IMG/VR virus record: IMGVR_UViG_3300046467_000835
Coordinates: 1-39,607 of that record
Reading direction: 5' to 3' (one strand)
Length of the DNA stretch: 39,607 bases
From: a virus
Under the pieces are notes generated by a model. The model worked only from the letters and a program-made list of their open reading frames with translations. It was not told the origin of the DNA and did not search any database. Shown here piece after piece: positions 1-39,607 of the stretch. The number at the start of each line of letters is the position of its first letter. Position 1 is the stretch's first letter. The position numbers and the translations under genes were made by a program.

Positions 1-64
1 CGGAAGTATAGATAATGTCATACGTACACAAGTTGCTAAGGTAGGTAAAGTGCATGGCTGGTAA
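1..64 (+). CDS. 3' end of small virion-region protein (variant copy)
   Basis: The window opens inside this gene. The 20 readable codons match the C-terminus of the complete 69-residue protein at 38284-38493, with Ser/Arg and Tyr/His differences (ending KVHGW here and KVYGW there). The stop TAA is at 62-64, eleven bases past the start of the next gene. It belongs to the strain-variant copy of the region just downstream of the capsid gene. Function unknown. Confidence 0.75.
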   Translation, partial: GSIDNVIRTQVAKVGKVHGW

Positions 65-206
65 AAAAAGTAAGATTTCAAAACAGGGTTCAGTCAGGAA
101 GTCAAAGACTACAAAACCCCCGACCAAAGAAGAAAGTCTTTCCAGAGTTGTAAGGGACATGGAGGCTATTACGACAGGCAAGGATTCGAGGCATCATTTA
201 AGATGA
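54..206 (+). CDS. Small basic protein, 50 aa (variant copy)
   Basis: The gene starts at ATG 54 inside the end of the previous gene and stops with TGA 204-206, which overlaps the next ATG in an ATGA junction. The N-terminal half is rich in Lys, Ser and Thr (MAGKKSKIS...), and the C-terminal half looks helical (SLSRVVRDMEAI). The second allele at 38483-38635 has the same length. Its differences are silent or conservative (V/I, R/K), which supports real coding. Function unknown; its place between capsid and adaptor suggests a virion-assembly role. Confidence 0.7.
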   Translation: MAGKKSKISKQGSVRKSKTTKPPTKEESLSRVVRDMEAITTGKDSRHHLR

Positions 207-523
207 AGAAAAATGCTGTAGCGAAATCTACTCCAGTAGAGACATTTCATTCTAATGCGGATGAAACTGAGTTTACTATCAATACCTATCAAGATTGCGA
301 ACCTATACTGGAAGAAAACAAGAAAGCATATAATAATTATGGTGACTTGTTAACTCCCGGAAAGGCTGGTGAAGGTGTAAGGGTTGCATCTATACCGCTA
401 AATGTATGGACTCAGTGGATGAAAGAAACCAATGGTGCAATAGAGAAAGATCATAAACTTATGAAGAAGTATCTAAACGACCCTGATAACAAATATTTTA
501 GAACAACTCCAACGAGGGTTTAA
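203..523 (+). CDS. Conserved virion-region protein, 106 aa (variant copy)
   Basis: This soluble 106-residue protein has no obvious membrane segment or catalytic motif. It contains a Lys/Asp-rich C-terminal helix followed by YFRTTPTRV. It starts in an ATGA overlap with the gene before. The other allele (38632-38952) differs at the protein level by one conservative change (Glu/Asp in PILEEN/PILDEN) despite several DNA differences, so it is under strong purifying selection. Lying between capsid and adaptor, it is probably a head-completion or minor virion protein; this is inference from position only. Confidence 0.8.
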   Translation: MKKNAVAKSTPVETFHSNADETEFTINTYQDCEPILEENKKAYNNYGDLLTPGKAGEGVRVASIPLNVWTQWMKETNGAIEKDHKLMKKYLNDPDNKYFRTTPTRV

Positions 524-525
524 TT

Positions 526-621
526 ATGTGGTTATACGCACATGGTGTTTTAGGACACACACAAAGAAACTATAGAATTCTGAATCAAAACGTATTCTTC
601 TCAAAACGTAATATACCCTAA
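526..621 (+). CDS. Tiny conserved ORF, 31 aa (variant copy)
   Basis: This ORF begins MWLYAHGVLG and ends in a TAATG overlap with the adaptor gene, so translation of the two is probably coupled. The allele at 38955-39050 keeps the frame and length. Three of the seven base differences are silent third-position changes and the rest give N/S, I/V and P/T. That pattern supports a real peptide rather than spacer. The peptide is aromatic and basic, with no recognisable domain. Confidence 0.6.
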   Translation: MWLYAHGVLGHTQRNYRILNQNVFFSKRNIP

Positions 622-1289
622 TGGCTATAGGTACTTACAGCGAACTACAGACTGCTGTAGCTAACTGGTTAGACAGGGATGATCTAACAGATAGGATAAC
701 AGAGTTTATCGCTTTAACGGAGGCCCGCATGAATCGGATTCTCCGTTTGTCGATAATGTTGAATGTAGATCAGACTACATTAGGCGGGGCCGCCGCATTA
801 GTGGGCGGAACTAGAGAATATGCCTTACCTTCTGGCTACCTTCAGATGTTGGATTTTCATCTAAGAACTAGCCCTATAACTACGTTATCCTACATCACTC
901 CAGAGAATATGAACAGGATGTGGGCGGGAAGCCAAGGCGGGAAGCCACTCGCTTATACTATCTTCTCAGATAATTCTAGTGGAACGCCAATAAAGAAAGT
1001 TCGTCTAGGGCCATCGCCAGATGTTGCTTATGATTATTCGATAACTTTTTTCAAGAAGATTGATGCTCTCTCGATTACTAATACTACAGAGCAGATGTTG
1101 ACAAACAATCCAGATGTATATCTGTACGGAGCGTTGATGGAGGCAGAGCCATTCCTGATGAATGACGCTAGAGTTCAATTATGGGCTACAGCCTATCAAC
1201 AGGCAATTTCTGATTTGCAGGAACAAGACAACAAAGACCGTCATTCTGGTAGTACGATGAGGGTTATGAATACAGGTGGGTATCACTAA
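621..1289 (+). CDS. Head-to-tail adaptor protein (SU10/P22 gp4-like)
   Basis: This 222-residue protein starts MAIGTYSELQTAVANWLDR and continues with a helical segment (DRITEFIALTEARMNRI), the pattern of the adaptor that docks under the portal ring in podovirus-like phages. Size and place after the capsid gene fit. It starts in a TAATG overlap and ends in another with the fibre gene. Residues up to about 143 belong to the variant segment; from base 1052 on the sequence is common to both copies. The other allele (39050-39607) differs most around residues 100-142. Family assignment is from remembered sequence pattern and synteny. Confidence 0.75.
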   Translation: MAIGTYSELQTAVANWLDRDDLTDRITEFIALTEARMNRILRLSIMLNVDQTTLGGAAALVGGTREYALPSGYLQMLDFHLRTSPITTLSYITPENMNRMWAGSQGGKPLAYTIFSDNSSGTPIKKVRLGPSPDVAYDYSITFFKKIDALSITNTTEQMLTNNPDVYLYGALMEAEPFLMNDARVQLWATAYQQAISDLQEQDNKDRHSGSTMRVMNTGGYH

Positions 1290-2554
1290 TGGCATTAGAA
1301 ACTGGTAATTATATTGATGATCTGGTAATCACAAACCCCACGGCTTCAGATCCAATTAGTCAGGGCGATGACCATCTTCAATTAATCAAGAAAGTTGTAA
1401 AGCAATCGTTCCCGTCTGTTGACGGAGCGGTACACGCTATACACCCCACCTCGACAGAACCAGCAACATCCCTTACCGCTGGCCTTATGTGGTTTGATAC
1501 AGCCGCAAATCTATTGAAGATAAGAAATGAAGCTAACGATGCGTGGGTTACATTAGCAGTATCCATCATAACAAGTAATTCAGTAGACGTTGATGCGGGA
1601 ACTGTTGACGGAGCGGTGATTGGCGGGACAACTCCTGCGGCAATTACAGGAACGACCTTAACTGGTAATACAAGTCTTGCATTAGCTACGGGCGCTACAG
1701 TCACTGGTATTGATAATGGTGCATTAGGTTCTAGTGCTACACTGCTTGCGACTCAGGGCGCAGTAAAGACCTATGTAGACGCTCAAATAACTGCGGAAGA
1801 TTTAGACTTTCAAGGTGATAGTGGGACAGGCGCGGTAGACTTAGATTCGCAAACATTGGATATAGCTGGTGGTTCTGGTATTACCACTACTGCTGGGTCA
1901 CAAACTCTGACCGTTGCTGGTGATGATGCAACTACGTCAGCAAAGGGCGTAGCCTCATTCTCCTCTGCCCACTTCTCAGTTTCTAGTGGTGCAGTATCCA
2001 TAGCTACTGATGGTATCGATGATACGCTAATTGACTTTGGTACAGGTGCTAATCAGGTTAGTACTGCTGACGTTCCAGAAGAAACAAACCTTTACTATAC
2101 TAATGTTAGGGCAGATGCTCGAATAGCAGCAGCAGATATTGGCGATCTAAATAATGTTAATACTGCTGGGCTTGCTGATAACGACATCTTAAAGTACGAC
2201 TCTGCATCTAGTGCTTTTGTAGCAGAACCCGATAGAATTGCTAACCATCTCACGACTAAAGGTGACTTGCTTGGTTATTCAACTACGGAGGCTCGTTTCC
2301 CTGTTGGGACGAATTCCTATCCTTTGGTTGCAAATTCCTCCGCAACCTTCGGAGTCAACTACGCACAACTAGCAACCGCTGGTATTGCGGATGATGCAGT
2401 AGGCGCTGGTCAACTAGCAGATACTGCAGTTTCGGCGGGTGCTTATACCCTTTCTTCAATAACAGTAGATGCTCAAGGGAGACTGACATCGGCATCTAGT
2501 GGTACTCCCGGCGCTACTGCTGGCTTCTCAGTTGCAATGGCGATTGCTCTCTAA
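1289..2554 (+). CDS. Tail fibre protein with phage fibre N-terminal domain
   Basis: The 421-residue product opens with a motif typical of phage fibre attachment domains (NYIDDLVITNPT...QGDDHLQLIKK, residues about 7-35), followed by a short helix. From residue about 95 it becomes low-complexity Ala/Gly/Thr/Ser sequence with repeating TVDGAVIGG and TTLTGNT patterns, typical of a trimeric beta-rich shaft. There is no C-terminal S74 chaperone. It is probably the proximal or scaffold fibre that carries the smaller glycine-rich fibres encoded downstream; that arrangement is inference. The start codon overlaps the adaptor stop. Confidence 0.8.
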   Translation: MALETGNYIDDLVITNPTASDPISQGDDHLQLIKKVVKQSFPSVDGAVHAIHPTSTEPATSLTAGLMWFDTAANLLKIRNEANDAWVTLAVSIITSNSVDVDAGTVDGAVIGGTTPAAITGTTLTGNTSLALATGATVTGIDNGALGSSATLLATQGAVKTYVDAQITAEDLDFQGDSGTGAVDLDSQTLDIAGGSGITTTAGSQTLTVAGDDATTSAKGVASFSSAHFSVSSGAVSIATDGIDDTLIDFGTGANQVSTADVPEETNLYYTNVRADARIAAADIGDLNNVNTAGLADNDILKYDSASSAFVAEPDRIANHLTTKGDLLGYSTTEARFPVGTNSYPLVANSSATFGVNYAQLATAGIADDAVGAGQLADTAVSAGAYTLSSITVDAQGRLTSASSGTPGATAGFSVAMAIAL

Positions 2555-2565
2555 AGGTAAATATT

Positions 2566-2907
2566 ATGGCACAAGACTTTACAAAAGACTACAAATCACA
2601 GGTTACTACTGCAGCGCATACGCTACGCACAGCTAACTCTAATGATGCGTTGATTGGCATTAGGCTAACAAACATTACAGCGAGTGCGGTTACTGTAGAC
2701 GTATGGATTGATGTAGCGGCTGCAGGATCAACAGCATCTGTAGTTTACATTGCTGATGACCTACAGATTCCCCCAAAGGCATCAGTTGAGTTGATACAGG
2801 GTGGCGCTAAGATAGTTATCCAGAGTACTGATCTTCTAAGGGTTCAGGCTTCTGCGGCAGATTCTATAGCGGCTTGGGTTAGTGTTGTAGACGCTATCTC
2901 AGCATAG
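2566..2907 (+). CDS. Putative beta-sandwich virion protein, 113 aa
   Basis: This 113-residue protein is rich in alternating Val/Thr/Ala and predicted beta strands (LIGIRLTNITASAVTVDVWIDV). Single small beta domains of this type occur as tail or head decoration proteins. It has no Cys, signal peptide or membrane segment. The start at 2566 follows an AAGGTAA ribosome site. It lies between the tail fibre and the fibre cassettes, so a structural role at the tail tip is likely. I do not recognise a specific family. Confidence 0.65.
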   Translation: MAQDFTKDYKSQVTTAAHTLRTANSNDALIGIRLTNITASAVTVDVWIDVAAAGSTASVVYIADDLQIPPKASVELIQGGAKIVIQSTDLLRVQASAADSIAAWVSVVDAISA

Positions 2908-2915
2908 GAGGCATT

Positions 2916-3092
2916 ATGGCTGGCGAAACAAATGGAACGCTGTATCTTAACAATCCGCCGGGTAAGGAAGGATTCTTTGAGACTGCTGCAACTATTGATG
3001 GAGACTACACGATTGCAGACAATGCAGTAATCGCTGGTCCCACAACCTTCACTGGAACCATAACAGTTACAGGAACACTGGTGATCGTATGA
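2916..3092 (+). CDS. Small fibre-associated protein, 58 aa
   Basis: A strong GGAGG at 2907-2911 precedes ATG 2916, and the gene ends in an ATGA overlap with the first glycine-rich fibre. The product contains LNNPPGKEGFFETAATI followed by short beta repeats (TIADNAV, TGTITVTGTLVIV). PPGK-G-FFETA segments occur in many small fibre or tail-tip proteins of marine phages as I remember them. It may be a separated fibre N-terminal domain that anchors the downstream cassettes. The ribosome site and both tight junctions support it as real. Confidence 0.7.
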   Translation: MAGETNGTLYLNNPPGKEGFFETAATIDGDYTIADNAVIAGPTTFTGTITVTGTLVIV

Positions 3093-3886
3093 GCAAGATT
3101 AATGTAGATACATGGGAACCTGAATCTGGTACTGCTGCTACTCTTATGGCAACTGGTGATACCGTTACGGTGCCGTCGGGTGCAAGTTTGGTGGTCGCAA
3201 GTGGAGCGACGATCAATATTACGGGTGCAACGCAGACGGGATTTCCTACTGGTGGCTTGCTTGGTCTTGTGGTTTATACGGGGGATGGCACATACACCAA
3301 AGGCGGAACTTCAAACGGAACAGCGGGTGATGAGGGAAGCGCAGATGTTACCAAAGTGATAATTGAAGTACAGGGTGGTGGTGGCGGAGGAGGAAGTTCG
3401 CCTTCTAGTTACCCCGAATATAGTCTAGGTGGTTCTGGTGGTGGTTATGCAAAGAAATTTATAGATGTAAGTTCTGTAACAGCTTCTGTTATTACTGTTG
3501 GTGCTGCAGGAGTAGGTTTTAACAGCTCATTAGGGGGGCAAGGGACTGATGGCGGGGATAGTTCTTGGGTTGACACCGCCTCCGGCGGATCATCAACAGT
3601 AACTGGTGTTAAGGGTGTTGGAGGGTATGCTAGTTATGGAATCGTGGTTGGTGGTTCTGCAACAGGCGGCGATATAAATATAAAAGGTGGAGATGCTGGT
3701 TGGGGTGGACAATACGGGACACTTGCTGGCGCCAGTATTCTCGGCATGGCTGGAAAGAATGGTTATGTCACTAGCGGCATTTCAACTGCGGGAGGCGGTT
3801 ATGGCGCTGGTGGCGGCGGAAGATACATAAACTATCCTGCTTCAAATGCGTCTCCCGGCATCGTATTAATTTGGGAGTATGCATGA
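3089..3886 (+). CDS. Glycine-rich tail fibre / receptor-binding protein 1
   Basis: This is the first of three related fibres of about 260 residues. Residues 1-55 form a beta-repeat N-terminal part (SGASLVVASGATINITGAT). From about residue 90 come poly-glycine runs (GGGGGGGSS, GGSGGGYAKK), then DVSSVTASVITVGAAG and a terminal IVLIWEYA. That design matches the glycine-rich domains that end many phage adhesins, where loops between polyglycine segments bind the receptor. It overlaps its neighbours at both ends. Cell-surface binding is inferred from the family type. Confidence 0.75.
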   Translation: MSKINVDTWEPESGTAATLMATGDTVTVPSGASLVVASGATINITGATQTGFPTGGLLGLVVYTGDGTYTKGGTSNGTAGDEGSADVTKVIIEVQGGGGGGGSSPSSYPEYSLGGSGGGYAKKFIDVSSVTASVITVGAAGVGFNSSLGGQGTDGGDSSWVDTASGGSSTVTGVKGVGGYASYGIVVGGSATGGDINIKGGDAGWGGQYGTLAGASILGMAGKNGYVTSGISTAGGGYGAGGGGRYINYPASNASPGIVLIWEYA

Positions 3887-4167
3887 TGAATAAATACGCG
3901 CATGTTGAAAATGGCATCGTAACGAATATTAGTCTATGGGATGGGGTTTGCGAGTACAACCCCGGAGAGAATGTGACGATGGTTCTTGCTGATGACAATG
4001 CCCGTATCGGCGGAACATACGATGGCACGTTCCACTTTGTAGAACCTCCCCGCCCAGAACCTACAGCAGAACAAGTAGCCGCAACCGAAGCAAAAGCAAG
4101 TGCCATTGAAAAACTAAAGGCTCTCGGCCTAAACGATGCTGAAATAGCCAGTATCACAGGAGGATAG
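3883..4167 (+). CDS. Fibre-assembly (Tfa-like) small protein 1
   Basis: This protein of about 94 residues has an N-terminal YAHVENGIVTNISLWDG beta segment, a conserved ADDNARIGGTYDGTFHFVEPP core and a helical tail ending EKLKALGLNDAEIASI. It pairs with the fibre just upstream, as the related small genes do in the next two cassettes. Such genes resemble tail-fibre assembly chaperones in place and pattern. The start is ATG 3883 in an ATGA overlap with the fibre stop, with GGGAG six bases upstream; ATG 3886 is an alternative. Confidence 0.65.
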   Translation: MMNKYAHVENGIVTNISLWDGVCEYNPGENVTMVLADDNARIGGTYDGTFHFVEPPRPEPTAEQVAATEAKASAIEKLKALGLNDAEIASITGG

Positions 4168-4168
4168 T

Positions 4169-4960
4169 ATGGCATCCGAAGTAAAAACAAATAAACTATC
4201 TCCTTCAACTGGAACTACGTTAAGCGTAGGAGACTCTGGAGACACATTAGCTTTAGCAACTGATGCTGTTACTGGGTTTAATGTCGGGTCAGATGCTGCT
4301 GGAGATGTTCTATATAACGATGGTACAGATTACACAAGGTTAGCCAAGCCGGGAACTCCTGCTGATGAAGTATTAACGTTTGCCACGGGCGCTACAGCAC
4401 CCAGTTGGGTTGCCGCTGGTGGTGGTGGGTTGAATTCTGTTCAAACATTCACGGCATCTGGAACATGGACAAGACCAGCCGACGTTACAAAAGTAATTAT
4501 GTATGTTACTGGTGGCGGAGGCGGTGGTAAGTCGGGGACAGCACCAACTTCAACATGTGGAGGGTTTTCTGGCTCAACTGCGATTAAGTTTTTAGATGTT
4601 TCTAGTATTTCAACTGCCACAATAACTATCGGGGGCGCTGGAGTCGCTGGGGCATCTCCAACAGCCGGAGGAAACTCTATTTGGTCAGACGGCACCAACA
4701 CTATTACTGGTGTAGGAGGAGGCGCAGGAACTAATTCGACTCAAAATACTGGCACTCGACCTACAGCAACAGGTGGTGATATTAATTTATCTGGTGGTAG
4801 TACAACCGCTAGTAATTATGCGTCCATGGGAAGTTATTGGGGTTCGGGGTCTAATGTAAATGCTGCTGGGTTAAATCCCGGAGAGGGAGGTTATGGGCCA
4901 TATTTTGGTACTGGAGGCAATGGCGCAGCGGGTATCCTTTATGTGCAGGAGTATAAATAA
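4169..4960 (+). CDS. Glycine-rich tail fibre / receptor-binding protein 2
   Basis: The second fibre paralogue has 263 residues. Its N-terminal half differs from fibres 1 and 3: it has a GDVLYNDGTDYTRLAKPGTP segment like those in fibre shaft proteins. Its C-terminal half shares the QTFTASGTWTRPADVTKVIMYV strand, GGGGGGK, DVSSISTATITIGGAG and a terminal ILYVQEYK. This shows mosaic exchange of N-terminal parts between related fibres. Separate receptor specificity of the three is an inference. Confidence 0.75.
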   Translation: MASEVKTNKLSPSTGTTLSVGDSGDTLALATDAVTGFNVGSDAAGDVLYNDGTDYTRLAKPGTPADEVLTFATGATAPSWVAAGGGGLNSVQTFTASGTWTRPADVTKVIMYVTGGGGGGKSGTAPTSTCGGFSGSTAIKFLDVSSISTATITIGGAGVAGASPTAGGNSIWSDGTNTITGVGGGAGTNSTQNTGTRPTATGGDINLSGGSTTASNYASMGSYWGSGSNVNAAGLNPGEGGYGPYFGTGGNGAAGILYVQEYK

Positions 4961-5238
4961 TGGCTAATTACGCGGTAGTGAAAAACGGCTATGTAGAAAA
5001 CATGATTGTCTGGGATGGTGTGCGTGAATTGTCCATACCCGATGCTGAGTTAATACTTGCTGATGACAATGCTCGTATCGGCGGAACATACGACGGTGCA
5101 TTCCACTTTGTAGAACCACCTGTTCCAGAACCGACAGAAGAACAGGTAGCAAAGCAAGAGCGACTAGACTCTGTCAAATCAAAACTTGAGGCTCTTGGCC
5201 TGACTACAGAAGAAGTGCAGGAGGCTTTTGGATTATGA
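4960..5238 (+). CDS. Fibre-assembly (Tfa-like) small protein 2
   Basis: This 92-residue relative of the products of 3883-4167 and 6014-6340 starts MANYAVVKNGYVENMIVWDG. It shares the LADDNARIGGTYDGAFHFVEPP core and ends in a charged helix (SKLEALGLTTEEVQEAFGL). The start overlaps the fibre stop as TAATG after a GGAG site, and its own stop overlaps the next fibre start as ATGA. Chaperone function for fibre 2 is inferred from pairing; a structural cap is the alternative. Confidence 0.65.
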   Translation: MANYAVVKNGYVENMIVWDGVRELSIPDAELILADDNARIGGTYDGAFHFVEPPVPEPTEEQVAKQERLDSVKSKLEALGLTTEEVQEAFGL

Positions 5239-6014
5239 GTGAAGTTAAAGTTAATAAAATCTCTCCTCGATCATCGACTACTGTAACACTGGGCGATGCT
5301 TCTGATGTATTTCAACTACCAGCATCAGCAGAGATTGACATAGCTAGTGGAGCAACGCTAGATGTTAATGGGACTATTGATATCACGGGTGCGACAGCTA
5401 CTGGGTTTCCTAGTAGTGGGTTTGCTTCCTTACAACTGTTTGTCTCTACAGGTACTTGGACAAAACCTGCTGATATAACAACAATAATAGTAGAGGTACA
5501 AGGTTCTGGTGGTGGTAGCGGATCACTTGATGCTTCAGGATATGTTGGTGGCTCTGGCGGCGGTGGTGCTTATGCATTGAAAGTCCTAGATGTTACAAAC
5601 ATTGATACAGCGACCGTTACTGTTGGTGCAGGAGGTCTTGCCGCAGCGGCTGGCAATACATCTTCTTTTGCTAAATTAGCAGGAAGTGGATCATTCACAA
5701 CTGTAACTTGCGCTGGTGGTAATGGTGGCGCAAATGGTTCTGGCGCTCAAGGAAATGGCGGAACTGGTGCTGCGACCCCGACAACAGGTGACATTAATTT
5801 AGCAGGTGGCGATGGCGCTCATGGTAGTGCAAATTTCCTTACCGCTATTGGTGGGTCAGGTCAACTTGGTCAAGCAACACTTCACAATATTGGCACCTCT
5901 CAAGCAGCAAGAACCCCAGTAGGTTATGGGGCGGGGTCTGGTTCTGGCACTGGCAGCTCACAGGCTGGTGGTGTAGCGGCTACTGGGACAGTAAGAGTTT
6001 GGGAGTATAAATAA
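5235..6014 (+). CDS. Glycine-rich tail fibre / receptor-binding protein 3
   Basis: The third fibre paralogue has 259 residues. The N-terminal IASGATLDVNGTIDITGAT segment resembles fibre 1. The C-terminal part shares STGTWTKPADITTIIVEVQ, GGGSG runs, VLDVTNIDTATVTVGAGG and a terminal TVRVWEYK. The loops between glycine runs are unlike those in fibres 1 and 2, as expected for receptor-contact loops. The gene is joined to its neighbours by start-stop overlaps. It is likely a tail-tip adhesin. Confidence 0.75.
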   Translation: MSEVKVNKISPRSSTTVTLGDASDVFQLPASAEIDIASGATLDVNGTIDITGATATGFPSSGFASLQLFVSTGTWTKPADITTIIVEVQGSGGGSGSLDASGYVGGSGGGGAYALKVLDVTNIDTATVTVGAGGLAAAAGNTSSFAKLAGSGSFTTVTCAGGNGGANGSGAQGNGGTGAATPTTGDINLAGGDGAHGSANFLTAIGGSGQLGQATLHNIGTSQAARTPVGYGAGSGSGTGSSQAGGVAATGTVRVWEYK

Positions 6015-6340
6015 TGGCTAACTACGCAGTAGTAAAGAATGGTGTGGTAGAAAATATAATAGTTTGGGATGGAATTGCAGCTTTTTCTGCACCTGATTCC
6101 GAACTGATTGAAGTCACGGCAGATACCCGCGTCGGCGGAACATACGACGGTGCATTCCATTATGTAGAACCTGATCCCGGGCCAGACACGCGCACTTATG
6201 ACGAGAAACGCAAAGCAGAATACCCATCTATAGATGAACTGACTGTAGCTCTTTGGGAAGGGGTTGTAGAAGAAAGAATGGCTGCGGTTACTTCACTAGA
6301 AGGTAAGCGTCAGGCAGTTAAAGCTAAATATCCTAAGTGA
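6014..6340 (+). CDS. Fibre-assembly (Tfa-like) small protein 3, extended
   Basis: This 108-residue protein begins MANYAVVKNGVVENIIVWDG and carries the RVGGTYDGAFHYVEP core of its two paralogues. It then has a different C-terminus: DTRTYDEKRKAEYPSIDELTVALWEG, plus a helical segment ending AKYPK. A YPSI-ELxVALWE motif is common in other phage fibre-associated proteins, so its tail seems recombined from another source. The TGA stop overlaps a GTG start of the next small gene. Confidence 0.65.
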   Translation: MANYAVVKNGVVENIIVWDGIAAFSAPDSELIEVTADTRVGGTYDGAFHYVEPDPGPDTRTYDEKRKAEYPSIDELTVALWEGVVEERMAAVTSLEGKRQAVKAKYPK

Positions 6341-6501
6341 GTTTTATAGTAGGGATAGCAAGAATAGCGCATTGGTTTCTAATTCCTTTCTTGATAATCT
6401 GGATGACAATAGCACCAAACGATATGCTACCTAACTGTCTTATCGAGGCTAAAGAAATGGTATCTAATAAATTTAGTGGGAGTTATTTCGGGGAAGAATA
6501 A
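6337..6501 (+). CDS. Small membrane protein, 54 aa
   Basis: This gene starts at GTG 6337 in a GTGA overlap with the gene before and stops at TAA 6499-6501 in a TAATG overlap with the HesB-like gene. The product has one strong hydrophobic segment (HWFLIPFLIIWMTIAP, residues about 12-27) and a polar C-terminus with one Cys. Tight junctions on both sides support it as real. Function is unknown; its place next to an iron-sulfur carrier protein is noted without a claim. Confidence 0.55.
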   Translation: MSFIVGIARIAHWFLIPFLIIWMTIAPNDMLPNCLIEAKEMVSNKFSGSYFGEE

Positions 6502-6824
6502 TGGTTACAGTAACAGACAGCGCAATGGATAAGGTTGCTAACCTATTAGAAAGCCAACCAAGCATGGTGGGCATCCGTGTGTTTGTATATGGGGGAGGTT
6601 GTAGTGGAATGAAACACAGTATGACCTTTGCTGACGCCAGAGAAGAGCGAGACATTGAACTTGCATCCAATCTCTACATAGACCCAGTAGCGATCCAATT
6701 CATGGATGGTGCCACGATAGATTACGATGATTCAACTATGAACCCTACCTTTAGATTCCTTGATGTGTTTCAGGCGCAGGGCGGTTCAGGTACATGCGGT
6801 GGTTGTGGGGCTGCTGGTGGATAA
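6501..6824 (+). CDS. HesB/IscA-like iron-sulfur A-type carrier, variant cysteine motif
   Basis: This 107-residue protein has the Fe-S biogenesis (HesB/IscA/ErpA) fold pattern: an N-terminal helix, FVYGGGCSGM with Cys34, a DPVAIQFMDGATIDYDD segment, a FRFLDVF strand and a C-terminal cysteine pair. In the family three cysteines (one central, two in a C-terminal CGCG) hold an Fe-S cluster or iron. Here the end reads TCGGCGAAGG, so the pair is Cys99/Cys102 with two residues between instead of one. It sits among tail genes between a small membrane protein and the hub-like gene, so a virion role is as possible as Fe-S delivery in the host. Confidence 0.85.
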   Translation: MVTVTDSAMDKVANLLESQPSMVGIRVFVYGGGCSGMKHSMTFADAREERDIELASNLYIDPVAIQFMDGATIDYDDSTMNPTFRFLDVFQAQGGSGTCGGCGAAGG

Positions 6825-6848
6825 GGGAAGCTATTTCGGAGAACAGTA

Positions 6849-8681
6849 TTGGCATTAATTGCTTTAGAAAATGCTGGACAGACAGGAATTGTCCAAGACA
6901 TCCAGCCGTGGCAGTTGCCCATCAATGCGTGGAGCGATGGCAACAATGTACGGATGGAGCATGGCTCTGTATTTAAATGCAAGGGCTATTCTTCGGTCAT
7001 GGAAACCTGTCCTATCGCCCCTTATCATATTGGCTACGTTAAGGCATCAGGAAATAAATACTGGATAGCCTGCGGTCTTGCAGCTATCCATGTCTTCGAC
7101 GCTACAGAAAAGACAACCAACCTAGATGGTGGTATTGGTGCAGCGGCTACAGGTATTACAGTGGATAGTGTAATTGGTTTTGAGACTGCTGGCACTATAA
7201 CTATAGGCTCCGAAGATATTCCCTATACAGGCATTTCAACAAACACGTTTACGGGATGTGTAAGGGGAGGCGGTGCTACTACCCATTTAGATGGAGCAAC
7301 AGTAACCAGAACCAAGAAGTGGTATGACATCACCAGAGGTGGTGGGGCTGGCGGTGCATATTCAGCTACTGCTGCGGAGACTTGGACTTCTACGGTTATA
7401 GGCGGTGTGCTTGTAGTAACCAATGGGGTTGACGAACCTCAGTTTTGGGAACTTGTTGATGGTGTGCCAGCAACCATTCAGAAGATGCAGAACCTAACTA
7501 ACTGGCCTGCGGCGACAGAATGTAAATCAATGAGAGCGTTCCGCTCGTTCTTGGTTTCCCTCAATATAACCGCATCAAATGTTAATTTTCCAAGAGTAGT
7601 TAAGTGGTCAACAGAAGCCGCCATACAGGCAGTTCCCTCATCTTGGAACGAGGCAGACGCCACCGTAGATGCTGGTGAATACGAATTAGCAGACACTAAA
7701 GGAGCAATACTAGACGGTCTTCCATTGCGTGATTCCTTTATGATCTATAAGGAAGATGCTGTCTATTCAATGACTTATGTCGGTACACCTTTTATCTTTT
7801 CATTTAGGCAGCTTTCACCTTCAGTTGGGATTCTCTCTAAAAACTGTGTTGCCGAGTTCGACGGAGGCCATTTTCTTTTCGGTAATGGTGACATTTACCT
7901 GAACGATGGTCAAAGGATTACATCCCTATTACCCCACAAAATGCGGGATCATGTATTCGCGCTAGTAGACGGGGGTCAAATTGAGAAGTCTTTTGTAGTC
8001 GCTGACTACGGAAGAACAGAGATGTTAGCTTGCTTTGTTTCTACAAGTTCTGGTGCTGATAACCAATGCGACAAGGCTTTGATATGGAATTGGGTTAATA
8101 ATACTTTTTCCATTAGGGACATACCCAATCTTGCACATATTGGTTACGGAAGTGTGAAGAATGAGTTGGCCTATACAACTTGGGCCGCTGCTGCTTTACT
8201 CGTGCCACCCCCAACATGGGCAACTGCTATTGGAGCATGGGCAGTATCATGGGATGATGTGGAGAATGTACTTCTTTTTGCTGACCCTGTAAGCACAAAA
8301 CTATACAGGGATGGATCTGGAAATAAGGAAGATACTACGGATATGGTATCCTATATCGAAAGAACAGGCTTGACATTCACCGCCCAAAATCAGCCAGACC
8401 AATCAACGGTAAAACGCGTAAAGGCTATCTGGCCCAAGATGACCATAGCGAGTAGCGATACAGTAAATTTCTACATAGGCACACAGATGTCTACAGAAGA
8501 AGCCATCACATGGAGTTCTCCAATAACTTTTAATCCAGATAGTCAATCCAAGGTATCTTGTAGAGCGAGTGGAAAACTTTATGGCATTAAGATTGAATCT
8601 ACTGGTGACACTTCTTGGAGACTAGATGGGTTGGAATTTGAGTTAGACGATGCGGGTAGGCGTGGTTCGAGGTCTTACTAA
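6849..8681 (+). CDS. Large tail hub/nozzle-like structural protein
   Basis: This 610-residue, beta-rich protein has repeated strand-turn patterns such as PLRDSFMIYKEDAVYSMTY and GGHFLFGNGDIYLNDG, suggestive of a beta-propeller like podovirus tail hub or nozzle proteins (P22 gp10 type). The start is TTG 6849 with GGAG at 6838-6841, seven bases upstream; no better start exists. It ends in a TAATG overlap with the next gene. A role in closing and stabilising the tail after packaging is inferred from size, composition and position. Confidence 0.65.
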   Translation: MALIALENAGQTGIVQDIQPWQLPINAWSDGNNVRMEHGSVFKCKGYSSVMETCPIAPYHIGYVKASGNKYWIACGLAAIHVFDATEKTTNLDGGIGAAATGITVDSVIGFETAGTITIGSEDIPYTGISTNTFTGCVRGGGATTHLDGATVTRTKKWYDITRGGGAGGAYSATAAETWTSTVIGGVLVVTNGVDEPQFWELVDGVPATIQKMQNLTNWPAATECKSMRAFRSFLVSLNITASNVNFPRVVKWSTEAAIQAVPSSWNEADATVDAGEYELADTKGAILDGLPLRDSFMIYKEDAVYSMTYVGTPFIFSFRQLSPSVGILSKNCVAEFDGGHFLFGNGDIYLNDGQRITSLLPHKMRDHVFALVDGGQIEKSFVVADYGRTEMLACFVSTSSGADNQCDKALIWNWVNNTFSIRDIPNLAHIGYGSVKNELAYTTWAAAALLVPPPTWATAIGAWAVSWDDVENVLLFADPVSTKLYRDGSGNKEDTTDMVSYIERTGLTFTAQNQPDQSTVKRVKAIWPKMTIASSDTVNFYIGTQMSTEEAITWSSPITFNPDSQSKVSCRASGKLYGIKIESTGDTSWRLDGLEFELDDAGRRGSRSY

Positions 8682-8959
8682 TGGCAATGGCTTCTGTAAA
8701 GAAGGTCAAGTCTGTAGTTCGCTACGAGCCGGGACCTCTACCAGAGAATAAGGAAGACTTAGGCATTTACGTAGTTACGGAGTTCAAAAGATTAGGAAAT
8801 ATACTATTCAACCAATCGGTGATGAGACTTGAAGAAACAAACACAGCACCAGCAAAACCAAGAGACGGTGACATCAGATATGCTGACGGCTCAAATTGGA
8901 ATCCGGGAGCGGGCACAGGAATTTATTGGTTCGATGGGTCCTCCTGGACCAAAATGTAG
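8681..8959 (+). CDS. Small tail-region protein, 92 aa
   Basis: The N-terminal part is basic (MAMASVKKVKSVVRYEPG), the middle is helical (YVVTEFKRLGNILFNQ), and the end is a YADGSNWNPGAGTGIYWFDG segment typical of small phage structural proteins lying after the hub gene. It starts in a TAATG junction and overlaps the next gene by 26 bases. No catalytic residues are visible. I infer a minor virion or tail-assembly protein. Confidence 0.65.
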   Translation: MAMASVKKVKSVVRYEPGPLPENKEDLGIYVVTEFKRLGNILFNQSVMRLEETNTAPAKPRDGDIRYADGSNWNPGAGTGIYWFDGSSWTKM

Positions 8960-9374
8960 AGTCGCTTTAATCTTCCCTGAAGATATTGATGTTGTCTGGC
9001 CTCATGTAAAGGACCATATAGCAAGAAGTGCTGCACGAGCTGAAGGGGAACTAACACCTGATGATTTCTTCGCATTTCTAGTCGATGGTCAAATGCACCT
9101 ATGGGTGGCTATAGAAAATAAGAATATTATAGCCGCGATGGTAACGCAGGTTATCGTATACCCCCGCAAGAAGGTGTTAAGAATTGTTGCTATAGGGGGA
9201 GAGGGAATGGAAAGATGGAAGCAGTTCTTCCCAACGCTAGAAGACTTTGCCATGTCCTTGGATTGCACCTCCCTGGAAGCCTGGGGCAGGAAGGGCTGGA
9301 CAAAGATCCTAAAAGATTGGAAATCCTCGTACATCGTGTACACTTATGACTTAAAGAAAAAGAGTATTCATTAA
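8934..9374 (+). CDS. GNAT-fold-like protein in the tail operon
   Basis: The 146-residue product begins MGPPGPKCRVALIFPEDID at ATG 8934. It has a helix with HVKDHIARSAAR, then FFAFLVDGQMHLWVAI, a VTQVIVYPRKKVLRIVAIGGEG core and CTSLEAWGRKGWTKILKDW. This strand-helix order resembles the acetyltransferase-like (GNAT) proteins often seen between phage structural genes. A complete acetyl-CoA loop is not obvious, so enzyme activity is uncertain. A longer frame opens upstream at 8829, but that part is the out-of-frame shadow of the previous gene. Confidence 0.6.
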   Translation: MGPPGPKCRVALIFPEDIDVVWPHVKDHIARSAARAEGELTPDDFFAFLVDGQMHLWVAIENKNIIAAMVTQVIVYPRKKVLRIVAIGGEGMERWKQFFPTLEDFAMSLDCTSLEAWGRKGWTKILKDWKSSYIVYTYDLKKKSIH

Positions 9375-10441
9375 TGAGCTTACATAAAATCCACACCCGC
9401 ATTGTTATTGACTCTCTGACCGGAAAGGTCGAAGAGGATGAATTCTATTGGCATGATACCGATAAAGACGGTCCTATCTCTCAGTTAGGTGGGGGTGGTG
9501 GTGGTGGAGATGGTGATGCTGATGTCGAAGGATACGGCGATGATATGGGATCTGATGAATCGGGTTATGGTGACGAGGGTATAGGCATTGGAGGATATTC
9601 TGACGCTGTCTCTGCTGGGCTCGACGCTGTTGATGCTGCTACTGTTGCAGACGCCGCTGGCCCTGGCCCATCAGGAGCCCCAGGAACTGGAGGCCCCGTT
9701 GGCCCCTCTTCTGAAGCCGACACCTCTCTTGATGACCATAGTGACCCTGGAGCTGGCGGACCCCCTGGAGGGCACCCGGATCATGGAATGTCTGGTGTTG
9801 GTGGGCCTACTGCTGGCTCTGGAATGGAAAGTGCAACAGGCGGTGCAGCCTCGATGGGCCTTGCTGGAACCTCTGGCGGTGGTGCAACTTCGTCTTTTGG
9901 CGACTTCGGAGGATTGATTGATCCCACTTGGGGCTGGGGAATTGATGATGCAGCAACTTATGGATACGGTCATGGGTTGACTCCAGCAGGAAAACTGGAT
10001 TGGCCCGATGGTGATGACGAAGTTTCAGAAGGCGGTGGCGAGCCACCACCCGGCGGAACTCCAGGCGCTCCAGCCCCAGGTGCTCCGGCTCCAGGCGCTC
10101 CGTCTCCTGGCGCTCCAGGAGTTGTGGGCGGTCCATTACCGGGATCAATAATCCCCCCTTGGTGGTCTGGATCACCTCATGCTGAATATGAATGGGGAAG
10201 GTACGGTACGCCATACGCGATCCCATCTCCACGATGGGAGGGTGGTGACGTTCCAGGGCATCTAACTGGGTATATGCCTCATTATGAGGGACTTCTTGAA
10301 AATGCGTACACATATCCAGATATAAAGGCCCTTGGCCTTATTTATGGAGCTCCTCCACCAGCGCCTCCTGCTGAAGAGGACGATGATGATGATGGTGAAG
10401 AAGAAGAGAGTGGTGGTGAAGGCGGAGATCCAGTAGAATGA
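9374..10441 (+). CDS. Gly/Pro-rich collagen-like virion protein
   Basis: The first 35 residues form a compact domain (IHTRIVIDSLTGKVEEDEFYW) seen in proteins at this point of related phage operons. Nearly all the rest of the 355 residues is low complexity: poly-Gly, Gly-Asp, then collagen-like repeats (GAPAPGAPAPGAPSPGAPG near residues 230-250). The end is strongly acidic (EEDDDDDGEEEESGG). No enzyme motif is visible. It may be a flexible spacer, surface display or ejected protein; which one cannot be told. TAATG links it to the gene before. Confidence 0.65.
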   Translation: MSLHKIHTRIVIDSLTGKVEEDEFYWHDTDKDGPISQLGGGGGGGDGDADVEGYGDDMGSDESGYGDEGIGIGGYSDAVSAGLDAVDAATVADAAGPGPSGAPGTGGPVGPSSEADTSLDDHSDPGAGGPPGGHPDHGMSGVGGPTAGSGMESATGGAASMGLAGTSGGGATSSFGDFGGLIDPTWGWGIDDAATYGYGHGLTPAGKLDWPDGDDEVSEGGGEPPPGGTPGAPAPGAPAPGAPSPGAPGVVGGPLPGSIIPPWWSGSPHAEYEWGRYGTPYAIPSPRWEGGDVPGHLTGYMPHYEGLLENAYTYPDIKALGLIYGAPPPAPPAEEDDDDDGEEEESGGEGGDPVE

Positions 10442-10479
10442 TATACAAAAGAAGTTCAGTAACTGACGGAGAATAACCT

Positions 10480-11445
10480 ATGGGCGGCGGATCACAAACA
10501 ACTAGAACAGAACCCTGGGACGCGCAGAAACCCTATCTTAAATATGGTATGGGCGAAGCTCAGCGCATGTATACTATGGGCGTTCCTGATTACTATTCGG
10601 GGAAAAGCATAGCTGGATTCGACCCAGCGCAAGAAGCTGCTCAAGCATACACTCTAGGTTACACTAAGGGCACCAGACCAGCAGAGATGCAAAAAGCTGC
10701 TGAAACCCAAGGCATGCAGCTTATGGGTGGTGATGTTGATTACTCTTCAGGGAACTTCGGTAGAATGGCGACTGCTTTGGGTGATCAAGCTAAAACGCAA
10801 TTAACATCAAATGTTCTTCCAGGAATAAGACAGCAGATGGTTCAATACCAGCCCGGAGGAAGCTCTAGAGGTGATATAGTGCAAGGAAACGCTATTGCTG
10901 CTGCAAACCAACAGATGACGAATAAGTTAGCAGAGATGTATGGAGGCGCATACACTCAGGCGCAGGGAATGCGTCCTGGCGCTGTAGGGATGTATCCGTC
11001 ATTAATGTCGGCTCCATTAGGTATCTCTGGAGCTATGGAAGATGTTGGCGCTGCAAGGCAAGACATGACTCAGAGAGGGCTAGATGAAGGGGTGTCCAGA
11101 TATAAGTATGACGCTACTAAGGGACAACAGGCTCTCACCAACTATATGGCTGGCATATCGGGTGATTACGGATCTACTACACAACAGCCTGGACCTAGTG
11201 GGTTACAGACTCTGGGAACGATTGCCTCTATAGCGTCTATGTTCTCAGATGAACGCTTGAAAGAGGGTGTAGAACAGGTAGGGGTCCATAAGGGATTTAA
11301 TATATACGAATATAATTACATATGGAGTCCTAAGAGGTGGATCGGAGTCATTGCTCAAGAGGTTGAAAAGATTATGCCTGAAGCGGTTATTAAGATTAAC
11401 GGATATAGGCTTGTTAATTACGGCAAGCTGTTCGGAGCCACATAA
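10480..11445 (+). CDS. Virion protein with C-terminal S74 intramolecular chaperone
   Basis: The 321-residue product has a Gly/Gln/Met-rich, mostly helical body (PAQEAAQAYTLGYTKG..., residues 1-245). A C-terminal peptidase-S74 domain follows, with the cleavage-site signature FSDERLKE near residues 250-257, then GFNIYEYNYIW and GVIAQEVEKIMPEAV. S74 domains help trimeric fibres fold and cut themselves off at the Ser of this motif. The body looks like an internal or needle protein more than a beta-helical fibre. GGAGA precedes the start. Confidence 0.75.
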   Translation: MGGGSQTTRTEPWDAQKPYLKYGMGEAQRMYTMGVPDYYSGKSIAGFDPAQEAAQAYTLGYTKGTRPAEMQKAAETQGMQLMGGDVDYSSGNFGRMATALGDQAKTQLTSNVLPGIRQQMVQYQPGGSSRGDIVQGNAIAAANQQMTNKLAEMYGGAYTQAQGMRPGAVGMYPSLMSAPLGISGAMEDVGAARQDMTQRGLDEGVSRYKYDATKGQQALTNYMAGISGDYGSTTQQPGPSGLQTLGTIASIASMFSDERLKEGVEQVGVHKGFNIYEYNYIWSPKRWIGVIAQEVEKIMPEAVIKINGYRLVNYGKLFGAT

Positions 11446-11873
11446 TGTCTGGTGGAATGGCATCTATAGGGAGTATGCTTGGCATGAATCCTGGCGCGGC
11501 TGGTACAGGATCTGGTGGTTTATTGGGGAAAGTATTTCCTAAAAGTCCTGATCCGTTAGATCCAAAGTTTAACCCAGATGGAACGTATGATCCGCTTTTG
11601 TATCAACAGGCTTCAAGCCAGTACGATATAAAGAAGGGCAAGCAAAAACAAGCGTTAGAGTTTATGGCAGCTTTGAATAAACCAAAGCCATTCACAGGGC
11701 ATAAAAAGACCCCTGGTGGTAAGTTTGTAGCTCAACCGTTTGACTCTGGCCCTATGGTTCCAAGTCAAGAGGACCCTGGAGTAGCTGGCCCCGCGACAAA
11801 CACAAGAGAGCGGCTAATCTCTAAAAGACAGAAAAAGGAAAAAAGGCACTCGGCAGGAGGGTTGTTAGGATAA
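11445..11873 (+). CDS. Virion-region protein, 142 aa
   Basis: This basic, Gly/Pro/Lys-rich protein has no signal peptide or membrane segment. Its segments include GGLLGKVFPKSPDPLDPKFNPDG and a Lys/Gln-rich helix (IKKGKQKQALEFMAAL), ending in a basic ISKRQKKEKRHSAGGLLG. It is bound by TAATG overlaps to the S74 protein before it and to the large protein after it. It may be a small internal or ejection-complex protein, judged from position only. Confidence 0.6.
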   Translation: MSGGMASIGSMLGMNPGAAGTGSGGLLGKVFPKSPDPLDPKFNPDGTYDPLLYQQASSQYDIKKGKQKQALEFMAALNKPKPFTGHKKTPGGKFVAQPFDSGPMVPSQEDPGVAGPATNTRERLISKRQKKEKRHSAGGLLG

Positions 11874-14539
11874 TGGCTCATAATCCAGAACACACAAGGC
11901 TTAGAGGGGCTAGTGGGCTCCTTCCACTCACAGAGGAGGAGAAGCGGGAGTTTCTTGCTCTTGAGGGAATTTATGATGAAAAGCTAGGCTCTGATGTATC
12001 CTTCGGGGGTGAACGTGCTAATATTGCACCGTATCTTCATCCTAATATGTCGGCGAATTATCCTGGCAGTTCCCCCTCTGCGGTAGCAGCTAGGGAAGGC
12101 TTTTCAACTTTCCCAAGAGGTACAACCGCATCTGCTCCGTTAAACTTGCAAGGCATTCAACATAATGTTGTAGCCGATGCTGCTAAAAAAGCTAATCAAT
12201 ACGCTTTGCAGACAGCAGTCCAAGACAGGAAGGTAAATCAAGCCGCTCACCAGAGCGATATGACATCTCTTCTTATGAGCATGGCTACGGGACAGAGGAT
12301 TAGTAGTTACGGAACCTCCTTGCGGTCAGGCACATCAAACACCGCATCTAATCTAGCGCATCAAAGAAGGCTTAAAAATGCTGCAATCAGCAAGGGTCTT
12401 GTTTCCATTATTGACAAGTATAGCGATCAGATAAAAAGCAAGAAGGACGTAGAGAACCTTATCCTGGCTGTTCCCGGCCTTGATATAGATCAGAGGAAGG
12501 ATTTAAGGGCGGAGCTTAACGAGTGGAAGGAAGAAGACTTCAAGCCTATGACGGCCTTTGTAGACGGGAAGATTAAAGTTCTATTCCGAAGACCAGGAGA
12601 TCTTAATAAGAAGGAAAGAGAAGCTGGCTATACGTTTGATATGACAATAACAAACGCTTTGAAGGGTCAAGGAGAGGCCGAGATGGTGGGTAATGCTTTG
12701 AATAAATTTTCTACATATTTTTCTGCGTTGCCAGAGAGCGAAAGAACCAGGCGTAAGGTGTTGACCTGGACAGCTAGAGAAGGGTATTACAGAAGCCCCG
12801 TTATTATGTCAGCTATAAGAGATCTGGTTGGTGATTTAATACCAAAACCCGCATACGAAACGCGCTATTTTCCAGGCAAGAATGGGGCGATGGATCAGCG
12901 TACAGTGAGCAGTGAAACCCCTTTAGGAAAGGGCGAGGTGCGTAGTTTAGAGCACGCTCAACAGAACGCTAAAACATTGCATCAAAAAATACAAGAGGAG
13001 GTTATTGCAGCTAATAGCGGTTTGGAACTGGACAGGCTGTTGGATATGTATCGTGTACGGATGCAAGAAAACCCTGGACTGATGGCTTTATTGGAGGGAA
13101 CGGCTGCTGACAGAGAGCAAGCATTTCTAAATAGGGTTACAGCAGCGCAGACGCAAGCGGCAACGGTTGTCAAAGCCGAAGCAGATGCTATGGACGCTGC
13201 TGCTGGAGTAATGACAGGCGGAGAAATATTTTCAGTAAAGTATGGTGGCGAGGACGGAAAGACGGTGTTAACGGAATCCGATCCGGAATTTAAGGACGCT
13301 AAGTGGAGCGCGAAGCGGCTTACCAAAAACCAACTGCTTAAGGACGCTCAACTGGTGACCCCAGAACTTACTCCAGATAACGGATATTACACTAGGGAAG
13401 GGGCCGAGAAATCGCAGACATGGGTTTCTGTGGGGACAGGTGGCGAAAGGCAGCTTATGAACGTGATTGTGGATTCCTTTGGAAACAAAATCCCTCTAGG
13501 AGAAGCAACAAAAGAAGACTACGGTACGTTACAGTGGTTAGAGATGGATGCTGATGGCGATATGCAGAGAAAGGAGTTCAATTACTCAAATCCAGTTGAC
13601 CTAGCTAAAAAACGGAAAGAACTAATCGCTAAAGACAAAGGCATAGACTCAACCTCTATATCTGTAGTAGGTAGCGACCAAGACAGGTACATACCTGACG
13701 ATAGTAAAGATTGGATCTGGGTTAATGTGCCTTCAGGGATAGAAAGAACAACGACAGATCCAGATACTGGAAAGATAACAGTCTTAGCAGACGATACAAG
13801 ACACAGTTGGGAAAAGAGGTATACCCCAAAGTTTGCTACAGCTCATTTAGTGAAGAATTTTGATAAATATATTGGCCCTTTGAGAAAGAGCTATGAGCAA
13901 GTAAATATCACTGCCGATAAAATACGAGGATTAATTGAATTAGAGGGTGAGCTGCTAGACTTAGGAATGATAGATGTGCAGTTGGTTACGGTATTCAAAA
14001 AGATTGACGATACATCGATGGTTACTGAGCAAGAGTTTCAAACCATAAAGGGCGCTGCTGCTGTTACAGACACTATGACAAGAGCGATCACTGCGTTCAA
14101 GCGTGGCGATCAACTTACTCCAGCGCAGCGGCTTGCGATATTAAAAGCCACTCAAATGGTTATGATTGTCGCAACCAATAAGTATCGACAAAGATTGCAA
14201 GACGCAAACGAAAAATTGCACTCAATGTATCCTTTGATGCCTTCGCCTACTGGAGATGAGATATCTTATCAAGATATTTTAGCTCCTAATATAACGAAAG
14301 AGTTCGATAAGGTAGATCAAATTTATGGCTACATTGACAACAGGTTACCTCTCTCCTCACCCCTCCTTGACAGAATGCAACGAAGTGATCTTGTAAATAG
14401 CAGGAATCGTCATGTTCTTCTTGGTGGAAAAAAGAGTGGTGGAGCGTTTGGCGCGAAATTAACGAAGCAGATTAGAGATCCCAGGGGGAAATTGACAACT
14501 GTCCCAACTACACGGCCTGAAAAGGTTCAGGGATTCTAA
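11873..14539 (+). CDS. Large internal virion / ejection protein 1
   Basis: This 888-residue protein is largely helical and charged. It has coiled-coil-prone stretches such as AAKKANQYALQTAVQDRKVNQAAH (about residues 100-125), a long Ala-rich helix near residues 400-450, and a central DPDTGKITVLADDTRHSWE strand region. It lacks signal, membrane or enzyme motifs that I recognise. Paired large helical proteins late in the structural operon of podovirus-like phages are typically internal core or ejected proteins (as T7 gp15/gp16). The assignment is by size, composition and order. Confidence 0.55.
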   Translation: MAHNPEHTRLRGASGLLPLTEEEKREFLALEGIYDEKLGSDVSFGGERANIAPYLHPNMSANYPGSSPSAVAAREGFSTFPRGTTASAPLNLQGIQHNVVADAAKKANQYALQTAVQDRKVNQAAHQSDMTSLLMSMATGQRISSYGTSLRSGTSNTASNLAHQRRLKNAAISKGLVSIIDKYSDQIKSKKDVENLILAVPGLDIDQRKDLRAELNEWKEEDFKPMTAFVDGKIKVLFRRPGDLNKKEREAGYTFDMTITNALKGQGEAEMVGNALNKFSTYFSALPESERTRRKVLTWTAREGYYRSPVIMSAIRDLVGDLIPKPAYETRYFPGKNGAMDQRTVSSETPLGKGEVRSLEHAQQNAKTLHQKIQEEVIAANSGLELDRLLDMYRVRMQENPGLMALLEGTAADREQAFLNRVTAAQTQAATVVKAEADAMDAAAGVMTGGEIFSVKYGGEDGKTVLTESDPEFKDAKWSAKRLTKNQLLKDAQLVTPELTPDNGYYTREGAEKSQTWVSVGTGGERQLMNVIVDSFGNKIPLGEATKEDYGTLQWLEMDADGDMQRKEFNYSNPVDLAKKRKELIAKDKGIDSTSISVVGSDQDRYIPDDSKDWIWVNVPSGIERTTTDPDTGKITVLADDTRHSWEKRYTPKFATAHLVKNFDKYIGPLRKSYEQVNITADKIRGLIELEGELLDLGMIDVQLVTVFKKIDDTSMVTEQEFQTIKGAAAVTDTMTRAITAFKRGDQLTPAQRLAILKATQMVMIVATNKYRQRLQDANEKLHSMYPLMPSPTGDEISYQDILAPNITKEFDKVDQIYGYIDNRLPLSSPLLDRMQRSDLVNSRNRHVLLGGKKSGGAFGAKLTKQIRDPRGKLTTVPTTRPEKVQGF

Positions 14540-17232
14540 TGGCAAAACCCGACTTCAAACAAGAGTATACATTTACATTCCCTTGGAATAATACGAAGTG
14601 GAGAAAGAGGGTTGTTCACGACCCTAACGATCCAGCGTCTACCTTTAAGAATTTAGATCCTCTAGTGCAGTGGTCTATTGCGGTAGAGCAGCGTCATTCT
14701 GATCCAGCTTCCTTTGAGACAGGTCCATTCCAGTACAAGAAAGATCCAGCCTTGCCAGACGAGGATGAGGGTAATTGGGCTGATTACGACCCAAAGGACC
14801 TTCCAGGTCAGGAATCTAAAGAAAAGTGGCGTATGCGTGGCAGGAGTTTTTTAGACTTCGTCACTTTCGGGGCTAATGATGAAATGGTAGCTGGTCTAAA
14901 ATCTATGATTGCTTTGGTTCCAGGAGGCAAGACCCCTTCAGAGGCTTACAAGCAATCAATGGAAGGAGAGTCTCAATACCTTACACAGGCTCAGATGACA
15001 GATCCTGTAGGGACGGCTGCTGCTCACACAGTTGGAGGGGCTTCAATGCTGGGGATGGGTGGTCCTATGGCTGCTGCTGGTAAAACATTAACTAGGGCTT
15101 TGCCTGAAACGGCAGCCTTTTTAGGCGCGAGAGGGCCAACATGGCTACCCTCCGTAAAGACGAAGTACATGGGAGGGCATACGGTAAGAGATCGTGTTCC
15201 GCTTATGAAGGACAGTGCTGGACAGCCATCCCCATGGACCATACCGAAAAGCTTTGGTGGGACAGCAATAGATGCCAGCCTTCGACAGGCCCCTTATTTG
15301 AGAAGGCACTGGAAAAAGCCATTGGATAGGTTTGGCCCAGCGGCTGGGGTTGGTATGGGGTTTGGAAGCGCATACCATCTTGGATCGGGTCAAGGCAGTT
15401 TAGAGGAGCGGACTAAAGGCATCGCTCCATCAGCGGCACTTGGTGCGTCCATAGGCCCTATTTTCGGAGGAGTTAGCTCTCTTATTCCTGGTTACTATAG
15501 AAACCAAGCAGGAAGTCTAGTACCCTTGAATAGGACGGGAGAGATTATACAAAACAGATTCCGACCTAAAGTAGAACTTGCAGACAGGTTCCCTGAAGCT
15601 GAGTTTGGAGGTGCTGCTGCTGAGATAGGAGCAGAAGCTGTTAAAGATTTTGGAGGAAGTGGAAATCGGTTTATTGATCCTTCTTCTATTAGGCTTCCGA
15701 TAACTAGCGCAAGATACCCAAAGGAAACGATCCAAGATTACGGATATAATAGACGCTTGGGGTTTGGGTCAGCTAACATACCGGGATATGTCTCCGCATT
15801 AGGTGAGAAAGTGTTCAGGCTGGGCGGCAGGACAGAAGCAAAGGTAGATGCCGCCAGGAAGTTTGAGGATAGAGCCCTTAGAAGCGAGGAAGCGGTCCTT
15901 AGTCCATTAGAAGCCGCAGCTGGTGTAGACGTTGCGAAAAGACTTCAGGGTAGATATGAAACGGTTAAAAAAGAGACTACACCAGCGTATAGAACGGCCT
16001 ATGATGAGCCGCCTTCAATAGTAACACAGCCTATTAGAGACGTTATATTAGCAGACTCTAATATAGCTAAAGGGTTTGCAGAAGCGACCAAAATAAGAGC
16101 CGCCCGTATAGGGAAACCCGGAGAAAACCTTCCAGCGGGAGATCCTTTTTCTAGATACCCCACGGTCCAAGAGGTCTTGAATAGCTATAGATTGGTGCCA
16201 AAAGATCTGAGCATTCAGCAGGCACAAGCTATAGCGGACAAGTATGGCCTCACCGTAATAGGCTCGAGGGGGGGCACTGGCTTGCGGGCATGGGCAATTC
16301 CTAAAGCTCGAGGTGGAAACAGGCAAGCGACAATGACCGCTAGAGAGGTACATGAATTAGCGCAGGGCATGCAGGGATTAGCAGCAAAGGAAACGGGGGC
16401 ATTAAAGTCAGGAATTGAATCCAGAGTTACTCAATTAAAGAATTGGGGGTTTAATAAACCATCCCAGAGAGCTGCTGATGGAGTAGCAGAAAAGAAATTT
16501 AATATCGAGGACGCAGTTAAGAAAGGCAACGATTTTTTCACGGTAGCAACTTTTCGGCAAGCAAAAGAGTTTTTTAATAAGAATGATAAGGGAAGGCCGC
16601 GATCCAATATGGAGAAAGAATCGTTTAAGGACCAAGCTTGGCAGAATGCTGTTGCTTTGGTGAAGAGTGGAAAAGCAGATCTTACTACAGCAGACACCCT
16701 GAGGAGAATGAAGCTTCTATTTGGTCCTGACAAGGTAGGTTATAGAAACTGGCTCGGAGCAGTGAGGTCAGCGGAAAGATACAATATCGCAAACACCCGT
16801 CTTGGAAAGATAAGCGGGTTCGGTGATGGTATGGAGGCGATGAGCATCCGACAAAAGGTAGGTGCTTTTAGTAAGCGTACCGCAGAGTTTGCATTCTCAG
16901 TTCCTTTTGCGGCAGCTAGATCGTTAGACAGGGCTATGACCAGAGGCAAGATGATCTCTGAGAAAGAGAATAGAGATGCTATCATACAGTTGCTTACCGC
17001 TACTGGTCCCGACAAAGCGGCTGCTGAGCGTCTTATACAGAAAGAGCTGCTAAAGTCTAGTCCGAGAGACAGGTTCCCAAAAGATGTCAACGCTATTATT
17101 CGACTGGCTTTAGGCATGTCTCCGATGGCAGAACAAATAGACGAGATGCCAGGGGTAGGCCCTGCGTTAAAGGTAGGAGCTTTAGGAGCTCTTGGTACGG
17201 CTAACGCTTTGAAAGGACTGCTTGGGTTCTAA
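14539..17232 (+). CDS. Large internal virion / ejection protein 2 with hydrophobic segments
   Basis: This 897-residue protein has an amphipathic or hydrophobic region in the first third (FVTFGANDEMVAGLKSMIAL, then TVGGASMLGMGGPMAAAG near residues 160-180, and GAALGASIGPIFGGV-type Gly/Ala-rich sequence near 295-315). Such segments are frequent in ejected proteins that enter membranes. The C-terminal part is helical and basic and ends ALKVGALGALGTANALKGLLGF. It starts in a TAATG overlap. No lysozyme-like Glu motif was recognised. A DNA-ejection role is inferred. Confidence 0.55.
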   Translation: MAKPDFKQEYTFTFPWNNTKWRKRVVHDPNDPASTFKNLDPLVQWSIAVEQRHSDPASFETGPFQYKKDPALPDEDEGNWADYDPKDLPGQESKEKWRMRGRSFLDFVTFGANDEMVAGLKSMIALVPGGKTPSEAYKQSMEGESQYLTQAQMTDPVGTAAAHTVGGASMLGMGGPMAAAGKTLTRALPETAAFLGARGPTWLPSVKTKYMGGHTVRDRVPLMKDSAGQPSPWTIPKSFGGTAIDASLRQAPYLRRHWKKPLDRFGPAAGVGMGFGSAYHLGSGQGSLEERTKGIAPSAALGASIGPIFGGVSSLIPGYYRNQAGSLVPLNRTGEIIQNRFRPKVELADRFPEAEFGGAAAEIGAEAVKDFGGSGNRFIDPSSIRLPITSARYPKETIQDYGYNRRLGFGSANIPGYVSALGEKVFRLGGRTEAKVDAARKFEDRALRSEEAVLSPLEAAAGVDVAKRLQGRYETVKKETTPAYRTAYDEPPSIVTQPIRDVILADSNIAKGFAEATKIRAARIGKPGENLPAGDPFSRYPTVQEVLNSYRLVPKDLSIQQAQAIADKYGLTVIGSRGGTGLRAWAIPKARGGNRQATMTAREVHELAQGMQGLAAKETGALKSGIESRVTQLKNWGFNKPSQRAADGVAEKKFNIEDAVKKGNDFFTVATFRQAKEFFNKNDKGRPRSNMEKESFKDQAWQNAVALVKSGKADLTTADTLRRMKLLFGPDKVGYRNWLGAVRSAERYNIANTRLGKISGFGDGMEAMSIRQKVGAFSKRTAEFAFSVPFAAARSLDRAMTRGKMISEKENRDAIIQLLTATGPDKAAAERLIQKELLKSSPRDRFPKDVNAIIRLALGMSPMAEQIDEMPGVGPALKVGALGALGTANALKGLLGF

Positions 17233-17234
17233 CG

Positions 17235-17609
17235 GTGAAGCTAATTTTGTTTGTCCTGTGGGCTGCGCTTACGTTTTCTCCTGCTGTCGAAGCAGTGAAC
17301 CCCAAGATATTTAAAGCCGTTGTATCTCTTCAAGTCCTGTGCACTTCAGGCGGTCCTGAAGTACTAATGGAAGAACTTCTTGAGGGCTATAATGAGAAGC
17401 CTGTTCACGGTATGGATATCAGTACAGACTCTGGATTGAATATACAGATGTATATTACAGAAAATAAAAATAATCCTAGTAGCACTGTCCTGTTGCATAA
17501 TCAGAATGTAAATAAAACATGTATTTTCTGGTCCGCTAAAGACACCATCAAGACAATAGAAACAGAAAGCCTACCAGCTAAAAATCCAGAGGGGAAAACA
17601 GGTGTCTGA
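17235..17609 (+). CDS. Exported protein with signal peptide, 124 aa
   Basis: The GTG start at 17235 gives a clear Sec-type signal peptide (MKLILFVLWAALTFSPAVEA, probable cut after residue 20). The mature part has about 104 residues and two cysteines (VLCTSGG and KTCIFW), which could pair in the periplasm. No catalytic motif was recognised. It lies three bases after the second large protein and overlaps the next gene by eight bases. A periplasmic role in lysis or superinfection control is possible but unsupported by a domain. Confidence 0.6.
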   Translation: MKLILFVLWAALTFSPAVEAVNPKIFKAVVSLQVLCTSGGPEVLMEELLEGYNEKPVHGMDISTDSGLNIQMYITENKNNPSSTVLLHNQNVNKTCIFWSAKDTIKTIETESLPAKNPEGKTGV

Positions 17610-17889
17610 ATATAATGGGCCAGAGCGTCGAGGCAACGGTGGATGGCATATGTCAAAGAGCCTAAGTGTCTCCCATCTATTAGGTACTCTTGCTATTGCT
17701 GTGGGATTCTTTACTTATGTAACTGGAATTGAACAAGATACCATTCGCAATCACCATGAAATCAAAAGTTTAGATCAGCGTATGGATCGCTCAGATGCTA
17801 GAAATTCTGAGCAATTTGGAGAGATAAAAGACATGTTGAATTCATTATCTACAAAAATTGATAACTTGGTCCATCGACGTGGACCATGA
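17602..17889 (+). CDS. Single-pass membrane protein with coiled coil, 95 aa
   Basis: The start is GTG 17602 behind a GAGGGG site. After a polar ERRGN segment comes one membrane span (LLGTLAIAVGFFTYVTGI, about residues 26-43) and then a long helix with heptad-like spacing (IKSLDQRMDRSDARNSEQFG). Small phage proteins of this shape are holin-associated or spanin-like proteins. It overlaps the HesB/IscA gene by ATGA. The lysis role is inference. Confidence 0.6.
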   Translation: MSEYNGPERRGNGGWHMSKSLSVSHLLGTLAIAVGFFTYVTGIEQDTIRNHHEIKSLDQRMDRSDARNSEQFGEIKDMLNSLSTKIDNLVHRRGP

Positions 17890-18197
17890 ACATAACTCCT
17901 TCAGCAGATCAAAAAATAGAAGAGATCTTGGGGGATTCAGAACGATTGCGAATCTCTGTCAACGGAGGAGGATGCAGTGGTTTCACGGTAGATCTTTCAC
18001 GAGAACAAGAGAAGAAGTCTACCAAAGACGATATATGGATCAATCCAAATATACTGATCGACTCCATCTCGGCGGAGTATTTGTCCAAGGCAACTCTGGA
18101 TTGGACTGATGACGCATTCTCGCCAACATTCAAATTTGACATACCCAACACTAAATCATGTGGTTGCGGCAACTCTTTCACCCTTGAGGAAAGCTAA
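17886..18197 (+). CDS. HesB/IscA-like iron-sulfur A-type carrier, canonical motif
   Basis: This 103-residue protein has the full A-type carrier signature: NGGGCSGF with Cys30, a SAEYLSKATLDW segment, a FKFDIPN strand and the C-terminal CGCGNSF with Cys92 and Cys94. These three cysteines bind iron or an Fe-S cluster in the IscA/ErpA/SufA family. It is a clear but distant paralogue of the product of 6501-6824, whose pair is spaced differently. It sits inside a membrane-protein group with overlaps on both sides (ATGA before, TAATG after), so it is cotranscribed with late genes. Confidence 0.9.
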   Translation: MNITPSADQKIEEILGDSERLRISVNGGGCSGFTVDLSREQEKKSTKDDIWINPNILIDSISAEYLSKATLDWTDDAFSPTFKFDIPNTKSCGCGNSFTLEES

Positions 18198-18633
18198 TGG
18201 AATCATTAAAAAACTGGGCAAAAGAAAACCCTATGTTCGCAGTAGCAGCAGTTCTAATAGTCGCTACTATTGTCTACTCGCTGTTCTTTGGATCGGCGGA
18301 TGTACCAGCCTAAAGAAAGCGGGGTTAGTAAGCGGAGCGAGTCTGGTAGCTGCCTCTGTGACCTCTGCCTTCAGTTCGGGTGTGACTGCACCTCTACTGG
18401 CAGGAGCATCCACTGCCTTTGTGACGAGTGTAACTGCGGATCAGATGCTTTCCTCACGAACTACCGCAACAGGAAGCACCACATTGAATAACTGTGCTGA
18501 ATCTAATTTTTGGGATGTTATTGGTCAACTTATAGAGATGGGCGGATGGTTACTAATCTTAGTTGTATTGATTCCAATGGTGCTGGGCTGGATATTGCCA
18601 GGGCCCCTGGAAAGAAAGAAAAAGAAAAAATAG
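18109..18633 (+). CDS. Candidate lipoprotein with C-terminal membrane span (start unresolved)
   Basis: The informative part starts near base 18270: LLAVLWIGGC is a lipobox with the lipid Cys at codon 18301. Then come TSLKKAGLVSGASLVAAS, an Ala/Ser/Thr-rich stretch, a membrane span (WLLILVVLIPMVLGWIL) and a terminal Lys run. No ATG lies near the lipobox. ATG 18109, GTG 18160 and CTG 18214 are in frame, and the first two overlap the HesB gene, so the true start is uncertain. It overlaps another membrane-peptide gene in a different frame, like nested spanin genes, but its second span is unusual for an outer spanin. Confidence 0.5.
   Translation: MTHSRQHSNLTYPTLNHVVAATLSPLRKANGIIKKLGKRKPYVRSSSSSNSRYYCLLAVLWIGGCTSLKKAGLVSGASLVAASVTSAFSSGVTAPLLAGASTAFVTSVTADQMLSSRTTATGSTTLNNCAESNFWDVIGQLIEMGGWLLILVVLIPMVLGWILPGPLERKKKKK
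18197..18313 (+). CDS. Small membrane protein, 38 aa
   Basis: ATG 18197 overlaps the HesB/IscA stop (TAATG), and GAGG lies a few bases upstream. The peptide has a charged N-terminus (MESLKNWAKENP) and one span (FAVAAVLIVATIVYSLFF). It is nested in another frame against the lipoprotein-like frame. The shape fits a small holin or inner-membrane partner of that lipoprotein; this is inference from topology alone. Confidence 0.55.
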   Translation: MESLKNWAKENPMFAVAAVLIVATIVYSLFFGSADVPA

Positions 18634-18869
18634 TCCTTGTTGAGGTTTCCTGGCTGGATTCTTACACGGCTTCAGGCTGGGAAGAGTACGCCCCAGAGAA
18701 TACGCTTACTAAAACGTATGGCATCTTGGTGGACAAGAATGATACGTGGGTCACACTTGCCATGACAAAAGAAGAAGGCTACTGGGGTAATCTATGGTAC
18801 ATACCATCCCAAAACGTGCGCAGCATAAAGACGCTGCATACATCTAATGGAGCCACAGAGGAGTCGTAA
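18546..18869 (+). CDS. Conserved phage protein, about 107 aa, last gene of the late operon
   Basis: The recognisable part is IVLVEVSWLDSYTASGWEEY, followed by TYGILVDKNDTWVTLAMT and a YIPSQNVRSIKTL end. This is a small beta domain found as an unnamed protein in many phages. The first 30 residues overlap the membrane-protein gene in another frame. ATG 18546 is the best-placed standard start, TTG 18510 is an alternative, and the conserved part begins only near 18630, so the start is uncertain. Function unknown. Confidence 0.6.
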   Translation: MVTNLSCIDSNGAGLDIARAPGKKEKEKIVLVEVSWLDSYTASGWEEYAPENTLTKTYGILVDKNDTWVTLAMTKEEGYWGNLWYIPSQNVRSIKTLHTSNGATEES

Positions 18870-18973
18870 AACTTAAAGGCTACAACTCAATGCGCCAATC
18901 GGAGCATAGGTAAAAGAACAGGGCGACCTAGAAAGGCGTTCACAAAAGAATATACACCTGAACATTCGTAGCC

Positions 18974-18998
18974 AAGGCCCCTAACGGGGCCTTTTTTT
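18974..18998 (+). terminator. Intrinsic terminator of the rightward late operon
   Basis: An AAGGCCCC / GGGGCCTT stem with a TAAC loop is followed at once by a run of seven T (18992-18998). It ends the rightward genes. The stop codon of the convergent metallophosphoesterase gene (TAA, 18997-18999) lies in the T run, so the two transcription units meet with almost no space. Confidence 0.92.
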
Positions 18999-19737
18999 AT
19001 AGGGCTCTTTGCGTGATTGCTCTAATACTATTGTAGTACCCCTCCCCGTCTAACCCCTCTAACATGATAACCCCTCTCCACCACTGATGCACAGTATCAG
19101 CGCACCAGGACTCACGGTACTTGGGGTGGGAGAAGCACCCAACACTAAGCCCAAAGATCTTTTGCCCGTCTGGCCTAGACTGTTCTGAGTGGTTGTATAG
19201 GTGTGAGTGCCCTTGGACCGCTGAGCAATGAAGCTTGGAAACAAGCTGGTGCCCTATGTGTATTGAGCTGATTGGCCTACCAGCTACCCCGCTAGTGAAG
19301 TAATGGCTAAATGAGATGTGCTGTATAGTCAGAACGCTTTTGAAAGGAGTCACCTTCCAGCCGAATTCCTTATACTTTAGATCGTCTATGCTTATAGACC
19401 CGTACAGCTCTGGACTAGCATTGGACGCTCTATCTATGCGGTCCTCGTGGTTACCAAGGGTCATGTATAGCTTGGGCTTGTACCCACGCACCTTCCTGAT
19501 GGGCTTAAACAGCCTCTCCTGGGCATCTATTACAGAGGCTATGTCCTTGTAGTACCTTCGCCCCTCAAAGCCTCTGGTGCCACGATCATACGACGAGAGG
19601 CTAGCCATATCAGCCATGTCTCCAATGCAAACAATATGGTGTGGTTTCTCTTTAGCGATAAACTTCCCCAGTGTTTCAAACCTGTCGTTATCGTAGTCTG
19701 GATTAGCGTGCGGGTCACCAATAATAAGTAAATTCAT
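18997..19737 (-). CDS. Metallophosphoesterase (calcineurin-like)
   Basis: This 246-residue protein carries the metal-binding motifs of the calcineurin-like superfamily in order: GDPHA (Asp8, His10), IGDMAD (Asp40), GNHED (Asn96, His97), FSHYF and GHSH (His177, His179). These hold a two-metal centre that cleaves phosphate esters. Phage members are variously phosphatases for nucleotides, DNA ends or proteins; the substrate cannot be read here. It is the last gene of the leftward operon and joins the gene before by ATGA. Confidence 0.88.
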   Translation of the reverse strand: MNLLIIGDPHANPDYDNDRFETLGKFIAKEKPHHIVCIGDMADMASLSSYDRGTRGFEGRRYYKDIASVIDAQERLFKPIRKVRGYKPKLYMTLGNHEDRIDRASNASPELYGSISIDDLKYKEFGWKVTPFKSVLTIQHISFSHYFTSGVAGRPISSIHIGHQLVSKLHCSAVQGHSHLYNHSEQSRPDGQKIFGLSVGCFSHPKYRESWCADTVHQWWRGVIMLEGLDGEGYYNSIRAITQRAL

Positions 19738-20003
19738 TGTACAGTATCACTCCCAGGAAATTTAACAACACTTAACGCAGGGCTCTCAACTACCTCATCA
19801 ATGGACTCATCCAAGAAGTCTGCGAATGTTTCCCATAACGCCTGCTCTCTAACACAGTCAGATTCGTTGGCCTCCTCCTCTATGATAGCTAAGAGAACTC
19901 CTCTATCAACCAAATCATTCTCAATTACCATTCGCATTAGCGAAACAGCAGCAGATATGTGGAACATCATCATCCCCGCTATTCCTGGCTCTTCATCACG
20001 CAT
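19734..20003 (-). CDS. Unknown acidic protein, 89 aa
   Basis: The product is acidic and helical, with MMMFHISAAVSLMRMVIEN near the start and WETFADFLDESIDEVVESP later. There are no zinc, nucleotide or membrane motifs. It lies one base after the exonuclease gene and overlaps the phosphoesterase start by ATGA, so it is part of the replication operon. Function unknown. Confidence 0.65.
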   Translation of the reverse strand: MRDEEPGIAGMMMFHISAAVSLMRMVIENDLVDRGVLLAIIEEEANESDCVREQALWETFADFLDESIDEVVESPALSVVKFPGSDTVQ

Positions 20004-20004
20004 G

Positions 20005-20769
20005 TTATTTGCTCCCTTTGTTTTCCAGGTCCTTCAGCCTACGGTAACCCTCTAGAAACCCCAAGAATGCGCGGAAGTTTTCTTCTATTTCTGAAGAGGC
20101 TTGCGCCTCGAAGTCCCCAGTTTTCTTATCAAACCTCAATATGTAAGCTTTCTCAACCTCTTCTCCATAGATGAGCTCTACACATTTAGCGTAAGCGGCA
20201 CACTGTAGATGGTACGGGCTGTAGATTGCAGCAGATGTCTTGAAGTCGATGACAGAGAAGTCTCCATTCACTCTAGCCACAGCATCTACCGTACCCGCAT
20301 ACCATCTATGTGGGTGAAATACTTTCTCTTCTGAAGAAACCCATTCAATATCGTTTGTCTTTACCCACTCTCTGAACGCCCCTATAGAGGACTTAGCTTC
20401 CTCACTCTCAGGCATAGGGGGAGCCTCTCCGCGTCCAAGCTTCCATAAGATAGCTCCTTCAGCCCACTCGTGAACTTGTTGTCCTATGACTAAAGCGGCC
20501 CCTGATCTCTTCTTGTACGCACCACGTATGCCCTTCGCCATATCGTCAACAGTCATATCGCCTACGGTAAAGGGCTTTGCGTTAGCCTGGAAGTATTTTG
20601 CACCCTCACTTGCAGCCCAAGGTATCAATGCCGGTTTGGCAATGGAATCAAGGATGGTAGTTACAGACGGCGCGTATTTCCCATCTACAGTATAGTAGTG
20701 CTTCTTTGGGTTGAAATTTAGAATTACCTCATTTCCATCATGGTATTCTATTTTGTGGTCTGTATCCAT
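20005..20769 (-). CDS. PD-(D/E)XK exonuclease (RecB/Cas4-type)
   Basis: This 254-residue protein has the RecB-type nuclease motifs in order: GQQVHEWAE (His100, Glu101), EEKVFH with Glu148, YAGTVDAVAR (Asp162), VIDFKTS (Asp175, Lys177) and LQCAAYA (Gln189). This is the two-metal DNase core used in phage recombination exonucleases. Its neighbour is an SSB-like protein, so the pair may process DNA ends in recombination-dependent replication or host DNA breakdown. The start overlaps the SSB-like stop as TAATG. Confidence 0.85.
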   Translation of the reverse strand: MDTDHKIEYHDGNEVILNFNPKKHYYTVDGKYAPSVTTILDSIAKPALIPWAASEGAKYFQANAKPFTVGDMTVDDMAKGIRGAYKKRSGAALVIGQQVHEWAEGAILWKLGRGEAPPMPESEEAKSSIGAFREWVKTNDIEWVSSEEKVFHPHRWYAGTVDAVARVNGDFSVIDFKTSAAIYSPYHLQCAAYAKCVELIYGEEVEKAYILRFDKKTGDFEAQASSEIEENFRAFLGFLEGYRRLKDLENKGSK

Positions 20770-21113
20770 TAGAAAGGTACGTCATCCTCCATGGTGGAGG
20801 TTGCTTGAACTCTTTCTCTCGGCTCTTCAAACTTCAAGCTAAGATACACCTTTCCGCTTTTGCTTGTGTTCTTCCACATAGCTACGCGCCACTCCTTACC
20901 GTCAACAAGACCCTTACCACTATAGTGTGGATGTTTTTCGCTTGCCCTCTCTTCGTTCTTAAACAGTGATACCGCGTTGTCCTTCTGATCGTATGCCATC
21001 TTTCTACCTCTTAGTTGTTGATTTAAACTGTCTTCATGCGCAAATTGCGCTATAACACTCTCGTACTCATTCAACCACTGCTCCTCTGTTCCGAAAGCTT
21101 CACTTCCACTCAT
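20769..21113 (-). CDS. SSB-like single-stranded DNA-binding protein
   Basis: This is a 114-residue protein. The MAYDQKDNAVSLFKNE and EWRVAMWKNTSKSGKVYLSL segments resemble the OB-fold-like small phage proteins related to DUF736. The C-terminus ends in a short acidic tip, EDDVPF, like the protein-docking tail of SSB (DDDIPF in E. coli). I chose ATG 21113 because it forms an ATGA overlap with the gene before; the frame is open to 21161. Binding of single-stranded DNA beside the exonuclease is inferred from tail and context. Confidence 0.65.
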   Translation of the reverse strand: MSGSEAFGTEEQWLNEYESVIAQFAHEDSLNQQLRGRKMAYDQKDNAVSLFKNEERASEKHPHYSGKGLVDGKEWRVAMWKNTSKSGKVYLSLKFEEPRERVQATSTMEDDVPF

Positions 21114-21442
21114 GAATACGCCTTGCCCTCCGCTCTTGCGTTTGCCTGCATTGTTCTCCATACTTCAATCTTAGCCTCCGCTGCTGCAGTTAAAAACCTC
21201 AACCGCTCGTCCTCATAAACCGCTGTAGATAAAGCGTCCAAAAGCTTCAAGTAATCTGGATGTTGTAATGCCCACTGCTCCTTTGCCGCTACGGTGTCTT
21301 CTAAGGATTGTGTGAAAAGAATAGCTTTCTTGCTCTTCCTGAACTGATCCAGGTAGATCCTTTCTGCTCGAGCTTTCGCAATCTTGTCGGCGTTATCTCT
21401 TAAAAAGTCTAGCGCGCTTTCAACTGTTTGCTCATCAATCAC
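21110..21442 (-). CDS. Conserved phage helical protein, 110 aa
   Basis: The product is helical and charged (VESALDFLRDNADKIAKARA...YLDQFRKSKKAI) and ends AEAKIEVWRTMQANARAEG. Proteins of this pattern often lie beside SSB and exonuclease genes in phage replication modules. The start is GTG 21442 overlapping the HNH stop, and the stop overlaps the SSB-like start by ATGA. No catalytic residues are seen. A recombination accessory role is possible from context only. Confidence 0.7.
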   Translation of the reverse strand: MIDEQTVESALDFLRDNADKIAKARAERIYLDQFRKSKKAILFTQSLEDTVAAKEQWALQHPDYLKLLDALSTAVYEDERLRFLTAAAEAKIEVWRTMQANARAEGKAYS

Positions 21443-21783
21443 AAAACAACTCCTTCATCTGGAGGGAATTTAGCCTTGAGCCCGTCTAATTTCAACACAC
21501 CAGCCCTGGTAGCTCTGTCCAGTGTATCAAAGATGAAGGTGAATTGCCAGTCCAGAATGTCCGCATCTCCGTTGTGAGCGTCGGCGTGGCACCTATGGCA
21601 CAAAGGCATAACGAATATATCCGAAGCTTTGTATCCCATACCGCCGCAAAATGGGGCGTTTCTGCTTGTTAAATGATGGGCCACTATAGTATCGTTCAAC
21701 ATAGCACACGCAGCACAAGGTAGCTTGCTGACCCATCTCAAATACTGTTTGCACTCCCACCTTTTCTTTTTTTCTAAACTCAT
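21439..21783 (-). CDS. HNH-type zinc nuclease (DUF968/Ref-like)
   Basis: The 114-residue product has a zinc-finger HNH arrangement: LPCAACAML (Cys23, Cys26), IVAHHLTS (His36, His37), GYKASDIFVMPLC and CHRCHADAHNGD. This order matches the small phage HNH proteins related to the RecA-dependent nuclease Ref. It probably nicks or cuts DNA during recombination or packaging. It starts four bases inside the ribonucleotide reductase stop. Confidence 0.8.
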   Translation of the reverse strand: MSLEKKKRWECKQYLRWVSKLPCAACAMLNDTIVAHHLTSRNAPFCGGMGYKASDIFVMPLCHRCHADAHNGDADILDWQFTFIFDTLDRATRAGVLKLDGLKAKFPPDEGVVL

Positions 21784-23651
21784 ATCTCACAAGCTCCAGC
21801 AGTACAAGCCAGCTCCTGGCTTCCTGTGGTGTTGTCGCTTTCTTCGACAACAGCGTCCCAGTCTATGGCAAGGTTAGATTTCTTTAACATTTCAGTATAT
21901 TCTTCTGAGCTTATTTCTTCGTATGGAGCCGCTTCGTATATATGAGCGTCATCCGCTTTTGGTAAAAAACTAACCCCACTCAGTATATCAAAGTTCTCCC
22001 AACACCATGCCCCTACAGCCAGCCACTCGTCCTCTTCGATGTAGATTGTAACGCTTGGTTTGTGTTCGCACCAGTGAACTGAAAACTTCTTCCAAACTTC
22101 CAGATGTTCTAGCGCACTAACCTTATCCTTTGTGATGGATTTTGCGGGAGCCTTCATAGGGAACTCAAACACCAAAGCGTCCTTGTTGTATGGGTCTGGT
22201 ATGAAGGGTTGTCCTGCGCTGATTAAGGCTTCATTTAGCGGGTCTTTGATGTCTTGCCTTACTCTTCTTATATAGTGCTTGGAATACGATGGGTGAAGCC
22301 CGGACCCCGCAACTCCAACTAACTGACTAACGGTTCCAGAAGGTTTAATACAGGTCGTAGCTACAGACTGCTCCACCTTTAACTTCCTAGCCCAGAGCTG
22401 GTTTGTTTCAACAACGTGCATCTTCAGGTCTTCCAGGTCAGCAGGGGTGGCATTTAAGATTGCGGGACAGTCAAAGACTCCCGTAAAGCTAACACCAAGT
22501 AGCCTCTCTTCCTCTGCGTTACGCTTCCAGACGGGACGAACATACCTGAAGTCTGTGAGGGTGGATTGATAGGTTCCCAGGATTGTAGCTAATCGAACTT
22601 TGCGTAGAATCTTGGGTAGGGTGTCCGAGGGCCTGAGAACAACCTCAGACAGGTTGCATAAGCCACAGCTCCTGAGAATCACTTCACTGCATGGGTTACA
22701 CCCAAACTCATGGTCGGTGTCTCTCCTTTCTGGAGCAAGGTCTTTAGCTGCTTGGCGATTGAAAATACCCCTCTCCCCGCTCTTCGATTCATAGAGGGCT
22801 ACCCACTCCCTCATAAATATCCCAATGTCTGGTTTCTCTGTGTAGCATACGGAATTATTTGCCAGGGCTCTCTGTGGGTTCTCTATGAACCACTGCCCCA
22901 TCTTAGCCCTTTGCATACGCTCATCTGTAAGGTTGCTCAAGCTTAGCTCTGCCGCTCTACGAACCCCCCCGACTACTACAGCTTCTCCATTAAAGCAGAG
23001 AAGGTCGTGGCACTCTATGCTGGTGAGCTTTCGTCCAGAAGCATTTTGGAATATACGAATATACTGGTTAAACAATCTCTTCAGTGGATCTGGCCCAGAG
23101 GCTCTTCCGCCAAAGGTTTTAAGTCGAGCCCCAGAGGGTCTGATTCTAGAGAAGTCTATTTTGGGGATTAGCCCTTGGTACAGCAGGCTAATCAACTCCC
23201 GTAGGGCGCTGGCCCAACCAATCTTACTGTCTCGTACTACGATAGTGGTATCGGTATCATGGAAGGAATCTGATACGTCAGGTAGTTTGCTTATAAATTG
23301 CCTTTCTACACTAAACCCCACGCCGGTCCCGCAAAGCAGGACATAGAGGTTTTCATCAAAGGCCCTAACATGGTCCACAGCAATGAATGAGCAGTTGTAT
23401 CCAGCCATGTGATCTCTTTCCAGAGCTGGCCCAGCAGTCATCAGAGCTCTCATGCTTGGCATGATTTCCATATCCAATATAGCTTGCTTCACCTCATCTG
23501 GCAGGGGCAGCTTTCTACCCTTGTGTGAAAGGGTTTCTTCCCAAAAACTACAGTACCTGTCTACAGTTTCTTCCCATGTCTCACGCCTTCCCTCTGAATC
23601 AAGGTAACGAGCATATCGGCTCTTGTGAATAAATCTCTGGTATTCGTCCAC
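21780..23651 (-). CDS. nrdJ: Adenosylcobalamin-dependent (class II) ribonucleotide reductase
   Basis: This 623-residue enzyme makes deoxyribonucleotides using a B12-generated radical. NPCSE holds the thiyl-radical Cys321 and Glu323. Cys332 (CGLCNLSE, 11 residues on) and Cys87 (YNCSF) form the redox pair. The C-terminal Cys616/Cys621 pair (CTAGAC) has the spacing of the reducing tail in the monomeric Lactobacillus RTPR. There is no class I metal site or second subunit. Starting at GTG 23651, it overlaps the nuclease gene before it. It lets the phage recycle host ribonucleotides without oxygen but depends on B12. Confidence 0.92.
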   Translation of the reverse strand: MDEYQRFIHKSRYARYLDSEGRRETWEETVDRYCSFWEETLSHKGRKLPLPDEVKQAILDMEIMPSMRALMTAGPALERDHMAGYNCSFIAVDHVRAFDENLYVLLCGTGVGFSVERQFISKLPDVSDSFHDTDTTIVVRDSKIGWASALRELISLLYQGLIPKIDFSRIRPSGARLKTFGGRASGPDPLKRLFNQYIRIFQNASGRKLTSIECHDLLCFNGEAVVVGGVRRAAELSLSNLTDERMQRAKMGQWFIENPQRALANNSVCYTEKPDIGIFMREWVALYESKSGERGIFNRQAAKDLAPERRDTDHEFGCNPCSEVILRSCGLCNLSEVVLRPSDTLPKILRKVRLATILGTYQSTLTDFRYVRPVWKRNAEEERLLGVSFTGVFDCPAILNATPADLEDLKMHVVETNQLWARKLKVEQSVATTCIKPSGTVSQLVGVAGSGLHPSYSKHYIRRVRQDIKDPLNEALISAGQPFIPDPYNKDALVFEFPMKAPAKSITKDKVSALEHLEVWKKFSVHWCEHKPSVTIYIEEDEWLAVGAWCWENFDILSGVSFLPKADDAHIYEAAPYEEISSEEYTEMLKKSNLAIDWDAVVEESDNTTGSQELACTAGACEI

Positions 23652-23953
23652 TACTTGTTTCTCCCCTCTAATATTTTCATCAAGTCATCAAGGTTGATGA
23701 TTGCGAAAGCAATTCTATTCCCCTTCTCTCCAGCAACAACCGTGGGTATCAGGTCTGTCCCATCACACCCGGATACAGCTTGGTTCCAGGCGTCGTTAAA
23801 AAGCCACTTAGGAAGCTTGGTTCTAAACTTGCACTCAATTCCTAACAGGTCATGTTTCACATCCAAAGGCGTTCTCCTGTCCGATACTGGTATTCTCTCT
23901 CCACCACATATATCTGCGACCCTACGCTCAAATCTCTTCCATGGCTTATCCAT
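23651..23953 (-). CDS. PD-(D/E)XK endonuclease, Holliday-junction-resolvase-like
   Basis: This 100-residue protein has the compact nuclease core: KRFERRVADICGG (Glu9), PLDVKHD (Asp31), GIECKFR (Glu40, Lys42) and WNQAV (Gln58). These are the metal-binding positions of the archaeal-resolvase-like PD-(D/E)XK group. It overlaps the helicase gene by eight bases and the reductase by one. A role in resolving branched replication products before packaging is inferred. Confidence 0.75.
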   Translation of the reverse strand: MDKPWKRFERRVADICGGERIPVSDRRTPLDVKHDLLGIECKFRTKLPKWLFNDAWNQAVSGCDGTDLIPTVVAGEKGNRIAFAIINLDDLMKILEGRNK

Positions 23954-24839
23954 CTGCGGTGACAGACTCTAGTGCAATCTTTTGCGGGAGGGACCCCTCT
24001 GTAAAGGCGTTCAACGAGGGCAGGTCGAGAAACAAATCCATTTCACACTCCGCCATATCCCAGTGTCTAGCTTTAGAGATGGAGAGCAGCGCGCTAGGCT
24101 CTCCTGGATCTTTAGAATAATATCTCTGTAATAACAACACGTTATCTACAACGTCAGCTAGTTCCCCCGCCCCCCTAATTGAGAATCTATCTATTTTGTC
24201 CTTTATAGACATAGACTTACGCGCATGAGCGACTAAAATGATGTGACACTCCAAATCCCGCACCGTTTCAGCTATTTTGAGGACGATTCTTTTTTGTGCC
24301 GTGTAGTCATCATTGGCTATGCCAGCGATTGTCATCAGACTATCCACCAGGATCATTCGGGTGTTGAATTTATCAATGGAGTACCGGATCACTGCCATCA
24401 AAGTATTCAAATCTACAGAGCCCATCTTGTCAAAGAAATATAGTTTATCAGAAGACCAGGAGCTAAAGTCCAGGGCAAATTCCAAGGTTGGAGTACTGTC
24501 TAAAGAGGCTTGCCTATAAAGCCTAACCAATTGGCTCCTAGGGGCCATCTCCAAACTAACAGATAAACATTTTACATTCTGGGTGAGGCTTGCCAAAAGT
24601 AGCTGTCCTGCCAAAAGGCTTTTCCCGGATGAGTTGATGCCAGCCAAGATCGTGCATTCACCTTCACGCAATCTAAAGCGATCTCCGAGATCTCCAAAAG
24701 GCAACATAACTCCTTGGATTTGTTCGGGAGCTAAATAGTGCTCTAGAACCTCTTGGGTGAAATAACTAGCAGGACGGACACTCTGCTCCTCTTCAATCTG
24801 CAGATAAGGAGCAATCTCTTCTTCGGTTAATGAATTCAT
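23946..24839 (-). CDS. DnaB/T7 gp4-type replicative helicase (no primase domain)
   Basis: This 297-residue RecA-fold ATPase has Walker A GINSSGKS (residues 67-74), Walker B MILVDS (Asp166), a CHIILVAHARK motif (His205, Arg207) and RGAGELADVVDNVL, as in DnaB-family hexameric helicases. The N-terminal 45 residues are too short for a primase. It is the only recognisable replisome enzyme here, so priming and synthesis probably come from the host. ATGA joins it to the gene before. Confidence 0.85.
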   Translation of the reverse strand: MNSLTEEEIAPYLQIEEEQSVRPASYFTQEVLEHYLAPEQIQGVMLPFGDLGDRFRLREGECTILAGINSSGKSLLAGQLLLASLTQNVKCLSVSLEMAPRSQLVRLYRQASLDSTPTLEFALDFSSWSSDKLYFFDKMGSVDLNTLMAVIRYSIDKFNTRMILVDSLMTIAGIANDDYTAQKRIVLKIAETVRDLECHIILVAHARKSMSIKDKIDRFSIRGAGELADVVDNVLLLQRYYSKDPGEPSALLSISKARHWDMAECEMDLFLDLPSLNAFTEGSLPQKIALESVTADG

Positions 24840-25249
24840 TTCAAGCCCAACTGGGCTATATCAGTGTTTAATGATATTCTTTGGCTCTTGTGCTCCTCTG
24901 CATAGACTAAGTGATTCACATGCCTCAGGAGTTCTTCACGGGCTTCCAGCAGATGTTTAGAGAAGTCAGCTAAAGTGGCGGCGCAGTCATAGAACCCGTC
25001 AGGGTCCCTGGGAGAGGAGAGCAATAAATCAGCTACGCCAGTACAATCCATAGATACGTTAGTTATGTCTCGCTCAGCAGCGGCTCCAATAGCAGAAAGT
25101 AGATCAGTCATAGTTAAAATCCTCAGTCGTTTGCCTTGATGTAAGGCGGGAATAGCGAGTTCAGGTCCTAAATCCTTGATGGCGTCAGAGCGAGATTTAT
25201 ACCAGACGCCAGTTTGAGTGTCGTAGACGGAACCAGAACCAACCTTCAT
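24836..25249 (-). CDS. Unknown protein upstream of helicase, 137 aa
   Basis: The protein begins MKVGSGSVYDTQTGVWYKSRS and is helical later (AATLADFSKHLLEAREELLRHV). The start at ATG 25249 is set by a GGAGG site five bases upstream; a TTG four codons earlier lies inside that site. It is the first gene after the repeat-rich gap and overlaps the helicase by ATGA. It might be an origin-binding or helicase-loading protein, but nothing in the sequence proves this. Confidence 0.65.
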   Translation of the reverse strand: MKVGSGSVYDTQTGVWYKSRSDAIKDLGPELAIPALHQGKRLRILTMTDLLSAIGAAAERDITNVSMDCTGVADLLLSSPRDPDGFYDCAATLADFSKHLLEAREELLRHVNHLVYAEEHKSQRISLNTDIAQLGLK

Positions 25250-25283
25250 AACAGCCTCCAAAGTATAGATATGTAATATATCC

Positions 25284-25347
25284 TATCCTTCTCCATTACT
25301 AGGATCACCTTTCCCTATTACTGGTAACACCTTTCTCCATTACTAGG
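25284..25347. repeat. Three tandem 22-bp repeats upstream of the helicase operon
   Basis: The core CCTTTCTCCATTACTAGG (or its opposite, CTAGTAATGGAGAAAGG) occurs three times, ending near 25303, 25324 and 25347, with a constant period of 22 bp. The middle copy has CCCTATTACTGG. A spacing of two helix turns is typical of iterons or tandem operator sites for one protein. Confidence 0.75.
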
Positions 25348-25357
25348 GGGACCGTTT

Positions 25358-25547
25358 CATAAGTAGGTATAACTCGCGCTCTATAAGGGAGCAGAGTTCA
25401 GATGTAACCATGTAACCGGTTACATAAGGGTCTACAACTGCTCTCCTATAAGGGGCTACAACTCCCTCTCTATGAGTCATTATTCAGATCCCCTCTATAT
25501 GACGTAGAACTCAGAGCATGTTCCTCTATATGGCGTATTACTCAGGG
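25358..25547. repeat. Seven degenerate CTATAAGGG...ACTC repeats, about 24-bp spacing
   Basis: Related units begin near 25358, 25381, 25422, 25446, 25470, 25495 and 25526. A loose consensus is CTATAAGGGnnTACAACTC. Most spacings are 23-25 bp, with larger gaps of 41 and 31. The last unit runs into the end of the 50-residue gene. Together with the adjacent 22-bp repeats, this 260-bp block looks like a replication origin or a complex control region. Confidence 0.6.
25402..25425. promoter_or_regulatory. Perfect 16-bp palindrome with an extra half-site
   Basis: ATGTAACCGGTTACAT at 25410-25425 is a perfect dyad. The same half-site, ATGTAACC, is repeated directly at 25402-25409. It lies between the second and third units of the degenerate repeat array, in the 41-bp gap. 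It is likely a binding site for a dimeric regulator; a restriction-type chance palindrome is less likely given the third half-site. Confidence 0.6.
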
Positions 25548-25690
25548 ACGATGAAAACATAGACCCTTTCTCCTATTCTGACGATGTATTCTGTTACGTC
25601 GCCAGCTACATTGGTTGAGCAGTATTCGGCGGAAGCGCAAGCGTCCAGTAAATACGCATCAATCATTTCAAGTGTTATGTCACAATCCAT
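25538..25690 (-). CDS. Small acidic protein, 50 aa
   Basis: The product is MDCDITLEMIDAYLLDAC followed by a strand-rich end (EYIVRIGERVYVFIVPE). The start at 25690 lies one base after the stop of the gene before, which favours it over longer in-frame starts that overlap that gene. It ends at the edge of the repeat array. Four cysteines lie in the first half, in no recognised motif. Function unknown. Confidence 0.5.
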   Translation of the reverse strand: MDCDITLEMIDAYLLDACASAEYCSTNVAGDVTEYIVRIGERVYVFIVPE

Positions 25691-25691
25691 T

Positions 25692-26288
25692 CTATTTTTT
25701 CCCTGGCTTGTGTGATGGGACTTTTCTCCAAAACTCATCGTTTTCGTTGGCGAGTCCATGCTTCCCCGGATTATAAACCCAGTAGTCGCTGTCTTGCAAG
25801 TCTCTTGTAAATTTAGGGGAGTAACCATGGGGGTGCCACCACGGGCTCCTGCTACTCTGCGTCATTTTGGATACAGGCACAGACGTGCCAAGCGCACTCC
25901 TCCCCCATTTCACGTGAGCAAATCCTAAGTGCCCACCCGAATACTCCTTGGCAGATTCTATGTCATCAGCGGGACCTCTTAGGGGGATTTCCCGAATACC
26001 ACTAGAATACGAAGCTTTTTCCGGGCCACGGTAGCCCTGGACATTCATGTATGATGTCCAGGCTGATTCTAGGGTGTGCTCACGGAGTTCTAATAGGTTT
26101 TCCCACCGCTCACTCGGGGACGCAGTGGTTCGGATGTACCCGATATGCTCGAGTATTTTATTCAGGATGTTATCGAGAGGAGCCGCACCAGACCTGTACG
26201 ACTTGGTACGGGCTTCCTTTTCGAGATTCCGTATACGCCTAATAGAGTCTTTTATTACCTCAGAAGGCAATAAGTTACGTCGTTTCAT
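25692..26288 (-). CDS. Unknown basic protein, 198 aa
   Basis: The product starts MKRRNLLPSEVIKDSIRRIR. It has a helical N-terminal half (about residues 1-95) and an irregular, aromatic-rich C-terminal half (SPWWHPHGYSPKFTRDLQ, DYWVYNPGKHG). ATG 26288 overlaps the previous gene by 14 bases; the longer frame to 26345 would overlap it far more. No recognised domain. It is an early-type gene at the start of the leftward operon. Confidence 0.55.
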   Translation of the reverse strand: MKRRNLLPSEVIKDSIRRIRNLEKEARTKSYRSGAAPLDNILNKILEHIGYIRTTASPSERWENLLELREHTLESAWTSYMNVQGYRGPEKASYSSGIREIPLRGPADDIESAKEYSGGHLGFAHVKWGRSALGTSVPVSKMTQSSRSPWWHPHGYSPKFTRDLQDSDYWVYNPGKHGLANENDEFWRKVPSHKPGKK

Positions 26289-26547
26289 CTTCGTAGTAAT
26301 ACTCGCCAGTGACGCCTTTGTCGAAGTCCCACTTGGGACCAACATACTTCATATTTGATACGCTCCTGTGGTGCATAGCGTTACTCACGGCGTCACGGAG
26401 CTTGCATACCTCGCTATAGAATACGTTGCCGTCCATCTCAAAGAAATGGTCAACAAAATTGTCCGCCGCAAAAAGCGCTAGGTAAGCAGACGAGGATGCT
26501 TTTTTAACATCTTGCTCTAATTGGGAGCTATTTTTTACTTTCGCCAT
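26275..26547 (-). CDS. Unknown protein, 90 aa
   Basis: The product starts MAKVKNSSQLEQDVKKASSS and continues with a helical AYLALFAADNFVDHFFEM region; the acidic end reads YYYEDETT. The start at 26547 follows an AGGAGA site. It overlaps both neighbours and belongs to the operon's promoter-proximal small genes. No motif gives a function. Confidence 0.55.
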   Translation of the reverse strand: MAKVKNSSQLEQDVKKASSSAYLALFAADNFVDHFFEMDGNVFYSEVCKLRDAVSNAMHHRSVSNMKYVGPKWDFDKGVTGEYYYEDETT

Positions 26548-26764
26548 TACCGCTCTCCTGTGGGGGGGATTGTAGCCCATCACTGGGACGTTTACCAACC
26601 TTGTCCATAAAGTAAGATTCCGCTACCCTAGCGTTAGTGAACCGCTTAGCCCTAAGGAAATAAGGTGCAGAAGTCTTGTCCAGCTCATAAATGTCGAGGT
26701 AGCGTGATTCTGGACGCCAGATAGCTTCGAAGCCGTCTTTTATCATAATTCGTGGTTTGCTCAT
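26528..26764 (-). CDS. Unknown protein, 78 aa, first gene of the leftward operon
   Basis: MSKPRIMIKDGFEAIWRPES opens the product, followed by YLDIYELDKTSAPYFLRAKR and a polar Ser/Gly/Lys-rich tail. The frame is open to 26842, but ATG 26764 is better placed behind GAGAG and avoids running through the inverted repeat upstream. Small first genes of early operons often target host proteins; there is no direct evidence of that here. Confidence 0.5.
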   Translation of the reverse strand: MSKPRIMIKDGFEAIWRPESRYLDIYELDKTSAPYFLRAKRFTNARVAESYFMDKVGKRPSDGLQSPPQESGNGESKK

Positions 26765-27123
26765 AGCTCTCACAGTGTAGGAAATAAGGGTGCAGATTAG
26801 CACAGCACGGTTGGAAATGCAAAAACGGCGGAAGTAAGCCATTCTAGGTACTTATTTCCTACAAAGTAAGAGGGGCTGTTGCCTGACAGCTAAAATATCA
26901 TCCTTGGCTCTGGATGGATCAGGTTGGAAAGGGGCTACTGCACGGCGCGCTATGACAGGGGGCGCGATTAACACGTGGGCAAAGTCAAACAGTTAACCCA
27001 TGGTAGCCCATGCCACGACAATATCGTACAGTACCAAGCAACAATCACAGACGGGCCATAGTTTGACTATGCCCTGTCAAAAGACGAGGTATGTCCAAAT
27101 GCACAGCATCTAGGGAGATAAGA
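26765..27123. other. Divergent intergenic control region
   Basis: I see no supported gene in this 359-bp gap. It lies between the leftward operon and the rightward small-peptide genes, so it should hold promoters in both directions. It holds the 13-bp inverted repeat listed separately, and an 8-bp inverted pair TGACAGGG / CCCTGTCA (26953-26960 and 27072-27079). A weak leftward candidate promoter is TTGCAT, 17 bases, TAATCT (26822 down to 26794). Confidence 0.5.
26776..26863. promoter_or_regulatory. 13-bp inverted repeat flanking the putative leftward promoter
   Basis: TGTAGGAAATAAG (26776-26788) and its exact reverse complement CTTATTTCCTACA (26851-26863) lie 62 bp apart, just upstream of the first leftward gene. 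The weak promoter candidate falls between the arms. Two operators in opposite orientation with DNA looping, or two binding sites for one repressor, would fit. It is too far apart for an RNA hairpin of usual size. Confidence 0.55.
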
Positions 27124-27186
27124 ATGACGGACACGGGGTTTTATTGGGTCCTGGCTTTTTTTGTGGTTGCAATGGTCTTCTTTTAA
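27124..27186 (+). CDS. Tiny hydrophobic membrane peptide, 20 aa
   Basis: AGGGAGA lies just upstream of ATG 27124. The peptide is a polar MTDTG followed by a single hydrophobic run (FYWVLAFFVVAMVFF). Its TAA overlaps the ATG of the next small gene as TAATG, the same coupling used across this genome. It is too short for a domain call. Together with 28191-28259 it is one of two tiny membrane peptides in this island. Confidence 0.5.
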   Translation: MTDTGFYWVLAFFVVAMVFF

Positions 27187-27329
27187 TGCACGAGCGGGAA
27201 CACGTAAAGGCACGACGTGATCGCCGCCGCACGAGAAACCTTGTACAGAAGCACAGCCCGTATAAGCCCAAAAAACACGCAACAGCGAAAAAGTACAATC
27301 GCCGTTCCCTGGTAGTGTTTGATGATTAG
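27186..27329 (+). CDS. Very basic small protein, 47 aa
   Basis: The product MHEREHVKARRDRRRTRN... is about 40 percent Arg, Lys and His, with KPKKHATAKKYNRRS near the end. It starts in a TAATG overlap with the membrane-peptide gene. A nucleic-acid-binding role is possible given the charge. A longer frame from 27144 would run through the peptide gene and is less likely. Confidence 0.5.
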   Translation: MHEREHVKARRDRRRTRNLVQKHSPYKPKKHATAKKYNRRSLVVFDD

Positions 27330-27365
27330 TGGTACAATTCAGGTCCTATAACCCGGATCTAGAAT

Positions 27366-28013
27366 ATGGCCTACTCGCTAAGCTTACGCGGAAACAGAAA
27401 AACACGTATACCCACGGTAACTGCAGGCGCGGAAACCTGCAGCGTAGATTGTGATTTTTGTTATGCAAAACGTCCCCCGTTAAAATGGCATTGGGATAAG
27501 GTGACCAGTGGAGAACGTGGCACGGATTGGCCTACCTTATGCACGGCAATTAAACGCCTACCTAGGGGGCAGAGGTGGCGCTATGCCCAGGCTGGTGACT
27601 TGCCACATAATGGGCACGGTCAAATTGATGAATCTATGTTGCGTCTGCTGGTGAGCGCGAACAGAAATAAACACGGGTTTACCTATACCCACCATCCTAG
27701 AACCCCGCACAATATCAGACTGGTAGAATGGGCAGGGGCACAGGGGTTCACAATCAATTGGTCAGCCGATAGTTACACGGAAGCCGATGAGATAGCGGCT
27801 AGCAGTACCGCGCCAATTGCTACCCTCCAGGCGACCGGATGCGATAAGATAGAATTCACCCCCGCCGGTCATAAGGTGGTTTCCTGCCCGGCAGACTGGC
27901 ATGGCCTGGGCGGTATCGTGGGATGTGATACGTGTTCTATCTGCTACCAACACGGGCGACTTTTTATGGTGGGCTTCCCTAAAAGAGGAAGGGGCGCTAG
28001 GGTTACTCGATAA
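27366..28013 (+). CDS. Radical-SAM-like CX3CX2C protein of phage/plasmid type
   Basis: This 215-residue protein has Cys25, Cys29 and Cys32 in the exact CX3CX2C spacing of radical SAM [4Fe-4S] sites (TCSVDCDFCYA). It has a second cysteine set near the C-terminus (Cys174, Cys187, Cys190, Cys193). The middle reads as alternating strands and helices (FTYTHHPR, FTINWSADS, IATLQAT), like a short partial TIM barrel. Similar short proteins in phages and plasmids are annotated DUF7227 as I recall. The reaction is unknown. Codon use looks more GC-rich than in the late genes. Confidence 0.6.
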   Translation: MAYSLSLRGNRKTRIPTVTAGAETCSVDCDFCYAKRPPLKWHWDKVTSGERGTDWPTLCTAIKRLPRGQRWRYAQAGDLPHNGHGQIDESMLRLLVSANRNKHGFTYTHHPRTPHNIRLVEWAGAQGFTINWSADSYTEADEIAASSTAPIATLQATGCDKIEFTPAGHKVVSCPADWHGLGGIVGCDTCSICYQHGRLFMVGFPKRGRGARVTR

Positions 28014-28035
28014 CCCGCCCTGGATCCGCCTGGGG

Positions 28036-28079
28036 GCTCGAGCTCCGCTAGATCTAAGGTTGACCGTCTCCCGGATCCG
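28036..28079. repeat. Left copy of a diverged direct repeat flanking the DUF932 operon
   Basis: GCTCGAGCTC, four bases, AGATC and then TCTCCCGGATCCG recur in the same order and orientation at 29996-30035, with a four-base gap difference. The segment is dense in six-base palindromes (GGATCC twice, CTCGAG, GAGCTC, AGATCT). It lies between the radical-SAM-like gene and the leftward terminator. Confidence 0.4.
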
Positions 28080-28119
28080 GCGGGTGTCGTGGTCCCCGTA
28101 CGTTAAAATTTAAACGTAC

Positions 28120-28145
28120 AAAAAAACCCCGCCATGGCGGCGGGG
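28120..28145 (-). terminator. Intrinsic terminator of the leftward DUF932 operon
   Basis: Read on the minus strand, a CCCCGCC / GGCGGGG stem is followed by seven T (plus-strand A run 28120-28126). It lies 46 bases after the stop of the tiny peptide that ends the operon. Next to it (28098-28119) is another dyad with GTACGTT / AACGTAC arms. Confidence 0.85.
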
Positions 28146-28190
28146 TAATGTAGGAGGAAGCCTGTTTACTATCGCCAACAGGCGAGGCGA

Positions 28191-28259
28191 TTAAACCATC
28201 AGAATTATTAGTAATAGAATGACCGCTATGATTAGCGTCTCGTTTTCATACTGATTCAA
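28191..28259 (-). CDS. Tiny hydrophobic membrane peptide, 22 aa
   Basis: TTG 28259 overlaps the TGA stop of the DUF932 gene as TTGA. The peptide is a polar acidic MNQYENET followed by a pure hydrophobic span (LIIAVILLLIILMV), then TAA. It resembles the 20-residue peptide at 27124 in design: a short polar head and one span reaching the C-terminus. A GCCTGTT / AACAGGC hairpin (28160-28183) and the terminator follow. The stop-start coupling and perfect span suggest it is real despite its size. Confidence 0.45.
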   Translation of the reverse strand: MNQYENETLIIAVILLLIILMV

Positions 28260-29530
28260 GCAACCCGCCAATAACGCGTAACGTCGTGCATAGCGTGGTC
28301 AGCCGCTTCCAAGCTTCGCGCCTGTTTCCATCGTAGGTCGGTCTGCTCGGTTGCGATCTTCATCGCGGACCGTTTAAGAATAGACCGCTGGCCTAGCAAC
28401 ATAGAATTGAGCCCTGGTGTATCGGACATGCCCAGGACCTTGGTCCCGTCTTTTTTGATTGTCGGGCGCTCGGGCTTCTCATGATCCAACCAATAAACGA
28501 TGGCATTCAACGCGCCCCAGATCTTACCCCGTCGGGCGGGAGAATCTTGCCCAGGGGCGACCGTGTAAATATTTGAGATTGTTACTAGATGTTTTAGAAG
28601 CCGTTTCCGCCCCGCTATCGCCGTCCGTTCGGCTGCGGTCCGGTCCCTAACGTCTTTCGCCTGGGCCCAGTCTGCCGTGCGCGACAATTCCCGGTAGTTC
28701 TTCGGACCGCCGTGGTGGTAACTCGGGACCTGGTAAAGGGTCCCTCGGTTTCGCCATAATACTTCCAGGAAGTAGGCGCGCCGGTCATCTTCGCCCATGC
28801 CCAGGGAGAAGCGGTCGAAATCATCACGATTTTCCAGGAAAGTAGGATCGGCAATATCAGTGTGAACATTGCCCAGGGTAGCCCGTGAACGATGCGACCA
28901 GGCGCTAGCCGTCTTATCATTAAACTTGGTCGGGAAAGCATTCGAACAGCTAAGCATAACGGCTTCCAACCATAGGCGGGTTGATTGGCCTATTCCAGTG
29001 GTGAAACAAACCCAGGGCTCCGCCTGTTCTTCGCCATCGAACAGTCGCATTGTTGCCCCTTTAAGCTTAGCCGCTGCGAAGATCTGCCGCCCATAATTGA
29101 TTGGCGACAATTGCTGAAATTCTAAGGTTATTCCCTGATTGGCCAGGGCGTTTACCTTGAATTCGAGCTCGGCGAAAAACTTAATCATATCGCGTGGTTG
29201 GTGCCCCTCGAACGTATAGCTATTAGCAACGAAGGTTCCAGATCCCCGAATGATATCGTTGTTCCTGGTGCAAGCTTCGACGCGTTTCGCATGATGAACA
29301 GGGTTAGCATCCGCGCCCCTGTCCATTAAACGATCAGCCGCCCATATCTTACGCGTGCCCCATTCAAAGTTAAGGCCGTGTTTCTCCAAGAGATAGTCGC
29401 CCGTGACCGGATCTAGAAAGTCCCGGATAGGTGGCATATCCTGCTGCGGCGCAAACCAGGCTTCCTTCTGTGAAAACCAGCTAGGCAGTCTCATATTAAA
29501 CGAGGTTGGTGTTCCTGTTATCGGTTCCAT
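28256..29530 (-). CDS. DUF932 phage/plasmid-like protein (TIGR03299 type)
   Basis: This 424-residue protein fits the DUF932 family: VHHAKRVEACTRNNDIIRGS, GHQPRDMIKFFAELEF, a central MRLFDGEEQAEPWVCFTTGIGQS core and a helical end. DUF932 proteins are common on plasmids and phages, and their function is not settled. It is leftward against the flanking late genes, has GC-rich codon use, and starts in a TAATG overlap with the 82-residue gene. Family call is from memory of the pattern. Confidence 0.65.
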   Translation of the reverse strand: MEPITGTPTSFNMRLPSWFSQKEAWFAPQQDMPPIRDFLDPVTGDYLLEKHGLNFEWGTRKIWAADRLMDRGADANPVHHAKRVEACTRNNDIIRGSGTFVANSYTFEGHQPRDMIKFFAELEFKVNALANQGITLEFQQLSPINYGRQIFAAAKLKGATMRLFDGEEQAEPWVCFTTGIGQSTRLWLEAVMLSCSNAFPTKFNDKTASAWSHRSRATLGNVHTDIADPTFLENRDDFDRFSLGMGEDDRRAYFLEVLWRNRGTLYQVPSYHHGGPKNYRELSRTADWAQAKDVRDRTAAERTAIAGRKRLLKHLVTISNIYTVAPGQDSPARRGKIWGALNAIVYWLDHEKPERPTIKKDGTKVLGMSDTPGLNSMLLGQRSILKRSAMKIATEQTDLRWKQARSLEAADHAMHDVTRYWRVA

Positions 29531-29778
29531 TACTTAGTTCCTCCATAGTTATACCCGGCAGGTACGCCAGGGCGTGATGATTCATCTTTCCAGGATTGTG
29601 ATCCTACGGCAATGCCGTCTTTATAGACGTGCTCGAGTACAGCGAAAGCGGCTGCAAATGGTATCCAGCCTGGGCGTTTTAGCTTATCTTCCATTGGCCA
29701 TTCCCTGGCCGCGTTGATAAGCAAGGTGGTCCAATCGTCAGTTAAACGATCTAGATCACTACTGCGTTGGATTTTCAT
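29530..29778 (-). CDS. Unknown protein, 82 aa, upstream of the DUF932 gene
   Basis: The product starts MKIQRSSDLDRLTDDWTTLL and contains the helical segment PFAAAFAVLEHVYKDG, ending GVPAGYNYGGTK. GAGGA lies about nine bases before ATG 29778. It is the first gene of a three-gene leftward unit with the DUF932 protein and the 22-residue peptide. No known domain. Confidence 0.6.
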   Translation of the reverse strand: MKIQRSSDLDRLTDDWTTLLINAAREWPMEDKLKRPGWIPFAAAFAVLEHVYKDGIAVGSQSWKDESSRPGVPAGYNYGGTK

Positions 29779-29995
29779 TATAGAAGTTCCTCGGTATTGT
29801 GCCGTTATTGGCGCGTTGATTTTACAGGATACAGGGGCAGATTGATAGCACTGGATTGATATAGGGTGGGCACACTCACACTATGAATTCTGGGCTTCAC
29901 GAAAAGGTTACAGTTCCAAACCCAACCAGTTCCAAACCGCCTGGACCTGGCGCGAGAATCCCGCCCGCAGCCGGGCGCGTCTTCGAAGATCCGGC

Positions 29996-30035
29996 GCTCG
30001 AGCTCGAGCAGATCCGGTCAGATCTTCCAGATCCG
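29996..30035. repeat. Right copy of the diverged direct repeat flanking the DUF932 operon
   Basis: Matches 28036-28079 in the same orientation: GCTCGAGCTC, four unrelated bases, AGATC, then TCTTCCAGATCCG against TCTCCCGGATCCG. The first block keeps 15 of 19 positions and the last block 11 of 13. The two copies enclose the three-gene DUF932 unit and its terminator. Confidence 0.4.
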
Positions 30036-30143
30036 TTCGGCCAGGTCCGCCCGGTATGTTTAATTCGCCCGGCCATTTAACATACAACAAAGGAAACAAG
30101 GTTATTTTATCCCTGATAACGCCGTTTGCTAATATTAGAATAT

Positions 30144-30149
30144 TATAAT
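30144..30149 (+). promoter_or_regulatory. Candidate -10 box of the rightward late operon
   Basis: A perfect TATAAT sits in an AT-rich patch (AATATTAGAATATTATAATT) about 115 bases before the first late gene. No good TTGACA-type box lies 16-18 bases upstream, so activation by a phage or host factor, or chance, must be considered. Confidence 0.3.
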
Positions 30150-30263
30150 TTTCTGCCCCGGTATAGGGAGTTGCTGTTCTCGACTTGTCGAGGCCTTGTA
30201 GGTAGTACCCCCCTTTTGTTTTTAATTCTTTTTTGATATTGTCCCCATACAGCGGAGGGAATT

Positions 30264-30452
30264 TTGAGGCACCTAAAAAACACGACATATTTAAAGCACC
30301 TACTATTTGTCTGGAAGATAAGCGCAATGCTTGTCCTGATATCGATTGTGGGGGTAATTCACGGTATATTTCCCTTTCTGTACGAGAGGTACGTCTCATC
30401 TAAATTAAGAGAGCTTGACGAGCTTTTAGACACTGCCTTTGAGGTGGTCTAA
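30264..30452 (+). CDS. DUF6356-like small membrane protein, 62 aa
   Basis: TTG 30264 follows a strong GGAGGG (30254-30259). The product has HLKNTTYLKHLLFVWKIS, a membrane span, the signature IHGIFPFLYERYVSSK, and a helical end. The pattern H-Y-x-H...IHGxFPFL...SS matches small membrane proteins named DUF6356 in Proteobacteria, as I recall them. Its role is unknown. It is the first gene of the rightward run and hints at gain from a bacterial host. Confidence 0.6.
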   Translation: MRHLKNTTYLKHLLFVWKISAMLVLISIVGVIHGIFPFLYERYVSSKLRELDELLDTAFEVV

Positions 30453-30498
30453 GGGTTGATGTCAAACGTCGCTTAGAGGGGCTATTTGGGGGCTTAGA

Positions 30499-31221
30499 AT
30501 GGATATTGAAGACTTTCAGAGAAGGTTAAAACAGAAGCACTTCGACACAGAGTTTGAAATGCAGAGGATGAAGTACGGTGGTGCTGATCCAATGCTAGAA
30601 TTGGGGGTGAGGCTTGAGCCTCACATGCAAGTCCTGCCTAGTATATTAAAGCCATATGCGAGAAGGGTAGTAACCGCTGTTAATATCAGCCCCGGAGCGG
30701 CTAAAGACTGGTTTGGCAAGGAAAGCGGGAGCGCTCCTGAGATATATGCGAAAACCAACGATCCCCCTTTAAGCGTTCCTGAGCTATACGAAGATTTGTC
30801 CAACAAAGGGCTTCTTGCAGAGAGCATAAAGAGTGTTGAGGATTTAGAAGCATATCCTCAATACCCTATGGATAAGGGGTTTATTGGGCATACGAGCTCG
30901 AAACTTCCAATCCAAGCATGGAACCACGAATTAAGACATGAAGGAATAGAGGCTTTAGAATACGGTATACCGCGCGTAATTGAGGAAGTGCTTACAAGGA
31001 TGTATGATGCAGAGTATGGAACGGAAAGACGGAAAAAAGACGCCAGATTGTATATAGAGAAGATTGCTGAAGACAATAAAATGTCCGTAGAAGAGCTGAT
31101 GAAATACATGAAGGAAAATGCGCCTTCTGAATTTGCAAGGAATACAGACGCGCTCAGAATGATTGATCAACTGAAAAAGAAGTTCAAAGAAAGAAAACTC
31201 AAAGAAAGACAACAACAATAA
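30499..31221 (+). CDS. HExxH-motif protein in the packaging region, 240 aa
   Basis: This 240-residue helical, charged protein carries QAWNHELRHEGIEAL in its middle (about residues 138-152). HELRH is a complete HExxH zinc-protease motif followed by a helix. The rest is Glu/Lys/Arg-rich with a strongly basic end (KKKFKERKLKERQQQ). It lies upstream of the small terminase. A prohead protease or wall-degrading enzyme would fit, but a third zinc ligand is not obvious, and HExxH can occur by chance. Confidence 0.6.
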   Translation: MDIEDFQRRLKQKHFDTEFEMQRMKYGGADPMLELGVRLEPHMQVLPSILKPYARRVVTAVNISPGAAKDWFGKESGSAPEIYAKTNDPPLSVPELYEDLSNKGLLAESIKSVEDLEAYPQYPMDKGFIGHTSSKLPIQAWNHELRHEGIEALEYGIPRVIEEVLTRMYDAEYGTERRKKDARLYIEKIAEDNKMSVEELMKYMKENAPSEFARNTDALRMIDQLKKKFKERKLKERQQQ

Positions 31222-31234
31222 CGAGAGAAACGCT

Positions 31235-31960
31235 ATGGCACACTTTGATACAGACATTTACGCAGCTGAGCGACCGGGCTATCTTGGGGTTGCGCCAAGT
31301 GAGGTTCCTAGAGGGGGTGGAATAAGCGGCCCCGCTGAAGAGGCGATTCGTCAAATGCAGGAAGAAGAAACTGCACAAAGGATGGAGTATATGGCACAGC
31401 TTATTGCTAGGTTGCAGGGGCATGAAAGAACAGGACAGGAGCAAATGGGCCAATCTCCGCGTGACCAGAGACGCTGGATGAATGAAGGGGCCAGACGTCA
31501 GCCTGTCCCCACAGCCACTAGAGGTGGCCCTTCCCAGATTCCAATGCGAAGCGGCGGAAGAAGGGGCTTGCTACCAACAATTTCTCCACCGGCTTTAGAG
31601 CATGAAATGCTGAGTGAGATGTCGGGTGGGCCAGAACCAATGTACGGAAGAAACAGACCGCTTGATCCTGACTTCCGCGAAACGATGGCAAGACTGGTAA
31701 GACAGCGAATAAACCCAGCATCAGAGCGTACCACCTATGGGGGTGGCCCAGTAGATATTAATCCGATTAGTTCGCTTGTTCGTAGAGCGAGAGCTCCGCT
31801 GCCTAACGATATGGGCTATCCATCTCCCCCAGCAGCAGCTAGGAGAGGACCGCCTCCAATGCACCTTAGACGAAGGGGAGTATCTCCATATGGCCCTTCT
31901 CAGTACGAAGAGCCTCCTTTCAGAGCAAGCGAAAACCAGCTTCCGTGGGTATGGCGGTAG
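31235..31960 (+). CDS. Pro/Arg/Gly-rich unknown protein, 241 aa
   Basis: The protein starts MAHFDTDIYAAERPGYLGV and has one helical stretch (EEAIRQMQEEETAQRMEYMA). After that it is disordered, rich in Pro, Gly, Arg and Met (MRSGGRRGLLP, RRGPPPMHLRRRGVSP). The gene stops one base before the small terminase start. No domain is recognised; it may bind DNA or be packaged. Weak amino-acid conservation is expected. Confidence 0.6.
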   Translation: MAHFDTDIYAAERPGYLGVAPSEVPRGGGISGPAEEAIRQMQEEETAQRMEYMAQLIARLQGHERTGQEQMGQSPRDQRRWMNEGARRQPVPTATRGGPSQIPMRSGGRRGLLPTISPPALEHEMLSEMSGGPEPMYGRNRPLDPDFRETMARLVRQRINPASERTTYGGGPVDINPISSLVRRARAPLPNDMGYPSPPAAARRGPPPMHLRRRGVSPYGPSQYEEPPFRASENQLPWVWR

Positions 31961-31961
31961 G

Positions 31962-32375
31962 ATGGTAACTGAAAAGCAAGGCAAGTTCATAGAGGCTTAT
32001 TCCCTAACGGGAAACGCATCTAAAGCTGCTATTTTTGCGGGGTACTCTGAGAAGACCTCCAAACAACAGGGTCACAAGCTTAAAAAGCAGTTCGCTAATG
32101 AGATAAAGGAGCACATAGAGCGAAACTTGCTTGATGCTGCTCCTATGGCTTTAGCACAGATGCGTGAACTAGCCTCTGAAGCTATTTCAGAGAGTGTTAA
32201 GCTTGCTGCTAACAAGGACATCCTCGACAGAGCGGGATTGAAGCCAACTGAGCGAATAGAGCAGACTATCTCAAGGGTAGAGCAGTCTTCAACGAGAGAT
32301 TTGATGAGAGAGCTGGATATGCTCACAAAAAGGGAAGTTGTTGAAGAAGAGCAGATTCCAGAAAGGCTGAACTAA
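31962..32375 (+). CDS. terS: Small terminase subunit
   Basis: The 137-residue product has a Terminase_2-type N-terminal DNA-binding helix-turn-helix: KQGKFIEAYSLTGNASKAAI then FAGYSEKTSKQQGHKL. It continues with a long helical oligomerisation region (ALAQMRELASEAISESVKL) and an acidic end. It recognises phage DNA and hands it to the large subunit. I chose ATG 31962 because this motif begins there; the frame is open 62 codons further but overlaps the gene before. TAATG links it to the next gene. Confidence 0.88.
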   Translation: MVTEKQGKFIEAYSLTGNASKAAIFAGYSEKTSKQQGHKLKKQFANEIKEHIERNLLDAAPMALAQMRELASEAISESVKLAANKDILDRAGLKPTERIEQTISRVEQSSTRDLMRELDMLTKREVVEEEQIPERLN

Positions 32376-32539
32376 TGCCTTCAGAGAAGGTTGGAGGAGG
32401 CTGGAGATGGGGGAAGAAAGGCAAAATCTACAAAAGGAAATCAGATGCTGACAAGCAGGGTAGAGCCATACACGCAAGCAGAGACGAGGGAAGAGCTGGA
32501 AAGAGCGGTAGAAATCGCAAGAGAACTAAGAAAGCGTGA
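32375..32539 (+). CDS. Tiny basic conserved protein, 54 aa, nested before large terminase
   Basis: ATG 32375 overlaps the small terminase stop, and the frame runs to TGA 32537-32539, overlapping the first 95 bases of the large terminase in another frame. The product has GGGWRWGKKGKIYKRKSDAD then KQGRAIHASRD, a pattern I recall from small proteins in many podovirus-like genomes (GWxWGxSGK-Y...QGRAIxAS). It is very basic, so DNA or RNA binding is possible. Confidence 0.6.
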   Translation: MPSEKVGGGWRWGKKGKIYKRKSDADKQGRAIHASRDEGRAGKSGRNRKRTKKA

Positions 32540-33935
32540 GCGATTCAACAGGCTTGATTTCTACGATCCCTACCCATACCAGATAAACTTCCACAGCACT
32601 GGAGCTTCAGCCAATCAGAGATTGTTGATGGCTGCTAACCGCATAGGAAAGTCCTATTGCGGGAGTGCTGAGTTAGCAATGCACTTGACTGGATTATATC
32701 CAGACTGGTGGAAAGGAAAACGTTTTTTTAAGGATATAATTGCATGGGCTGGTGGGGTTTCAAATGAAACCACTAGAGACATTGTGCAGTATGAATTATT
32801 GGGTTCCCCTGATGACCCGGAAGCATGGGGTAGCGGATCTATTCCCAAGCATTTGATAATAAAAGCAGAGCGAAAACCCGGCGTCCCTAATGCAAAGAGT
32901 GTTGCCCTTATTAGGCACGTGTCAGGCGGCAACAGTTCGCTCTTTTTCAAAGCCTATGAAATGGGTGTTGAAAAATGGCAAGGAAGATCAGTTGATTGCA
33001 TTTGGCTTGACGAAGAGCCTCCACGGGATATATACTCACAGGCTGTAACGAGAACCCTGGATAGAAAAGGCATGGTGTATATGACCTTCACTCCTGAAAT
33101 GGGCATGACAGAAACCGTAGCGGGTTTCTTGAATAACTTAAAGCCTGGACAGTCCCTCAACAACGCTACTTGGGACGATGCTTCTGAAGACGTTAAGAGC
33201 TTACTGGGGAGTGCTGGACATCTTAACCATCTTGTGATGGAGCAGATCCTTTCGAGCTACAGCCCACATGAGCGTGAGATGAGGCGCTATGGTAGGCCAA
33301 CAGTAGGTTCTGGGCTTGTATTTCCTATAATGGAAGAGAAGATTATCGTAGATCCATTCCCAATACCAGAGTATTGGCCTAGAATCTGCGGAATTGATTT
33401 TGGATTCGACCACCCAACAGCCCTTGTGTGGCTGGCTTGGGACAGGGACGAGGATGAGATGTATGTATACGATTGCTATCGACAGGCAAAAGCGCCTCCT
33501 TCTGTACATGCGTCGGCGATTAACAATAGACCCAGGTTCATACCTGTTGCATGGCCTCACGATGGTAATAGGCGTGACTCAATGGGCAATCCTGGATTGG
33601 CAGATCAATACAGGGCTCTTGGGTGTAATATGCTACCATTCCACTTTGAAAACCCTCCAGCTTTGGGGGAGAAAAAGGGCGGAAACTCGATTGAAGAAGG
33701 CATAATGGCTATGCTGCAAAGAATGGAGGACGGTAAATTCCATGTCTTTTCAACCCTTGGTGATTGGTTTCAAGAGTTTAGAATGTATCACAGGAAAGAG
33801 GGTAAAATCGTCCCCTTACACGATGACTTAATGTCTGCAACAAGATACGCTGCAATGTCAGCTAGATTTTCTGTTGCGGAAGATGACCCAACATGGACTA
33901 AAGACATGGATTATATGAATTATGGTATTGTTTAA
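32445..33935 (+). CDS. terL: Large terminase subunit (ATPase and nuclease)
   Basis: This 496-residue packaging motor has Walker A AANRIGKS (residues 63-70), Walker B CIWLDEEP (Asp189, Glu190) and a coupling segment MTFTPEMGM. The RNase-H-like nuclease core follows, CGIDFGFDHPTAL (Asp318), with later acidic positions near HDGNRRDS and HDDLMSATRY. I chose ATG 32445 (AGGA upstream); TTG 32391 would add 18 residues. It joins the portal gene by TAATG. Confidence 0.93.
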   Translation: MLTSRVEPYTQAETREELERAVEIARELRKRERFNRLDFYDPYPYQINFHSTGASANQRLLMAANRIGKSYCGSAELAMHLTGLYPDWWKGKRFFKDIIAWAGGVSNETTRDIVQYELLGSPDDPEAWGSGSIPKHLIIKAERKPGVPNAKSVALIRHVSGGNSSLFFKAYEMGVEKWQGRSVDCIWLDEEPPRDIYSQAVTRTLDRKGMVYMTFTPEMGMTETVAGFLNNLKPGQSLNNATWDDASEDVKSLLGSAGHLNHLVMEQILSSYSPHEREMRRYGRPTVGSGLVFPIMEEKIIVDPFPIPEYWPRICGIDFGFDHPTALVWLAWDRDEDEMYVYDCYRQAKAPPSVHASAINNRPRFIPVAWPHDGNRRDSMGNPGLADQYRALGCNMLPFHFENPPALGEKKGGNSIEEGIMAMLQRMEDGKFHVFSTLGDWFQEFRMYHRKEGKIVPLHDDLMSATRYAAMSARFSVAEDDPTWTKDMDYMNYGIV

Positions 33936-35911
33936 TGGCTGAAAAAATTAGCGAAGAAGACATTGTAACAAGAATACGTGGGGAGATTACCGACTCTCTT
34001 GGCTACAGTGATACTATCTCTAAGCAGCGTGAAATGGCTATGGACTATTACTACAGCTTGCCCTTCGGAAACGAAGTGGAAGGTCGCAGTCAGTTCGTAG
34101 ACTCTACCGTACAGGATACTATTGAATGGCTAAAGCCCTCTCTGATGCGTGTATTCGCGTCAGGAGACACGATGGTAACCTTTTCTCCTGTAGGTCCTGA
34201 AGATGTAAAAGCGGCAAAACAAGCTACGGATTACGTTAATCACGTATTTATGAAGGATAACCATGGTTGGGAGATCCTTTATTCTTGGTTTACAGATGCG
34301 CTATTACAGAAAAACGGAATTGTTAAGATTTGGTGGGATGAGTCTGAGAAATGGAATAGGGAAGAATACAAAGGTCTTGATGATGAAGAGCTTGCCGCTC
34401 TTGTGGCTGACGATGACGTAGAGGTTATTGAGCACACCCCGCCAGGGGAAGAAGTGGAGTCTGATTATGGGGCTACCTCATCCGAGGGGCATCACATAGT
34501 TATTACCAGGAATGTAAAGAGGGGTAGCGTTCGCATAGAGAATGTTCCGCCAGATGAGTTTCTAATTTCAAGGGAAGCTAAGACGCTTCAGGATGCAAGA
34601 TTCGTTTGTCACAGGGTTCCTAAAACACTATCAGATCTCAGAGAGATGTACCCCGATCAAAATCTTGAACCTGAAGATTTAACTGGCGGTGGTTTTGATG
34701 AAGACGAATACTCAATGGAAAGGCTTTCAAGGTATGAGTTTGACAAGTCTGCAAATTATTGGGGTGATGCGTGGGGAGGCGGTTCTTACGATGAGTCCCT
34801 GAGAACTTATTGGTTACATGAAAGCTTCCTAAGAGCAGATTACAATAATGATGGTATAGCTGAATTACGCAAAGTTTGCACTGTTGGAAACAAAGTGCTG
34901 TCTAACGATGAAATAGATCGTTATCCATTCGTTTCTTTGACGCCCATAAAAATACCGCATAAGTTTTTTGGACTGTCTGTTGCTGATTTAGTAATGGATC
35001 TTCAATTGATGAAGAGCACATTGATGCGGAATTTGATGGACAACATGTACAACCAGAACTTTGGTCGTTATGCAGTCCTTGAAGGTCAGGCGAATCTAGA
35101 TGATTTGCTAACCCAGAGGCCCGGAGGTATAGTTCGAGTTAAGAGCCCGAATGCGATTATGCCTCTAACAACGCCGCCATTACAGCCCTATTCGTTCCAG
35201 ATGCTCACATATCTTGATGGAATTCGTGAGTCAAGATCAGGTGTATCTAAGAATACACAGGGATTGAATGATGATGCGTTAAAGTCCCATCAGACAGCAA
35301 CTGCTGTTGCGCAGGTTATGACTGCCGCACAAGCTAGAGTTGAGCTCATTGCCAGAAACTTTGCGGAGACTGGTGTAAAGGAGCTTATGCTGGGTATATA
35401 TGAGTTAGTTCAAAAGAACCAGGATAAGGAGCGGGTTATACAGTTGAATAATGAGTGGGTTGCTGTAAGGCCAGATATGTGGAGAGACAAATCAGACTGC
35501 ACTATATCGGTTGGCCTTGGTCATGGTAATCGTGACCAACAGATGATGCACTTATCTCAAATGATGCAATTCGCTTCTCAGGCAATGTCTGGAGGACTAA
35601 ATATAGTAACAGAACAAAACCTATACAACATGGGTGCTGCTTTAATACGGAACATGGGGTTTCAGAATGTTCACGACTTCTTGACAGACCCCTCCGTTGC
35701 TCCTCAAAAGGCAGATCCGCGCCAAGAAATGGCGCAAGCTGAACTACAGATAAAGAAGGGAGAGCTGGAGATTAAATCGGCTGAGACACAACTTAAAGCG
35801 CAGAAACTACAACTTGAAACTGCTAAATTGCAATCTGACAATCAATTCAAAATGGCAGAATTGGCATTGGAAGAAGAGCAGAATAGAGCTGTTGCGATAG
35901 GAGCAACATGA
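33935..35911 (+). CDS. Portal protein (P22-like)
   Basis: The 658-residue product has the P22-type portal pattern: an N-terminal helical part, FVDSTVQDTIEWLKPSLMRV, YSWFTDALLQKNGIVKIWWD (residues about 119-140), IENVPPDEFLISREAK, IKIPHKFFGLSVADLVMDLQ and SRSGVSKNTQGL. Residues about 600-645 form a long Gln/Lys/Glu helix (crown or barrel). It makes the dodecameric DNA gate at one head vertex. It follows terL directly and overlaps the next gene by ATGA. Confidence 0.9.
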   Translation: MAEKISEEDIVTRIRGEITDSLGYSDTISKQREMAMDYYYSLPFGNEVEGRSQFVDSTVQDTIEWLKPSLMRVFASGDTMVTFSPVGPEDVKAAKQATDYVNHVFMKDNHGWEILYSWFTDALLQKNGIVKIWWDESEKWNREEYKGLDDEELAALVADDDVEVIEHTPPGEEVESDYGATSSEGHHIVITRNVKRGSVRIENVPPDEFLISREAKTLQDARFVCHRVPKTLSDLREMYPDQNLEPEDLTGGGFDEDEYSMERLSRYEFDKSANYWGDAWGGGSYDESLRTYWLHESFLRADYNNDGIAELRKVCTVGNKVLSNDEIDRYPFVSLTPIKIPHKFFGLSVADLVMDLQLMKSTLMRNLMDNMYNQNFGRYAVLEGQANLDDLLTQRPGGIVRVKSPNAIMPLTTPPLQPYSFQMLTYLDGIRESRSGVSKNTQGLNDDALKSHQTATAVAQVMTAAQARVELIARNFAETGVKELMLGIYELVQKNQDKERVIQLNNEWVAVRPDMWRDKSDCTISVGLGHGNRDQQMMHLSQMMQFASQAMSGGLNIVTEQNLYNMGAALIRNMGFQNVHDFLTDPSVAPQKADPRQEMAQAELQIKKGELEIKSAETQLKAQKLQLETAKLQSDNQFKMAELALEEEQNRAVAIGAT

Positions 35912-36156
35912 CAGACGAAGCTAGAGAAAAAAATGCTAAACGACTTCTACAAGATCCATTATTCGTAGAATCATTCCAAGTTGTAGAACAAGAGATTTTA
36001 GACCTGTGGAAAACCACTGGGTCAAACGATGTAGACCAGCGAGAAGCTTTCTGGCTGGCACTGCGACTGCTTGAAAGGCTGAAAGGACATATCACCTCTG
36101 TTGTTCAAACAGGGGAAATGGAAAGGATGCTAGACAAGCAACACCCGTACATCTAA
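35908..36156 (+). CDS. Small helical head-region protein, 82 aa
   Basis: This is a helical protein (AKRLLQDPLFVESFQVVEQEI..., REAFWLALRLLERLKGHI) of a type usually found between portal and scaffold genes in this genome plan. No enzyme motif. The start is in an ATGA overlap with the portal. A role in head assembly is inferred from synteny. Confidence 0.7.
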   Translation: MTDEAREKNAKRLLQDPLFVESFQVVEQEILDLWKTTGSNDVDQREAFWLALRLLERLKGHITSVVQTGEMERMLDKQHPYI

Positions 36157-36168
36157 GGAGAATTTATT

Positions 36169-37215
36169 ATGGCGGATACGCATGAAGCCCCGCAATTGCC
36201 GGAAACGGTAGTAGGAGGTGCTGGCAGTATAGCAAAAGCACAAGAGGCGTTAATTGGACTTATGGGAACCGATGAGGACATCCCTGAGGAAAAGGAAGCC
36301 ACACCGGCGGAAGAGGTAGAGTCTACTGAGGAATCTCAAGACGAACCATTGGAAGCGGAATCTGAAGACGATTCTGAGGAGTATGAGGAAGAGTCTGAAG
36401 AGTTTGATGAAGAGAGCGAGGAGGAAGAGGAGCCTGATTCCTACACTGTTAGAGTAAACGGTGTAGACCATGAGGTGTCCCTTGGAGAACTCGTAAAAGG
36501 TTATTCTCGACAATCAGATTACACCAAGAAAACCCAGGAAATAGCTGAAGAAAGAGGCCACATGGAGAAGGCGTTAGAAATGGCGCGTTCAGAAATTGGA
36601 CAGATTCAGCAGGAACGGGAAGAATACGTTGCGTCATTGCAGAACGTAATAGACAACTCAAACGAACATCTTCAGCAGTTTATGAACGTCGATTGGGAAC
36701 GTCTAAAGGAAGAAAGTCCTATAGAGTATGTTACTCTACGAGAAGACTATAGAGATGCGCAAGATCGTGTCCAAGCTATGTTCCAGCAGCAAGAAATGGT
36801 TAGGGCAAAGCAAGCAGATGATGCTGCAAGACAGCATCAAACTGTGGTAGCAAGCGAACATCAGAAGCTTGCTGACAAGCTACCAGATTGGAATGATCAA
36901 ACCAAGAGGCAAAAAATAGGAACTCAATTACGAGACTATGCAACTGGTTTGGGATATTCCCCCCAAGAAGTTGGATCTTTGGTAGATCACAGATCGTTGC
37001 TTGTATTGCGAAAGGCTATGCTTTATGACAAAGCCAATCCCTCTAAAGTTGCATCGAAAAAGCTCAGAAACAAACCGAAGGTGGTATCTTCTGGGTCTAT
37101 TAGGGACAAATCCACTAATTCTAAGGCGACACGTAGAAAACAAATGGAGCGTCTTCAAGGGTCAGGTCACATCGATGATGCGTCTGCACTTCTAGAGGAT
37201 TTTATAGACATTTAA
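36169..37215 (+). CDS. Capsid scaffolding protein
   Basis: The product has 348 residues. Residues 35-90 are an acidic disordered run of Glu, Asp and Ser. Then comes a short domain (YTVRVNGVDHEVSLGELVKG), a long coiled coil (KKTQEIAEERGHMEKALEMA...), and a Lys/Arg-rich C-terminus, where scaffolds often touch the coat protein. It sits between portal and capsid genes behind a strong TAAGGAG site. No protease motif is seen in it. Confidence 0.82.
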   Translation: MADTHEAPQLPETVVGGAGSIAKAQEALIGLMGTDEDIPEEKEATPAEEVESTEESQDEPLEAESEDDSEEYEEESEEFDEESEEEEEPDSYTVRVNGVDHEVSLGELVKGYSRQSDYTKKTQEIAEERGHMEKALEMARSEIGQIQQEREEYVASLQNVIDNSNEHLQQFMNVDWERLKEESPIEYVTLREDYRDAQDRVQAMFQQQEMVRAKQADDAARQHQTVVASEHQKLADKLPDWNDQTKRQKIGTQLRDYATGLGYSPQEVGSLVDHRSLLVLRKAMLYDKANPSKVASKKLRNKPKVVSSGSIRDKSTNSKATRRKQMERLQGSGHIDDASALLEDFIDI

Positions 37216-37232
37216 AATAGGAGGATTGCATT

Positions 37233-38231
37233 ATGGCAGTTCCTGCAAATACTAGGCTAACCTTTACCGGTATTGGTATTAGGGAAGACCTAAGTAACAT
37301 TATATACAATATCAGTCCAACGGATACACCATTTCTTAACGGGTGTGGCAGAGGAACCGCTGATAACACTCTATTTGAGTGGCAGACAGATGAGCTATCA
37401 ACTCCTACTGCTAACAGGCAGTTAGAGGGTGATGATTATGCTTCGACTGCTGCAACAGAGCCGAGGCGTTTGACAAATTACACCCAAATCTCCGCAACGC
37501 AAGTCCAGAGTTCTGGAACTGCTGAAGCCGTGGATTTTGCTGGGCGTAAATCAACTCAGGCTTATCAGCTTGCTAAACGTGCTAAAGAAATGAAGCGCGA
37601 TATGGAACAGATGCTACTTGATGGTACAGCTAAAGTTGCTGGTGGTGCTGGCGCTGCCAGAGAGTCTGCGTCTTTCGCTACTTGGGTTGGCACTAACGTT
37701 ATCGGTACAACGCCTATCGTAGCTGCGTCTACTGGCCTTGGTCTTGTTAATAACGGTGCAGCAGGTTATCCTGATGGCACGACAAGTTCCTTGGGTGGTG
37801 GTGCTAATACGGCTGTTTCACTTTCTCTAATCAATGAGGTAGTGGGCCGCATTTGGGACCTAGGTGGATCACCTGATACCATTTTGTGCAGAAGTGATGT
37901 AAAGCAAACCATTAGTTCCGCCGCTGTTGGTGGTTCTGTTGTTGCTGACCCTGTAGGTAACACTTCGGGTAGCAAAGCCATCACCGCTGTAAATGCGGTT
38001 GACGTTATGGTAACAGACTTTGGTACGTTTAAGGTTGTCCCTGATCGCCATTTGCCAGCCGGTAACTGCGATTTCATTGACTTTGATCTGTGGTCTGTCG
38101 ATTATTTACGTCCCTTCCGTACAGAAACTCTTGCCAAATCTGGTGATAGTGTGAAGCAGCTTTTGATTGCTGAGTACGGTTTGCGTGCGAAAAATGGTCT
38201 TGGCAGCGGCATGCTCAAGAGCGCAATTTAA
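37233..38231 (+). CDS. Major capsid protein (SU10/DUF5309-like)
   Basis: This 332-residue coat protein starts MAVPANTRLTFTGIGIREDL and has IIYNISPTDTPFLNGCGRG, the N-terminal pattern of the SU10-type HK97-fold capsids. It continues with FEWQTDELSTPTANRQLEG, a helix with KRAKEMKRDMEQMLLDGTAK (spine helix), and a GGSPDTILCRSDVKQTISS region. AGGAGG precedes the start. A stem-loop follows the gene, which may set its expression level. Confidence 0.9.
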   Translation: MAVPANTRLTFTGIGIREDLSNIIYNISPTDTPFLNGCGRGTADNTLFEWQTDELSTPTANRQLEGDDYASTAATEPRRLTNYTQISATQVQSSGTAEAVDFAGRKSTQAYQLAKRAKEMKRDMEQMLLDGTAKVAGGAGAARESASFATWVGTNVIGTTPIVAASTGLGLVNNGAAGYPDGTTSSLGGGANTAVSLSLINEVVGRIWDLGGSPDTILCRSDVKQTISSAAVGGSVVADPVGNTSGSKAITAVNAVDVMVTDFGTFKVVPDRHLPAGNCDFIDFDLWSVDYLRPFRTETLAKSGDSVKQLLIAEYGLRAKNGLGSGMLKSAI

Positions 38232-38244
38232 TTTGCTTTGGTGT

Positions 38245-38262
38245 AGCCCCCTTCGGGGGGCT
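38245..38262 (+). terminator. UUCG hairpin after the capsid gene (weak terminator or RNA stabiliser)
   Basis: AGCCCCC / GGGGGCT form a seven-pair stem closed by a TTCG tetraloop of the very stable C(UUCG)G type. No T run follows (TAACCTCACAGG), so full termination is unlikely. It may protect the 3' end of capsid mRNA or lower read-through to the genes downstream. Confidence 0.6.
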
Positions 38263-38283
38263 TAACCTCACAGGAGAAACAAG

Positions 38284-38493
38284 ATGGCAAATATAGGACA
38301 ACCACCCAGCAAGGGTAGTGCAACAGCTATTGGCCCCGATATGAACCCGCCGCCTTATAGTGAAGGGGAGCCTAAACTTAGAAAGTATGGCCCCGGTAAG
38401 GATGGTGCTTTAGGCTCTACTGAACACAACGGAAGTATAGATAATGTCATAAGTACACAAGTTGCTAAGGTAGGCAAAGTGTATGGCTGGTAA
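38284..38493 (+). CDS. Small virion-region protein, 69 aa
   Basis: This Pro/Gly-rich protein (GQPPSKGSATAIGPDMNPPP) ends with a short ordered part (DNVISTQVAKVGKVYGW). AGGAGA precedes the start. It is the complete version of the gene cut at the window's left edge. Its place right after the capsid suggests a minor head protein; no domain is recognised. Confidence 0.7.
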   Translation: MANIGQPPSKGSATAIGPDMNPPPYSEGEPKLRKYGPGKDGALGSTEHNGSIDNVISTQVAKVGKVYGW

Positions 38494-38635
38494 AAAAAGT
38501 AAGATTTCAAAACAGAGTTCAATCAAGAAATCAAAGACTACAAAACCCCCAACCAAAGAAGAAAGTCTTTCCAGGGTTGTAAGGGACATGGAGGCTATTA
38601 CGACAGGCAAGGATTCGAGGCATCATTTAAGATGA
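38483..38635 (+). CDS. Small basic protein, 50 aa (second allele)
   Basis: Allele of the gene at 54-206. It has the same length and the same ATGA junction with the next gene. Differences are Gly/Ser, Val/Ile and Arg/Lys changes near residues 12-15, plus silent changes. This is the copy continuous with the capsid gene. Confidence 0.7.
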   Translation: MAGKKSKISKQSSIKKSKTTKPPTKEESLSRVVRDMEAITTGKDSRHHLR

Positions 38636-38952
38636 AGAAAAATGCTGTAGCGAAATCTACTCCAGTAGAGACATTTCATTCCAATGCGGATGAGACAGAG
38701 TTTACTATAAATACCTATCAGGATTGTGAACCTATACTGGACGAAAACAAGAAAGCATATAATAATTATGGCGACTTGCTTACTCCAGGCAAGGCTGGCG
38801 AAGGTGTAAGGGTTGCATCTATACCGCTAAATGTATGGACTCAGTGGATGAAAGAAACCAATGGGGCAATAGAGAAAGATCATAAACTTATGAAGAAGTA
38901 TCTAAACGACCCTGATAACAAATATTTTAGAACGACACCAACGAGGGTTTAA
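38632..38952 (+). CDS. Conserved virion-region protein, 106 aa (second allele)
   Basis: Allele of the gene at 203-523, differing by a single Glu/Asp change at the protein level. The near-perfect protein conservation against clear silent DNA divergence shows selection on the protein. Confidence 0.8.
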   Translation: MKKNAVAKSTPVETFHSNADETEFTINTYQDCEPILDENKKAYNNYGDLLTPGKAGEGVRVASIPLNVWTQWMKETNGAIEKDHKLMKKYLNDPDNKYFRTTPTRV

Positions 38953-38954
38953 TT

Positions 38955-39050
38955 ATGTGGTTATATGCACATGGTGTTTTAGGACACACGCAAAGAAACT
39001 ATAGAATTCTGAATCAAAGCGTATTCTTCTCGAAACGTAATGTGACCTAA
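38955..39050 (+). CDS. Tiny conserved ORF, 31 aa (second allele)
   Basis: Allele of the ORF at 526-621, with the same frame, length and TAATG junction to the adaptor gene. The end reads KRNVT instead of KRNIP. Confidence 0.6.
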   Translation: MWLYAHGVLGHTQRNYRILNQSVFFSKRNVT

Positions 39051-39607
39051 TGGCTATAGGCACTTACAGCGAACTGCAGACTGCTGTAGCTAACTGGTTA
39101 GACAGGGATGATCTGACAGATAGGATAACAGAGTTTATTGCTTTAACGGAGGCCCGAATGAATCGGATTCTCCGCTTGGCGATAATGCTGAATGTAGATC
39201 AGACTACATTAGGAGGAGCCGCTGCATTAGTGGGCGGAACTAGGGATTATGCATTGCCTTCTGGTTATCTTCAGATGTTAGATTTTCATTTGAGGACTGA
39301 TCCTATAACTACGTTATCCTACATCACTCCTGAGAATATGAATAGGATGTGGGCTGGTAGTCAAGTTGGAAGGCCGGAAGCCTATACAATCTTTTCTGAC
39401 AATTCTAGTGGAACACCTATAAAGAAGGTGAAAATTGGTCCCTCTCCAGATTCTGCTTATAACTATTCAATGATGTTTTACAAGAAGATTGATGCTCTCT
39501 CGATTACTAATACTACAGAGCAGATGTTGACAAACAATCCAGATGTATATCTGTACGGAGCGTTGATGGAGGCAGAGCCATTCCTGATGAATGACGCTAG
39601 AGTTCAA
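39050..39607 (+). CDS. Head-to-tail adaptor, 3'-truncated at the window end (second allele)
   Basis: The first 186 codons of the adaptor gene are present, and the window ends before its stop. Changes against 621-1289 cluster at residues 100-142 (for example SQVGRPEAYT against SQGGKPLAYT, and MMFYKK against ITFFKK). After that it is identical. The rest of this gene is read from 1179 on in the circular map. Confidence 0.85.
   Translation, partial: MAIGTYSELQTAVANWLDRDDLTDRITEFIALTEARMNRILRLAIMLNVDQTTLGGAAALVGGTRDYALPSGYLQMLDFHLRTDPITTLSYITPENMNRMWAGSQVGRPEAYTIFSDNSSGTPIKKVKIGPSPDSAYNYSMMFYKKIDALSITNTTEQMLTNNPDVYLYGALMEAEPFLMNDARVQ

Follow-up and report, generated by a model that had tools for sequence, protein, structure and literature searches.

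Organization of the fibre array

The window, that is, the whole stretch of DNA analysed in our study, is 39,607 bases long, comprises the whole of an IMG/VR virus record and belongs to a marine phage. It was found to contain SU10-type capsid and adaptor genes, and its portal was about 40% identical to the portals of LUZ24-like phages and of Pelagibacter phage HTVC106P. Three fibre genes, each followed by a related small gene, were present in tandem, and the positions of the open reading frames agreed with those given for these six genes in a preliminary description of the same DNA. The three fibre positions are referred to here as slots 1, 2 and 3; the N-terminal and C-terminal parts are called tag and tip in the fibre, and head and tail in the product of the small gene, a putative chaperone. 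The features listed below between 621 and 8681 are all on the plus strand.

The conserved left backbone contained the SU10-type adaptor gene (621..1289; PF24175, 1.5e-33; phrog_2941), followed by the gene of a fibre/appendage-like protein on the left flank of the array (1289..2554; residues 1-49 matched the phrog_6465 tail protein) and a small conserved gene (2566..2907), both of which were also seen in relatives. The left border of the array was formed by p2916 (2916..3092; 58 amino acids), which was found directly upstream of slot 1 in relatives. The slot 1 fibre (3089..3886; 265 amino acids) contained the tag MSKINVDTWEPE and a glycine-rich tip. Its first ~170 nucleotides were conserved with the backbone, followed by divergent sequence; the region 2512-3258 was conserved with the backbone at 86%, and divergence started beyond it, inside this fibre gene. 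Protein comparison and clustering of heads and tails assigned to the putative slot 1 chaperone (3883/3886..4167) a head of the type found with glycine-rich tips and an LGL-type tail. The tail of this chaperone and the tag of the slot 2 fibre made up a constant joint (4066..4223) with 89% DNA identity to the related loci L054 and L076, in which the neighbouring tips are different.

The slot 2 fibre (4169..4960; 263 amino acids; PF21722, 9.9e-06) contained the tag MASEVKTNKLSP and a glycine-rich tip, followed by the putative slot 2 chaperone (4960..5238). The constant joint formed by the tail of this chaperone and the tag of the slot 3 fibre (5139..5264) was 86.5% identical to L049, and its part 5162-5264 was 91% identical to L002; the tips of both loci differ from those of the window. 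The slot 3 fibre (5235..6014; 259 amino acids; PF21722, 8.3e-09) contained the tag MSEVKVNKISPR and a glycine-rich tip. The terminal putative chaperone (6014..6340) was placed by the same protein comparison and clustering in the same head family, with a YPS...KYPK tail. The right joint (6205..6504), composed of this tail and p6337, showed 86-92% DNA identity to L001, L002, L005 and L049, and the joints were conserved like the backbone (85-92%). The gene p6337 (6337..6501), which encodes 54 amino acids with one hydrophobic stretch, formed the right border; it was found in 54 viral loci and was 69-94% identical among aligned relatives. It was followed by an Fe-S cluster biosynthesis gene of the HesB/IscA-like type (6501..6824; PF01521, 1.2e-09), which varies in presence and is missing from L001 and L005, and by the right backbone gene T610, encoding a virion structural protein of 610 amino acids (6849..8681; phrog_3287, 5e-116). 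The region 2916-6824 is a single gene run on one strand, in which neighbouring genes overlap by at most 4 nucleotides or lie 1 nucleotide apart (gaps of -4 to +1), and stop-start coupling spans it from p2916 to the Fe-S gene. The stop of each fibre gene overlaps the start of its small gene by 1-4 nucleotides. A separate fibre-like protein, encoded at 10480-11442, carries its own S74 domain.

The three fibres of the window were mutually 41-43% identical and the three small proteins 49-57%. The glycine-rich ends of the fibres contained IWEYA, VQEYK and VWEYK, as had been reported. The 15-mer CGGCGGAACATACGA, for which a one-base variant had been allowed, was found at 4008, 5079 and 6133 in three exact copies, and shuffled sequences contained no match to it, even at one mismatch. 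The 20-mer GGAGTATAAATAATGGCTAA was found in two copies, at 4948 and 6002, where the chance expectation was none. Longer homologous blocks of 71 and 49 nucleotides, in three copies, surround the 15-mer and the 20-mer. The 15-mer is not a stand-alone DNA element but part of the small gene, where it codes for GGTYD, a conserved motif of the head. We also rejected it as a target of site-specific recombination, because the motif belongs to one head family and the 15-mer travels with the exchanged unit.

Array layout in related viruses

Relatives were collected by scanning IMG/VR with the 610-amino-acid right-flank protein, the small proteins, p6337 and p2916, which gave 145 loci after the removal of contained copies; 143 non-redundant cassettes from these relatives formed the comparison set. 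Untagged cassettes were taken in only if a small gene followed, and the counts of absent chaperones were therefore restricted to tagged cassettes. The relatives are metagenomic contigs, and some apparent exchanges could be assembly chimeras. Among named phages, the first 12 kb of the window had no DNA match and its small proteins had no matches or weak partial ones. A scan of prokaryote genomes found one contig, in a Thioglobus MAG, which is too little for the assignment of a host.

In the closer relatives, the array was bordered by p2916 on one side and by p6337 on the other, with the Fe-S gene or T610 taking the place of a missing p6337; the order was p2916, fibre 1, fibre 2, fibre 3, p6337, and each fibre was usually followed by a small gene. 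Nearly all complete arrays contained three fibres, and the tags followed the order 1-2-3 except in L131 and L132 (1-3-2) and in L160, where slot 2 was missing. The fibres contained the N-terminal sequences MSKINV(N/D)TWEPE or MSLLNVD in slot 1, MASEVKTN in slot 2 and MSEVKV(D/N) in slot 3. The mean tag identity was 65-80% within slots versus 9-29% between slots. The gene p2916 preceded all 18 tagged non-redundant slot 1 fibres with a known upstream gene and none of the slot 2 or slot 3 fibres. Each fibre combines an N-terminal tag specific to its position with a tip that can be exchanged, and the tag would dock the fibre to a particular site of the virion.

Exchange of tips between slots and phages

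The flank DNA of the window was 84-88% identical to that of L001, L002, L049 and L054, whereas the tips differed completely. Tips were compared over the residues after position 70, and two fibres were taken to share a tip at an identity of at least 55% over at least 80% of the length. By this measure 58 fibre pairs share tips, 34 of them under different tags. In the strongest swaps, tips up to 94-95% identical were found with tags only 12-24% identical. The tips were 94% identical between L060 slot 2 and L129 slot 1 and between L150 and L154 slot 1, 88% identical between L075 slot 2 and L119, and 81% identical between L002 slot 1 and L077 slot 3; the slot 2 tip of the window was 67% identical to that of L105, which has an unrelated tag. 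The tip family did not predict the tag (adjusted Rand index, ARI, 0.036, not significant). Six tip families were common, and among the members tested only the glycine-rich family had a Pfam name; the tested members of tip family 1 had no Pfam match, and the name "C1q-like" is a by-eye label for them.

The search of related contigs for reshuffled cassettes, proposed in the preliminary description, thus found a nearly fixed order with exchanged contents, and not the same units carried everywhere without exchange. The swapping of cassettes by recombination, also proposed there, holds in so far as tips are exchanged between phages and between slots; the unit, however, is not the whole cassette, and its borders lie inside genes.

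Head and tail of the small gene

The heads (first 42 residues) and the tails (last 42 residues) of the small proteins were clustered separately; the tip and head families are those of single-linkage clustering. The head was found to match the tip, with an ARI of 0.989 for the 47 cassettes that carry tags (P 0.0002 by permutation), 0.88 over all 128 cassettes, 0.86 with one cassette per locus and 0.74 once the heads had been thinned to less than 60% mutual identity. Head 0 was found with glycine-rich tips (44/46), head 2 with tip 1 (21/23), head 1 with tip 2 (20/20), head 3 with tip 4 (12/13) and head 4 with tip 5 (7/7). A few pairs, such as L002_6510 with L100, share the tip and not the head. 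The head did not track the slot (ARI 0.036, P 0.15). The tail was of the LGL type in 12/12 cases in slot 1 and of the KYPK type in 21/21 cases in slot 3, and the KYPK tail was present in 37/37 small genes directly upstream of p6337, across six head families. The permutation tests ignore phylogeny; the presence of non-homologous heads on one tail is evidence independent of them. The small gene therefore has two parts, a head that goes with the tip family and a tail that goes with the position. In L132, L079 and L074, the last fibre of the array has a slot 2 tag and its chaperone a terminal tail, so that the tail follows the downstream neighbour and not the tag of its own fibre.

Since the tip is matched by the head and the tail is linked to the position, the exchanged unit has its left end within the fibre and its right end within the chaperone. 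Pairwise DNA comparison of swapped cassettes showed homology starting at fibre codons 23-60 where both tags were short, and later with long tags, and stopping 94-206 nucleotides into the small gene where the tails differ. Because the breakpoints lie inside both genes, the constant blocks consist of the tail of a small gene and the tag of the next fibre. L101 retained the tail remnant TTEEVQEAFGL before slot 3, with the head gone. The boundary between fibre and small gene and the 15-mer, which had been taken for the kept joints, were both found to travel with the exchanged unit; the 15-mer lies inside this unit and is therefore not the joint. Their conservation in the window reflects the shared type of the three tips, all of them glycine-rich and paired with the same head family.

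Structure and proposed role of the small protein

The glycine-rich domain PF21722 (cut-off 24.3 bits) was found in fibre 2 (26.1 bits) and fibre 3 (36.2 bits), and fibre 1 scored below the cut-off (17.0 bits). The best match of the slot 3 fibre model (pLDDT 90) among solved chains was the Pam3 fibre (Foldseek E 1.7e-08, probability 1.00), at a TM of 0.49-0.55 for this monomer model. Comparison with profiles of Pam3 gp24 gave an HMM E of 2e-10, under a strong glycine-rich composition bias, and 95% in hhalign. The window fibre is homologous to the fibre gp24 of cyanophage Pam3 and, by analogy, may be trimeric. Pam3 gp24 needs the two-domain chaperone gp25, of which the variable N-terminal domain binds the tip and the conserved helical C-terminal domain trimerises, and which leaves the virion (PMC9608196). 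The slot 2 small protein was predicted to contain beta strands at residues 2-33 followed by helices at 60-90 (pLDDT 83, pTM 0.45), and its top fold match was 7ypx chain a, the Pam3 chaperone, although weak (E 0.79). The sequence comparison with gp25 was not significant (hhalign probability 0.3), and none of the three small proteins of the window matched the Pfam tail-fibre assembly families. We conclude that the small protein probably works like gp25, its membership of that family being unproven.

Four slot 1 fibres were placed in S74 clusters, and all of them were without a small gene (Fisher P 0.008 with the first, conservative counts; ORF calling had missed genes in L080, L074 and L160, and the first counts of fibres without a chaperone were thus too high). 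The S74 domain scored above the Pfam cut-off in all three fibres tested (L049, L149 and L160), and the fourth, L157, belongs to the same cluster as L149. Fibres with glycine-rich tips were always followed by a small gene where the downstream DNA was readable. Some fibres carried neither a small gene nor an S74 domain, namely about half of those with tags in tip family 1 and two in tip family 2. The dependence on a chaperone therefore varies, as judged from tip family 1; such variation has also been reported for the fibres of phages A5 and V22 (PMC10579305). These observations lend indirect support to the chaperone role that the preliminary description had given to the small gene, whose product would help its fibre to fold.

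Discussion

In our study, the region was found likely to be a three-slot adhesin array, in which a tip and the matching chaperone head move together and the tag and tail stay in place. Each slot would hold a fibre, with a docking tag at its N-terminus and a receptor-binding tip at its C-terminus, with a small chaperone gene downstream; the head would fit the tip family and aid its folding, and the helical C-terminal tail would be constant for each position. New specificities may enter by homologous recombination in the conserved flanks, with the left crossover inside the fibre past the tag and the right crossover in the chaperone between head and tail. Crossovers at these points would carry the tip and the head along together and leave the tags and tails of the slot behind. 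Co-expression of the fibres is suggested, as the genes are intact and stop-start coupled, and three specificities are plausibly displayed simultaneously. We put forward more tentatively the possibility that an environmental pool of tip and chaperone-head units circulates among many marine phages by way of their multi-slot arrays. A single virion would then have three independently replaceable specificities, each changeable in one recombination step with folding and docking intact.

Plain duplication and divergence, which would give three vertically inherited paralogous pairs whose differences arose only from point mutations and from selection acting on the loops, agrees with the membership of all three pairs of the window in the glycine-rich family, at 41-57% identity. 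It is nevertheless most unlikely, since non-homologous tips are present in the same slot of close relatives whose flanks are 84-88% identical, and tips up to 94-95% identical lie beneath unrelated tags. The repeated conserved blocks flanking variable ends could also be read as a sign of phase-variable or alternative expression, in which inversion or site-specific recombination would allow the production of a single fibre at any one time. All genes, however, lie on the same strand, with stop-start coupling throughout the run that begins with p2916 and ends with the Fe-S gene, and no recombinase was found in the partial sample of window proteins tested. Inversion was rejected, as the inverted repeats in 2500-7000 are only short and imperfect, and alternative expression as a whole is highly improbable.

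The matching of head and tip family would equally be expected if the small protein were a permanent adhesin or cap at the tip, like S16 gp38 or Mu Tfa, which remain on the virion (PMC7289586), with specificity residing in both proteins. We consider such a cap unlikely: the small gene is absent where the S74 self-chaperone is present, the predicted two-part layout is like that of Pam3 gp25, which leaves the virion, and the GGTYDG motif is conserved within its head family, unlike a receptor-binding surface. The constancy of the tail type at each position, across unrelated heads, could in turn mean that the tail is an address guiding the fibre to its own docking site, beyond its linkage to the next gene. 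This is very unlikely, because the last fibres of L132, L079 and L074 have slot 2 tags and chaperones with terminal tails, and we did not retain the address as the main reading, since the tail tracks the downstream gene when slot 2 comes last.

Multi-gene receptor clusters whose docking ends are conserved and whose slots exchange domains (Ackermannviridae), two-part chaperones (Pam3, Mu Tfa) and marine host-recognition islands are already known. In the literature searched, no description was found of tandem fibre-chaperone slots in which the exchanged unit runs from the fibre tip to the chaperone head. Such arrays would provide a set of rules for changing receptor binding with assembly intact, in which the docking tag and the chaperone tail are fixed and the tip and head are mobile, and the pairing table across contigs predicts which chaperone fits which tip.

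The Pam3 pair gp24/gp25 (PDB 7ypx, 7yfw; PMC9608196) resembles the window in its homologous glycine-rich fibre, in the chaperone gene directly downstream, and in a predicted chaperone layout with a variable N-terminal head, which would bind the tip, and a helical C-terminal tail. Pam3, however, has one fibre and one pair, whereas the window has three tandem pairs with different slot tags. Arrays of the window type, unlike Pam3, also contain several unrelated tip families with recombinable tips, and the chaperone homology is undetectable by sequence. Tfa of Mu and lambda is likewise a two-part chaperone whose N-terminal part is matched to the fibre tip (PMC9608196), whereas the small proteins studied here are much smaller and have several non-homologous heads on one tail, and the three of the window match no Pfam tail-fibre assembly family.

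The TSP1-TSP4 tailspike genes of the Ackermannviridae (PMC11721090) are similar in comprising several receptor-binding genes, each with a conserved N-terminal docking part and an exchangeable receptor domain, and similar receptor domains occur there in both tsp1 and tsp4. They differ in that their products are large tailspikes with enzymatic activity, which carry XD/TD branching domains and in some cases an intramolecular chaperone. Neither XD/TD branching domains nor enzymatic beta-helix tips were found in the window fibres by comparison with Pfam and PHROG. Separate cognate chaperone genes are not described in the available sections of that account, whereas the window has short tags and co-exchanged chaperone heads. 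The Alteromonas phages V22 and A5 (PMC7289586, PMC10579305) are alike in being marine and in having a fibre with its cognate chaperone as a module across distant families; they differ in having a single primary fibre and no multi-slot array, and a slot-specific chaperone tail is not described in the accessible parts of the reports. Metaviromic islands, the variable host-recognition regions of marine phages, were defined by read recruitment, and the slot and chaperone rules seen here are not described in the available portion of that work (PMC3909814). For the high variability that marks the host-recognition genes of marine phages, the array of the window provides a concrete genetic basis.

Genes beside the fibre array

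The gene p6337 (window 6337-6501), located at the right border of the tandem tail-fibre array, was found to encode a protein of 54 amino acids, which contained a single hydrophobic stretch and had no match in Pfam. This position of p6337 was conserved across 54 viral loci, even when the genes beyond p6337 were completely different. Six loci from other phages (L009, L065, L067, L072, L098, and L100) contained additional sets of fibre and small genes downstream of p6337, where the product of the last small gene was often 93-101 amino acids long. This suggests the presence of a second array after p6337 in these loci, with different tags (the short, position-specific N-terminal parts of the fibres).

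The phage contained two different HesB/IscA-like Fe-S cluster biosynthesis genes (PF01521), at 6501-6824 and 17886-18197. The gene at 6501-6824 was flanked by the fibre array on one side and a virion gene on the other; it was present in some relatives and absent in others.

Other features of the genome

A fibre-like gene apart from the array (10480-11442) was found to possess its own S74 self-chaperone domain; therefore, this phage may contain a fourth receptor-binding protein. The same stretch was present at both ends of the record (1-1178 and 38430-39607), with an ungapped identity of 91.9%. The record appears to represent a genome, either circular or with terminal redundancy, whose closing copy came from another strain, and thus the contig may be a strain mixture.

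The 623-amino-acid protein encoded at 21780-23651 showed partial matches to B12-dependent ribonucleotide reductase. A glycine-rich fibre gene and a small gene of the window's family were found near a terminase-like gene in the related locus L170. Binning had placed its 8.4-kb contig with a Candidatus Thioglobus autotrophicus MAG, and this placement weakly hints at a SUP05-type host.
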